Origin: Allofustis seminis DSM 15817
GTDB lineage: Bacteria; Bacillota; Bacilli; Lactobacillales; Carnobacteriaceae_A
Length of the DNA stretch: 36,284 bases
Direction: 5' to 3'
Assembly: GCF_000374325.1 (NCBI RefSeq)
Contig: NZ_KB894088.1
Coordinates: 1-36,284, forward strand
Shown in pieces: positions 1 through 36,284 of this stretch. Under the pieces are notes generated by a model. That model saw nothing but the letters and a program-made list of their open reading frames with translations, was not told the origin of the DNA and did not search any database. The position numbers and the translations under genes are program-made. Every line of letters begins with the position of its first letter. Position 1 is the stretch's first letter.

Positions 1-77
1 GATCAGGTAGATAGGTGGGAAGTGGAAGCATCGTAAGGTGTGGAGCGGACCCATACTAATCGGTCGAGGACTTAACC
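1..77 (+). rRNA. rrl: 23S ribosomal RNA, 3' end (partial)
   Basis: The first bases match the conserved 3' end of bacterial 23S rRNA, including the block CATACTAATCGGTCGAGGAC followed by TTAACC, which is where Firmicutes 23S genes end. The rest of the gene lies left of the window. The exact last base (about 77) is inferred by analogy with B. subtilis. The gene leads into a 5S and a tRNA gene in the same direction, so this is the tail of a complete rrn operon. Confidence 0.95.
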
Positions 78-138
78 ACTACGCGTAAGGGAAAGCGCGG
101 TGTTGACGAAGTCGTGTTGAAGCAACGCTCTAGTTTTG

Positions 139-155
139 AAAGAACAACGTTCTTT
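139..155 (+). other. Hairpin in the 23S-5S spacer
   Basis: A perfect 7-bp inverted repeat (AAAGAAC / GTTCTTT) with a 3-base loop lies in the spacer 12 bases before the 5S gene. The position suits an RNA processing signal for maturation of 5S or 23S, but this is inferred. There is no T tract that would make it a terminator. Confidence 0.4.
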
Positions 156-166
156 TTAAAGAAAAG

Positions 167-282
167 TGTGGTGGTGATGGCCAGAAGGCACCACCTGTAT
201 CCATCCCGAACACAGCCGTTAAGCTTCTGAGCGCCGAGGATAGTGAGGGGTTTCCCCTTGTGAAAGCCGGACGCTGCCACGC
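167..282 (+). rRNA. rrf: 5S ribosomal RNA
   Basis: This 116-base gene has the expected conserved 5S blocks: CCATCCCGAACACAG, GTTAAGC, a GCGCCGA segment and GGGGTTTCCCC. The two ends pair (GTGGTGG region with GCTGCCAC) to form helix I. It follows the 23S end by about 90 bases and precedes a tRNA, the standard Firmicutes rrn order. End points may be off by one or two bases. Confidence 0.95.
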
Positions 283-321
283 TTTGATTTTTTTATAAGA
301 TATAATAATTGAGAAAATAAT

Positions 322-395
322 GCGCCATTGGCTCAACTGGATAGAGCATCTGACTTCGGATCAGAGGGTTAGGGGTTCGAATCCTCTATGGCGCG
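322..395 (+). tRNA. tRNA-Arg (anticodon UCG)
   Basis: The 74-base cloverleaf is complete. The acceptor stem GCGCCAT (322-328) pairs with ATGGCGC (388-394), followed by discriminator G. The D arm contains GCTCAACTGGATAGAGC. The anticodon arm is TCTGA, loop CTTCGGA, TCAGA, and the T arm contains GGTTCGAATCC. The loop reads C-U-UCG-G-A, so the anticodon is UCG (codon CGA and, by wobble, other CGN). No 3' CCA is encoded. The body closely resembles the common Firmicutes tRNA-Arg(ACG), from which it differs at anticodon base 34. Confidence 0.93.
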
Positions 396-410
396 TTAAT
401 CATATTCAAC

Positions 411-447
411 AAAACTGCTTAGCACTTGTGCTAAGCAGTTTTGTTTT
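411..447 (+). terminator. Terminator after rrn-tRNA-Arg
   Basis: A perfect 14-bp stem (AAAACTGCTTAGCA with its complement) closes a 4-base CTTG loop and is followed by TTTTGTTTTG. It lies 15 bases downstream of the tRNA and ends the rRNA transcript. Confidence 0.9.
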
Positions 448-507
448 GCTTGACTGTATAGATAATATATCTTCATTTATTACTTGAAATTTTCTTAGAC
501 TAAATAA

Positions 508-571
508 AAAAGCACATCTTACTATCAGTATGCGAAAAAACATACGCTACTTCAGTATAAGATGTACTTTT
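508..571 (-). terminator. Long two-part terminator hairpin for spx
   Basis: The outer 14-bp stem (508-521 with 558-571, one mismatch) encloses an inner GTATG/CATAC hairpin at 528-545. On the minus strand the outer stem ends in a T run, 10 bases after the spx stop codon. A/T tracts on both sides would let it act in both directions. At 64 bases it belongs to a set of unusually long hairpins in this window. Confidence 0.75.
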
Positions 572-581
572 AATCATCGTA

Positions 582-998
582 TTATGCAGTCTCTTGATCG
601 ACAAGTGCAAGACGTTGTTGAATTTCTTTCAGTTCTAATGCACGCACTTTTCGCGGTAGAAACATTCGAATTTCTTCTTCATTATAGCCGATTTGCAAGC
701 GACGCTCGTCCATGATAATCGGGCGACGAATAAGGCTAGGTTCTTTAACGAATAAGTCGAGTAACCCATTCATTGAAAGCTCCTCCAAGTCTACCTTGAG
801 GTCCCGGTAGGCTTGTGAACGATACGAAATAATCTCTTCCGTTCCATCATCGGTCAGCATGAGAATTTCTTTTATTTCTTCTCGGGTGAGGGGTTCATGG
901 TAAATATTTTTTTCGATAAAATCTAAACCATGGTCCTCTAACCAGGCTCTTGCTTTTCTACAAGATGTACAACTTGGGGACACAAAAAGTTTAATCAT
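582..998 (-). CDS. spx: Spx transcriptional regulator
   Basis: A 138-residue protein that aligns almost throughout with B. subtilis Spx, a redox-responsive regulator that binds the RNA polymerase alpha C-terminal domain and redirects transcription during disulfide stress. The CTSC redox switch is at Cys10/Cys13, followed by RKARAWL. Gly52, needed for alpha contact in B. subtilis, is present, as are the RRPII and GYNEEEIRxFLPRKVR blocks. It is slightly longer than the usual 131 residues because of an extra C-terminal tail. I chose the ATG at 998 over an in-frame upstream ATG (1064): it follows an AGAGGTAGGAAG ribosome site and the family starts here, while the upstream codons lie at the promoter -10. 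It has its own strong promoter and a dyad near the start site. Spx is normally also controlled by ClpXP proteolysis. Confidence 0.95.
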   Translation of the reverse strand: MIKLFVSPSCTSCRKARAWLEDHGLDFIEKNIYHEPLTREEIKEILMLTDDGTEEIISYRSQAYRDLKVDLEELSMNGLLDLFVKEPSLIRRPIIMDERRLQIGYNEEEIRMFLPRKVRALELKEIQQRLALVDQETA

Positions 999-1039
999 AT
1001 TCTTCCTACCTCTTTTTAAAGCTTGCCATCGTCTAAAAA

Positions 1040-1055
1040 ATAACAAACTTGTTAT
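1040..1055. promoter_or_regulatory. Dyad (possible operator) at spx transcription start
   Basis: The sequence ATAACAA-AC-TTGTTAT has two perfect 7-base arms. It lies just downstream of the spx -10 box, at about +2 to +17 of the expected transcript. A smaller palindrome, GTTATATAAC (1051-1060), overlaps it. The placement is that of a repressor operator. It does not match the PerR, Rex, CtsR or CcpA consensus as I know them, so the binding protein is unknown. Confidence 0.45.
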
Positions 1056-1063
1056 ATAACACA

Positions 1064-1091
1064 ATTATAGCAGAATAGAAAAATCTTTCAA
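1064..1091 (-). promoter_or_regulatory. Promoter of spx
   Basis: Read on the minus strand: -35 TTGAAA, 16-base spacer, -10 TATAAT preceded by TGC, making an extended -10. It gives a leader of roughly 58 bases before the spx ATG. Confidence 0.8.
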
Positions 1092-1149
1092 CCCTTAAAA
1101 TTAAAAATTCATGAGAAAAAAAGCATTTGTAATAAAAATGTCCGAATAT

Positions 1150-2175
1150 TTACATAAAAACAACATTTTTGTTCGGGTTATCATTTAATTTTTGTATAAG
1201 CTGATGCACATTTCGACTTAAGGTTAGCCATTTTTGATAATCACGTGAGAGATTTTGTTGGGCATTTTCTTGCATGACATGCGCAAATGCAGTGGCTTCG
1301 GCAAATAAAGGATTTTGCGACGGGAATGTTTTGGATGATATTTTTTCATTGTTTAAGTTATAAAGTTCGATGGTACCAATTTCCGAAACGCTATCGAAAA
1401 CAAGCGTCTGGGCACCAAGATATATTTCTTGTTTATGCATGGAATGGCAACATTTCGAAACATAAATAGTCAAAAGAGCACCGTCATCATAAGTTAAAAT
1501 GATTTGATTCACTAAGTCGATTTGATTCGGGCCATTAACTGTAAACATTTTTGCTGCACGAGGCTGTCCTAGAAGCGCCAACGCTAAATAAAGAGGATAA
1601 ATGGACAAGTCCATCAATGTGCCACCGCTAAATTCAGGTGAGAATACATTTGGAACAGGCTTATGCTGCTCAAGGCTTTTTAGATATTGATCATAACGAG
1701 AAGAATATTGCCCCATTGTAAAATTCCCACCTAAAAAAGGTTTGTCATTTTTCTCCTTCAACTCCCAAAATAAGTTCTGCAAATATTTAAAGTCAGCGCT
1801 ATGAATATGACGTGCTGCCTCAAATAGATAGACATTATTTTTTCTAGAAGCTTCTATCAAGGCATCCCACTGTTTGAGCGAGGTAACCATCGGCTTTTCG
1901 ATAATCACATGTTTTTGATGTATGATAGCTTGGAGTGCTTGTTCATAGTGGAGACTATTGGGGCTTGCAATATAGACGGCATCAATTTCAGGATTTTGTA
2001 AAAGGTCGGCGAGGCGATTATAAGCATTATTTGCGTGCCATTTTTCGGCCCATTGCGTTGCCGTTTTTAGATTTTGCGAATAAATGGCTTCACAAGTATA
2101 TTGTTTTGATGCAAGGGCAGCTTCGATAAATTGTTCAGTAATCCAACTGGTACCAATGGTGGCCAATTTTAGCAT
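1150..2175 (-). CDS. Gfo/Idh/MocA family oxidoreductase
   Basis: A 341-residue NAD(P)-dependent dehydrogenase-like protein. The N-terminal half is a Rossmann domain (beta strand LKLATIGTSWI, then helix). The family's conserved Glu-Lys-Pro triplet is at residues 93-95 (HVIIEKPMV), preceded by YIASPNSLHYEQA. The C-terminal half is the alpha/beta substrate domain, with GGTLMDLSIYPLYLA near residues 185-200. Family members oxidise or reduce sugars, inositols or related compounds; the substrate cannot be read from sequence. The GTSWI motif is a variant of the usual GxGxxG. The gene has a GGAAGAAGGGA ribosome site and sits alone, upstream of spx on the same strand. The 151-base gap to spx contains the spx promoter, so the two are probably separate transcripts. 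Confidence 0.88.
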   Translation of the reverse strand: MLKLATIGTSWITEQFIEAALASKQYTCEAIYSQNLKTATQWAEKWHANNAYNRLADLLQNPEIDAVYIASPNSLHYEQALQAIIHQKHVIIEKPMVTSLKQWDALIEASRKNNVYLFEAARHIHSADFKYLQNLFWELKEKNDKPFLGGNFTMGQYSSRYDQYLKSLEQHKPVPNVFSPEFSGGTLMDLSIYPLYLALALLGQPRAAKMFTVNGPNQIDLVNQIILTYDDGALLTIYVSKCCHSMHKQEIYLGAQTLVFDSVSEIGTIELYNLNNEKISSKTFPSQNPLFAEATAFAHVMQENAQQNLSRDYQKWLTLSRNVHQLIQKLNDNPNKNVVFM

Positions 2176-2246
2176 AATATCCCTTCTTCCTTTTTGCTAA
2201 CCGTATCATAAATGACAAGCATGCACAATCCAGTAGCCGATAATTC

Positions 2247-2275
2247 TTTATAGAAATGAGTAGATGCGCTATAAT
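2247..2275 (+). promoter_or_regulatory. Promoter of phasin-ABC1 kinase operon
   Basis: A consensus -10 TATAAT (2270-2275) lies 17 bases after a weak -35 TTTATA (2247-2252). The transcript would start about 25 bases before the phasin-like gene. Confidence 0.6.
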
Positions 2276-2307
2276 GAACATGAATAAAATAGAAAGTAGG
2301 GATGAAA

Positions 2308-2628
2308 ATGTTAGAAGATTTAAAACAATTAGGCTTAATCGGCTTGGGCGGAACTTTTTTGATTGCAGATAAATTAACAGAAAAAATTGAGGAATTAGTC
2401 AATCAAGGCAAGTTAACCGTTCAAGAAGGTAAAGAATTAACAGAAGAATTGATTCGTGAAAGTAAAGCAGATGCTGAAAAAGAAGGTAGCGAAAAAGTGA
2501 AAAAATTAATAGAAAATCTTGGGCTGGCACGTGCCGAAGATCTTAAACAATTAGTTTCACGCGTAGAAGCACTTGAAGCACATTTGAATATGAATGTAGA
2601 AAATACTGAAAAACAAACGGAAGAATAA
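2308..2628 (+). CDS. Phasin-like coiled-coil protein
   Basis: A small acidic, helical protein of 106 residues. An N-terminal hydrophobic segment (LGLIGLGGTFLIADKL) is followed by long charged helices with heptad character and a C-terminal segment (VSRVEALEAHLN) typical of the 'phasin family' or PhaF-like proteins found beside ABC1 kinase genes in Firmicutes. No polyhydroxyalkanoate synthesis gene is in view, so a granule role is doubtful and the function is unknown. I chose the ATG at 2308, not 2302, because the AGTAGGG ribosome site is 6 bases away from 2308 but overlaps 2302. It is 34 bases upstream of the ABC1 kinase gene with no terminator between, so the two are probably co-transcribed. 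Confidence 0.75.
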   Translation: MLEDLKQLGLIGLGGTFLIADKLTEKIEELVNQGKLTVQEGKELTEELIRESKADAEKEGSEKVKKLIENLGLARAEDLKQLVSRVEALEAHLNMNVENTEKQTEE

Positions 2629-2662
2629 TCATAGCCTGAAAAAGTGATGAGGTGACAGTCCA

Positions 2663-4273
2663 GTGGGAGCGCCGGATCGAAAACGGGACCGCTTTGCAGA
2701 AATTGTAAAAGTGCTCGGCTCTTATGGTTTTGGGCATCTTTACCGAACCCGTCTATTAAATAAAGATGAAGCAAAAGATGCGAAACGTTTGCGCCTAGCT
2801 TTTGAAGAGCTAGGCCCTACGTTTATTAAATTCGGCCAAATTCTGTCAACCCGTCATGATCTGTTGCCAAAACAATACATTGATGAATTGAGTAAGTTGC
2901 GCGATCGCGTGCCACAATTCCCATTTGCGGAGGCCGTGCGTATCTTTAATGAAGATTTTCAAATTTCGCTGGACGAAGTGTTTGAATGGGTGGAAGAAGA
3001 GCCACTAGCAAGTGCATCAATTGCACAAGTTCACCGTGCAACATTGAAAAATGGCGATAAAGTGATTCTTAAGGTGCAACGTCCCGATATGGGCGAGTAT
3101 TTATTACGCGATATTCAGCTTTTTGCAGAGGTGCTGGAGATGGTTCCAGGATTAATTCAAGACGTTGTAATTGATGCTCGAACTGCTATTTTGGAAATTG
3201 AGGCAACAACCCGTCGTGAACTTGATTTTCGCTTGGAAGCAGCAGCGATTGAAAAATTTCGCGAAAATAATAAATATCGAGCAGTAGTCGATGCTCCTAA
3301 GACCTATCCAGAATACACTTCTGCACGCATTTTAGTGGAGGAATATATCGAAGGAATTCATAATATGGATGTCCGCCAGCTGAAAGAAAAAGGCTATGAT
3401 TTAGAAGATATCAGCCGCAAGTTGACCTATGTTTATTTATTGAATGTATTTGAGGATGGACTTTTTCATGCAGATCCACATCCAGGAAATTTAATTATTC
3501 GTGAGGGTAAGATTTATTTTATTGATTTTGGCATCTATGGAGAGATTTCAACGCAAAATCGCCAAGATTTATTTGATATTTTGCGGGCAGTCGTATTAGA
3601 AGATGTCGATCAGATGATGACAAAAATTTTACAAATGGCAATCATCCGAAAAAAAGTGGATCGGCTTCAATTGTATGAAGATATTCAGAACTTTTTCTAT
3701 ATGTATGCCAATATGAATCTCGATAAGATAGAAATTTCGGAGTTATTTTCGGAAGTGCTCAACATTTCGCGCAAACATGGTTTGGGTATGCCAAATGATT
3801 TTGTACTTCTTGCGAAATCGCTAACGGTCATTGAAGGGGTCGTTACGAATTTAAATGGCGAAATTTCTGTTATGGAAATTGCTCGCATGATTGTAAAAAA
3901 TCAGTTGAATTGGAAAGAAATGTTGGCAGTATCTTCTTCTCTGGACCAACTCACATTGAAGACAGCTCAGATAGCGCAGCATGCTTTTGAGTTACCCCAT
4001 CAATTATCAAAAGCATTGCAGACCGTTACGGAGGGGCGTTTTAAACTCCATTTTGAATTTTCTGATTATGAAAAGAAAGAACGTGCCGTCAACCAAATGG
4101 TCAATCGTATAGTTTTTGCGATTATTATTGCATCGCTTATTCTAGCTTCAGCAGTGATCGTTGTTTTTACTTCTGGGACTAATTGGTCAACAATTAGTAT
4201 GTTCTTATTTATTGGAGCTGGATTTATGGGGTTGTGGTTATTGTGGTCGATATTTAAATCAGGAATGCTTTAA
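2663..4273 (+). CDS. ABC1/UbiB (AarF) family kinase-like protein
   Basis: A 536-residue atypical kinase-like protein of the UbiB/ADCK family. It has the family-specific KxGQ motif (KFGQ, residues 56-59), an Ala-rich nucleotide loop (ASASIAQVH, 117-124), a VLK-type lysine (Lys137), a catalytic-loop motif HADPHPGN (269-276) and IDFG (287-290). Two C-terminal membrane helices at about 483-502 and 512-531 anchor it, as in bacterial UbiB. Start is GTG at 2663 with a GAGGTG ribosome site 8 bases upstream. In proteobacteria UbiB supports ubiquinone synthesis or lipid handling. Firmicutes do not make ubiquinone, so the substrate here is unknown, perhaps an isoprenoid or other lipid. It follows the phasin-like gene in one operon and ends at a bidirectional terminator. 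Confidence 0.92.
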   Translation: MGAPDRKRDRFAEIVKVLGSYGFGHLYRTRLLNKDEAKDAKRLRLAFEELGPTFIKFGQILSTRHDLLPKQYIDELSKLRDRVPQFPFAEAVRIFNEDFQISLDEVFEWVEEEPLASASIAQVHRATLKNGDKVILKVQRPDMGEYLLRDIQLFAEVLEMVPGLIQDVVIDARTAILEIEATTRRELDFRLEAAAIEKFRENNKYRAVVDAPKTYPEYTSARILVEEYIEGIHNMDVRQLKEKGYDLEDISRKLTYVYLLNVFEDGLFHADPHPGNLIIREGKIYFIDFGIYGEISTQNRQDLFDILRAVVLEDVDQMMTKILQMAIIRKKVDRLQLYEDIQNFFYMYANMNLDKIEISELFSEVLNISRKHGLGMPNDFVLLAKSLTVIEGVVTNLNGEISVMEIARMIVKNQLNWKEMLAVSSSLDQLTLKTAQIAQHAFELPHQLSKALQTVTEGRFKLHFEFSDYEKKERAVNQMVNRIVFAIIIASLILASAVIVVFTSGTNWSTISMFLFIGAGFMGLWLLWSIFKSGML

Positions 4274-4283
4274 AAGCATAATA

Positions 4284-4322
4284 AAAAAGCTTTCGCAAGA
4301 ATTTCTTGCGAAGGCTTTTTAT
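4284..4322 (+). terminator. Bidirectional terminator
   Basis: The stem pairs AAAAAAGC(T)TTCGCAAGA with TCTTGCGAA(G)GCTTTTT around a 3-base loop. It serves the ABC1 kinase gene on the plus strand. The complement of its T tract also supplies the TAA stop codon of the convergent minus-strand gene. Confidence 0.88.
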
Positions 4323-4822
4323 TTTCGAAGCGATATTGGTTTATCAAGCAACTCTTTCAAAACAACCATGTGCGCAACAGACTCTGCTTTTCCTAACGAT
4401 TTAATCAGTGCTGATCGCTTCTTATTTGATGAAGCATGCTGACAATTCTTCATTGCAGGTGTCCGCTTAATGGGTGTGGCAACTTTTTTATTGTCTATTT
4501 GTTGCATTTTTTCATCATATGCAGCACTTACTGTTGGTGCAGGATGTCGTTTTTTATTTCTTTTCTTTTTTTGTCTTCGTTTGCGTGCTTGATGAGTGAC
4601 TTGTTGTTCTTTATTTTTTAAATGGGTTGCGGCAGTAGATTCACTAGAATGGACGAGAGCATCGGGATATGCTTTTTTCGATGGTCGTTTTTTTGCTGCT
4701 TTGCGCTGTGTTCTGTAGATAGCATCGCGTACTTTTTTGATTAAGAATATCAAGATAATAAGCGGTGCAATAAATACAATGAATATCCCGAGCAAGCCAA
4801 GCATGAACGATGGCAGTATCAT
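4319..4822 (-). CDS. Uncharacterised Lys/Arg-rich membrane protein coupled to floA
   Basis: I do not recognise this 167-residue protein. It begins with a hydrophobic helix (about residues 3-28, LGLLGIFIVFIAPLIILIFL) and continues as a very basic, low-complexity cytoplasmic region with clusters such as KKRPSKK and KRRQKKKRNKKRH, ending in a more ordinary segment (ALIKSLGKAESVAHMVVLKELL). Its ATG overlaps the floA stop codon by one base (TAATG), so translation is almost certainly coupled to floA. B. subtilis also has a small gene, yqfB, after floA, but I see no sequence reason to call this its homologue. A role as a membrane-anchored partner of the flotillin scaffold is an inference from position only. 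The basic tail could contact acidic lipids or RNA. Confidence 0.7.
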   Translation of the reverse strand: MILPSFMLGLLGIFIVFIAPLIILIFLIKKVRDAIYRTQRKAAKKRPSKKAYPDALVHSSESTAATHLKNKEQQVTHQARKRRQKKKRNKKRHPAPTVSAAYDEKMQQIDNKKVATPIKRTPAMKNCQHASSNKKRSALIKSLGKAESVAHMVVLKELLDKPISLRK

Positions 4823-5838
4823 TATTGATGATCCGTTTCAGTTGCAGAGGATTCGTCTTTTATTTCGCGCGACACAGCTTCACGCATGACAGTATCTGCT
4901 TGTACATTTTTTAATTGATAATAATCCATGACGCCCAGATTACCACTGCGAAGTGCTTCGGCCATTGCTAGCGGGATTTGTGCTTCTGCTTCAATAACTT
5001 TTGCTCGCTGTTCTTGAACGGAGGCAATCATCTCTTGTTCTTTTGCAATCGCCATAGATCGACGTTCTTCCGCTTTAGCTTGGGCGATTTTTTTGTCTGC
5101 TTCAGATTGTTCAGTTTGTAATTTTGCGCCAATGTTGCGACCGACATCTACATCGGCAATATCAATCGAAAGAATTTCAAAGGCAGTTCCAGAATCCAGC
5201 CCTTTATTTAAAACTGTTTGAGAGATAAGGTCCGGATTTTCGAGCACTTCAGTATGTCTTTTTGAGGAGCCAACGGTGGTTACAATGCCTTCACCAACAC
5301 GTGCAATAATCGTATCTTCTCCCGCTCCACCAACAAGACGTTCGATATTAGCGCGTACTGTTACTTTAGCGCGTGCGATAATTTCAATCCCATCATTTGA
5401 AACAGCTGAAATATTCGGCGTTTCGATTACTTTAGGGTTAACGGATACTTGGACTGCTTCAAAAACATTACGTCCTGCTAAGTCGATGGCACATGCCTGT
5501 TCAAAAGTTAGTAAAATATTAGCACGTTCGCTGGCGATCAATGCATCGACCACGTCATTAATATTTCCACCTGCTAAGTGGTGTGCTTCTAGACTATTAA
5601 CATCAATATCCAGACCAGCTTTCGTTGCTTTGATGAGTGGGCGGATAATTGAATTTGGATTAACGCGGCGTAAACGCATTCCCACCAATGTAAACAATCC
5701 GATTTTAACACCCGAAAAATAAGCAGTAATCCATAATCCTACCGGGATAAATCGGAAGAAAATAGATAATCCTGCAACAATGAGAACAACTATAATAATG
5801 AAGCCAGATAGTTCAGCATTTAGTAAAAGATCAAACAT
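4822..5838 (-). CDS. floA: Flotillin-like protein FloA
   Basis: A 338-residue scaffold protein of functional membrane microdomains, close to B. subtilis FloA (YqfA, about 331 residues). A short N-terminal hydrophobic hairpin ([25 protein letters not shown]) is followed by the SPFH/PHB domain with family blocks such as [41 protein letters not shown] and [18 protein letters not shown] long Ala/Glu-rich coiled coil follows (about residues 240-300, many EAKA/EAQ repeats), then a conserved end block ([21 protein letters not shown]). The ribosome site is AAAGGAAG. It is preceded by the nfeD-like gene, the same pairing as yqeZ-floA in B. subtilis, and is followed with a one-base overlap by a basic membrane protein. 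Confidence 0.95.
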
Positions 5839-5871
5839 AAATATTATCTTCCTTTCTTTTTATTTCTTTTC

Positions 5872-6486
5872 TTAAGAGATTTTTCGAACAACAATTTTTG
5901 AACCGATAATTTGCTGGATTTCAACGCGAACCCCTTGATTTAAATGCTCTCCTGCCGTTATTACATCAATCACAGTTTGCGATGATAGTCGCACTTTTCC
6001 AGCAGGGCGAAGTGGTGTCGTTGTAATACCCGTCATCCCAATATGTGGAGTAGGTTTGACTTTTGCATCATGTGGCATCTCTTCTTTGGGCGTAAAGCTT
6101 GTTGATTTTAAAATGATTTTATTTGCATTTTTAGAGATATAGCCACTTTTGAACAATGCGAGAAAGAAGATAGCACTCATAATTAACGCTAAAATTAAAT
6201 CAATTGCTGCTTGTACAGCATCGCCAGTTGTTTGGATTAATCCCCAATATAAGGATGCACCCCCTAAGATACCGATCAAGCCAAAACTTGGTATAAAAAT
6301 TTCGAGCAATAATAAGATTAAGCCAATGGTAACGCCAACTACAGCTGGCCATGCGATTCCATTAGGTGAAAGATAGAAATAACCGACCAGTGCACTAATG
6401 GCTAATCCTATACCAGTTTTTGAAAAGGAGGTGAAGACTCCTACGAGAATAAAAATTAAACTCAGCGCCAACAAAATAAATTCCAT
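5872..6486 (-). CDS. NfeD-like membrane protein (short form, no protease domain)
   Basis: A 204-residue protein with about four to five N-terminal membrane helices (ILLALSLIFILVGVF, GIGLAISALVGYFYL, AVVGVTIGLILLLLEIF, LGGASLYWGLI, IDLILALIMSAIFFLALF) and a C-terminal OB-fold NfeD domain of about 70 residues containing GMTGITTTPLRPAGKV and a VEIQQIIGSKIVVRKI end. The long NfeD of B. subtilis (YqeZ) carries an N-terminal ClpP-like serine protease domain; it is absent here, so this resembles the short NfeD1b type. I chose the ATG at 6486, not the GTG at 6492, because the AAAGGAGG ribosome site is 7 bases from it. It lies immediately upstream of floA, its usual partner, and 49 bases after uppP with no terminator. 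Confidence 0.9.
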   Translation of the reverse strand: MEFILLALSLIFILVGVFTSFSKTGIGLAISALVGYFYLSPNGIAWPAVVGVTIGLILLLLEIFIPSFGLIGILGGASLYWGLIQTTGDAVQAAIDLILALIMSAIFFLALFKSGYISKNANKIILKSTSFTPKEEMPHDAKVKPTPHIGMTGITTTPLRPAGKVRLSSQTVIDVITAGEHLNQGVRVEIQQIIGSKIVVRKIS

Positions 6487-6535
6487 CACCACTCCTCCTT
6501 TAAAGACCTCATATAGCTGCTAGGCATCAAGTAAT

Positions 6536-7363
6536 TTAAGCAGCAATGAAGCCAAAGTATAAAATAACTAAAAGACCGACGACAATGCGATACCACCCAA
6601 AAGCACTGAAATCATTTTGTTTAATATAGTGCATTAAGAACTTAATCGCCCAAATAGAAACTAGGAAACTTACGACACATCCGACCAGCAAAATAATCAA
6701 TTCAGATGTTGTAAATGCGAGTCCAAAGCCAATAAGTTTTAAAAGGCTAGCCCCTAACATGACTGGAATGGACATAAAAAAGGAAAATTCTGCCGCAAGT
6801 GGACGAGCGGTACCAATGGAGATGGCGCCGATGATGGTAGAGCCGCTACGACTAGTGCCTGGAATTAGGGCAAGCACTTGAAAAAGTCCGATCATAAAGG
6901 CACGTGGATAACTAACATCGTGCCAATTGAGGGCATTTTGCTTTTTATTTTTGTTTCGATATTCAATCAAAATGAATAAGACACCATAGACAATAAGCGC
7001 AATGGCAACGGTCTGCCAATTGAAAAAGCGCTCTTGGATGATGTCTTCGAATAAGACACCAACAACGCCCGCAGGAATAACACCAACGAGAACTTTTGCC
7101 CAAATTGAAAAAACTTCTTTGCGCTCTTTAGTTGTCGGTTGGGTAAATGGATTTAACTTTTGAAAATAAAGTAAAATCACCGCTAAAACAGAGGCGAGTT
7201 GAATGACTACGAAAAACATTTCTTTAAATTGTGGCGAAGCATCTAGCACTAAGAATTCATCAACTAAAAGCATGTGTCCCGTACTACTAATGGGCAGCCA
7301 TTCGGTAATTCCTTGAACAATTCCTAATATAATAGCTTTAATAATTTCTACTAAAAAGTTCAC
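6536..7363 (-). CDS. uppP: Undecaprenyl-diphosphatase UppP (BacA)
   Basis: A 275-residue integral membrane enzyme that removes a phosphate from undecaprenyl diphosphate, regenerating the lipid carrier for peptidoglycan and wall polymers. Loss or excess changes bacitracin sensitivity in other bacteria. Both family signatures are intact: [17 protein letters not shown] (residues 14-30, with Glu17-equivalent and Glu21) and PGTSRSGST (168-176, Arg172). About eight hydrophobic helices are visible. The start is GTG, set by an AAGGAG ribosome site 6 bases upstream. It is the first gene of a likely four-gene minus-strand operon with nfeD-like, floA and the basic membrane protein, linking carrier recycling with membrane-domain organisation. 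Confidence 0.95.
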
Positions 7364-7395
7364 AAAAATCTCCTTCTTACTTATAAGTTTCTATC

Positions 7396-7424
7396 ATTAT
7401 AAAGTAATTTGTGTCAAAATGCCA
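7396..7424 (-). promoter_or_regulatory. Probable promoter of uppP operon
   Basis: On the minus strand a consensus -10 TATAAT (7396-7401) lies 17 bases after a weak -35 TGGCAT (7419-7424). A TTGACA at 7412-7417 is only 10 bases from this -10, so it cannot pair with it. The assignment is tentative. Confidence 0.45.
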
Positions 7425-7541
7425 TGAAGCGGTCATTATCTCTATGTAAAAGTTTCGTTAATGCCAAGAATTAGTGAGAAAAACTGCACGTTTATGTCTA
7501 CTTTGTGGTACTCTTAAGATATGAAATTTAGGAGGAAAGAC

Positions 7542-8042
7542 ATGGCATTTGAACAAAAACAATTAGCAAAACAATCACAAAACAAAGTATTTTGGACGAT
7601 CTTCAAATATTATGCAGTCGTCATCCCGATGATTTATCTACTTTTTCTTATGCCCAGTACAGTAACTTTTACTGCCAGTGGACCGATGATTGCTCCTTCA
7701 GAAACATTTAATTTGATGAAACAACTGCTTCTGCTAGGGATTGCTGGAATCGTGCGTGTTATTGATCCAAAAGCTAAGGCGAAAAATAAAGCGGGGGATC
7801 ATTTTATGAAAATGATTATGGCCCAACAGCTACTAGCAAACAATCTTTTTGAAATCCTACTTGTAGTGCTAGCGTGGAATGAATTCCCGCGAGTGTTGGA
7901 TGAAGCGCAGTTGACGGAGCAAGAACTTAAGCAGTGGCATTTTAAAAATAAGACCATTTATATTTTACTCGGCATAGTCATTGTTCTAACTTTATGTGTT
8001 GCATTTGTCCAGTGGAAATATGGTAAGGCTATGGGGATGTAG
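7542..8042 (+). CDS. Uncharacterised three-helix membrane protein
   Basis: A 166-residue protein that I do not recognise. Hydrophobic segments are at about residues 24-38 (YAVVIPMIYLLFLMP), around 60-75 (LLLLGIAGIVRVI), around 98-110 (NNLFEILLVVLAW) and 140-160 (IYILLGIVIVLTLCVAFV). Between them are a stretch with Lys/Asp (DPKAKAKNKAGDHF) and an acidic loop (PRVLDEAQLTEQELKQW). The strong TTAGGAGGAAAG ribosome site fixes the ATG at 7542 rather than the in-frame ATG at 7521, which lies upstream of it. It diverges from uppP and precedes pepC, which has its own promoter. No conserved catalytic motif is visible and function is unknown. Confidence 0.7.
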   Translation: MAFEQKQLAKQSQNKVFWTIFKYYAVVIPMIYLLFLMPSTVTFTASGPMIAPSETFNLMKQLLLLGIAGIVRVIDPKAKAKNKAGDHFMKMIMAQQLLANNLFEILLVVLAWNEFPRVLDEAQLTEQELKQWHFKNKTIYILLGIVIVLTLCVAFVQWKYGKAMGM

Positions 8043-8150
8043 TGATCTTTGTGTAAGAAAAATGACGGATTGACACCGAACAAAGATTAGAATATCATGA
8101 TAAAAAATAAGTATAAAAGCGAAAAAATGCAATGAAATAGTGCGTAACAC

Positions 8151-8179
8151 TTGACTTTTAGAGTTGTCTAAATTATTAT
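8151..8179 (+). promoter_or_regulatory. Promoter of pepC
   Basis: -35 TTGACT (8151-8156), 17-base spacer, -10 TATTAT (8174-8179). The transcript begins near 8186, which rules out translation from the TTG at 8164 and supports the ATG at 8230. Confidence 0.85.
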
Positions 8180-8229
8180 GTGTTCGTCTTAGTATTAAGA
8201 ATAAATTTTTATTTAGAAAGAGTGATAAG

Positions 8230-9555
8230 ATGTCACATATTACAAATGATTTATTAAAACAGTGGCGCTTGACTCCTAAAAATGTAGCTTCTCAAGCAGC
8301 AGTTACAAATAATGGCTTATATAAAGCGACTAAAAATATTCAAGCTGAAGTGGTGAATGATCACCTTTATTCCATTGAGGTCGATTCAGGAAAAGTGCCT
8401 AATCAACGACAATCTGGCCGTTGCTGGCTATTTGCGATGATGAATGTCTTAAGAGAAGATATTCGCAAAAATTTCAATTTAAAAGATGAAGGCTTTGAAT
8501 TGTCCCAAACGTTTGTTTATTTTTATGACAAATTGGAAAAAAGTAATTATTTTTACCAAAAAATGATTGAAACAGCAGATAAACCACTTGATGATCGTTT
8601 AGTTTCTTTCTTATTGGAGAATCCTCAAGAAGATGGTGGACAATGGGACATGGCTGTCGCAATTGTTGAAAAATATGGACTTGTACCTCAAAGCGTTATG
8701 CCTGATACAGCCAATAGTAAAAATTCCAGCGCATTGAATGTTTATCTGAATAAAAAATTACGAATTGATGCCAAAGTGTTGCGTCGCCTCATTCATGAAG
8801 GCAAAACTTCAGAGGAAATCGCTGCTGTACGTGCTGAAATGCTGGGGCAAATTTATCATATCTTAGAAGAAAGTTTAGGAACGCCTCCTGAATCTTTTGA
8901 TTTTTCTTATAAAGATAAAGAAGGACAATATCATCTGATCGAAAATGTGACACCGCTTGAATTCTATCATGACCATGTAAAAATGGATCTGTCAGATTAT
9001 GTATCCATTATCAATGCACCTTCTGACAATAAAGATTATTATAAAACATATACTGTTGCACATTTAGGGAATGTTATTGAGGCACGTCCTGTAAAATATT
9101 TGAACTTGCCGACGAAAGAATTAAAAGAGCTGACGATCAAACAATTAAAAGATAATGAAATTGCTTGGTATGGTTGCGATGTCGGACAAGAATTGGACCG
9201 CGAAACGGGCTTGATGAGCCTAGATAATTATGCTATGAATGATCTATTTGGTGTAGATTTCCGTTCAAGTAAACAAGATCGTCTGGAATTTGGTGAGAGT
9301 TTGCTAACCCATGCGATGGCCATTTCTGGTGTGGAAATCAAAGATGACAAAATTATTAAATGGAAAGTGATGAATAGCTGGGGTGAAAAAACGGGCGACA
9401 AAGGATATTATGCCATGACTGATGAATGGATGGACGAATATACCTATCAAGTCGTTGTCAACAAAAAATATCTTAGCGCAGATCAATTGGCTATGTGGGA
9501 AAAAGCTCCTGAAGAACTTCCTGCATGGGATCCGATGGGGTCACTTGCAAATTAA
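8230..9555 (+). CDS. pepC: Aminopeptidase C (bleomycin hydrolase family)
   Basis: A 441-residue cytoplasmic cysteine aminopeptidase of family C1B, which in lactic acid bacteria trims peptides imported from protein digestion. The papain-type triad is visible: Cys65 in QRQSGRCWLFA, His361 in LTHAMAI, and Asn382 in VMNSWG. Length matches the family (about 436-450). In this family the C-terminal arm reaches the active site and sets aminopeptidase specificity; the tail PMGSLAN is consistent with that. The reading frame stays open upstream to a TTG at 8164, but those codons overlap the promoter -10 and precede the transcript start, and PepC proteins begin near MSHITNDLL. The ribosome site is weak (AAAGAGTGATAAG). 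The gene is single and ends in a long hairpin. Confidence 0.95.
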   Translation: MSHITNDLLKQWRLTPKNVASQAAVTNNGLYKATKNIQAEVVNDHLYSIEVDSGKVPNQRQSGRCWLFAMMNVLREDIRKNFNLKDEGFELSQTFVYFYDKLEKSNYFYQKMIETADKPLDDRLVSFLLENPQEDGGQWDMAVAIVEKYGLVPQSVMPDTANSKNSSALNVYLNKKLRIDAKVLRRLIHEGKTSEEIAAVRAEMLGQIYHILEESLGTPPESFDFSYKDKEGQYHLIENVTPLEFYHDHVKMDLSDYVSIINAPSDNKDYYKTYTVAHLGNVIEARPVKYLNLPTKELKELTIKQLKDNEIAWYGCDVGQELDRETGLMSLDNYAMNDLFGVDFRSSKQDRLEFGESLLTHAMAISGVEIKDDKIIKWKVMNSWGEKTGDKGYYAMTDEWMDEYTYQVVVNKKYLSADQLAMWEKAPEELPAWDPMGSLAN

Positions 9556-9579
9556 AAACTAAAAATTATTACAATTATA

Positions 9580-9644
9580 AAAAGTCTACTGAAAGTATCA
9601 GCCACTGCAATGGTGTGCTAGTGCTAACTTCTCAGTAGACTTTT
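9580..9644. terminator. Long bidirectional terminator between pepC and lactonase
   Basis: A 13-bp outer stem, AAAAGTCTACTGA with TCAGTAGACTTTT, is followed by TTATTTTT. The 39-base interior can itself pair (AAGT/ACTT, then AGC-CAC with GTG-T-GCT). It sits between convergent genes and has A and T tracts on both sides. Confidence 0.82.
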
Positions 9645-9659
9645 ATTTTTATAGAAATC

Positions 9660-10688
9660 TTAGAAGCAGACACAGACGCCTTCTGGTACGAAAAATGATT
9701 GAGGTACTTGACGTAAGTGTCCCGTTTTATCATCACGTTCAAAAACAGTGAGATGTCCACTATCTTGATGTGCAACAATGAGCCATTGCTGTGAAGGATC
9801 AAGATTAAAGTCGCGAGGCGTTTGACCGCCGCTTTTTATATGTTGGGATAGCGTTAATCTACCATCATCTTCAACGCTAAATATCGCAAGTGTATGATCA
9901 GCGCGATTTGATGCATAGAGAAATCTTCCATCATGTGTAATCCGTAAAGCGGCGCCCCCTTCAGTATGTTCCACTCCTGCTGGCAATGTCGAAATGGTTT
10001 GCACTGCTTTAAATGTGCCAGACTCTGCTTGATAGGTTAAGACCATAATCTCACTTGAAAGTTCGCCAAATACATAAGCAACATGGCCATTGGGATGGAA
10101 AAGGAGATGTCGTGGTCCAAAACCAGCGGGCGTTTTGAAGACATGGAGTACTTCAAGGGGCTGGTCCGTATCATTGATCTGATATGTATAGATTTCGTCA
10201 GTGCCTAGATCACATGCTAGCACATATTGACGGTCAATGGAGAGATCAACATAGTGAGCATGTGGTGCTTGCTGATTGGTATGAATAGAAGAACCTTTAT
10301 GCTGAATAGTTTGCAGATGAGTAAGCTGTCCTTTTATATTTGTTCGATAGACATCTACCGTTCCCTTGTGATAATTTGCAGTATATACAAGCATGCGCTC
10401 TTTATCAAAAGCGACATAGCAAGGGGAAGCACCTGGTGTAACACTTTCACTGACACGTTCCCAATGCCCTTTATTTTCAGCGAGTGCTACAATGCCACCA
10501 TGATTATTTTCATTGACAATAGCATAAATAATCTGATGTATATCATCTTTTGTTAAATATGTCGGACTACCGATTTCCGCTACCAAATAACGGTCACTGA
10601 GCAGACCTGTTGTTGTATCTAGCATGACTTGATAAAGTCCTTCACTCGTATTGCGTGTATAAGTGCCAATGAGTGCAAATTCCTCCAT
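9660..10688 (-). CDS. Lactonase family beta-propeller (6-phosphogluconolactonase-like)
   Basis: A 342-residue protein of the seven-bladed propeller lactonase family (Pfam PF10282 type), which includes B. subtilis YkgB and E. coli Pgl. Signs are the opening FALIGTYTRNTSEGLY, the repeated blade motifs (ALAENKGHWERV, VYTANYHKGTVDVY, FLYASNRADHTLAIFSV, WLIVAHQDSGHLTVF), the PHAHYVD block and GFGPRHLLFHPNG. E. coli Pgl hydrolyses 6-phosphogluconolactone in the pentose phosphate pathway; many relatives are untested, so the substrate is a family inference. No signal peptide is seen, so it is cytoplasmic. Ribosome site AAAGGGTGAT. It has its own promoter and diverges from the AI-2E family permease gene. 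Confidence 0.88.
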   Translation of the reverse strand: MEEFALIGTYTRNTSEGLYQVMLDTTTGLLSDRYLVAEIGSPTYLTKDDIHQIIYAIVNENNHGGIVALAENKGHWERVSESVTPGASPCYVAFDKERMLVYTANYHKGTVDVYRTNIKGQLTHLQTIQHKGSSIHTNQQAPHAHYVDLSIDRQYVLACDLGTDEIYTYQINDTDQPLEVLHVFKTPAGFGPRHLLFHPNGHVAYVFGELSSEIMVLTYQAESGTFKAVQTISTLPAGVEHTEGGAALRITHDGRFLYASNRADHTLAIFSVEDDGRLTLSQHIKSGGQTPRDFNLDPSQQWLIVAHQDSGHLTVFERDDKTGHLRQVPQSFFVPEGVCVCF

Positions 10689-10720
10689 TAAATATCACCC
10701 TTTAATTTATCATTAATTTT

Positions 10721-10747
10721 ATTATAACAAATGCATATTTTATTCAA
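10721..10747 (-). promoter_or_regulatory. Promoter of lactonase-family gene
   Basis: Minus strand: TTGAAT, 15-base spacer, TATAAT preceded by TGT (extended -10). The extended -10 may compensate for the short spacer. Confidence 0.65.
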
Positions 10748-10785
10748 AAGAAAAGAAGTTATTGCCTAGGTGCAGGCTTTATTTG

Positions 10786-10794
10786 TGGTAGAAT
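10786..10794 (+). promoter_or_regulatory. Extended -10 promoter of AI-2E family permease
   Basis: TGGTAGAAT gives an extended -10. No well-spaced -35 is visible: the nearest TTGCCT at 10762 would leave a 21-base spacer. The start codon follows about 34 bases later. Confidence 0.55.
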
Positions 10795-10827
10795 GCTTAA
10801 TAAGGAATCTTAAAGGAGGAGAAGCCG

Positions 10828-11967
10828 ATGCACGATGACCATCCTAATCATAAAAATTCACGCAGCTGGTTTTATCATGACATCTTAAATAATCGACTCA
10901 CGACAACATTGCTGATTATTTTTTTGTTAATCTTAAGCTTATATTTAATTATGCAAATGAAAGAGATTTTTGTACCTATTGAGATTGCTTTAAGCATTAT
11001 TGCGCCACCATTTTTAGTTGCAACATTATTCTTTTATTTGCTAAATCCATTAATTAAGCGTCTAACGCGCTATAATTTGTCGCGTAATATGGCAATTATT
11101 ATTGTTTTCGTGGGAATTGTGGCAGTGATGGCTGGTTTCATTCATTTTCTCGTTCCAATTGTTCGTGCACAATTTGACACGCTGGCCCATAATGTCCCTA
11201 TTTATATTGACAAAACATTGGCTGCACTGGATAGCGTGATCGCGATGGATGCCTTTAGTCAGACTGTTAAGCAGTTGCAGAGTATGGATGTGATGAATCA
11301 GATAACAGAACATGGTCAGAATCTATTCAATGCGACTCTTGGCAGTATTGGCAGTGTGATTGGTGCAATGACGACGCTATCTATTACATTGCTGACGGCA
11401 CCATTTGTTTTGTATTATATGTTGGTTGATGGTGGCAATTTCAAAGATTTTTTAGTTCGCGCTTTTCCAACGAAAGCACGCCCTTATGTCGATCGCTTTT
11501 TAATTGAATCGCATAAACAAGTGGGTAGTTACATTCGTGGACAGTTGATTGTGGCAATTTGTGTCGCCATTATGTTTTATATTGGCTATTCTATTATTGG
11601 ATTGGAATATGCCTTGTTGCTATCGATTAATGCGGGAATTTTAAATATGGTGCCCTATCTTGGTTCAATATTGTCAGCAGTTCCAGCACTTATTATTGGT
11701 TTTTTTGTTTCACCCGTAAAGGCATTACAAGTAGCATTAGTGCTAGTCATTGAACAAACGCTTGAAGGTCGTGTTATCTCTCCATTAGTTTTAGGGAATT
11801 CGCTTGAAATTCATCCGCTTGTTATTTTATTTATCCTTTTAATTTCAGGAGGTATTTTTGGTGTGATGGGCGTGCTATTAGCAGTTCCTGGTTACGCCAT
11901 TTTAAAAATTTTAGTGACGATGGTTTTTGATTATTTGAAAGAAAATACCGAACTTTATCATGAATAA
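10828..11967 (+). CDS. AI-2E family transporter (PerM/YdiK-like permease)
   Basis: A 379-residue multi-pass membrane protein. It has about eight hydrophobic helices: two near the N terminus (LLIIFLLILSLYLIM, FLVATLFFYLLNPLI), a third (MAIIIVFVGIVAVMAGFIHFLV), a soluble stretch (about residues 115-170), then five more. The family block LGxIxxxxPxxIxxxxxSP is seen as YLGSILSAVPALIIGFFVSP, followed by EQxLEGRVISPLVLGNSLEIHPLVIL and the end GGIFGVMGVLLAVPGYAILKIL. Relatives export AI-2 or act as Na+(Li+)/H+ antiporters; which applies here is unknown. Ribosome site AAAGGAGGAG. It stands alone between its promoter and a strong terminator. Confidence 0.9.
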   Translation: MHDDHPNHKNSRSWFYHDILNNRLTTTLLIIFLLILSLYLIMQMKEIFVPIEIALSIIAPPFLVATLFFYLLNPLIKRLTRYNLSRNMAIIIVFVGIVAVMAGFIHFLVPIVRAQFDTLAHNVPIYIDKTLAALDSVIAMDAFSQTVKQLQSMDVMNQITEHGQNLFNATLGSIGSVIGAMTTLSITLLTAPFVLYYMLVDGGNFKDFLVRAFPTKARPYVDRFLIESHKQVGSYIRGQLIVAICVAIMFYIGYSIIGLEYALLLSINAGILNMVPYLGSILSAVPALIIGFFVSPVKALQVALVLVIEQTLEGRVISPLVLGNSLEIHPLVILFILLISGGIFGVMGVLLAVPGYAILKILVTMVFDYLKENTELYHE

Positions 11968-11968
11968 T

Positions 11969-12033
11969 AAAAAAGACAGCAAACTCTTTATCAACAAGCG
12001 AAGTATGCGATAAAAGAGGGCGCGGTCTTTTTT
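11969..12033 (+). terminator. Long terminator after AI-2E family permease
   Basis: The outer stem AAAAAAGAC/GTCTTTTTT encloses an inner stem CTCTTTATC/GATAAAAGAG (one bulge). It is followed by a T-rich run and starts two bases after the stop codon. Confidence 0.82.
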
Positions 12034-12059
12034 AATTGGGACAAGCATAAGCAATATGA

Positions 12060-12089
12060 TTGAATTCATGAGTATATGTTCACTATAAT
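12060..12089 (+). promoter_or_regulatory. Promoter of ABC exporter operon
   Basis: -35 TTGAAT (12060-12065), 18-base spacer, -10 TATAAT (12084-12089). It gives a leader of about 35 bases before the TTG start. Confidence 0.75.
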
Positions 12090-12130
12090 GAATAATACTT
12101 TATGTTTATAAATGAGGAGAAGGTGGTTTT

Positions 12131-13855
12131 TTGTTTGAGTTAGCCAAGAAGATGGACCCACGTCGCGTCACATTGGCTTTTATTTTCATTGTGATACAAG
12201 TGGTAGGTCTAATGTATACGCCGACTTTGACTGCAGATATTATTAACAATGGCGTAGCGACCGGCAATATTCAATATATCATTAAAACAGGTGTCGTGAT
12301 GATTGTAGTAGCAGCACTTACTTTAGTAGCAGCGCTTTTAAATGTTTATTTTTCAGCGCAAGAATCACAGCATCTAGGTGAGACGATACGCAATCAATTA
12401 TTCGAAAAAATCATGAGCTTCTCAAATGAAGAGCTTGATCATTTTGGCGTATCGACGTTAGTAACGCGTACAACCAATGATGTTACCCAATATCAAATTG
12501 TTATGATGTTTTTGCTTCGCTTTTTAATGATGGACCCGATTCGCGTTATTGTTGCATTTATTTTAGCATTTTTGCGTGAACCTAAAATGTCTTTTATCTT
12601 TTTTATAATGGGTCCGACGCTAGCAGGGCTTGTCTATATTGTGATTCGAACTGTTTCACCCAAATTTAGAATGCTACAATGGTTAACGGACCGCTTAAAT
12701 CAAGTGTTTCGTGAGGGATTAACTGGTATTCGTGTCATTCGAGCTTTTAACAAAGATGAATTTGAAGAAAAACGCTTTGATGAAGTGAATGAAGAATATG
12801 CCGAAACGGCAATTCGTGCCCATACTGTCATGGCATTTTTGAATCCTTTGATGATTTTTGCGGTAAATGTTACGCAAATTTTAATTGTCTGGTTTGGTGC
12901 ACAATTTATTAGTATGGATCTGGTACAAGTAGGAAACTTGGTAGCACTTAATAGTTATGCAATGAATATTTTAATGGGAATCATGATGTTTTCCATGGTC
13001 TTAATGCAATTCCCTAGAGCAAGTGTTGCAGCAGAGCGTATCTTGGAAGTGCTGCATACGGATTTGTCAATCGAAGAAGTTGAGCATCCAAAAGATATGG
13101 TGCCAGAGTTAGGAAATGTTACGGTTGAATTCCAGAATGTTTCCTTTTCCTATCCAGGAGCTGAAAAATATGCTCTAGAAAATATTTCATTTAAGGTAAG
13201 TGCGGGGGAACGTTTGGCGATTATTGGCGGAACGGGTTCTGGAAAATCTACTCTCGCAAACTTATTGCTACGCCTTTATGATGTTAATGAAGGACGTATC
13301 TTGATCAATGGTGTCGATATTCGTGAGATGTCGCAACATAATCTAAGAGAATGGGTAAATTATGCTACACAGAAAGCAGTATTATTTTCGGGAGATATTC
13401 GTCAAAACTTACGCTACGCCAATCCTGACGCTACAGATGAAGACTTGTGGCGAGCACTTGAAGTAGCTCAAGGGGCAGATTTCGTATCCGAATTAAAACA
13501 GAAACTTGAAGCACGCGTAGAGCAAGGTGGTAGCAACTTTTCTGGTGGACAGCGTCAACGTCTAAGTATTGCACGCACACTTGCTTCAAAAGCACCAGTG
13601 CTTGTTTTTGATGATTCATTTTCGGCACTTGATTTTAAAACAGATGCACATTTGCGCCGCGCGCTCAAGCCATTTACTCAAGCACAAGCAGTAATTGTCA
13701 TTGCTCAGCGCATCAGTTCAGTTACAGATGCTGATCAGATTCTTGTATTGGATTATGGTCAACAAGTAGGACTTGGCACGCACCAAGAGCTAAAAGCAGC
13801 GAACAAAGTCTATCAAGAAATTATCGACTCACAAATGAAGGGAGACGATATTTAA
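12131..13855 (+). CDS. Heterodimeric ABC exporter, subunit with degenerate ATPase site
   Basis: A 574-residue half-transporter with six membrane helices (residues 1-310) and a C-terminal nucleotide-binding domain. Walker A is GGTGSGKST (366-374) and the signature SGGQ (471-474). Walker B reads LVFDD, so the catalytic Glu is replaced by Asp495, and the H-loop His is replaced by Gln526 (IAQRISS). These two changes mark the degenerate-site subunit of heterodimeric exporters such as LmrC, BmrC, EfrC and TM287. The partner gene starts inside its stop codon (TAATG overlap). It starts with TTG after a GGAGAAGGTGG site; no ATG is nearer than codon 8. By family these pumps expel drugs or lipophilic compounds; the substrate here is not known. 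Confidence 0.93.
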   Translation: MFELAKKMDPRRVTLAFIFIVIQVVGLMYTPTLTADIINNGVATGNIQYIIKTGVVMIVVAALTLVAALLNVYFSAQESQHLGETIRNQLFEKIMSFSNEELDHFGVSTLVTRTTNDVTQYQIVMMFLLRFLMMDPIRVIVAFILAFLREPKMSFIFFIMGPTLAGLVYIVIRTVSPKFRMLQWLTDRLNQVFREGLTGIRVIRAFNKDEFEEKRFDEVNEEYAETAIRAHTVMAFLNPLMIFAVNVTQILIVWFGAQFISMDLVQVGNLVALNSYAMNILMGIMMFSMVLMQFPRASVAAERILEVLHTDLSIEEVEHPKDMVPELGNVTVEFQNVSFSYPGAEKYALENISFKVSAGERLAIIGGTGSGKSTLANLLLRLYDVNEGRILINGVDIREMSQHNLREWVNYATQKAVLFSGDIRQNLRYANPDATDEDLWRALEVAQGADFVSELKQKLEARVEQGGSNFSGGQRQRLSIARTLASKAPVLVFDDSFSALDFKTDAHLRRALKPFTQAQAVIVIAQRISSVTDADQILVLDYGQQVGLGTHQELKAANKVYQEIIDSQMKGDDI

Positions 13856-15696
13856 TGTCTAAGTCAAATAATGTCGCTTATTTGCGTGCACAAAAAGCTA
13901 ATGATTTTTGGGGAACTATCAGACGGCTTGTTCGCTATATGTCGACACGATTTTGGGCCCTTTTAGCGACATTTATCTTTGCTAGTAGCGCTGCTGTTTT
14001 AAATGCGCTTTCTCCGCATATTGTAGGAAAAGCAACGACCGTTATTTATGAAGGACTAAAAGAAGGACAAGCCATGAAGGCTGCAGGACAAGTTATTGAA
14101 CGATATCCTATTGATTTTGAAGCGATTAAACACATTGGCTGGATACTTTTTTGGATGTTTATCATTCGGTCCATTTTACGTTATTTGCAAGGCTATATTA
14201 CGGGGATTGTTGCTCAGCGAACGGTTTATGATTTGCGCAAGGACCTCAAGGAGAAGATGGCACGTTTGCCTGTAGAATATTTTGATACACATTCGACAGG
14301 GGATATCATGTCTCGTGCTGTTAATGATATGGATCAAATTGCGAGTACATTACAGCAGTCGTTGGCGCAATTTATTATTGCGATTGTTATGTTTATATCG
14401 GTGCTGGCGATTATGTTGTGGGTCGATTGGCGTATGTCATTAATTGTGATTGCAAGTGTCTTATTTAGTTTGTTCTTAATAATGAATGCGGCAAGTCGCT
14501 CGCAGCGCCAATTTATTGCACAACAAAGAGAAATTGGCAGCATTAATGACTCAGTAGAAGAAATATTTTCTGGTCATACTGTCGTTCGGACGAATAATCG
14601 TGAAAAAGAAGAGTTTGAGAAATTTATTAAGAAAAATCATACATTATATAATGCCTCATGGAAGGCGCAATTTTTATCTGGTATTATGATGCCATTGGTG
14701 AATTTTTCGCGAGATTTAGGTTATTTTGGTATTGCGCTTTATGGAGGATTTGGCGTCATTCAGGGAACGATCCCTTTAGGCGTTGTGCAAGCTTTCATGC
14801 AATATGTGAACCAATTTTCACAACCCGTTCGTCAAGTGGCACAATTGGCAAATAATATTCAAGTAACTGTTGCAGCTTGTGAGCGTGTATTTGAGATTTT
14901 AGATGAACCGGAAATGGAAGTTACACTCAAAGCGGAACCATCACGTCCTGATGCATCGTCCATTATTGAATTTGATAATGTACAATTCGGTTATGATGAC
15001 AACCCCGATGCTGAGCTTTTAATGACCCATTTCAATCTCAAAGTGTATCCTGGTCAAATGGTGGCCATAGTAGGCCCAACAGGTGCAGGAAAATCGACAC
15101 TCATTAACTTGCTTGAGCGTTTTTATGATGTAAAAGGTGGAGCGATTTTCTATAAAGGAGAAGATATTCGCAGCATTCCACGTGAGCAGTTACGCGAAAA
15201 ATTTTCGATGGTCTTACAAGATACATGGCTTTTTAATGGTACCATCTGGGATAATATAGCATATGGAAATGAACAAGCAACGGAAGAAGAGGTTTTAAGA
15301 GCATCAAAAGCGGCTTATGTTCATGATTTCGTTTGTCGACTACCAGAAGGCTATCGCACTATTTTAAATGAAGAAGGGACTAATATTTCGCAAGGGCAAA
15401 AGCAATTAATTACTATTGCACGTGCTTTTATTGCCAATCCTGAAATATTAATTTTGGATGAAGCAACGAGTTCAGTTGATACGCGTACTGAAGTTCATAT
15501 TCAAAAAGCAATGAAAAATGTTTTGAAAGGCCGAACGAGCTTTGTTGTGGCACACCGTTTATCGACCATTCGTGATGCAGACTTAATTGTAGTTATGAAT
15601 AATGGCGATGTAATGGAGACAGGCAATCATGAACAACTCATGGCACAGCAAGGTTTTTATGCGAGCTTATATCAAGCACAATTTGCAACAACATAA
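13855..15696 (+). CDS. Heterodimeric ABC exporter, catalytically complete subunit
   Basis: A 613-residue partner of the preceding subunit. Walker A is GPTGAGKST (407-415), Walker B LILDE with catalytic Glu536, and the H-loop His567 (VAHRLST); all are consensus. Its signature motif is ISQGQ (511-515) instead of LSGGQ. In a heterodimer this variant faces the degenerate Walker site of the other subunit, so the two proteins together form one active and one crippled ATPase site. Between the first two membrane helices is an extracellular loop of about 35 residues (GLKEGQAMKAAGQVIERYPID), typical of the LmrD/EfrD/BmrD side. The ATG overlaps the upstream TAA by one base, so translation is coupled. 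A long terminator follows directly. Confidence 0.94.
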   Translation: MSKSNNVAYLRAQKANDFWGTIRRLVRYMSTRFWALLATFIFASSAAVLNALSPHIVGKATTVIYEGLKEGQAMKAAGQVIERYPIDFEAIKHIGWILFWMFIIRSILRYLQGYITGIVAQRTVYDLRKDLKEKMARLPVEYFDTHSTGDIMSRAVNDMDQIASTLQQSLAQFIIAIVMFISVLAIMLWVDWRMSLIVIASVLFSLFLIMNAASRSQRQFIAQQREIGSINDSVEEIFSGHTVVRTNNREKEEFEKFIKKNHTLYNASWKAQFLSGIMMPLVNFSRDLGYFGIALYGGFGVIQGTIPLGVVQAFMQYVNQFSQPVRQVAQLANNIQVTVAACERVFEILDEPEMEVTLKAEPSRPDASSIIEFDNVQFGYDDNPDAELLMTHFNLKVYPGQMVAIVGPTGAGKSTLINLLERFYDVKGGAIFYKGEDIRSIPREQLREKFSMVLQDTWLFNGTIWDNIAYGNEQATEEEVLRASKAAYVHDFVCRLPEGYRTILNEEGTNISQGQKQLITIARAFIANPEILILDEATSSVDTRTEVHIQKAMKNVLKGRTSFVVAHRLSTIRDADLIVVMNNGDVMETGNHEQLMAQQGFYASLYQAQFATT

Positions 15697-15705
15697 TTAA
15701 AAAAT

Positions 15706-15773
15706 AAAAAAAGGAGCCCCTTTTCAAGCTAAATGTGTAGGCATTTGGTATATGAAAGGGATGCTCCTTTTTT
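15706..15773. terminator. Long bidirectional terminator
   Basis: The outer stem AAAAAAGGAGC/GCTCCTTTTTT is extended by CCCTTTTCA/TGAAAGGG and an inner CTAAATG/CATTTGG with a 6-base loop. It separates the ABC exporter from the convergent ArsC-like gene, whose stop codon begins two bases later. Confidence 0.85.
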
Positions 15774-15774
15774 A

Positions 15775-16128
15775 TTATGGAAGTAATGTGTCAGCCCATT
15801 CTTGCTCTTTAAATCCAATAAGCAAGAAATCATCACCGATAAGCAATGGACGTTTGATCAGCATTCCATTAGAGCTAAGAAGCGTCAGCTGTTCTTGTTC
15901 AGAGAGGTCCTTAAGTTTATCTTTTAAATGCAATTTTCGATAGACTTGGCCGCTTGTATTGAATAATTTTTTGAGGGGAATATTGTGCGCCTCATACCAA
16001 TTTTTTAGTTCATGGACGGTTGGAGTCTCCTCAACGATATGTCGCGTGGAATAGTCAATGTGATGAGCATCGAGCCACTGTTTTGCCCGTTTGCATGTTG
16101 AACATTTTGGGTATTCAATCAATTGCAT
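15775..16128 (-). CDS. ArsC/Spx family protein (YusI-like)
   Basis: A 117-residue thioredoxin-fold protein of the ArsC/Spx family. It has the N-terminal CSTC (Cys9/Cys12) followed by KRAKQWLDAH, an internal KKLFNTSGxxYR block and the KRPLLIGDDFLLIGFKEQEW end that matches B. subtilis YusI and YffB-like proteins (about 118 residues). Unlike Spx it has no clear RNA polymerase-contact signature, and KRPLL replaces RRPII. Members are called putative arsenate reductases, but an arsenate role is unproven and no arsenic-resistance genes are nearby. Ribosome site TAGGAGG. It stands alone, convergent with the ABC exporter. Confidence 0.85.
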   Translation of the reverse strand: MQLIEYPKCSTCKRAKQWLDAHHIDYSTRHIVEETPTVHELKNWYEAHNIPLKKLFNTSGQVYRKLHLKDKLKDLSEQEQLTLLSSNGMLIKRPLLIGDDFLLIGFKEQEWADTLLP

Positions 16129-16159
16129 AAAATCGCCTCCTATGAGTTACTTCTAATAT

Positions 16160-16194
16160 AAAAAATCCTCCAACAAAAAACAAGTTGGAGGATT
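16160..16194 (-). terminator. Terminator of LCP gene
   Basis: Perfect 11-bp stem AATCCTCCAAC/GTTGGAGGATT with a 9-base loop. On the minus strand it is followed by a T run, a few bases after the LCP stop codon. Confidence 0.88.
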
Positions 16195-16203
16195 AAGTAT
16201 GAT

Positions 16204-17274
16204 TTAGTCTTGATTTTCTTGGAAAGGGTGGATAAATTCTTCTGGCGTATAGTAATGATATTCGCCAACTTGATCGAGTGTCTCTTTTTCTGGCAATGAG
16301 AGGTGACGGCGCAATTCATTTTGAATATCCAAACGCGATTCATCGTATGCTTGCCATGCCCATAATTCTTGATCATAAATAGGGAAGTAGACAAGAGTGC
16401 CATCTTCTCCTCTTAAGTGAAGTGTTTTGATATTGTTAGAAGCGGCACCATATTTTGAAGCAACCGCTAAAATGTTAGAACTGGAAACGTTCGTAATTAA
16501 GTAAGAACGTATCGAATCAAGCACTTTTTGGATATTAGCTAAATTAGAAATAGATGCCAACTCTTTCGTCAGCGAAATGACGACTTCTTTTTGACGATCT
16601 TGACGCCCGAAATCTCCTTGGTTATCTTGATAGCGCATACGTGAATAGGCTAATGCTTCATCACCATTTAAACGTTGTTTACCTTTTTTGATATAAATGC
16701 GACTTCCATCACCTTTTCGATAATCCGATTCATCAAAATCAAAAGGAGAATTGACTGTTACTCCACCGACTGCGTCAACAAATTTAATTAAGCCTTCAAA
16801 ATCAAGCACACCATAAAAATCAATTGGAATATCTAGATATTCGCTAACCATTTGGCGCGAGAGATCAATTTTACCGATCGCATAAGCAGCGTTGATCTTT
16901 TCCATGTGTCCATCGGGTAAATATACGATAGTATCGCGAGGAATCGAGACCATTTTAATGGAGTCTTTTTTAGGGTTGATCGTGGTCACAATAATAGAAT
17001 CTGAACGGGAAATATTTTCTTCTTCAACATCGACTCCTAAGAGCAGCACCGAAAAAGGTTCACCATTGCGAATGCGTTCATCTAAGTCTTTTAATTGGTC
17101 TGCATCGACGGTGTCTGATACTGAAACATCATCGACAAAATTGCGAAAGATATTTCCATAATAGCCAGCGACCATACCGACTCCTAGGGAAAACATAGTG
17201 CCAATCATTAATAAAATATTATAAATAAAACGGCGACGCTTTCTTTTATATTTCGTGAGGCGGTCTTCATTCAT
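16204..17274 (-). CDS. LytR-CpsA-Psr (LCP) family cell-wall polymer ligase
   Basis: A 356-residue membrane-anchored enzyme that in Firmicutes transfers wall teichoic acid or other polymers from undecaprenyl phosphate onto peptidoglycan. A basic N terminus (KYKRKRRRF) precedes one membrane helix (about residues 18-40), then the LCP domain: LLLGVD (77-82), SRSDSII (89-95), SIPRDT (110-115), KINAAYA (126-132), VDAVGGVTVNSPFDF and the RMRYQDNQGDFGRQDRQ block with catalytic arginines. I prefer the second ATG (17274) because AAAGGA sits only 2 bases from the first ATG (17283); the spacing to the second is about 10. It lies 91 bases downstream of yvyE on the same strand, as yvhJ follows yvyE in B. 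subtilis, and has its own terminator. Confidence 0.93.
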   Translation of the reverse strand: MNEDRLTKYKRKRRRFIYNILLMIGTMFSLGVGMVAGYYGNIFRNFVDDVSVSDTVDADQLKDLDERIRNGEPFSVLLLGVDVEEENISRSDSIIVTTINPKKDSIKMVSIPRDTIVYLPDGHMEKINAAYAIGKIDLSRQMVSEYLDIPIDFYGVLDFEGLIKFVDAVGGVTVNSPFDFDESDYRKGDGSRIYIKKGKQRLNGDEALAYSRMRYQDNQGDFGRQDRQKEVVISLTKELASISNLANIQKVLDSIRSYLITNVSSSNILAVASKYGAASNNIKTLHLRGEDGTLVYFPIYDQELWAWQAYDESRLDIQNELRRHLSLPEKETLDQVGEYHYYTPEEFIHPFQENQD

Positions 17275-17365
17275 TAAAATCATGTCCTTTATTTAATAAA
17301 TTTTCTATGAGAGTATTCAAAACATTATTTTAGGACGAAATGATGATTTTTGCAACTGCACAATG

Positions 17366-18001
17366 TTATGATTGTGCATCAACTTCGATCCATCCGAATT
17401 GACCGATGACATAAGAGAATTGGTTATTTGTCCATTCAGTCACATGTTGCAAGAACACTTCTTTTTCTGAAATGGGAACAACACAAATAAATGTCACTTG
17501 ATCAGTATATTCTATATCATGCAAAAGATATGTAGAATCGCGTAAGAGATTTTCGATGCGTCCGCTTTGAGGATAGCTGACGGTAATATGGATAAAGAGC
17601 TGGCGTTTTCGTTCGACAATTCCAATGGCAGCCAATGCATCATTGACGCTTCCGCTATATGCGCGGATCAATCCTCCCGCTCCTAACTTAATACCGCCAA
17701 AATAACGCGTAACAACTGCGGCCACATTTTTGACTTCTTTTTTCTTTAATATTTCTAACATCGGGACTCCTGCAGTTCCGCTAGGCTCACCATCATCATC
17801 TGCACGTTGCAATTCATCATTCATTCCAATGGTAAAAGCGGAGCAATTATGTGTCGCTTTCCAATGTTCTTTTTTTACACTATCGATAAAAGTGAGAGCT
17901 TCTTCTTTTGACTGCACACGTTTGAGATGTGTAATAAATTTTGACTTTTTGATTTCGATTTCATGGATGCCTTCTTTTTTAATTGTACGATAATTATCCA
18001 T
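17366..18001 (-). CDS. yvyE: YvyE/YigZ (IMPACT) family protein
   Basis: A 211-residue member of the UPF0029/IMPACT family. The N-terminal domain carries KSKFITHLKRV, THNCSAFTIG and the hallmark DDDGEPSGTAGVPML, followed by VVTRYFGGIKLGAGGLIRAYS. The C-terminal half is the smaller ferredoxin-like domain. The eukaryotic IMPACT protein regulates Gcn2; the bacterial function is not established, with links to translation or nucleic-acid binding proposed. The ORF is open upstream to 18061, but AGAGGAGAT is placed for the ATG at 18001 and the family starts near here. It diverges from comFA and precedes the LCP gene, as in B. subtilis. Confidence 0.93.
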   Translation of the reverse strand: MDNYRTIKKEGIHEIEIKKSKFITHLKRVQSKEEALTFIDSVKKEHWKATHNCSAFTIGMNDELQRADDDGEPSGTAGVPMLEILKKKEVKNVAAVVTRYFGGIKLGAGGLIRAYSGSVNDALAAIGIVERKRQLFIHITVSYPQSGRIENLLRDSTYLLHDIEYTDQVTFICVVPISEKEVFLQHVTEWTNNQFSYVIGQFGWIEVDAQS

Positions 18002-18135
18002 TTTATAATCTCCTCTATAACTATTCCCATTAAGTGTGCTTGAATTCTTAGATAAATGCAACGTTCAACTAAAAAAATAAAATAAAGTGCCAAAGATAAT
18101 ATAAATAATGTAGGGAAAATAAAGGAGTTATCAAG

Positions 18136-19488
18136 ATGAGAGAATTATTAATCGGCCGGGAATTATTAGAGACCGAATTGCCAGATGATTTTTTTGAATG
18201 TGTCGCAAAAGATACATTAATAAGGCGCAGTGGCTGGGAAAAAATAAAAGACACTTATTACTGTCGCCGCTGCGGATCGTCAACTTATATTATGCAGCCG
18301 AGTTTTTGTATATGTCAAAAAGCATGTGGTTATTGTAGAAATTGTATGCAGCTTGGACGTATAAAAAAGTGTAGTATGCTTTATTCCCTTCCTACAAGTG
18401 ATGAACCCCTTCCAGAAGCACGCCAGCATGCTTTGACTTGGGAAGGAACATTATCTACGCAACAGCAACATGCTTCAAAATCTATTTGTCAAGCAATACA
18501 TTCTAAAAGTAAAGTGTTGCTTCATGCAGTGGCAGGAGCGGGTAAGACGGAGATGCTATTTGATGGCATTTATCAGGCGCTGCAAGCTAATTTGAGGGTG
18601 TGTATTGCTTCGCCGCGAGTTGATGTTTGCTTGGAATTAGCGCCACGATTTCGAGATGCCTTTAAAAAAACTGAACTAGCAGTTCTTCATGGAAAAAGTA
18701 AGAAATCTTATCGCTACACGCCCCTTGTAATTGCCACAACGCATCAATTATTACGCTTTAAAGAAGCATTTGATGTACTTATTATTGATGAGGTCGATGC
18801 TTTTCCTTATCATCATGAACCGATGCTAGCATATGGTGCTCAAAAGTGTGTAAAAAAAGAACATGCATTAATTTATTTAACGGCAACGCCAAGTTTGCAA
18901 CTAAAGTGCCAATTTGATGCGTCACAAATTATTACATTACCCGCACGCTACCATGGTTATCCACTTCCTGAACCTCATCTTGTATGGTGTGGGCCATGGA
19001 AAAAAATATTACATCAAAAAAGAGCATACAAACATCCCTTAACAGTAAAAATTGCTGAACTTATTAAAAAGAAGCGGCGCTTTTTGGTTTTTTGCCCAGA
19101 AATTGAATGGATGGTCGCTTATGAAAAGAAATTACATCAGTTATTTCCGCATTGTGATTTTACAAGTGTCTCAGCTGAAGATAAGTTAAGGGAGGAAAAA
19201 GTATTAGCGATGCGTCAAGAAAGATATCAATTTTCGTTGACGACGACTATTTTAGAGCGTGGGGTTACCTTTTCTAATATTGATGTGCTTGTAATTGGTG
19301 CTGAAGATCGTCTATTTGATGAAGCTGCTTTAATACAAATTGCTGGTCGGGCCGGACGTGATTTTCGTTATCCAAAAGGAGAAGTTATCTTCTTTCATAA
19401 TGGTCGTACACGATGTATGAATGCAGCCCAGAAACAAATTAAAAAACTTAATCAGCTTGCACGACAAAGGGGGTTGCTGCATGAATAA
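18136..19488 (+). CDS. comFA: ComFA, ATP-dependent DNA-uptake helicase
   Basis: A 450-residue DEAD-box-like ATPase that powers entry of transforming single-stranded DNA through ComEC. An N-terminal four-cysteine zinc motif (CRRC ... CGYC/CRNC, residues about 43-77) precedes the helicase core: Walker A AVAGAGKTE, DEVD box LIIDEVDAFP, TATPS motif III, and C-terminal motifs TTTILERGVTF and QIAGRAGRD. Length is close to B. subtilis ComFA (463). Start ATG follows AAAGGAG. It overlaps comFC by 8 bases and diverges from yvyE. I could not identify a ComK or ComX/SigH-type box upstream, so its regulation is unclear. Its presence shows competence genes, not competence itself. Confidence 0.95.
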   Translation: MRELLIGRELLETELPDDFFECVAKDTLIRRSGWEKIKDTYYCRRCGSSTYIMQPSFCICQKACGYCRNCMQLGRIKKCSMLYSLPTSDEPLPEARQHALTWEGTLSTQQQHASKSICQAIHSKSKVLLHAVAGAGKTEMLFDGIYQALQANLRVCIASPRVDVCLELAPRFRDAFKKTELAVLHGKSKKSYRYTPLVIATTHQLLRFKEAFDVLIIDEVDAFPYHHEPMLAYGAQKCVKKEHALIYLTATPSLQLKCQFDASQIITLPARYHGYPLPEPHLVWCGPWKKILHQKRAYKHPLTVKIAELIKKKRRFLVFCPEIEWMVAYEKKLHQLFPHCDFTSVSAEDKLREEKVLAMRQERYQFSLTTTILERGVTFSNIDVLVIGAEDRLFDEAALIQIAGRAGRDFRYPKGEVIFFHNGRTRCMNAAQKQIKKLNQLARQRGLLHE

Positions 19489-20164
19489 ATGCTTAATTTG
19501 TGGGCAACAGCTACACTCATTTATCTCTTTAAGATTTTTCTTTTCTTTAAAAGAAGTCCCTAAAAGCTCTTTTTGTTCAAGATGCTGCGCCAAATTGACC
19601 CCGATTAATCAAGCGACTGCTTGTCCTGGTTGTGGGCGTTCTGGTCATATGAATGATACTTATTGTTCCGATTGTCAAAAATGGGCAAAGAAATATCCAG
19701 ACATTTTAGTCAAGCATCGTGCACTTTTCGCCTATAATGATTTTGCAAAAAGTGTGATGGAACAATATAAATTTCAAAATGACTATGTATTAGCTCATGG
19801 CTTTGTTCCTTTTCTTCAGCGGATGATTCACACTTATCCTGAACATATGACGATTGTCCCAATTCCGTCCAGTGCGATTCATTTCAAAAAAAGAGGCTTT
19901 GTGCCAACAGAATGCTTATTAAAAACAAGTGGCCTTTCCTATGTGAAGTTATTGGTTCACTTAGGGGAGGCTGCCCAATCGGGAAAAACTCGAAAAGAAA
20001 GGCTGAGTACACCGCAACCTTTTAGGCGAATTGAAAATATCGATGTTCCACGTAAAGTGCTACTATTTGATGATGTTTATACAACGGGGCGTACATTATT
20101 TTATGCGAAAGAAATACTATCCCCTTATGTTGAATGTATCGAGAGTTTCAGTTTGTTTCGCTAA
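19481..20164 (+). CDS. comFC: ComFC, phosphoribosyltransferase-like competence protein
   Basis: A 227-residue protein with an N-terminal zinc-ribbon region (cysteine pairs CLIC, CSRCC, CPGC, CSDC within residues 4-65) and a C-terminal phosphoribosyltransferase fold with the PRPP-binding motif VLLFDDVYTTGRT (193-205). The FKKRGF ... RKERL block of the ComF/GntX family is also present. In transformable bacteria it partners ComFA in DNA uptake. The ATG at 19481 lies 8 bases inside comFA, behind AAAGGGGG, which suggests translational coupling; the longer frame from 19421 lies fully within comFA and is not used. Confidence 0.94.
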   Translation: MNKCLICGQQLHSFISLRFFFSLKEVPKSSFCSRCCAKLTPINQATACPGCGRSGHMNDTYCSDCQKWAKKYPDILVKHRALFAYNDFAKSVMEQYKFQNDYVLAHGFVPFLQRMIHTYPEHMTIVPIPSSAIHFKKRGFVPTECLLKTSGLSYVKLLVHLGEAAQSGKTRKERLSTPQPFRRIENIDVPRKVLLFDDVYTTGRTLFYAKEILSPYVECIESFSLFR

Positions 20165-20186
20165 AGAAAACGCTTATATTTTTAAG

Positions 20187-20215
20187 TTGTTAAAAAAAGA
20201 GTATTCCGTTATAAT
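20187..20215 (+). promoter_or_regulatory. Promoter of hpf
   Basis: -35 TTGTTA (20187-20192), 17-base spacer, -10 TATAAT (20210-20215). The transcript would start near 20222, about 57 bases before the hpf ATG. Confidence 0.82.
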
Positions 20216-20231
20216 ATGGTTATAAATTAAA

Positions 20232-20250
20232 GAGAATCGAGAAGATTCTC
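20232..20250 (+). promoter_or_regulatory. Hairpin in the hpf leader
   Basis: GAGAATC and GATTCTC form a perfect 7-bp stem with a 5-base loop in the predicted hpf 5' untranslated region, ending about 17 bases before the ribosome site. It has no T tract, so it is not a terminator. A role in mRNA stability or translation control is possible. Confidence 0.45.
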
Positions 20251-20278
20251 GTTGAAAAAAGAGGGAAGGGTGAGTTAT

Positions 20279-20839
20279 ATGTTAAATTATAATATTCGTG
20301 GCGAGAACATTGAGGTGACACCAGCAATCCGCAACTATACGGAAAATAAAATCGGCAAAATCGAAAAATATTTTGAAGATGAGCCGAATGCTAGCGCCCA
20401 CGTTAATTTAAAAACATATTCAGATCACACCGCAAAAGTTGAGGTTACAGTGCCACTTCCACATGTCGTTCTTCGCGCAGAGGAAACAACGGAAGACCTT
20501 TATGGAAGTATTGACTTAGTAGCGGACAAATTAGAACGCCAGATTAGAAAATATAAAACAAAAGTAAATCGCAAATTCCGTCGCCAACATGTTGATGAAT
20601 TACAACCAATCGATCCTGATCTATGGGGCGGCGAAGAAGAACACGAAGAGCACAGCAGCAAAATTGTAAAAACAAAACGCTTTAATTTGAAACCAATGTC
20701 ACCAGAAGAAGCTGTTTTACAGATGGAAATGTTAGGACATAATTTCTTCATTTTCCGTGATGCTGAAACAGATAGTAAAAATATCGTCTATAAACGTGAC
20801 GATGGCGATTATGGTTTGATTGAAACAGATGAAGAATAA
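20279..20839 (+). CDS. hpf: Ribosome hibernation promoting factor, long form
   Basis: A 186-residue long HPF, which dimerises 70S ribosomes into inactive 100S particles in stationary phase. The N-terminal domain (residues 1-100, MLNYNIRGENIEVTPAI ... VNRKFRRQ) has the S30AE fold that occupies the decoding region. The C-terminal domain (about 128-186, KTKRFNLKPMSPEEAVLQM, LGHNFFIFRDAET and NIVYKRDDGDYGLIE) is the dimerising part seen only in long HPFs. The ATG at 20279 behind AAGGGTGAG is chosen over the ATG at 20252, as the family starts with MLNYNIRG. It lies after comFC as in B. subtilis (yvyD) but has its own promoter and terminator. Confidence 0.96.
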   Translation: MLNYNIRGENIEVTPAIRNYTENKIGKIEKYFEDEPNASAHVNLKTYSDHTAKVEVTVPLPHVVLRAEETTEDLYGSIDLVADKLERQIRKYKTKVNRKFRRQHVDELQPIDPDLWGGEEEHEEHSSKIVKTKRFNLKPMSPEEAVLQMEMLGHNFFIFRDAETDSKNIVYKRDDGDYGLIETDEE

Positions 20840-20860
20840 GTGATAATGTTGCAAATGATA

Positions 20861-20896
20861 AAAAGTTCGTTTCTTTTATAGAGGAACGAACTTTTT
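20861..20896 (+). terminator. Terminator after hpf
   Basis: The stem AAAAGTTCGTT/AACGAACTTTT closes a 13-base loop that pairs further in part. It ends in a T5 run. Confidence 0.85.
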
Positions 20897-20960
20897 AATT
20901 CTTTATATTTTAGCAATTGGAAGAATGTTGTATGCATTCTTTTGCAGATAGGAGATTACA

Positions 20961-21569
20961 ATGCATAAAATTCCATTAGCTTTTTATGAACAGGATACTT
21001 TGACAGTGGCGCATGCATTGATTGGGAAAATAATTGCACATGAGGTTAATGGGCAGACATATTATGCACGCATTACCGATTGTGAAGCCTATCCTGGCAT
21101 TGTCGACAAAGCGAGTCATACATATGGTGGACGTCATACAAAAAGAACGCGAACATTGTACAAGCGTGCAGGTCATCTTTATGTTTATTTTGTATATGGT
21201 ATGCATTGTATTGCCAATATTGTCTGTGGACCAGATGAATTAGGAGGCGGCGTGATGTTGCGTGCCGTTGAAGCAGTCAGTGCAAGGGATGAAATATTTT
21301 TTGCTTCGAATCGTTTTGGGAAAGCGCCATGCGATTTATCGTCATATCAACATAAGAATTTATTGAATGGCCCAGCAAAATTAGCCCAAGCCCTCCAAAT
21401 TTCTTTAGCACAAGATGGCGAAGATTTATTAGGGGACACCATTTATTTAATCGATGATGGCTTCAGTGAATTTGAGGTTGGAACAACTGTCCGTATTGGC
21501 ATTGATTATGCAGAAGAAGATGCACTTGCGCCTTATCGTTTTTTTATGAAGAAGGTAGTTGTAGATTAA
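20961..21569 (+). CDS. 3-methyladenine DNA glycosylase (AAG/MPG type)
   Basis: A 202-residue alkyladenine DNA glycosylase that removes alkylated or deaminated purines to start base-excision repair. The catalytic Glu42 lies in ITDCEAYPG, followed by DKASHTYGGRHTKRT and the tyrosine-rich YVYFVYGMHCIANIV that flips and stacks the damaged base; LLNGPAKLAQAL near residue 135 is also family-typical. Length fits the family (about 190-210). Ribosome site AGATAGGAGATT. It follows the hpf terminator, so it must have its own promoter, but none is obvious in the 64 bases before it. Confidence 0.93.
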   Translation: MHKIPLAFYEQDTLTVAHALIGKIIAHEVNGQTYYARITDCEAYPGIVDKASHTYGGRHTKRTRTLYKRAGHLYVYFVYGMHCIANIVCGPDELGGGVMLRAVEAVSARDEIFFASNRFGKAPCDLSSYQHKNLLNGPAKLAQALQISLAQDGEDLLGDTIYLIDDGFSEFEVGTTVRIGIDYAEEDALAPYRFFMKKVVVD

Positions 21570-21666
21570 TAAAAATGATTTTCCTAAAATAGAGCAACAT
21601 TGGGCATAGATGACTATTTTTCTGAGGGTATTGTACGTTATAAAAGAAAAAAGCAAACATTTCATG

Positions 21667-21694
21667 TTGTAAGTTTTTGCGTTTCATGTATTAT
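21667..21694 (+). promoter_or_regulatory. Promoter of MATE transporter, with flanking repeats
   Basis: -35 TTGTAA (21667-21672), 16-base spacer, -10 TATTAT (21689-21694). An octamer TTTCATGT occurs at 21660-21667 and again at 21682-21689, 22 bases apart; the first copy is also part of an AACAT-TTC-ATGTT dyad touching the -35. These could be regulator sites, which is inference. Confidence 0.6.
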
Positions 21695-21734
21695 GAATAA
21701 TGATTTATTTTAGATTTAGAGAGAAGGTTTTGTT

Positions 21735-23081
21735 TTGGAACATACAAAAAATGATTTTTATAAAGTGATGCTTCAAATCGCGATTCCAGTTTCATTGCAA
21801 AGTCTGGTAACCTCTGCGCTGAACACATTAGATACTATGATGATTTCATCTCTTGGTGATGCAACGATTGCCGGTGTGGGCTTGGCTAACCAGGTATTTT
21901 TCTTCTTTATTATGGTATGTTTTGGTATCTCGACAGGGTCTTCTGTGATGATTTCTCAATATTGGGGACGACGCGATGCGCGAAATGCTCGCAGAGTAAA
22001 TGGATTGGCAACGCTGATTTCTTTTGTTTTAGGACTTATTTTTACGTTAGCAGCCATTCTTTTTCCAGAACAGATCTTACAACTGATGACAAGTGATGCG
22101 GGAGTAGTTGCAGAAGGTGCTCGTTATTTAAAAGTGATTGCACTGACCTATATTCTAGGAGGATTAACTTTTTCGTTGGGGAATTCGTTGCGTAGTACGG
22201 GGGATCCGCGTACGCCACTATTTGCTTCGATTGTAGGCTTTGTATTGAATGCTTTCTTTAATTATGTCTTTATTTTTGGAGCATTAGGTTTTCCACGACT
22301 TGGCGTTGTAGGGGCAGCCGTTGGAACATTGATTGCACGTACGGCAGAATTTTTAGTTATTATCTATGTTATTAAAACATATGATGGTCCATTAAATGCA
22401 TCTATTAAAGAAAGTTTGGATTTCGATAAAGCATTTCTTGTTCGTTTCAAAACGATCGTCTGGCCTGTTATTTTTAATGAAACATTTTGGGCACTTGGTC
22501 AAGTATTATATAGTGTCGCCTATGCAATTGTCGGTCGTGAAGCAACAGCAGCAGTACAAGTAACTGTCGCTATTCAAAATATTGCATTCGTTGTGGTTCG
22601 TGGATTAGGATCTAGTTGTACCATTATGATTGGCAATAGCATTGGACGCGGTGATATTGAACAAGTTTATGATTATGCTCATCGTTTTATTAAGATCTCA
22701 CTTATTACGGGACTAGTTATTGGGGTAACGATGGGGGTTACACCAGAAATTTCGTTGAAACTCTTTGGAACATTGAGTGAGAGTGTCCATCAGCTATCAG
22801 TGAATTTGTTGCGTGTTATGGGGGCTGCCTTTATTATGCGGGCCATGAACTCGATCTTAATTGTCGGAATATTGCGCGGTGGGGGCGATACACGCTACTC
22901 TATGATACTTGAGATGGGATGTGTCTGGCTTGTTGGAGTACCGCTTGCTTTTATTGGAGCGATCTTCCTTCACTTGCCTATTTATTGGCTAGTAGGTTTG
23001 GTTTCGGCAGAAGAGTTAGTCAAATTGATTTTTTCTTTCCGCCGCATCAGAACAAGAAAATGGGTTCACGAAATTGCTTAA
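21735..23081 (+). CDS. MATE family efflux transporter
   Basis: A 448-residue multidrug/cation antiporter of the MATE family with twelve hydrophobic segments. The two homologous halves show family motifs: MLQIAIPVSLQSLVTSALNT at the start, GVGLANQVFFFF, SVMISQYWGRRDARNARRV, and in the second half FNETFWALGQVLYSVAYAIVG and GSSCTIMIGNSIGRGD. The conserved SLRSTGDPRTPL block (near 155) resembles NorM/DinF relatives. Such pumps exchange Na+ or H+ for cationic drugs or dyes; the substrate is not predictable. Start is TTG after AGAGAGAAGG. It is a single gene with its own promoter and terminator. Confidence 0.94.
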   Translation: MEHTKNDFYKVMLQIAIPVSLQSLVTSALNTLDTMMISSLGDATIAGVGLANQVFFFFIMVCFGISTGSSVMISQYWGRRDARNARRVNGLATLISFVLGLIFTLAAILFPEQILQLMTSDAGVVAEGARYLKVIALTYILGGLTFSLGNSLRSTGDPRTPLFASIVGFVLNAFFNYVFIFGALGFPRLGVVGAAVGTLIARTAEFLVIIYVIKTYDGPLNASIKESLDFDKAFLVRFKTIVWPVIFNETFWALGQVLYSVAYAIVGREATAAVQVTVAIQNIAFVVVRGLGSSCTIMIGNSIGRGDIEQVYDYAHRFIKISLITGLVIGVTMGVTPEISLKLFGTLSESVHQLSVNLLRVMGAAFIMRAMNSILIVGILRGGGDTRYSMILEMGCVWLVGVPLAFIGAIFLHLPIYWLVGLVSAEELVKLIFSFRRIRTRKWVHEIA

Positions 23082-23095
23082 TAAATTTAATAATA

Positions 23096-23126
23096 AAAAG
23101 GTCTGCCAAATTTTGGCAGACCTTTT
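23096..23126. terminator. Bidirectional terminator
   Basis: Nearly perfect stem AAAAAGGTCTGCCAAA/TTTGGCAGACCTTTTT with a tiny loop. It sits between the convergent MATE and hydroquinone reductase genes; the stop codon of the latter begins 3 bases later. Confidence 0.9.
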
Positions 23127-23128
23127 TG

Positions 23129-24085
23129 TTATAGGCTATAATCAAGCACTGGGCCGACAGGAATAATGCGATTAGGATTAATCGAGTCGTGGCTGGTGTA
23201 GTAATGTCTTTGAATATGCTCCATATTGACTGTTTCTTTTACGCCAGGCATATTATAGATTAGACGTGTGAAGTGCCATAGATTAGGATATTCTTTGAGT
23301 TCACGAATATTGCATTTGAAGTGACCAAAATAGACTGGATCAAAGCGAAGAAGTGTTGTCCATAGACGAATATCTGCTTCAGTCAATATATTTCCAAATA
23401 AATAATCTTGCCCATTTAAACGCTCTTCTAATGTGTCAAGTGTCTTAAAGAGGTGGTAAACTTCTTCTTCATAGACATGCTGCTCTGTTGCAAACCCTGC
23501 TTTATAGACACCATTGTTAACATGTTCATAGACAGTTGCATTAAGTGCATCAATTTCTTCTTGTAAGTTATCAGGATAAAAATCAACTTGCACAGCTCCG
23601 AGATCGTCAAATGCGGTGTTGAGCATGCGAATAATTTCTGATGACTCATTATTGACAATTGTATCTTGTTTTAAGTCATAAAGGACAGGGACTGTTACAC
23701 GTCCTGTAAATTGGGGATCGACATGTGTATAAATTTGATGTAAATAATCCGCATGCAATACTGGATCGGCAATGACACCATCTCCTGGCTCAAAACTCCA
23801 TCCTTGTTCTCCCATATGTGGATGAACGACTGAGATACTAATGAATGCTTCAAGTCCTTTTAATGCGCGAATTAAGAGCGTGCGATGCGCCCAAGGACAA
23901 GCGAGTGAAACATAAAGATGGTAGCGCCCTTTTTCGGCCTTGAAACCACTTTTCCCTGTTGGGCCAGCAGAGCCATCTTTTGTAATCCAATTTCTAAATG
24001 ATGAGGTCCCCCGCACAAAGCGTCCGCCACTTGATTGGGTATCATACCACTTATCTTGCCACTTTCCATTTACTAATAATCCCAT
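23129..24085 (-). CDS. yqjG: Glutathionyl-hydroquinone reductase (YqjG/ECM4 type)
   Basis: A 318-residue Xi-class glutathione transferase, which uses glutathione to reduce glutathionyl-hydroquinones. The catalytic Cys63 is in SLACPWAHRTLLIR, the hallmark of the class. The thioredoxin-like domain also carries VPVLYD and IVNNESSEIIRML; the C-terminal helical domain (from about residue 170) carries YKAGFATEQ, DYLFGN and LTEADIRLWTTLLRFDPVY. Length is typical (about 315-330). Ribosome site AAAGGAG. The reaction implies that the cell makes or imports glutathione, which only some Firmicutes do. It is a single gene convergent with MATE and divergent from the ECF S component. Confidence 0.93.
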   Translation of the reverse strand: MGLLVNGKWQDKWYDTQSSGGRFVRGTSSFRNWITKDGSAGPTGKSGFKAEKGRYHLYVSLACPWAHRTLLIRALKGLEAFISISVVHPHMGEQGWSFEPGDGVIADPVLHADYLHQIYTHVDPQFTGRVTVPVLYDLKQDTIVNNESSEIIRMLNTAFDDLGAVQVDFYPDNLQEEIDALNATVYEHVNNGVYKAGFATEQHVYEEEVYHLFKTLDTLEERLNGQDYLFGNILTEADIRLWTTLLRFDPVYFGHFKCNIRELKEYPNLWHFTRLIYNMPGVKETVNMEHIQRHYYTSHDSINPNRIIPVGPVLDYSL

Positions 24086-24114
24086 TTGCTCATCTCCTTT
24101 GATCTATTAATTTC

Positions 24115-24144
24115 ATTATACGTTGTTTACATCTTTCAACTCAA
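24115..24144 (-). promoter_or_regulatory. Promoter of glutathionyl-hydroquinone reductase gene
   Basis: Minus strand: TTGAGT, 18-base spacer, TATAAT. It starts transcription about 20-25 bases before the gene. Confidence 0.65.
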
Positions 24145-24181
24145 ATATTGCGTTTGTTTTAAGTTCCTTACACTACAGATG

Positions 24182-24190
24182 TGCTATAAT
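24182..24190 (+). promoter_or_regulatory. Extended -10 promoter of ECF S component
   Basis: TGCTATAAT matches an extended -10 exactly. The -35 is poor (TTCCTT at 24164, 15-base spacer). The resulting leader is about 38 bases, too short for a riboswitch. Confidence 0.65.
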
Positions 24191-24234
24191 GAACCTTGTA
24201 ACTTATAAGCAGTTGAAAGGGAAGAGGAAATATA

Positions 24235-24978
24235 ATGAAGAAAATTTCAACGAAACAGTTAGCAGCTACTGGACTTTTAGGAGCTATTACCATCTTTTTG
24301 GGTATGACTCCTCTTGGATTTATTCCTATTGGGCCGACACGTGCTACGATTATGCACATTCCTGTAATCATTGGGTCGATTTTTTATGGGCCAGTGGTTG
24401 GAGGTACTATCGGTTTGATCTTTGGGTTGTTCAGTCTCTTTCAAAATATTTTAAATCCTACTCCTGTTAGTTTTGTATTTTTGAGTCCACTAGTATCTAT
24501 TATGCCACGTATCTTAGTAGGTATTTTGACTTATTATATTTTTCAAGGCGCTAAGTGCATGGGGAACACTCTCACGCGAGGCATTTCGGCGGTGATTGGA
24601 GTTGGCGCCGTTGTCTATTTAGCAAATGGCATATATCAGAATGCTCAAGTGACTGCTTATTTCCCGCTTGTTATGAATGTGCTGCTTCTTTTGGCGTTGG
24701 CGGGGTTAGGCTATTTAATGTTCAAAAAATTCGCAGCGTTCCCATTTGAAGTGATGTTGGCAAGCGTGCTCGGCTCACTTTTGAATACGGTTGGCGTATT
24801 AGGAATGGTATCGCTCCTTTATGCTGAACGTTTTGTCGAACAATTAGGGCAAGATCCTACAGTGGCACGTCAAGTTATTTTATCAATTGGTATCTTAAAT
24901 GGAATTCCTGAAAGTATTGCCGCTATGGTCTTGGTGACAATTATTTTTAATGCACTTTCCAAAAGATTGAACCATTAA
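24235..24978 (+). CDS. ECF transporter S component (possibly pantothenate, PanT-like)
   Basis: A 247-residue membrane protein of the ECF substrate-binding (S) component type. The first helix region holds the family block LAATGLLGAITIFLGMTPLG with FIPIGPTRATIMHIPVIIG, followed by FYGPVVGGTIGLIFGLFSLF and SIMPRILVGILTY. The N-terminal Ala-rich helix is where S components dock on EcfT. The pattern resembles PanT-type pantothenate carriers, but substrate assignment by eye is uncertain. No ecfA or ecfT gene is nearby, so it must use a shared energising module encoded elsewhere, as group II S components do. Ribosome site AGAGGAAA. Confidence 0.82.
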   Translation: MKKISTKQLAATGLLGAITIFLGMTPLGFIPIGPTRATIMHIPVIIGSIFYGPVVGGTIGLIFGLFSLFQNILNPTPVSFVFLSPLVSIMPRILVGILTYYIFQGAKCMGNTLTRGISAVIGVGAVVYLANGIYQNAQVTAYFPLVMNVLLLLALAGLGYLMFKKFAAFPFEVMLASVLGSLLNTVGVLGMVSLLYAERFVEQLGQDPTVARQVILSIGILNGIPESIAAMVLVTIIFNALSKRLNH

Positions 24979-25031
24979 TGCACAACATGATGTAAAATTT
25001 CTCCAAAAATGATTAATTTTATGCTTAGGGG

Positions 25032-25061
25032 TTGCTTTCATAATTTTGAAAGTGATATTAT
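25032..25061 (+). promoter_or_regulatory. Promoter of ktrBA
   Basis: -35 TTGCTT (25032-25037), 18-base spacer, -10 TATTAT (25056-25061). The leader is about 42 bases, so there is no room for a c-di-AMP (ydaO) riboswitch. Confidence 0.65.
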
Positions 25062-25109
25062 ACGTGCATTGCATTAAAGAATGATAGTAGATGAGGAGCG
25101 GAACATTGA

Positions 25110-26450
25110 ATGAAGAAAAATTTATTTGAGCGTTTGACGATTGCGCAAACTATTTCATTTAGTTTTTTCCTTTTAGTAATAATCGGTGGAACCGTTCTAA
25201 GCTTGCCAATTTCAAGTCGAACGGGGCAAGCGACTAACTTTTTAGATGGTCTATTTACTGCAACAAGTGCACTTTGCGTGACGGGACAAACCACACTTAA
25301 TACTGCCACTCACTGGAGTCCATTTGGGAAAGCGACGATTTTGACCTTAATTGAAATTGGCGGACTCGGTATTATGGGTGTGCTTTCTCTATTCTTTTTT
25401 GCCCTTGGCAAACAGTTAAATTTACATCAGCAACGAATTGTCCAAGAATCATTGAATTTAAATGATTTGAATGAGACACGTTCAATTATTAAATATGTCG
25501 TAAAATTTTCGCTTGCTGTTCAAGCACTGGGCATTTTGTTTTTAGCATTTGACTTTGTTCCGCGTTTTGGCTGGGGAAAAGGTTTAATTTATTCCATTTT
25601 TCATAGTATTTCCGCTTTTTGTAATGCAGGATTTGACTTATTTGGCAATAGCTTGATTTCATTTCAAAAAAGTCCTTATGTATTAGTTGTCATCGGTCTT
25701 TTAATTGCATTCGGCGGTTTAGGCTTTATTGTTTGGCGTGATTTATTTACTTTTTATAAAAACAAAAAATTGCTTTTCCATTCAAAAATAGTATTATTTA
25801 TGACAGGTGCCATCTTAGGCATCAGTTTTATTTTATTTTTTATTTCTGAATCAATGCATGGGACGTTCACTCACTTGAATTTTGGCGAAAAGATAGCTAA
25901 CACATTCTTTTTAACGGTTACACCGCGAACTGCTGGCTTTTCCAATATTGATTATAATGAAATGTCTACAGCAGGTTTGTTTTTGACTAATATTTTAATG
26001 TTTATTGGTGGCGCAAGTGGCTCGACCGCTGGTGGATTCAAAGTGACGACACTTCTTGTGGTTATTTTGTTTTATAAGAGCATGATAACTGGAAGAGAGC
26101 CACAAATTTTTAATCGCAGTATTAACCCTTTTAGAGTACGTAAGGCAATTTTCCTATTTACTACAGCATTGATGCTGATCGTATCGGCCATATTTTTATT
26201 GTTATTAACACAAGATTTTTTTCCACCAGGTTATGGTCTGGAGGCAGTGCTAATGGAAGTGTTCAGTTGTTTTGGTACTGTTGGATTGAGTATGGGGCTA
26301 ACACCATATTTCAATTCATTTGGGAAATTTATTCTCATGGTATTAATGTTTATGGGACGGGTTGGGGCACTTACCGTCATTTGGTCATTAAAACGTGAAG
26401 AGCGTGAAAGCAAAATTCACTACCCTGAAGGCAGTGTAATGATTGGATAG
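25110..26450 (+). CDS. ktrB: KtrB, potassium uptake channel subunit
   Basis: A 446-residue TrkH/KtrB family protein, the membrane pore of the Na+-dependent Ktr potassium uptake system. Four membrane-pore-membrane repeats are visible through their selectivity-filter loops: SALCVTGQTT (first), SAFCNAGFDLFGNS (second), VTPRTAGFSNID (third) and CFGTVGLSMGLTP (fourth), each with the essential Gly. The GGASGSTAGGFK gate loop after the third pore follows. The GAGGAG ribosome site is 11 bases from the ATG, rather far. It is followed 14 bases later by its regulator ktrA. Confidence 0.95.
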   Translation: MKKNLFERLTIAQTISFSFFLLVIIGGTVLSLPISSRTGQATNFLDGLFTATSALCVTGQTTLNTATHWSPFGKATILTLIEIGGLGIMGVLSLFFFALGKQLNLHQQRIVQESLNLNDLNETRSIIKYVVKFSLAVQALGILFLAFDFVPRFGWGKGLIYSIFHSISAFCNAGFDLFGNSLISFQKSPYVLVVIGLLIAFGGLGFIVWRDLFTFYKNKKLLFHSKIVLFMTGAILGISFILFFISESMHGTFTHLNFGEKIANTFFLTVTPRTAGFSNIDYNEMSTAGLFLTNILMFIGGASGSTAGGFKVTTLLVVILFYKSMITGREPQIFNRSINPFRVRKAIFLFTTALMLIVSAIFLLLLTQDFFPPGYGLEAVLMEVFSCFGTVGLSMGLTPYFNSFGKFILMVLMFMGRVGALTVIWSLKREERESKIHYPEGSVMIG

Positions 26451-26464
26451 AAGGAGATAATTAA

Positions 26465-27127
26465 ATGAGCAAAAAAATAGCAGTCCTAGGATTGGGTCTT
26501 CTGGGAAGCTCAATGGCTCGTGCATTAGCCGAGACGGGAATTGAAGTTATTGGTGTTGATAAAAATATTGAACATGTTGAAGAAGTAAGCGATGTAGTTA
26601 CTGTAGCCGTTCAAGCCGACTTTACAAAAATCGATCAACTGATTGATGCAGGTGTTAAAGAAGCTGATATTGGTGTAATTGCCTCTGGTGAACGATTGGA
26701 GTCGACCATCTTAGGCATTATGAACTTGGAACGTTTAGGCATCAATGAGATTATTGTCAAGACTGCGACCGAAGATTATAAAGAAGTGCTTTTGCGTGTG
26801 GGCGCTACGCGTGTGATTTTGCCAGAGATTGAAATGGGACGCCACTTAGCTTATGAGATTATTCATCATGACAAAATATTATCCTCATATCAATTTGATG
26901 AACAATATCGAATTAGCGAAGTCTTGATGGAAGATGAGTGGGTCGGAAAATCAATTAATGAAATTCCTTTCCGTAGCGATTATGGCTTTAATATTATCGG
27001 AATTAAACCGACGGCACATGATAAATTTTCTATTTCGGTTGATCCAAATTATGTGATTACAAAAGAAAGTATCTTTTTAGTCATACATGAAGCGAATGAA
27101 CCGCATAATTCATTTTTTAATATATAA
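26465..27127 (+). CDS. ktrA: KtrA, nucleotide-binding regulator of potassium uptake
   Basis: A 220-residue cytoplasmic RCK protein that forms the octameric ring on KtrB and gates it in response to ATP/ADP. The RCK_N domain (residues 1-130) has a Rossmann loop GLGLLGSSMARAL and the acidic GVDKN after strand 2. The block SDVVTVAVQADFTK and the segment RVILPEIEMGRHLA are family-typical. The RCK_C domain (about 140-220) is where c-di-AMP binds and closes the channel in staphylococcal KtrA; here control by c-di-AMP is likely but inferred. Ribosome site AGAAGGAGAT, 14 bases after ktrB. Ends at a terminator. Confidence 0.95.
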   Translation: MSKKIAVLGLGLLGSSMARALAETGIEVIGVDKNIEHVEEVSDVVTVAVQADFTKIDQLIDAGVKEADIGVIASGERLESTILGIMNLERLGINEIIVKTATEDYKEVLLRVGATRVILPEIEMGRHLAYEIIHHDKILSSYQFDEQYRISEVLMEDEWVGKSINEIPFRSDYGFNIIGIKPTAHDKFSISVDPNYVITKESIFLVIHEANEPHNSFFNI

Positions 27128-27129
27128 AC

Positions 27130-27157
27130 AAAAAGCGAACAATGGTGTTCGCTTTTT
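27130..27157. terminator. Terminator between ktrA and HD hydrolase
   Basis: AAAAGCGAAC/GTTCGCTTTT stem with a 6-base loop and flanking A/T tracts. The TAA stop of the convergent gene lies within the T tract. Confidence 0.87.
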
Positions 27158-27791
27158 ATATTTCAATTTGAAATTGTTTGAGAAAGATAAGTAGCAATTC
27201 ATGCCGTTGAAGTGCCATCTGCCGAGCGGTGGAAGTATTCATTTTATCTTTGAGTTGCAACAACTTGTCATAAAAATGCTGAATGGTTGTATGATTAGAA
27301 ATATGTGTGGCAGTGCTGACGCTAGCTGAAAAAGAATTCTTATCATACATCGGATGGCCAACTGTTGCCCCATATGCAAAAGCTCGTGCAATTCCGATGG
27401 CACCGATAGCATCCAGCCGGTCTGCATCTTGAACAATCTGTGACTCAATAGAGAGTGCTGATGGATCAATATGCTTGTGGAAAGAAATTGTCTGTACAAT
27501 TTCAAGCACTCTGTCACATGTAGCGGCTGGAATCTGGCAATCTTTTAAAAATGTCTGAAGCTGATGTAGGGCATATTTTTCGTCAAATAACTTGGCATCT
27601 ACCGTATCGTGCAGCAAGCTAGCTAGGGCGACAGCCAGTTCATCTACATTAACCGCTTCTTGGCGCATAATCATTTGGGCATTGCGATAGACGCGCAAAC
27701 TGTGCGAAATATCATGTCCGCTTGTATCATGTTGACATTTTTCTTCCGCATATGCTTTGGCAAGAGTTATCCATTTCTGTTCTAGTTCCAT
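27156..27791 (-). CDS. HD-domain phosphohydrolase (YpgQ/YedJ-like)
   Basis: A 211-residue metal-dependent phosphohydrolase. HD-family ligands are visible: HDISHSLRV (residues 26-34, with His30), LLHDTVDAK (59-67, His61-Asp62) and QDADRLDAIGAIGIAR (121-136, Asp122/Asp124). Spacing and length match B. subtilis YpgQ and E. coli YedJ. YpgQ-type proteins are reported to hydrolyse nucleotides; the native substrate here is not known. A basic ribosome site AAAGGAG lies 9 bases upstream. It is a lone gene, convergent with ktrA and divergent from the CPBP gene. Confidence 0.9.
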   Translation of the reverse strand: MELEQKWITLAKAYAEEKCQHDTSGHDISHSLRVYRNAQMIMRQEAVNVDELAVALASLLHDTVDAKLFDEKYALHQLQTFLKDCQIPAATCDRVLEIVQTISFHKHIDPSALSIESQIVQDADRLDAIGAIGIARAFAYGATVGHPMYDKNSFSASVSTATHISNHTTIQHFYDKLLQLKDKMNTSTARQMALQRHELLLIFLKQFQIEI

Positions 27792-27829
27792 CAGTATCGT
27801 CTCCTTTCGATAATTTTAACGAAAAACAC

Positions 27830-27856
27830 TTGAATTTAATAGATGCATGTTATAAT
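27830..27856 (+). promoter_or_regulatory. Promoter of CPBP family gene
   Basis: A full extended -10, TGTTATAAT (27848-27856), lies downstream of TTGAAT (27830-27835); the 15-base spacer is short. The transcript leads directly into the gene at 27897. Confidence 0.65.
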
Positions 27857-27896
27857 CTTCTAAGAAGTACTGAATTAATACATAAAGGAGATTGTT

Positions 27897-28712
27897 ATGA
27901 AATCAAAACTTACGCAAGGAGATCCCAAAGTGCGCTATGCACGCCGCAAGCCACTTTTTATGTGGGTTGGGATTTTGGCAGTTGCGACACTAGCTGTCTT
28001 TCCAACGCTTTATATCCAATCTAAAACTATTTTAAAGATGGCACCAGAATTATATTCGGGAAGTCCGCTCTCTTTTTCTATTTCTAGCATGATTCAACCT
28101 TTCTTGCTAGGAGTAGGGGCACTGGTAGCTGGTCATATTTTAGCACATCGACTCAATTTAAAATCTATTTTGTATGATGTGAAACTAAAACCGCTGACAA
28201 AAGAACAAAAACCAGCATGGCTTGCATTACAAAAAACAATCTTAATGCAGGCGATTACAGCAGGTATTGTTGTAGCAGTTGTTACAGTGGGATTCGATGC
28301 CATTTTCCAAAGTCAGCTGCCAGAAATTTTACAAAAAGCATCCAATACGCTGACGCCAGAAAATATTTTATCAATGGTCATCTATCAAGGAATTACTGAA
28401 GAAATTTTATTGCGTTGGGGCTTGATGACGATTTCAATTTATATTTTTAGCAGTCAAGGTGAGAATCAGCAAGACTGGGTATTTATTGCAGGTATAATTT
28501 TTGCAACGATTTTATATTTATTGACACGTTATCGTTCATTTTCAGTCATGACGAGTTCACTGACGCCGCTGCTTGGGGCACGCCTTGCTATACAGTCTAT
28601 TGGTGGCATTGCATTTGGAATTTTATATTGGAAGCATCATTTAGAAGCAGCCATCGTCGGACACATTACCTGTCAAGTGATGACAGTTATCTTAACGGCT
28701 ATCTTACTTTAA
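27897..28712 (+). CDS. CPBP (Abi) family membrane protein, divergent
   Basis: A 271-residue multi-pass protein related to the CPBP intramembrane metalloprotease family (Rce1-like), which includes bacteriocin self-immunity proteins. It carries the EExxxR motif as EEILLR (Glu168, Glu169, Arg173) in a helix. The second motif (FxxxH) seems to be FATIL (202-206), with Leu where the metal-binding His belongs, and the third has His256 (VGHITCQ) without the usual following Asn or Asp. About six to seven membrane helices. It may be a protease with an altered site or an inactive member. Ribosome site AAAGGAG. It is a single gene with its own promoter and terminator and no bacteriocin gene in sight. Confidence 0.75.
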   Translation: MKSKLTQGDPKVRYARRKPLFMWVGILAVATLAVFPTLYIQSKTILKMAPELYSGSPLSFSISSMIQPFLLGVGALVAGHILAHRLNLKSILYDVKLKPLTKEQKPAWLALQKTILMQAITAGIVVAVVTVGFDAIFQSQLPEILQKASNTLTPENILSMVIYQGITEEILLRWGLMTISIYIFSSQGENQQDWVFIAGIIFATILYLLTRYRSFSVMTSSLTPLLGARLAIQSIGGIAFGILYWKHHLEAAIVGHITCQVMTVILTAILL

Positions 28713-28755
28713 AAATAAACACGTTGCACCAGATTTGATGCAGCGTGTTTTATTT
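28713..28755. terminator. Bidirectional terminator
   Basis: AATAAACACG(T)TGCA pairs with TGCAGCGTGTTTTATT around a short loop, with small bulges. It separates convergent genes, and the RNase HI stop codon lies in its T tract. Confidence 0.82.
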
Positions 28756-29374
28756 ATTCTTTGCCATTGTCAGCAAGAGCCTCTTTGGCTAGTTGATCGG
28801 CAAGTTCATTATATTCATCCCCACTATGTGCCTTTACTTTGGTGAATGTCACTTCAATTTGTTGCGCTAATTTATCAAAGTAAGTTACATAATCTTTTGA
28901 GACGGCTTTTTTGGCTTGCCAGCGTTTGGTGGCCCACATCTCAATGCCCATGTAGTCATAGTGAATATTTATTTTTTGAGCATGTTGCTGAATGGCCCAT
29001 TGGATAGCAGCTAAAGCGCCGAAGACTTCGCCAGCAATTTGGTGACTGTCAATGTATTTTTTGTTCGCACCAACTCTTTGCATTGTATGGACAACCTCTT
29101 TTTTTTCATTAAGGAGTACAATGCCATAGCTATATTTTTGTGAGTGACGGTCATATGAACCATCAACATAAGCTTCTATCATATTGTTGCAGGTAGGTTG
29201 TGAGTGGCAAGATACGGTAGCTTGCTTATCGCTATGCCAAAAATTTTCAGCATCTTTTTGCAATTTGAAAGTTTTCATGTAGCTATTTTCAAAGCCATCA
29301 AGTGCTTTTAAAGCTTCAGTGGCATCCATATAGATGCCTGGAACATTTCCACGTAGCACAACGTAAAAAGCCAT
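28754..29374 (-). CDS. rnhA: Ribonuclease HI with N-terminal hybrid-binding domain
   Basis: A 206-residue nuclease that cleaves RNA in RNA-DNA hybrids. The N-terminal 45 residues form the viroplasmin/hybrid-binding domain seen in many Firmicutes and eukaryotic RNases H1 (FYVVLRGNVPGIYMDATEA). The catalytic domain contains the acidic residues Asp71 (YVDGSYD), Glu116 (QIAGEVFGA), Asp140 (YDYMGIEMWA) and Asp193 (ELADQLAKEA), plus His183 (VKAHSGD). Ribosome site AGGGAGGAGA. It is divergent from cutC, and the two promoters abut at their -35 boxes. Confidence 0.94.
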   Translation of the reverse strand: MAFYVVLRGNVPGIYMDATEALKALDGFENSYMKTFKLQKDAENFWHSDKQATVSCHSQPTCNNMIEAYVDGSYDRHSQKYSYGIVLLNEKKEVVHTMQRVGANKKYIDSHQIAGEVFGALAAIQWAIQQHAQKINIHYDYMGIEMWATKRWQAKKAVSKDYVTYFDKLAQQIEVTFTKVKAHSGDEYNELADQLAKEALADNGKE

Positions 29375-29398
29375 ATATTCTCTCCTCCCTTTTTCTTA

Positions 29399-29427
29399 AC
29401 TTTATGCAAAGAATTGTTTTTTGTCAA
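29399..29427 (-). promoter_or_regulatory. Promoter of RNase HI gene
   Basis: Minus strand: TTGACA (29422-29427), 17-base spacer, TAAAGT (29399-29404). The -35 touches the -35 of the divergent cutC promoter. Confidence 0.72.
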
Positions 29428-29456
29428 TTGTTCAGGTATGAAAAATTATGTAAAAT
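29428..29456 (+). promoter_or_regulatory. Promoter of cutC
   Basis: -35 TTGTTC (29428-29433), 17-base spacer, -10 TAAAAT (29451-29456). It leaves a leader of roughly 17 bases before the ATG at 29479. Confidence 0.65.
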
Positions 29457-29478
29457 AATAACGAAAGCGGTGATCATA

Positions 29479-30117
29479 ATGATAAAAGAATTTTGTGCAG
29501 AGAATTTTACCGAAATAGAAGAAGCCATTAAACATGGTGCGCGAAGAATTGAATTATGTGATAATTTGGCAGTCGGAGGCACAACGCCATCAGTTGGTGT
29601 AATACAATATACTTTGGCAGTAGCTGCTAAATATCATGTCCCTGTGATGGTAATGGTGCGACCTCGCGGAGGAGATTTTGTCTATACGGCAGAAGAATTT
29701 GACATAATGAAAAGAGATCTGAAAGAAATCAGCGACTTGAATGCAGACGGAGCAGTCTTTGGATGTTTGACAGAAGATGGTCGGATCAATCGCCTACAAA
29801 CTGCTGAACTTATCAAACGCTCTGGAGAAATGGAGACGGTCTTTCATATGGCATTTGATGAAATTCATCCAGATGATCGACTGAAAGATTTAAAATGGCT
29901 GATTGATCAAGGTGTTACGCGTGTCTTAACCCATGGTGGTATAGGGGGTAGCATTTTTGATCATGAAAAAGAGCTTCATGAAATATTGAAATATGCACAA
30001 GGTCGCATTGAGATTTTGTTAGGTGGCGGTGTAACTTATGAGAATGAAGCAGAAATTCTAAAGATCTTTGATGTAGATCAACTGCATGGTACACGAATCG
30101 TTCCACTCGACAAATAA
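29479..30117 (+). CDS. cutC: CutC family protein
   Basis: A 212-residue TIM-barrel protein of the CutC family. Conserved blocks include GARRIELCDNLAVGGTTPS, VPVMVMVRPRGGDFVY, DGAVFGCL, FHMAFDE and LTHGG, ending in LLGGGVTYEN. The family was named for E. coli copper homeostasis, but the copper role has been disputed, and the Firmicutes function is not settled. The reading frame stays open upstream to 29302, but that stretch lies across the RNase HI start and the cutC promoter; the ATG at 29479 has a GCGGTGAT ribosome site. Length is a little below the E. coli protein (248). Confidence 0.9.
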   Translation: MIKEFCAENFTEIEEAIKHGARRIELCDNLAVGGTTPSVGVIQYTLAVAAKYHVPVMVMVRPRGGDFVYTAEEFDIMKRDLKEISDLNADGAVFGCLTEDGRINRLQTAELIKRSGEMETVFHMAFDEIHPDDRLKDLKWLIDQGVTRVLTHGGIGGSIFDHEKELHEILKYAQGRIEILLGGGVTYENEAEILKIFDVDQLHGTRIVPLDK

Positions 30118-30177
30118 ATCTGCTTTTTCAATAGAATAATGATACAATGGAAAAAATTACAATAGAGGAGGGATAAA

Positions 30178-30816
30178 GTGAGCGAGATAACAAAAGAAAA
30201 TATTCATGTTGATTTAAATCATCAAAAATTGGAAGAAGTGTTAGCTAAGGCACTGGAAGCGGAACAATTTATTTCTTGGTATGATCATGAGACGCTTTTG
30301 ATTGGGGATAATTATTATAAATTGCAGACGAATTTCCGCGATGCATTTGACATTGAACAGTTCAAAGCACGCTATATTGATTATTTAACAACTTTTGATT
30401 ATATTGTTGGAGATATCGCAAGTGAGAAATTAAGATTACGTGGTTTTTATGATGAAAGTCGCAGCCAAGTGCATGAAGACCAATGGATTACGCGACTTGA
30501 TGATTATCTAATTGAATATTGTAACTTTGGTGCCCCTTATTTTGTGTTGGAAAGAGTAGAAAAATTAGATGAGATTCCAATAAGAAAACAAGATCGTGAG
30601 CATGATAAGCGCCGAAAAAATCGTCAAAATTCACGAAGACGTCGCAGTCGTCGCCGTTTTTCACAAAAAAGACAATCATCCTCAACGCACCATCCTTTTA
30701 AAAAAGAGCCCCGCAATATTCCAGAAGGTGACATGTTGAAAAAAGAACCGACAAAAGCGCCAAAAAGCAAAGCGCCAAAACAACGATTTAAAATTCGCAA
30801 CACAACTGAAAAATAA
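30178..30816 (+). CDS. yutD: YutD family protein with long basic tail
   Basis: A 212-residue protein. Residues 1-125 match the YutD/DUF1027 family (about 100 residues in B. subtilis): YYKLQTNFRDAFDIEQFKARY, FDYIVGDIASEKLRLRGFY, and DDYLIEYCNFGAPYFVLERV. The rest (about 126-212) is an added, highly basic, disordered-looking tail with a run of arginines (RRRRSRRRF at about 153-161) and repeated Lys/Pro segments. The function of YutD is unknown; the tail suggests RNA or membrane-phosphate contact. Start is GTG at 30178 with AGAGGAGGGA. It is followed 30 bases later by the TIGR01906 gene, as in other lactic acid bacteria; cutC lies 60 bases upstream. Confidence 0.85.
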   Translation: MSEITKENIHVDLNHQKLEEVLAKALEAEQFISWYDHETLLIGDNYYKLQTNFRDAFDIEQFKARYIDYLTTFDYIVGDIASEKLRLRGFYDESRSQVHEDQWITRLDDYLIEYCNFGAPYFVLERVEKLDEIPIRKQDREHDKRRKNRQNSRRRRSRRRFSQKRQSSSTHHPFKKEPRNIPEGDMLKKEPTKAPKSKAPKQRFKIRNTTEK

Positions 30817-30846
30817 GTAGAGATTAATGAAAAAGTAGGAATGTTT

Positions 30847-31479
30847 ATGAAAAAAACAGCGACCGAAATTTTTGGGCTGACATTCTTTTTTATCAATTTG
30901 ATTGCATTGGCGATCATTTTAACAACGTGGAATATCCCATTGTATCAATTTACACTGCGACAATTTGATATTCCACGTCAAGTGGGCCTAAGCGAGCAGA
31001 CAATTTTGGATAACTATTATTGTTTACTGCATTATTTATTTAAACCATGGATTCATACATTAGAACTGCCTGACTTTCCTATTTCGGTGAATGGTGCTAT
31101 TCATTTTTATGAAGTCAAGCAGTTATTTCTTGTGAATGTTGGTTTGTTGGTAGGCACTGGCATTTATAGTGGATTTTTTTGGATCAAGCAATTTAAAAAA
31201 GTGGCACTATGGAAATTCCGTTCCACATTTAAGCGAGCACTTTTTGCACCGCCTATTATTTTAGTTGTTCTTTATTTCTACTTTGATTCAATTTTTATTT
31301 TGTTTCATGAGATTCTTTTCAGAAATGATTATTGGCTCTTCAATCCAGTGACAGATCCAATTATTCAAGTGTTGCCTGAAACATTTTTTATGTATTGTTT
31401 TCTTTCGATTTTTATTTTAGTGGAGTTATTTATTTTTATTGGATGGCAACTTATAGAACGTATCACGAAGTTGTCATAG
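30847..31479 (+). CDS. TIGR01906 family integral membrane protein
   Basis: A 210-residue membrane protein of the TIGR01906 family, which usually lies beside yutD in Lactobacillales. Hydrophobic helices are near residues 9-26, 97-112, 130-148 and 175-195. The family region FHEILFRNDYWLFNPVTDP with LPETFF (about residues 152-175) is conserved, and acidic residues precede the last helix. Function unknown. I chose the second ATG (30847) because the AAGTAGGA ribosome site ends directly at the first ATG (30841) but is 7 bases from the second. No terminator separates it from yutD, so they form an operon that ends at the 19-bp hairpin. Confidence 0.82.
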   Translation: MKKTATEIFGLTFFFINLIALAIILTTWNIPLYQFTLRQFDIPRQVGLSEQTILDNYYCLLHYLFKPWIHTLELPDFPISVNGAIHFYEVKQLFLVNVGLLVGTGIYSGFFWIKQFKKVALWKFRSTFKRALFAPPIILVVLYFYFDSIFILFHEILFRNDYWLFNPVTDPIIQVLPETFFMYCFLSIFILVELFIFIGWQLIERITKLS

Positions 31480-31562
31480 CATTTTGATGGTAACTTTTAA
31501 TTTTCATGGCAGCAATATTAATAGTTTATTGTTGCTAGCTTCTACTTGGATATTATTTTATA

Positions 31563-31603
31563 AAAAGGGATTAGAGAATGAGTATCATTCTCTAATCCCT
31601 TTT
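31563..31603. terminator. Perfect 19-bp bidirectional terminator
   Basis: Two perfect 19-base arms (AAAAGGGATTAGAGAATGA and its complement) surround a 3-base loop. A and T tracts on both sides let it stop transcripts from the TIGR01906 gene and, on the other strand, from yumC-yutG. Confidence 0.92.
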
Positions 31604-31663
31604 GTTTGAGACTTGAATCATTTCGCTATTGCTATAATGATGCCTATTATAGAGATGACTAGC

Positions 31664-32155
31664 TTAATTTTCTAGACGAGAGTGGGCAAGGCGGCTCGCT
31701 GCTGCAGCGGCAATAGCACCAACAATATCATCTAAAAAAGTATGTGTATGCTCTGAATGCTTAGAGGAATCCAATGCTTTAATAATTTTAGGCTTTTTCT
31801 TATCTAAATAGCCAAAGTTTGTAAAGCCGATGGATCCATAAATATTCACAATGGCAAGCGCGATAATTTCATCAATGCCATAGAGCCCCTCGTCATTTTT
31901 AATAATGGATTGTAAAGGTTCGGCGAGTTGTTCGCGTTCACACGCAATGTCGAGTGCGACTCCTGTTAAGATAGCATTTTGCACTTCGCGTTTAGCTAGG
32001 ACGCGATTCACATTGTAGATGCAGGCTTTTATTGATAAGTTATCAATATAATCACTTTGCAAGTCGAATACAAGTTCTGCAATGTCTTCAATTTTTACGC
32101 CACGTTCTTTAAGTGTGTCAATGGCTGCATGATATAAATGTTCGTCTGAAATCAT
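31664..32155 (-). CDS. yutG: YutG-like phosphatidylglycerophosphatase A family protein
   Basis: A 163-residue protein of the PgpA/YutG family. Firmicutes YutG blocks are clear: GVALDIACEREQLAEPLQ, DEGLYGIDEIIALAIVNIYGSIGFTNFGYLDK, and HTFLDDIVGAIAAAAASRLAH, with acidic residues that bind the metal in PgpA enzymes. E. coli PgpA dephosphorylates phosphatidylglycerol phosphate at the membrane; YutG lacks the membrane-helix-rich form and its activity is not established. Its ATG overlaps the yumC stop by 4 bases (ATGA), so the two are translationally coupled. Confidence 0.85.
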   Translation of the reverse strand: MISDEHLYHAAIDTLKERGVKIEDIAELVFDLQSDYIDNLSIKACIYNVNRVLAKREVQNAILTGVALDIACEREQLAEPLQSIIKNDEGLYGIDEIIALAIVNIYGSIGFTNFGYLDKKKPKIIKALDSSKHSEHTHTFLDDIVGAIAAAAASRLAHSRLEN

Positions 32156-33165
32156 TGAGATTCTCCTTTCTGTGCGCGCAATATTAAATCACTGCTACGC
32201 GGGGCATCAGTTTGTATGGAAGGGTCTAGATATGATGCGATGGCGTTAATTGCAATCGGCGCTTCGCCAAAACCAACGGCAATTAATTTTACTTTTCCTT
32301 TGTAAGTTGTGACATCACCAGCTCCGAAGACTCCTTCGATACTGGCTGCCATGGAAGAGTCGACAACGAGTTGCCCTTGTTTTGCTTCAAGTCCCCAATC
32401 GCTCAACTCTCGATTAGAATATGCAAATCCATAACTGACGATGAGTGCATCAAAGTTAGTGGTGATCATTTTATCTCCACGTGTTTCTTTTAAGGTTAAC
32501 CCCGTTAGTTGCTGATGTTGTTCCTTTAACTCAAATGGAACATAAGGGGTCAGAACTTTAATGCTAGAGTGCATTAAAGCTTCAACTAATGCTTCATGTG
32601 CGCGAAATTTTTCTCGGCGATGAATTAATTGAACGGATGATGCAACTTGCTCCAACATTAAAGCCCATTCAACAGCAGAATCACCACCACCTAAGATGGC
32701 AACAGAACGATTTTTGAAATCATTTAAATTCTTTACATAGTAATATAAATTTTTACCTTCATAACGCTGAGCATGTGCAAGTGGCAATTTTCTTGGGGTG
32801 AATGACCCTTGTCCTGTTGTAATAAGAATACTTCGTGCTAAGAATACACCTTTGGTTGTTTCCACATGAAAAATGTTATCAACTTTATCCAGCGATTTGA
32901 CGCGGCAATCCAATGTAACAGTTGGTGGAAAAATATTCATTTGCTTTTTCAGGTGTTTGATTAATTTTTTTCCGCTGATGCCAGGAATTCCCCCAATATC
33001 ATAGACAGACTTCTCAGGATAAAGCATGGCAACTTGCCCTCCTAAAGTGGGAAGTGCCTCTATAATATGTGCACTCAAATTGCGTAGTCCCGCATAATAA
33101 GAAGAAAACATGCCCACGGGACCGCCGCCAATAATAATAACATCTTCAATTTTTGATTGTTTCAT
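32152..33165 (-). CDS. yumC: Ferredoxin/flavodoxin-NADP+ reductase (YumC type)
   Basis: A 337-residue flavoprotein of the thioredoxin-reductase-like ferredoxin-NADP reductase type. The FAD-binding loop IIGGGPVGMFSSYYAG is at residues 11-26, and LGGQVAMLYPEKSVYDIGG follows. The NADP-binding loop is AILGGGDSAVEWA (near 156-168), with VQLIHRREKFRAH distinguishing NADPH. The FAD-binding GVFGAGDVTTY follows near residue 275. The CxxC of thioredoxin reductase is absent, as expected for this class. It transfers electrons between NADPH and ferredoxin or flavodoxin. The ribosome site is weak (GTGATGGA). It is the first gene of an operon with yutG. Confidence 0.94.
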   Translation of the reverse strand: MKQSKIEDVIIIGGGPVGMFSSYYAGLRNLSAHIIEALPTLGGQVAMLYPEKSVYDIGGIPGISGKKLIKHLKKQMNIFPPTVTLDCRVKSLDKVDNIFHVETTKGVFLARSILITTGQGSFTPRKLPLAHAQRYEGKNLYYYVKNLNDFKNRSVAILGGGDSAVEWALMLEQVASSVQLIHRREKFRAHEALVEALMHSSIKVLTPYVPFELKEQHQQLTGLTLKETRGDKMITTNFDALIVSYGFAYSNRELSDWGLEAKQGQLVVDSSMAASIEGVFGAGDVTTYKGKVKLIAVGFGEAPIAINAIASYLDPSIQTDAPRSSDLILRAQKGESQ

Positions 33166-33218
33166 TCCATCACACTTTCACTTCTAATGTCTACTTGTCA
33201 GGCATTTCTTCCTAAAAT

Positions 33219-33247
33219 ATCATATCATGTTTTGAAATGACATGAAA
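33219..33247 (-). promoter_or_regulatory. Promoter of yumC-yutG
   Basis: Minus strand: TTTCAT (33242-33247), 17-base spacer, TATGAT (33219-33224) with TGA before it (extended -10). A partial dyad TCATGT/ACATGA spans the spacer (33225-33245). Confidence 0.62.
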
Positions 33248-33285
33248 AAGAAGTATTCTTCTCGGTAAAATAAAATCATGGAATA

Positions 33286-33294
33286 TGATATACT
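33286..33294 (+). promoter_or_regulatory. Extended -10 promoter of cyclophilin gene
   Basis: TGATATACT matches an extended -10. No good -35 is visible upstream. The gene starts 27 bases later. Confidence 0.6.
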
Positions 33295-33321
33295 GAACAA
33301 AATAATATAAAGGGGATTATT

Positions 33322-33906
33322 ATGAACTTTCCACAATTAAATGAAGATTTAAAACCGACGCTTACCATTTGTACAACATTAGGCGATATAAGTATTGCCC
33401 TATTTGAAGAGCAGGCCCCTAAAGCTGTTGAGAATTTTATGACACTTGCAAAAAAAGGATATTATGATGGTGTGATTTTTCATCGTGTGATTCCAGACTT
33501 TATGATTCAAGGGGGAGATCCTACAGGAACAGGTCGTGGCGGTGAAAGCATCTGGGGACAGGCATTTGAAGATGAGTTCAGTCGTGAACTTTTTAATTTA
33601 AAAGGAGCACTCTCTATGGCAAATGCTGGCCCACACACTAATGGCAGTCAATTTTTTATTGTTACTGCACCTTTTGTGCCAGTTGATATGTTGCAGCAAA
33701 TGGAAGCAGCAGGATATCCAGAAGAGATAGTTAAAGCATATGCAGAAAATGGTGGCACGCCTTGGTTGGACTTCAAGCATACCGTCTTTGGACAGGTAAC
33801 AAGTGGGCTAGATGTCGCAGAGAGAATTCAAAATGTTGAACGAGATTTTGCTGATAAGCCAGTTGAGTCTATTATCATCGAAAAAATCATTCAACATGAA
33901 AGTTAA
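33322..33906 (+). CDS. Cyclophilin-type peptidyl-prolyl cis-trans isomerase
   Basis: A 194-residue cytoplasmic cyclophilin that speeds proline isomerisation. The active-site set is present: [22 protein letters not shown] (written here in two parts: FHRVIPDF at 53-60, then MIQGGDP), with Arg55, Phe60 and Gln63, and [14 protein letters not shown] (100-113) with Phe112. An insert of about 30 residues ([20 protein letters not shown]) separates these from HTVFGQV, a feature seen in Lactobacillales PpiB-like proteins. No signal peptide. Ribosome site AAAGGGGAT. It is followed by the S1-domain gene, which may have its own promoter. Confidence 0.95.
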
Positions 33907-33932
33907 AATGCACATCTTATAAATGATGATTA

Positions 33933-33941
33933 TGGTATAAC
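33933..33941 (+). promoter_or_regulatory. Possible extended -10 promoter of S1-domain gene
   Basis: TGGTATAAC resembles an extended -10 in the 57-base gap between the cyclophilin and S1-domain genes. The -35 region is poor. It leaves only about 16 bases to the ATG, so it is tentative. Confidence 0.4.
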
Positions 33942-33963
33942 AATAAAGAAAAGGAGGGAGTGC

Positions 33964-34341
33964 ATGTGTTATAAAATAGGAGATATCGTTGAAGGAAAAG
34001 TAACGGGTATCCAAAAATATGGCGCTTTTGTGGCTTTGGATGACCACACACAAGGCCTGATTCATATTTCTGAATTGAAGCATGGCTATGTCAAGAATGT
34101 TTATGATATTTTAGCAATTCATGATACTGTTCGTGTTATGATCATGGACATTGATGAATATTCAAAGAAAATTAGCCTCTCCATGCGAGCCCTTCAACCT
34201 GCAACCAGTCATCCTTTTGCCCAGCGGAAAAATATAAAACGGTACGGTCGCCGTAGTGGCATTGGATTCAAAAGTATTGCGGAGCGTCTAGAAGATTGGC
34301 GTAAGGAAGCGATGGTTTTTTTTGAAAGAAAAAGAAAATGA
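33964..34341 (+). CDS. S1-domain RNA-binding protein (CvfD/YugI family)
   Basis: A 125-residue protein with a single S1 RNA-binding domain (residues 4-77: GDIVEGKVTGIQKYGAFVAL, GLIHISELKHGYV and KISLSMRAL) and a basic C-terminal tail (KRYGRRSGIGFKSIAERLEDWRKEA). It matches the CvfD/YugI 'general stress protein 13' family, which affects virulence or stress response in streptococci and is linked to ribosome or mRNA binding. Ribosome site AAGGAGGGAG. It lies 30 bases before pgi, the same order as yugI near pgi in B. subtilis, and is probably co-transcribed with it. Confidence 0.9.
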   Translation: MCYKIGDIVEGKVTGIQKYGAFVALDDHTQGLIHISELKHGYVKNVYDILAIHDTVRVMIMDIDEYSKKISLSMRALQPATSHPFAQRKNIKRYGRRSGIGFKSIAERLEDWRKEAMVFFERKRK

Positions 34342-34371
34342 TAAAAGTAAAGAGATGGAGGAACAGGAACA

Positions 34372-35727
34372 ATGAAAGAAATTTCATTTGACTATTCAAA
34401 TGTTGTAGGAACTTTTCTCTCGGAAGAAGAATTGAAGCAGATGCAAGCACAAGTTGCAGTTGCACATCAAGAACTTCGAGAGGGAACAGGTGTGGGCAGT
34501 GACTTTTTAGGGTGGCTTGACTGGCCTCAAAATTATGATAAAGAGGAATTTGCATGTATTCAAGCAGCAGCCAAAAAGATTCAAAACGACTCCGATGTTT
34601 TAATTGTCATCGGGATTGGAGGAAGCTATCTTGGTGCAAAAGCTGCAATTGATTTTCTTGCGCATAGTTTTTACAATGATTTGCCAGAAAATGTAAGAAA
34701 GACACCTAAAATTTATTTTGCTGGGAATCATATGAGCAGTGTCTATCTGGCAGAATTAATAGACTTAATTAAAGACCAAGATATTTCCTTGAATGTTATC
34801 TCTAAATCAGGCACTACGACAGAACCTGCCATTGCTTTTCGACTACTGCGCCAATTAATGATTGATAAATATGGAGAAGGAGAGGCTAACCGCCGTATTT
34901 ATGCTACAACGGATCGGCAAAAAGGAGCCTTAAAATCAACAGCAGATGAAAAAGGCTATGAAACATTTGTTATTCCAGACGATATTGGCGGACGCTTTTC
35001 TGTTCTTACGGCAGTGGGGCTGTTGCCCATTGCAGTGGCAGGAGGAGATATTGTTGAATTGATGCAGGGTGCTGCATTTGCGATGGATCGCTATCTGAAT
35101 GTTAACATTGAAGAAAATGAAGCATATCAATATGCTGCCTTGCGCAACATTTTATATCGTAAAGGATATCAAGTTGAAAATATCGTAAATTATGAGCCTA
35201 AATTGAATTATTTCTCTGAATGGTGGAAACAATTATATGGTGAATCAGAGGGGAAAAACCAAAAAGGCATCTTCCCTGCACAAGCTAATTTTACGACAGA
35301 CTTACATTCCGTCGGTCAATATATTCAAGAAGGTCGTCGTTTTCTCTTCCAAACCGTATTACATATACAAGAAAGTGGCTCATCGCTATCAATACCAATT
35401 GAAGCGGAAGATATTGATGGACTTGGTTATATTGAAGGAACAAATGTAGAAGAAGTGAATCATAAGGCATTTCAAGGAGTGTTGCTCGCTCACACAGATG
35501 GTGGTGTTCCAAATTTTGTGATTTCCTTGCCAGATACTAGTGCTTTCACACTTGGACAGCTCTTTTATTTCTTTGAGGTGGCTGTTGGAATTTCGGGTTA
35601 CTTAAATGGTGTCAATCCCTTTAATCAGCCTGGAGTAGAGGCATATAAACAAAATATGTTCGCGTTGCTTGGCAAACCAGGATTTGAAGCATTGGCACAG
35701 AAATTAAATCAACGATTAAATAAATAA
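34372..35727 (+). CDS. pgi: Glucose-6-phosphate isomerase
   Basis: A 451-residue glycolytic enzyme that interconverts glucose 6-phosphate and fructose 6-phosphate in the cytoplasm. It has the two phosphosugar-binding folds: [15 protein letters not shown] (79-93) and [12 protein letters not shown] (142-153), with the PGI signature [18 protein letters not shown] (203-220). The catalytic Glu291 lies in QLYGESEGK, and His312 follows in TTDLHSVGQ. The C-terminal [12 protein letters not shown] carries the active Lys. Length matches Firmicutes Pgi (about 450). Ribosome site ATGGAGGAACAGG. It ends at a strong terminator before the rrn operon. Confidence 0.96.
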
Positions 35728-35744
35728 TAAAAATTAGATCTAAT

Positions 35745-35788
35745 AAAAATGGCAGCCATTTCTTATTGATAAGAAGGCTGTCATTTTT
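35745..35788 (+). terminator. Terminator after pgi
   Basis: AAAAATGGCAGCC(A)TTTCTTA pairs with TAAGAA(G)GGCTGTCATTTTT, with one G-T pair and small bulges. A T5 run follows. It isolates pgi from the rRNA promoters. Confidence 0.87.
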
Positions 35789-35866
35789 ATTTGAGTACAT
35801 AAAGTGGCGGGAATTTGCTCGAATATAGTAGTGAAATAATAGATTTAAAATACTTTTAAAAAGTGG

Positions 35867-35895
35867 TTGACAGTTAAAAATTAACTCGCTATAAT
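35867..35895 (+). promoter_or_regulatory. rrn promoter P1
   Basis: Consensus -35 TTGACA (35867-35872), 17-base spacer, consensus -10 TATAAT (35890-35895). The region before -35 (35841-35862) is AT-rich with short A and T tracts, like an UP element. The base seven after the -10 is G (35902), a likely start. Confidence 0.9.
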
Positions 35896-35950
35896 CAAAT
35901 AGCTGTCATCGTTATTTTGACTTTTGCAATAAATAAAAATCAAAAAATCG

Positions 35951-35979
35951 TTGACACCTATTTTTTTACATGCTATGAT
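35951..35979 (+). promoter_or_regulatory. rrn promoter P2
   Basis: -35 TTGACA (35951-35956), 17-base spacer, -10 TATGAT (35974-35979) preceded by TGC (extended -10). P2 starts 84 bases after P1; the base seven after -10 is again G (35986). Confidence 0.9.
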
Positions 35980-36014
35980 ATTTAAGTCGCGTTCGATAAA
36001 GCAACGCAGGCATA

Positions 36015-36036
36015 GATCTTTGAAAACTGAACAAAG
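36015..36036 (+). promoter_or_regulatory. rRNA leader boxA-like antitermination site
   Basis: The run GATCTTTGAAAACTGAACAA, just after P2, is the conserved Firmicutes rrn leader element that includes the boxA-type sequence (CTTTGAAAAC). By analogy it binds Nus factors that let polymerase read through the rRNA genes. The next 90 bases have no gene. Confidence 0.7.
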
Positions 36037-36129
36037 TAATACAACCAAATTGTGCAAGGGTCTTTTGAATATTCCATTCATTAGACACCAACCAAAACCA
36101 AAACATTAATTTTGAGCAATCAAACCTTT

Positions 36130-36150
36130 GGGATGAACAGTGTTCATCCC
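36130..36150 (+). other. Leader hairpin before 16S rRNA
   Basis: GGGATGAACA and TGTTCATCCC are perfect inverted repeats with one central base, so about 8-9 base pairs can form with a small loop. It sits immediately before the 16S gene and may take part in precursor processing or folding. Confidence 0.55.
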
Positions 36151-36157
36151 CTCATTA

Positions 36158-36284
36158 AAAATTGAGAGTTTGATCCTGGCTCAGGACGAACGCTGGCGGC
36201 ATGCCTAATACATGCAAGTCGAACGATGAACTCTCTGCTTGCAGAGAGGGATGAGTGGCGGACGGGTGAGTAACACGTGGGAAA
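36158..36284 (+). rRNA. rrs: 16S ribosomal RNA, 5' end (partial)
   Basis: The 5' hallmark GAGAGTTTGATCCTGGCTCA is followed by GACGAACGCTGGCGGC, CATGCAAGTCGAACG, and the GTGGCGGACGGGTGAGTAAC block. The V1 hairpin loop is AACTCTCTGCTTGCAGAGAG. The gene runs off the right edge, on the same strand as the rrn operon at the left edge. The exact first base is inferred by analogy. The V1 region could identify the genus in a database but I do not assign it. Confidence 0.96.

Follow-up and report, generated by a model that had tools for sequence, protein, structure and literature searches.

A gene with a conserved C-terminal motif follows floA across the Bacillota and probably encodes an overlooked partner of FloA

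The nfeD-floA operon of Allofustis seminis

The window, meaning here the whole analyzed stretch of 36,284 nucleotides from Allofustis seminis DSM 15817 (contig NZ_KB894088.1), contains an operon that consists of a short nfeD, floA, and a third gene (Table 1). The TAA of floA and the ATG of the third open reading frame (ORF) share a single base at position 4822, so that the junction on the minus strand reads CATCAATAATGA. The middle of the third protein is rich in Lys and Arg, and the plus strand over the same interval is interrupted by stop codons. An earlier note on this DNA had described the product as a protein with a single N-terminal membrane helix and a long basic tail whose gene overlaps floA in a TAATG, which is accurate for the window ORF. 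Terminator-like sites of the kind listed in Table 1 number 6 in the interval 4200-7700, against 3.3 expected. On the plus strand, positions 2302-2628 encode a small phasin-like protein, with weak Pfam and NCBIfam matches below the cut-off, and an ABC1/UbiB-type kinase gene (2663-4273) directly follows this ORF; the pair is convergent with the floA operon.

Table 1. Features of the floA operon in the window
Feature	Coordinates	Strand	Description
Intrinsic terminator-like hairpin	4292..4312	minus	3' of the third-gene ORF; consensus match only
floA third gene	4319..4822	minus	167 aa; ATG start codon at 4822, stop codon included; last of the three genes nfeD, floA, and this one
Conserved C-terminal motif VAHMVVLKELLDKPISLR	4325..4378	minus	Residues 149-166; predicted short helix, then xxPxxxR; profiles A1 and A4, residue counts
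Low-complexity basic linker	4379..4735	minus	Residues 30-148; sequence, length, and charge all unconserved
N-terminal membrane helix	4736..4813	minus	Residues ~4-29, then KK; predicted N-out/C-in from flanking charge
floA	4822..5838	minus	Flotillin-like protein FloA, 338 aa; PF12127 E 1.3e-160, NCBIfam equivalog over cut-off
Short NfeD	5872..6492	minus	Membrane domain and C-terminal partner-binding domain; no protease domain among Pfam matches

Comparison with known families

The earlier note recognized no family for this protein, and database searches lead to the same result: all 12 Pfam and 6 NCBIfam rows obtained with the window protein are below the curated cut-offs, and none of the homologues that were compared with Pfam (seven) or NCBIfam (six) has a match above them. 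The sub-cut-off matches, which include SelS, OAD_gamma, and oadG_fam, among others, were read as reflecting the membrane helix or the lysine-rich composition. Nine loci matched in the whole-protein search of 41 relatives described below (L004, L008, L009, L010, L012, L014, L015, L016, and L018) contain no floA and look like composition matches. A whole-protein scan of genome contigs found no relative, because the linker is too variable. A whole-protein search of 41 relatives yielded floA-adjacent matches in eight other genomes, and the trait that these proteins have in common is their last residues. In Listeria innocua and Paenibacillus cellulosilyticus, the third gene is annotated as “hypothetical protein.”

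The conserved C-terminal motif

The conserved part of the third protein consists of its last ~18 residues, whereas the linker and the helix vary. In the order to which the window belongs, nearly all ORFs located 3' of floA have similar ends (e.g., LKQAIIYKEILDKPLSLRE), with middles that cannot be aligned. Residue statistics were collected from 260 distinct proteins, which represent 271 accepted locus rows, some of them brought in by the tail search itself. Of the 276 de-duplicated rows, 262 passed the profile and 14 did not; 9 of these 14 were accepted by eye, 3 have less than 400 nt downstream (L185, L309, and L261), and 2 represent one and the same locus (G007). In this set, the Pro of the motif is found in 255 proteins, the Glu in 232, and an Ile, Val, Leu, or Met after the Glu in 258. 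Between the end of the motif and the C terminus there is a median of 5 residues in the homologues and 1 residue in the window protein; the exception is L174, which has ~40 residues beyond the motif and in which the motif was anchored wrongly in these statistics. In some clades the tail is far diverged, as in LILAHVLPRPDF.

Two profiles were derived from these tails. A1 is a 24-position profile built solely from the window's own order and searched through whole genomes, and A4 is a broader profile built from floA-adjacent tails across the phylum. The window protein matches A1 with an E value of 3.1e-7 and A4 with 4.4e-5, its own sequence being one of the 31 rows of the former and one of the 82 rows of the latter. 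In one family of the order (f7), the third proteins are nearly identical to that of Listeria innocua; the GTDB Lactobacillales includes the Listeriaceae.

The remaining parts of the protein are far less constant. The homologues range from 59 to 299 aa, with a median of 165 aa. By a hydropathy cut, 236 of the 260 have the membrane helix, and 216 of these 236 carry a positive flank C-terminal to it. The helix is thus usual but not required: L205 (73 aa) and L315 of Laceyella sacchari (59 aa) have kept the motif without it. The net charge of the linker is positive in 152 homologues, negative in 99, and neutral in 9. The Lys/Arg bias emphasized in the earlier note is therefore present in the middle of the window protein but is not a conserved feature of the family, in which it is the C-terminal end that is conserved; likewise, the suggestion of a lipid-binding adaptor acting through the basic tail is unsupported as a common function, because neither the charge nor the length of the linker is conserved. 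The gene overlap, which had been taken as tight coupling that would fix the ratio of the product to FloA, is real in the window and recurs in only 47 of the 260 homologues, although the third gene starts before +70 nt from the floA stop in 249 of them, overlaps included. In three genomes of genus g37 (L086, L100, and L123), it starts 123 to 631 nt past the floA stop.

In 31 non-overlapping pairs of close relatives, dN/dS is 0.033 for floA, 0.20 for the first 35 residues of the third protein, 0.27 for its linker, and 0.08 for the motif. Selection thus acts on the protein encoded by the third gene, and within it the tail, which is subject to strong purifying selection, is constrained the most. 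Since a similar gene follows floA in the order and in the phylum, as detailed below, and given the dN/dS values of these 31 pairs, the third ORF is confirmed as a real gene rather than a chance reading frame.

Association with floA in the order and in the phylum

Profile A1 is blind to lineages outside the order from which it was built, and its matches there therefore provide a non-circular test of the link to floA. Among the 30 loci listed for A1, one is that of the window; the other 29 are all from outside the order, and every one of them has floA upstream (29/29). Within the order (198 genomes), FloA is found in 91 genomes, an A1 tail (E <= 0.1) in 92, and both in 88. In 86 of these 88 genomes, the tail and FloA are adjacent and on one strand, and in the other two (G087 and G097) they are on different contigs. 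Four genomes of the order have a weak A1 tail match (E values of 7.5e-4 to 0.08) and no FloA, and three have FloA and no A1 match: in G091 floA is broken, and G093 and G190 have a diverged tail by eye.

The same picture holds for the phylum (299 genomes), where FloA is found in 205 genomes, the A1 tail in 152, and both in 149. Among the listed A1 tail matches that have a listed floA position, 112 of 116 adjoin floA; the four non-adjacent ones are three weak matches and a second copy in G283. With A4 at E <= 1e-3, a tail is detected in 160 of the 299 genomes, all of which are among the 205 with FloA, and in 0 of the 94 FloA-less genomes, ten of which have weak matches (E values of 0.014 to 0.08).

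The frequency of the gene was counted solely in loci that had been included because of their FloA, with those from the tail search left aside. By this count, the third gene is present in 258 of 266 loci, with 27 of the 258 tails accepted by eye. These comprise 240 of 246 FloA-selected loci (237 distinct tails, nine of the tails by eye), which include 80 named ones from Bacillus, Paenibacillus, Sporosarcina, Desulfosporosinus, Acetivibrio, and others, and 18 of 20 further FloA loci in which A4 failed or was weak and where a diverged tail in the same place and layout was accepted by eye. The latter 20 are from 15 genomes without an A4 match and 5 with weak A4 matches. Altogether, 26 FloA genomes lack an A4 match: in addition to these 15, they include G280, which is too short, G375, which was accepted by eye, and nine that are outside the count. 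Of the eight loci without the gene, six have too little DNA (L085, L185, L261, and L309 among the 246, and L339 and L348 among the 20), one has a frameshifted gene (L041), and one has a broken floA and no gene (L104). The floA of L261 is 79% identical to a Bacillota floA and is located on a contig labelled as a Desulfovibrio metagenome-assembled genome, which is possibly mis-binned.

The third gene is thus an unexpectedly strict companion of FloA through the Bacillota, and this association of genes is well supported. It agrees with the suggestion of the earlier note that the protein could be a flotillin partner, and the association extends far beyond what had been supposed; the accompanying epithet “lineage-specific” has to be dropped, since the gene is phylum-wide, though absent beside two floA genes of Bacteroidota. 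The profile search that the note had proposed places the homologues next to floA, not equally often elsewhere, with no match to a known unrelated family.

What the motif may bind

The best explanation, to which we assign a probability of roughly 60%, is that the third protein is a dedicated, mostly membrane-tethered partner of FloA, with a putative docking on FloA through its C-terminal motif. The other candidate in the operon is NfeD: the motif could dock on the C-terminal partner-binding domain of NfeD and not on FloA, so that the third protein would be an NfeD partner that stands behind floA by chance. NfeD precedes floA in annotated loci and was found in all 24 genomes that were searched for it (24 at E <= 0.001, 23 of them over the cut-off), with no NfeD-less operon among them, and because of this constant presence genetics cannot separate FloA from NfeD as the partner. 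However, the third gene adjoins floA and not nfeD. Further, the NfeD of Listeria innocua is only 99 aa long and yet the motif is unchanged there, so any site would have to sit in that small protein. Finally, two loci of Bacteroidota, in records labelled as plasmids of Bacteroides finegoldii and Parabacteroides distasonis, retain NfeD and FloA, and neither record contains the third gene or a match to the tail; their floA is followed by a nucleoside phosphorylase gene, at 157 nt in B. finegoldii and at 90 nt in P. distasonis. Docking on NfeD therefore appears unlikely. The same two loci indicate that FloA can occur without the third gene, which is either an addition in Bacillota or a loss in Bacteroidota. 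The Thermus SPFH5 operon, which is described as containing a gene of unknown function (PMC2636767), may be another non-Bacillota case.

A shared regulation of otherwise independent proteins would be another source of linkage. In Bacillus subtilis, yqeZ-yqfA-yqfB is described as a SigW operon and listed under sublancin resistance (PMC3498285, PMC8144471), and the third protein might act independently within that response to stress, for example by protecting the membrane against peptides, being merely co-regulated with FloA and binding an unrelated partner through its motif. Co-regulation can produce operon linkage, and in two genomes the tail has been kept beside an interrupted floA: in G147 (L075), floA contains an in-frame TAA and is followed by an intact third gene that includes the motif, and in G450 the floA match is split and the tail is retained. 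Given these two cases, either co-loss is not strict or the breaks are recent or sequencing errors. On the other hand, 258 of 266 FloA loci show the linkage, none of the loci that have an intact floA and enough DNA is a clear exception, and no strong tail match was obtained in the 94 FloA-less genomes. An association of this kind is stronger than co-regulation usually gives, and we consider this explanation distinctly doubtful.

The other irregular loci are of several kinds. In G091 (L104), floA has several frameshifts or stops, the third gene is absent, and no tail is found in the genome; a long frame downstream of the broken floA reads openly. In G007 (L041/L121), a frameshift, which is either a sequencing error or a real break, parts the membrane-helix half of the third gene from its motif half. 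G283 carries two copies of floA, on different contigs (L155 and L335), and a separate third gene accompanies each copy; blastn detects no DNA similarity between the two loci, and the contamination rating of this genome is 5%. In G389, FloA is matched twice and the tail once. An apparent tandem floA in L266 is an artifact, as nfeD and floA share one frame there.

FtsH is present in nearly all bacteria. A role of the motif as a cleavage or recognition site of a membrane protease, either the ClpP-like domain of long NfeD or FtsH, is highly improbable: the motif forms a short hydrophobic helix close to the free end, a ClpP protease motif occurs in NfeD of the YqeZ type, and members of other SPFH families are reported to bind FtsH (PMC2636767), but the motif is kept where NfeD is short, both in the window, with no protease match, and in L. 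innocua, and the tail is tied to FloA, as seen from the FloA-less genomes.

A candidate docking site on FloA

If the motif docks on FloA, the site might lie in the region around residues 66-70. In a covariation scan of FloA against the motif, based on 258 rows with a Pro at motif column 13 (second copies of some loci included), FloA residue 66 is part of the second-ranked single pair and comes first when the strong pairs are summed; the top single pair is FloA residue 322 with motif column 5. In the window's own order, all 71 D-motifs are accompanied by Arg, Lys, or Gln at FloA position 66, and outside it Arg or Lys is found with 3 of 16, one of these being the second copy of the window locus. 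This covariation is suggestive and confounded, as it largely tracks the division between this order and all other lineages.

The second lead comes from the Bacteroidota loci. Twelve sites that are conserved in >93% of 223 Bacillota FloA sequences are changed in both Bacteroidota proteins, and seven of them fall within residues 56-116 (L56, P67, K70, I101, A102, R105, and C116 in the window numbering), with K70 replaced by Glu in both. The binomial probability of this clustering is 0.002, a value obtained from just two sequences, which are related to each other, and from a region selected post hoc. Two weak leads appear to converge on the region around residues 66-70, which may serve as a lead for mutagenesis rather than as evidence of contact.

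In the AlphaFold2 model of L205, the motif is a short helix, with pLDDT blocks of 82, 89, and 82 for the third protein alone. In an artificial read-through chain of FloA and the third protein, the motif has pLDDT values of 89 and 82; as the confidence is the same as for the third protein alone, the chain lends no support to docking. Searches of solved structures found no match to the motif profile (E <= 1) or to the FloA profile (E <= 0.01).

Relation to YqfB and other operon partners of SPFH proteins

The window gene occupies the yqfB position by synteny, the third place in the SigW operon yqeZ-yqfA(floA)-yqfB. The operon of B. subtilis is given as yqeZ-yqfA-yqfB-yqfC-yqfD (PMC3498285), and the gene order in P. 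cellulosilyticus is nfeD, floA, third gene, yqfC, yqfD, phoH; a named Bacillus (L262) carries a member of the family at the yqfB place. From this synteny and these relatives we infer homology to YqfB of B. subtilis 168. In the literature passages that mention it, YqfB appears as one gene of an operon; they do not present it as a family that spans the phylum and is marked by its tail. According to a 2024 paper (PMC11222466), flotillin genes are second in the operon, after nfeD, and another paper states that its operon figure leaves out further genes (PMC2636767). No description of the third-gene family or of its tail was found in the passages of open-licence literature that were consulted.

Like the third protein, NfeD is a flotillin operon partner and a membrane protein with a cytoplasmic part. 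Unlike it, NfeD has a folded C-terminal domain and is described as accompanying several SPFH subfamilies (PMC2636767), whereas the third protein is predicted, in the one model (L205), to consist of helices only and is found with FloA only. Another resemblance is to YdjG and YdjH of the B. subtilis psp operon, operon-encoded membrane proteins that are reported to recruit the SPFH protein YdjI to the membrane (PMC8581546); in that case, however, the partner is a different SPFH protein, and FloA itself is membrane anchored.

A putative third component of the NfeD-FloA complex

Because floA is followed by such a gene across the Firmicutes, the third protein is probably an overlooked partner of the membrane-organizing FloA; the family may have escaped notice because only ~18 of its residues are conserved. 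In the mechanism that we propose, it would be the third component of the Bacillota NfeD-FloA membrane complex. Its N-terminal helix would anchor it in the membrane with the C terminus in the cytoplasm, the disordered linker would serve as a flexible spacer, and the motif, which is predicted to form a short helix and ends in xxPxxx(R/K), would dock at a conserved site of the FloA assembly. The candidate site is a FloA-specific helical region that precedes the SPFH fold, at approximately FloA residues 66-70 (R-P-L-I-K). Such a tethered partner would provide FloA with a means of limiting, positioning, or loading its scaffold.

A more elaborate version of this scheme, offered tentatively and at slightly less than even odds, is that the Bacillota FloA system has three parts, NfeD, FloA, and a fast-evolving tether, in which the motif clips into FloA around residues 66-70 and 101-105 and the linker adapts each species' scaffold to its own membrane or clients.

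Bacterial flotillins have been studied as raft markers and scaffolds. The third gene could supply a part that FloA reconstitutions and floA phenotypes have been missing, and its motif offers a short peptide for mapping a binding site on FloA.
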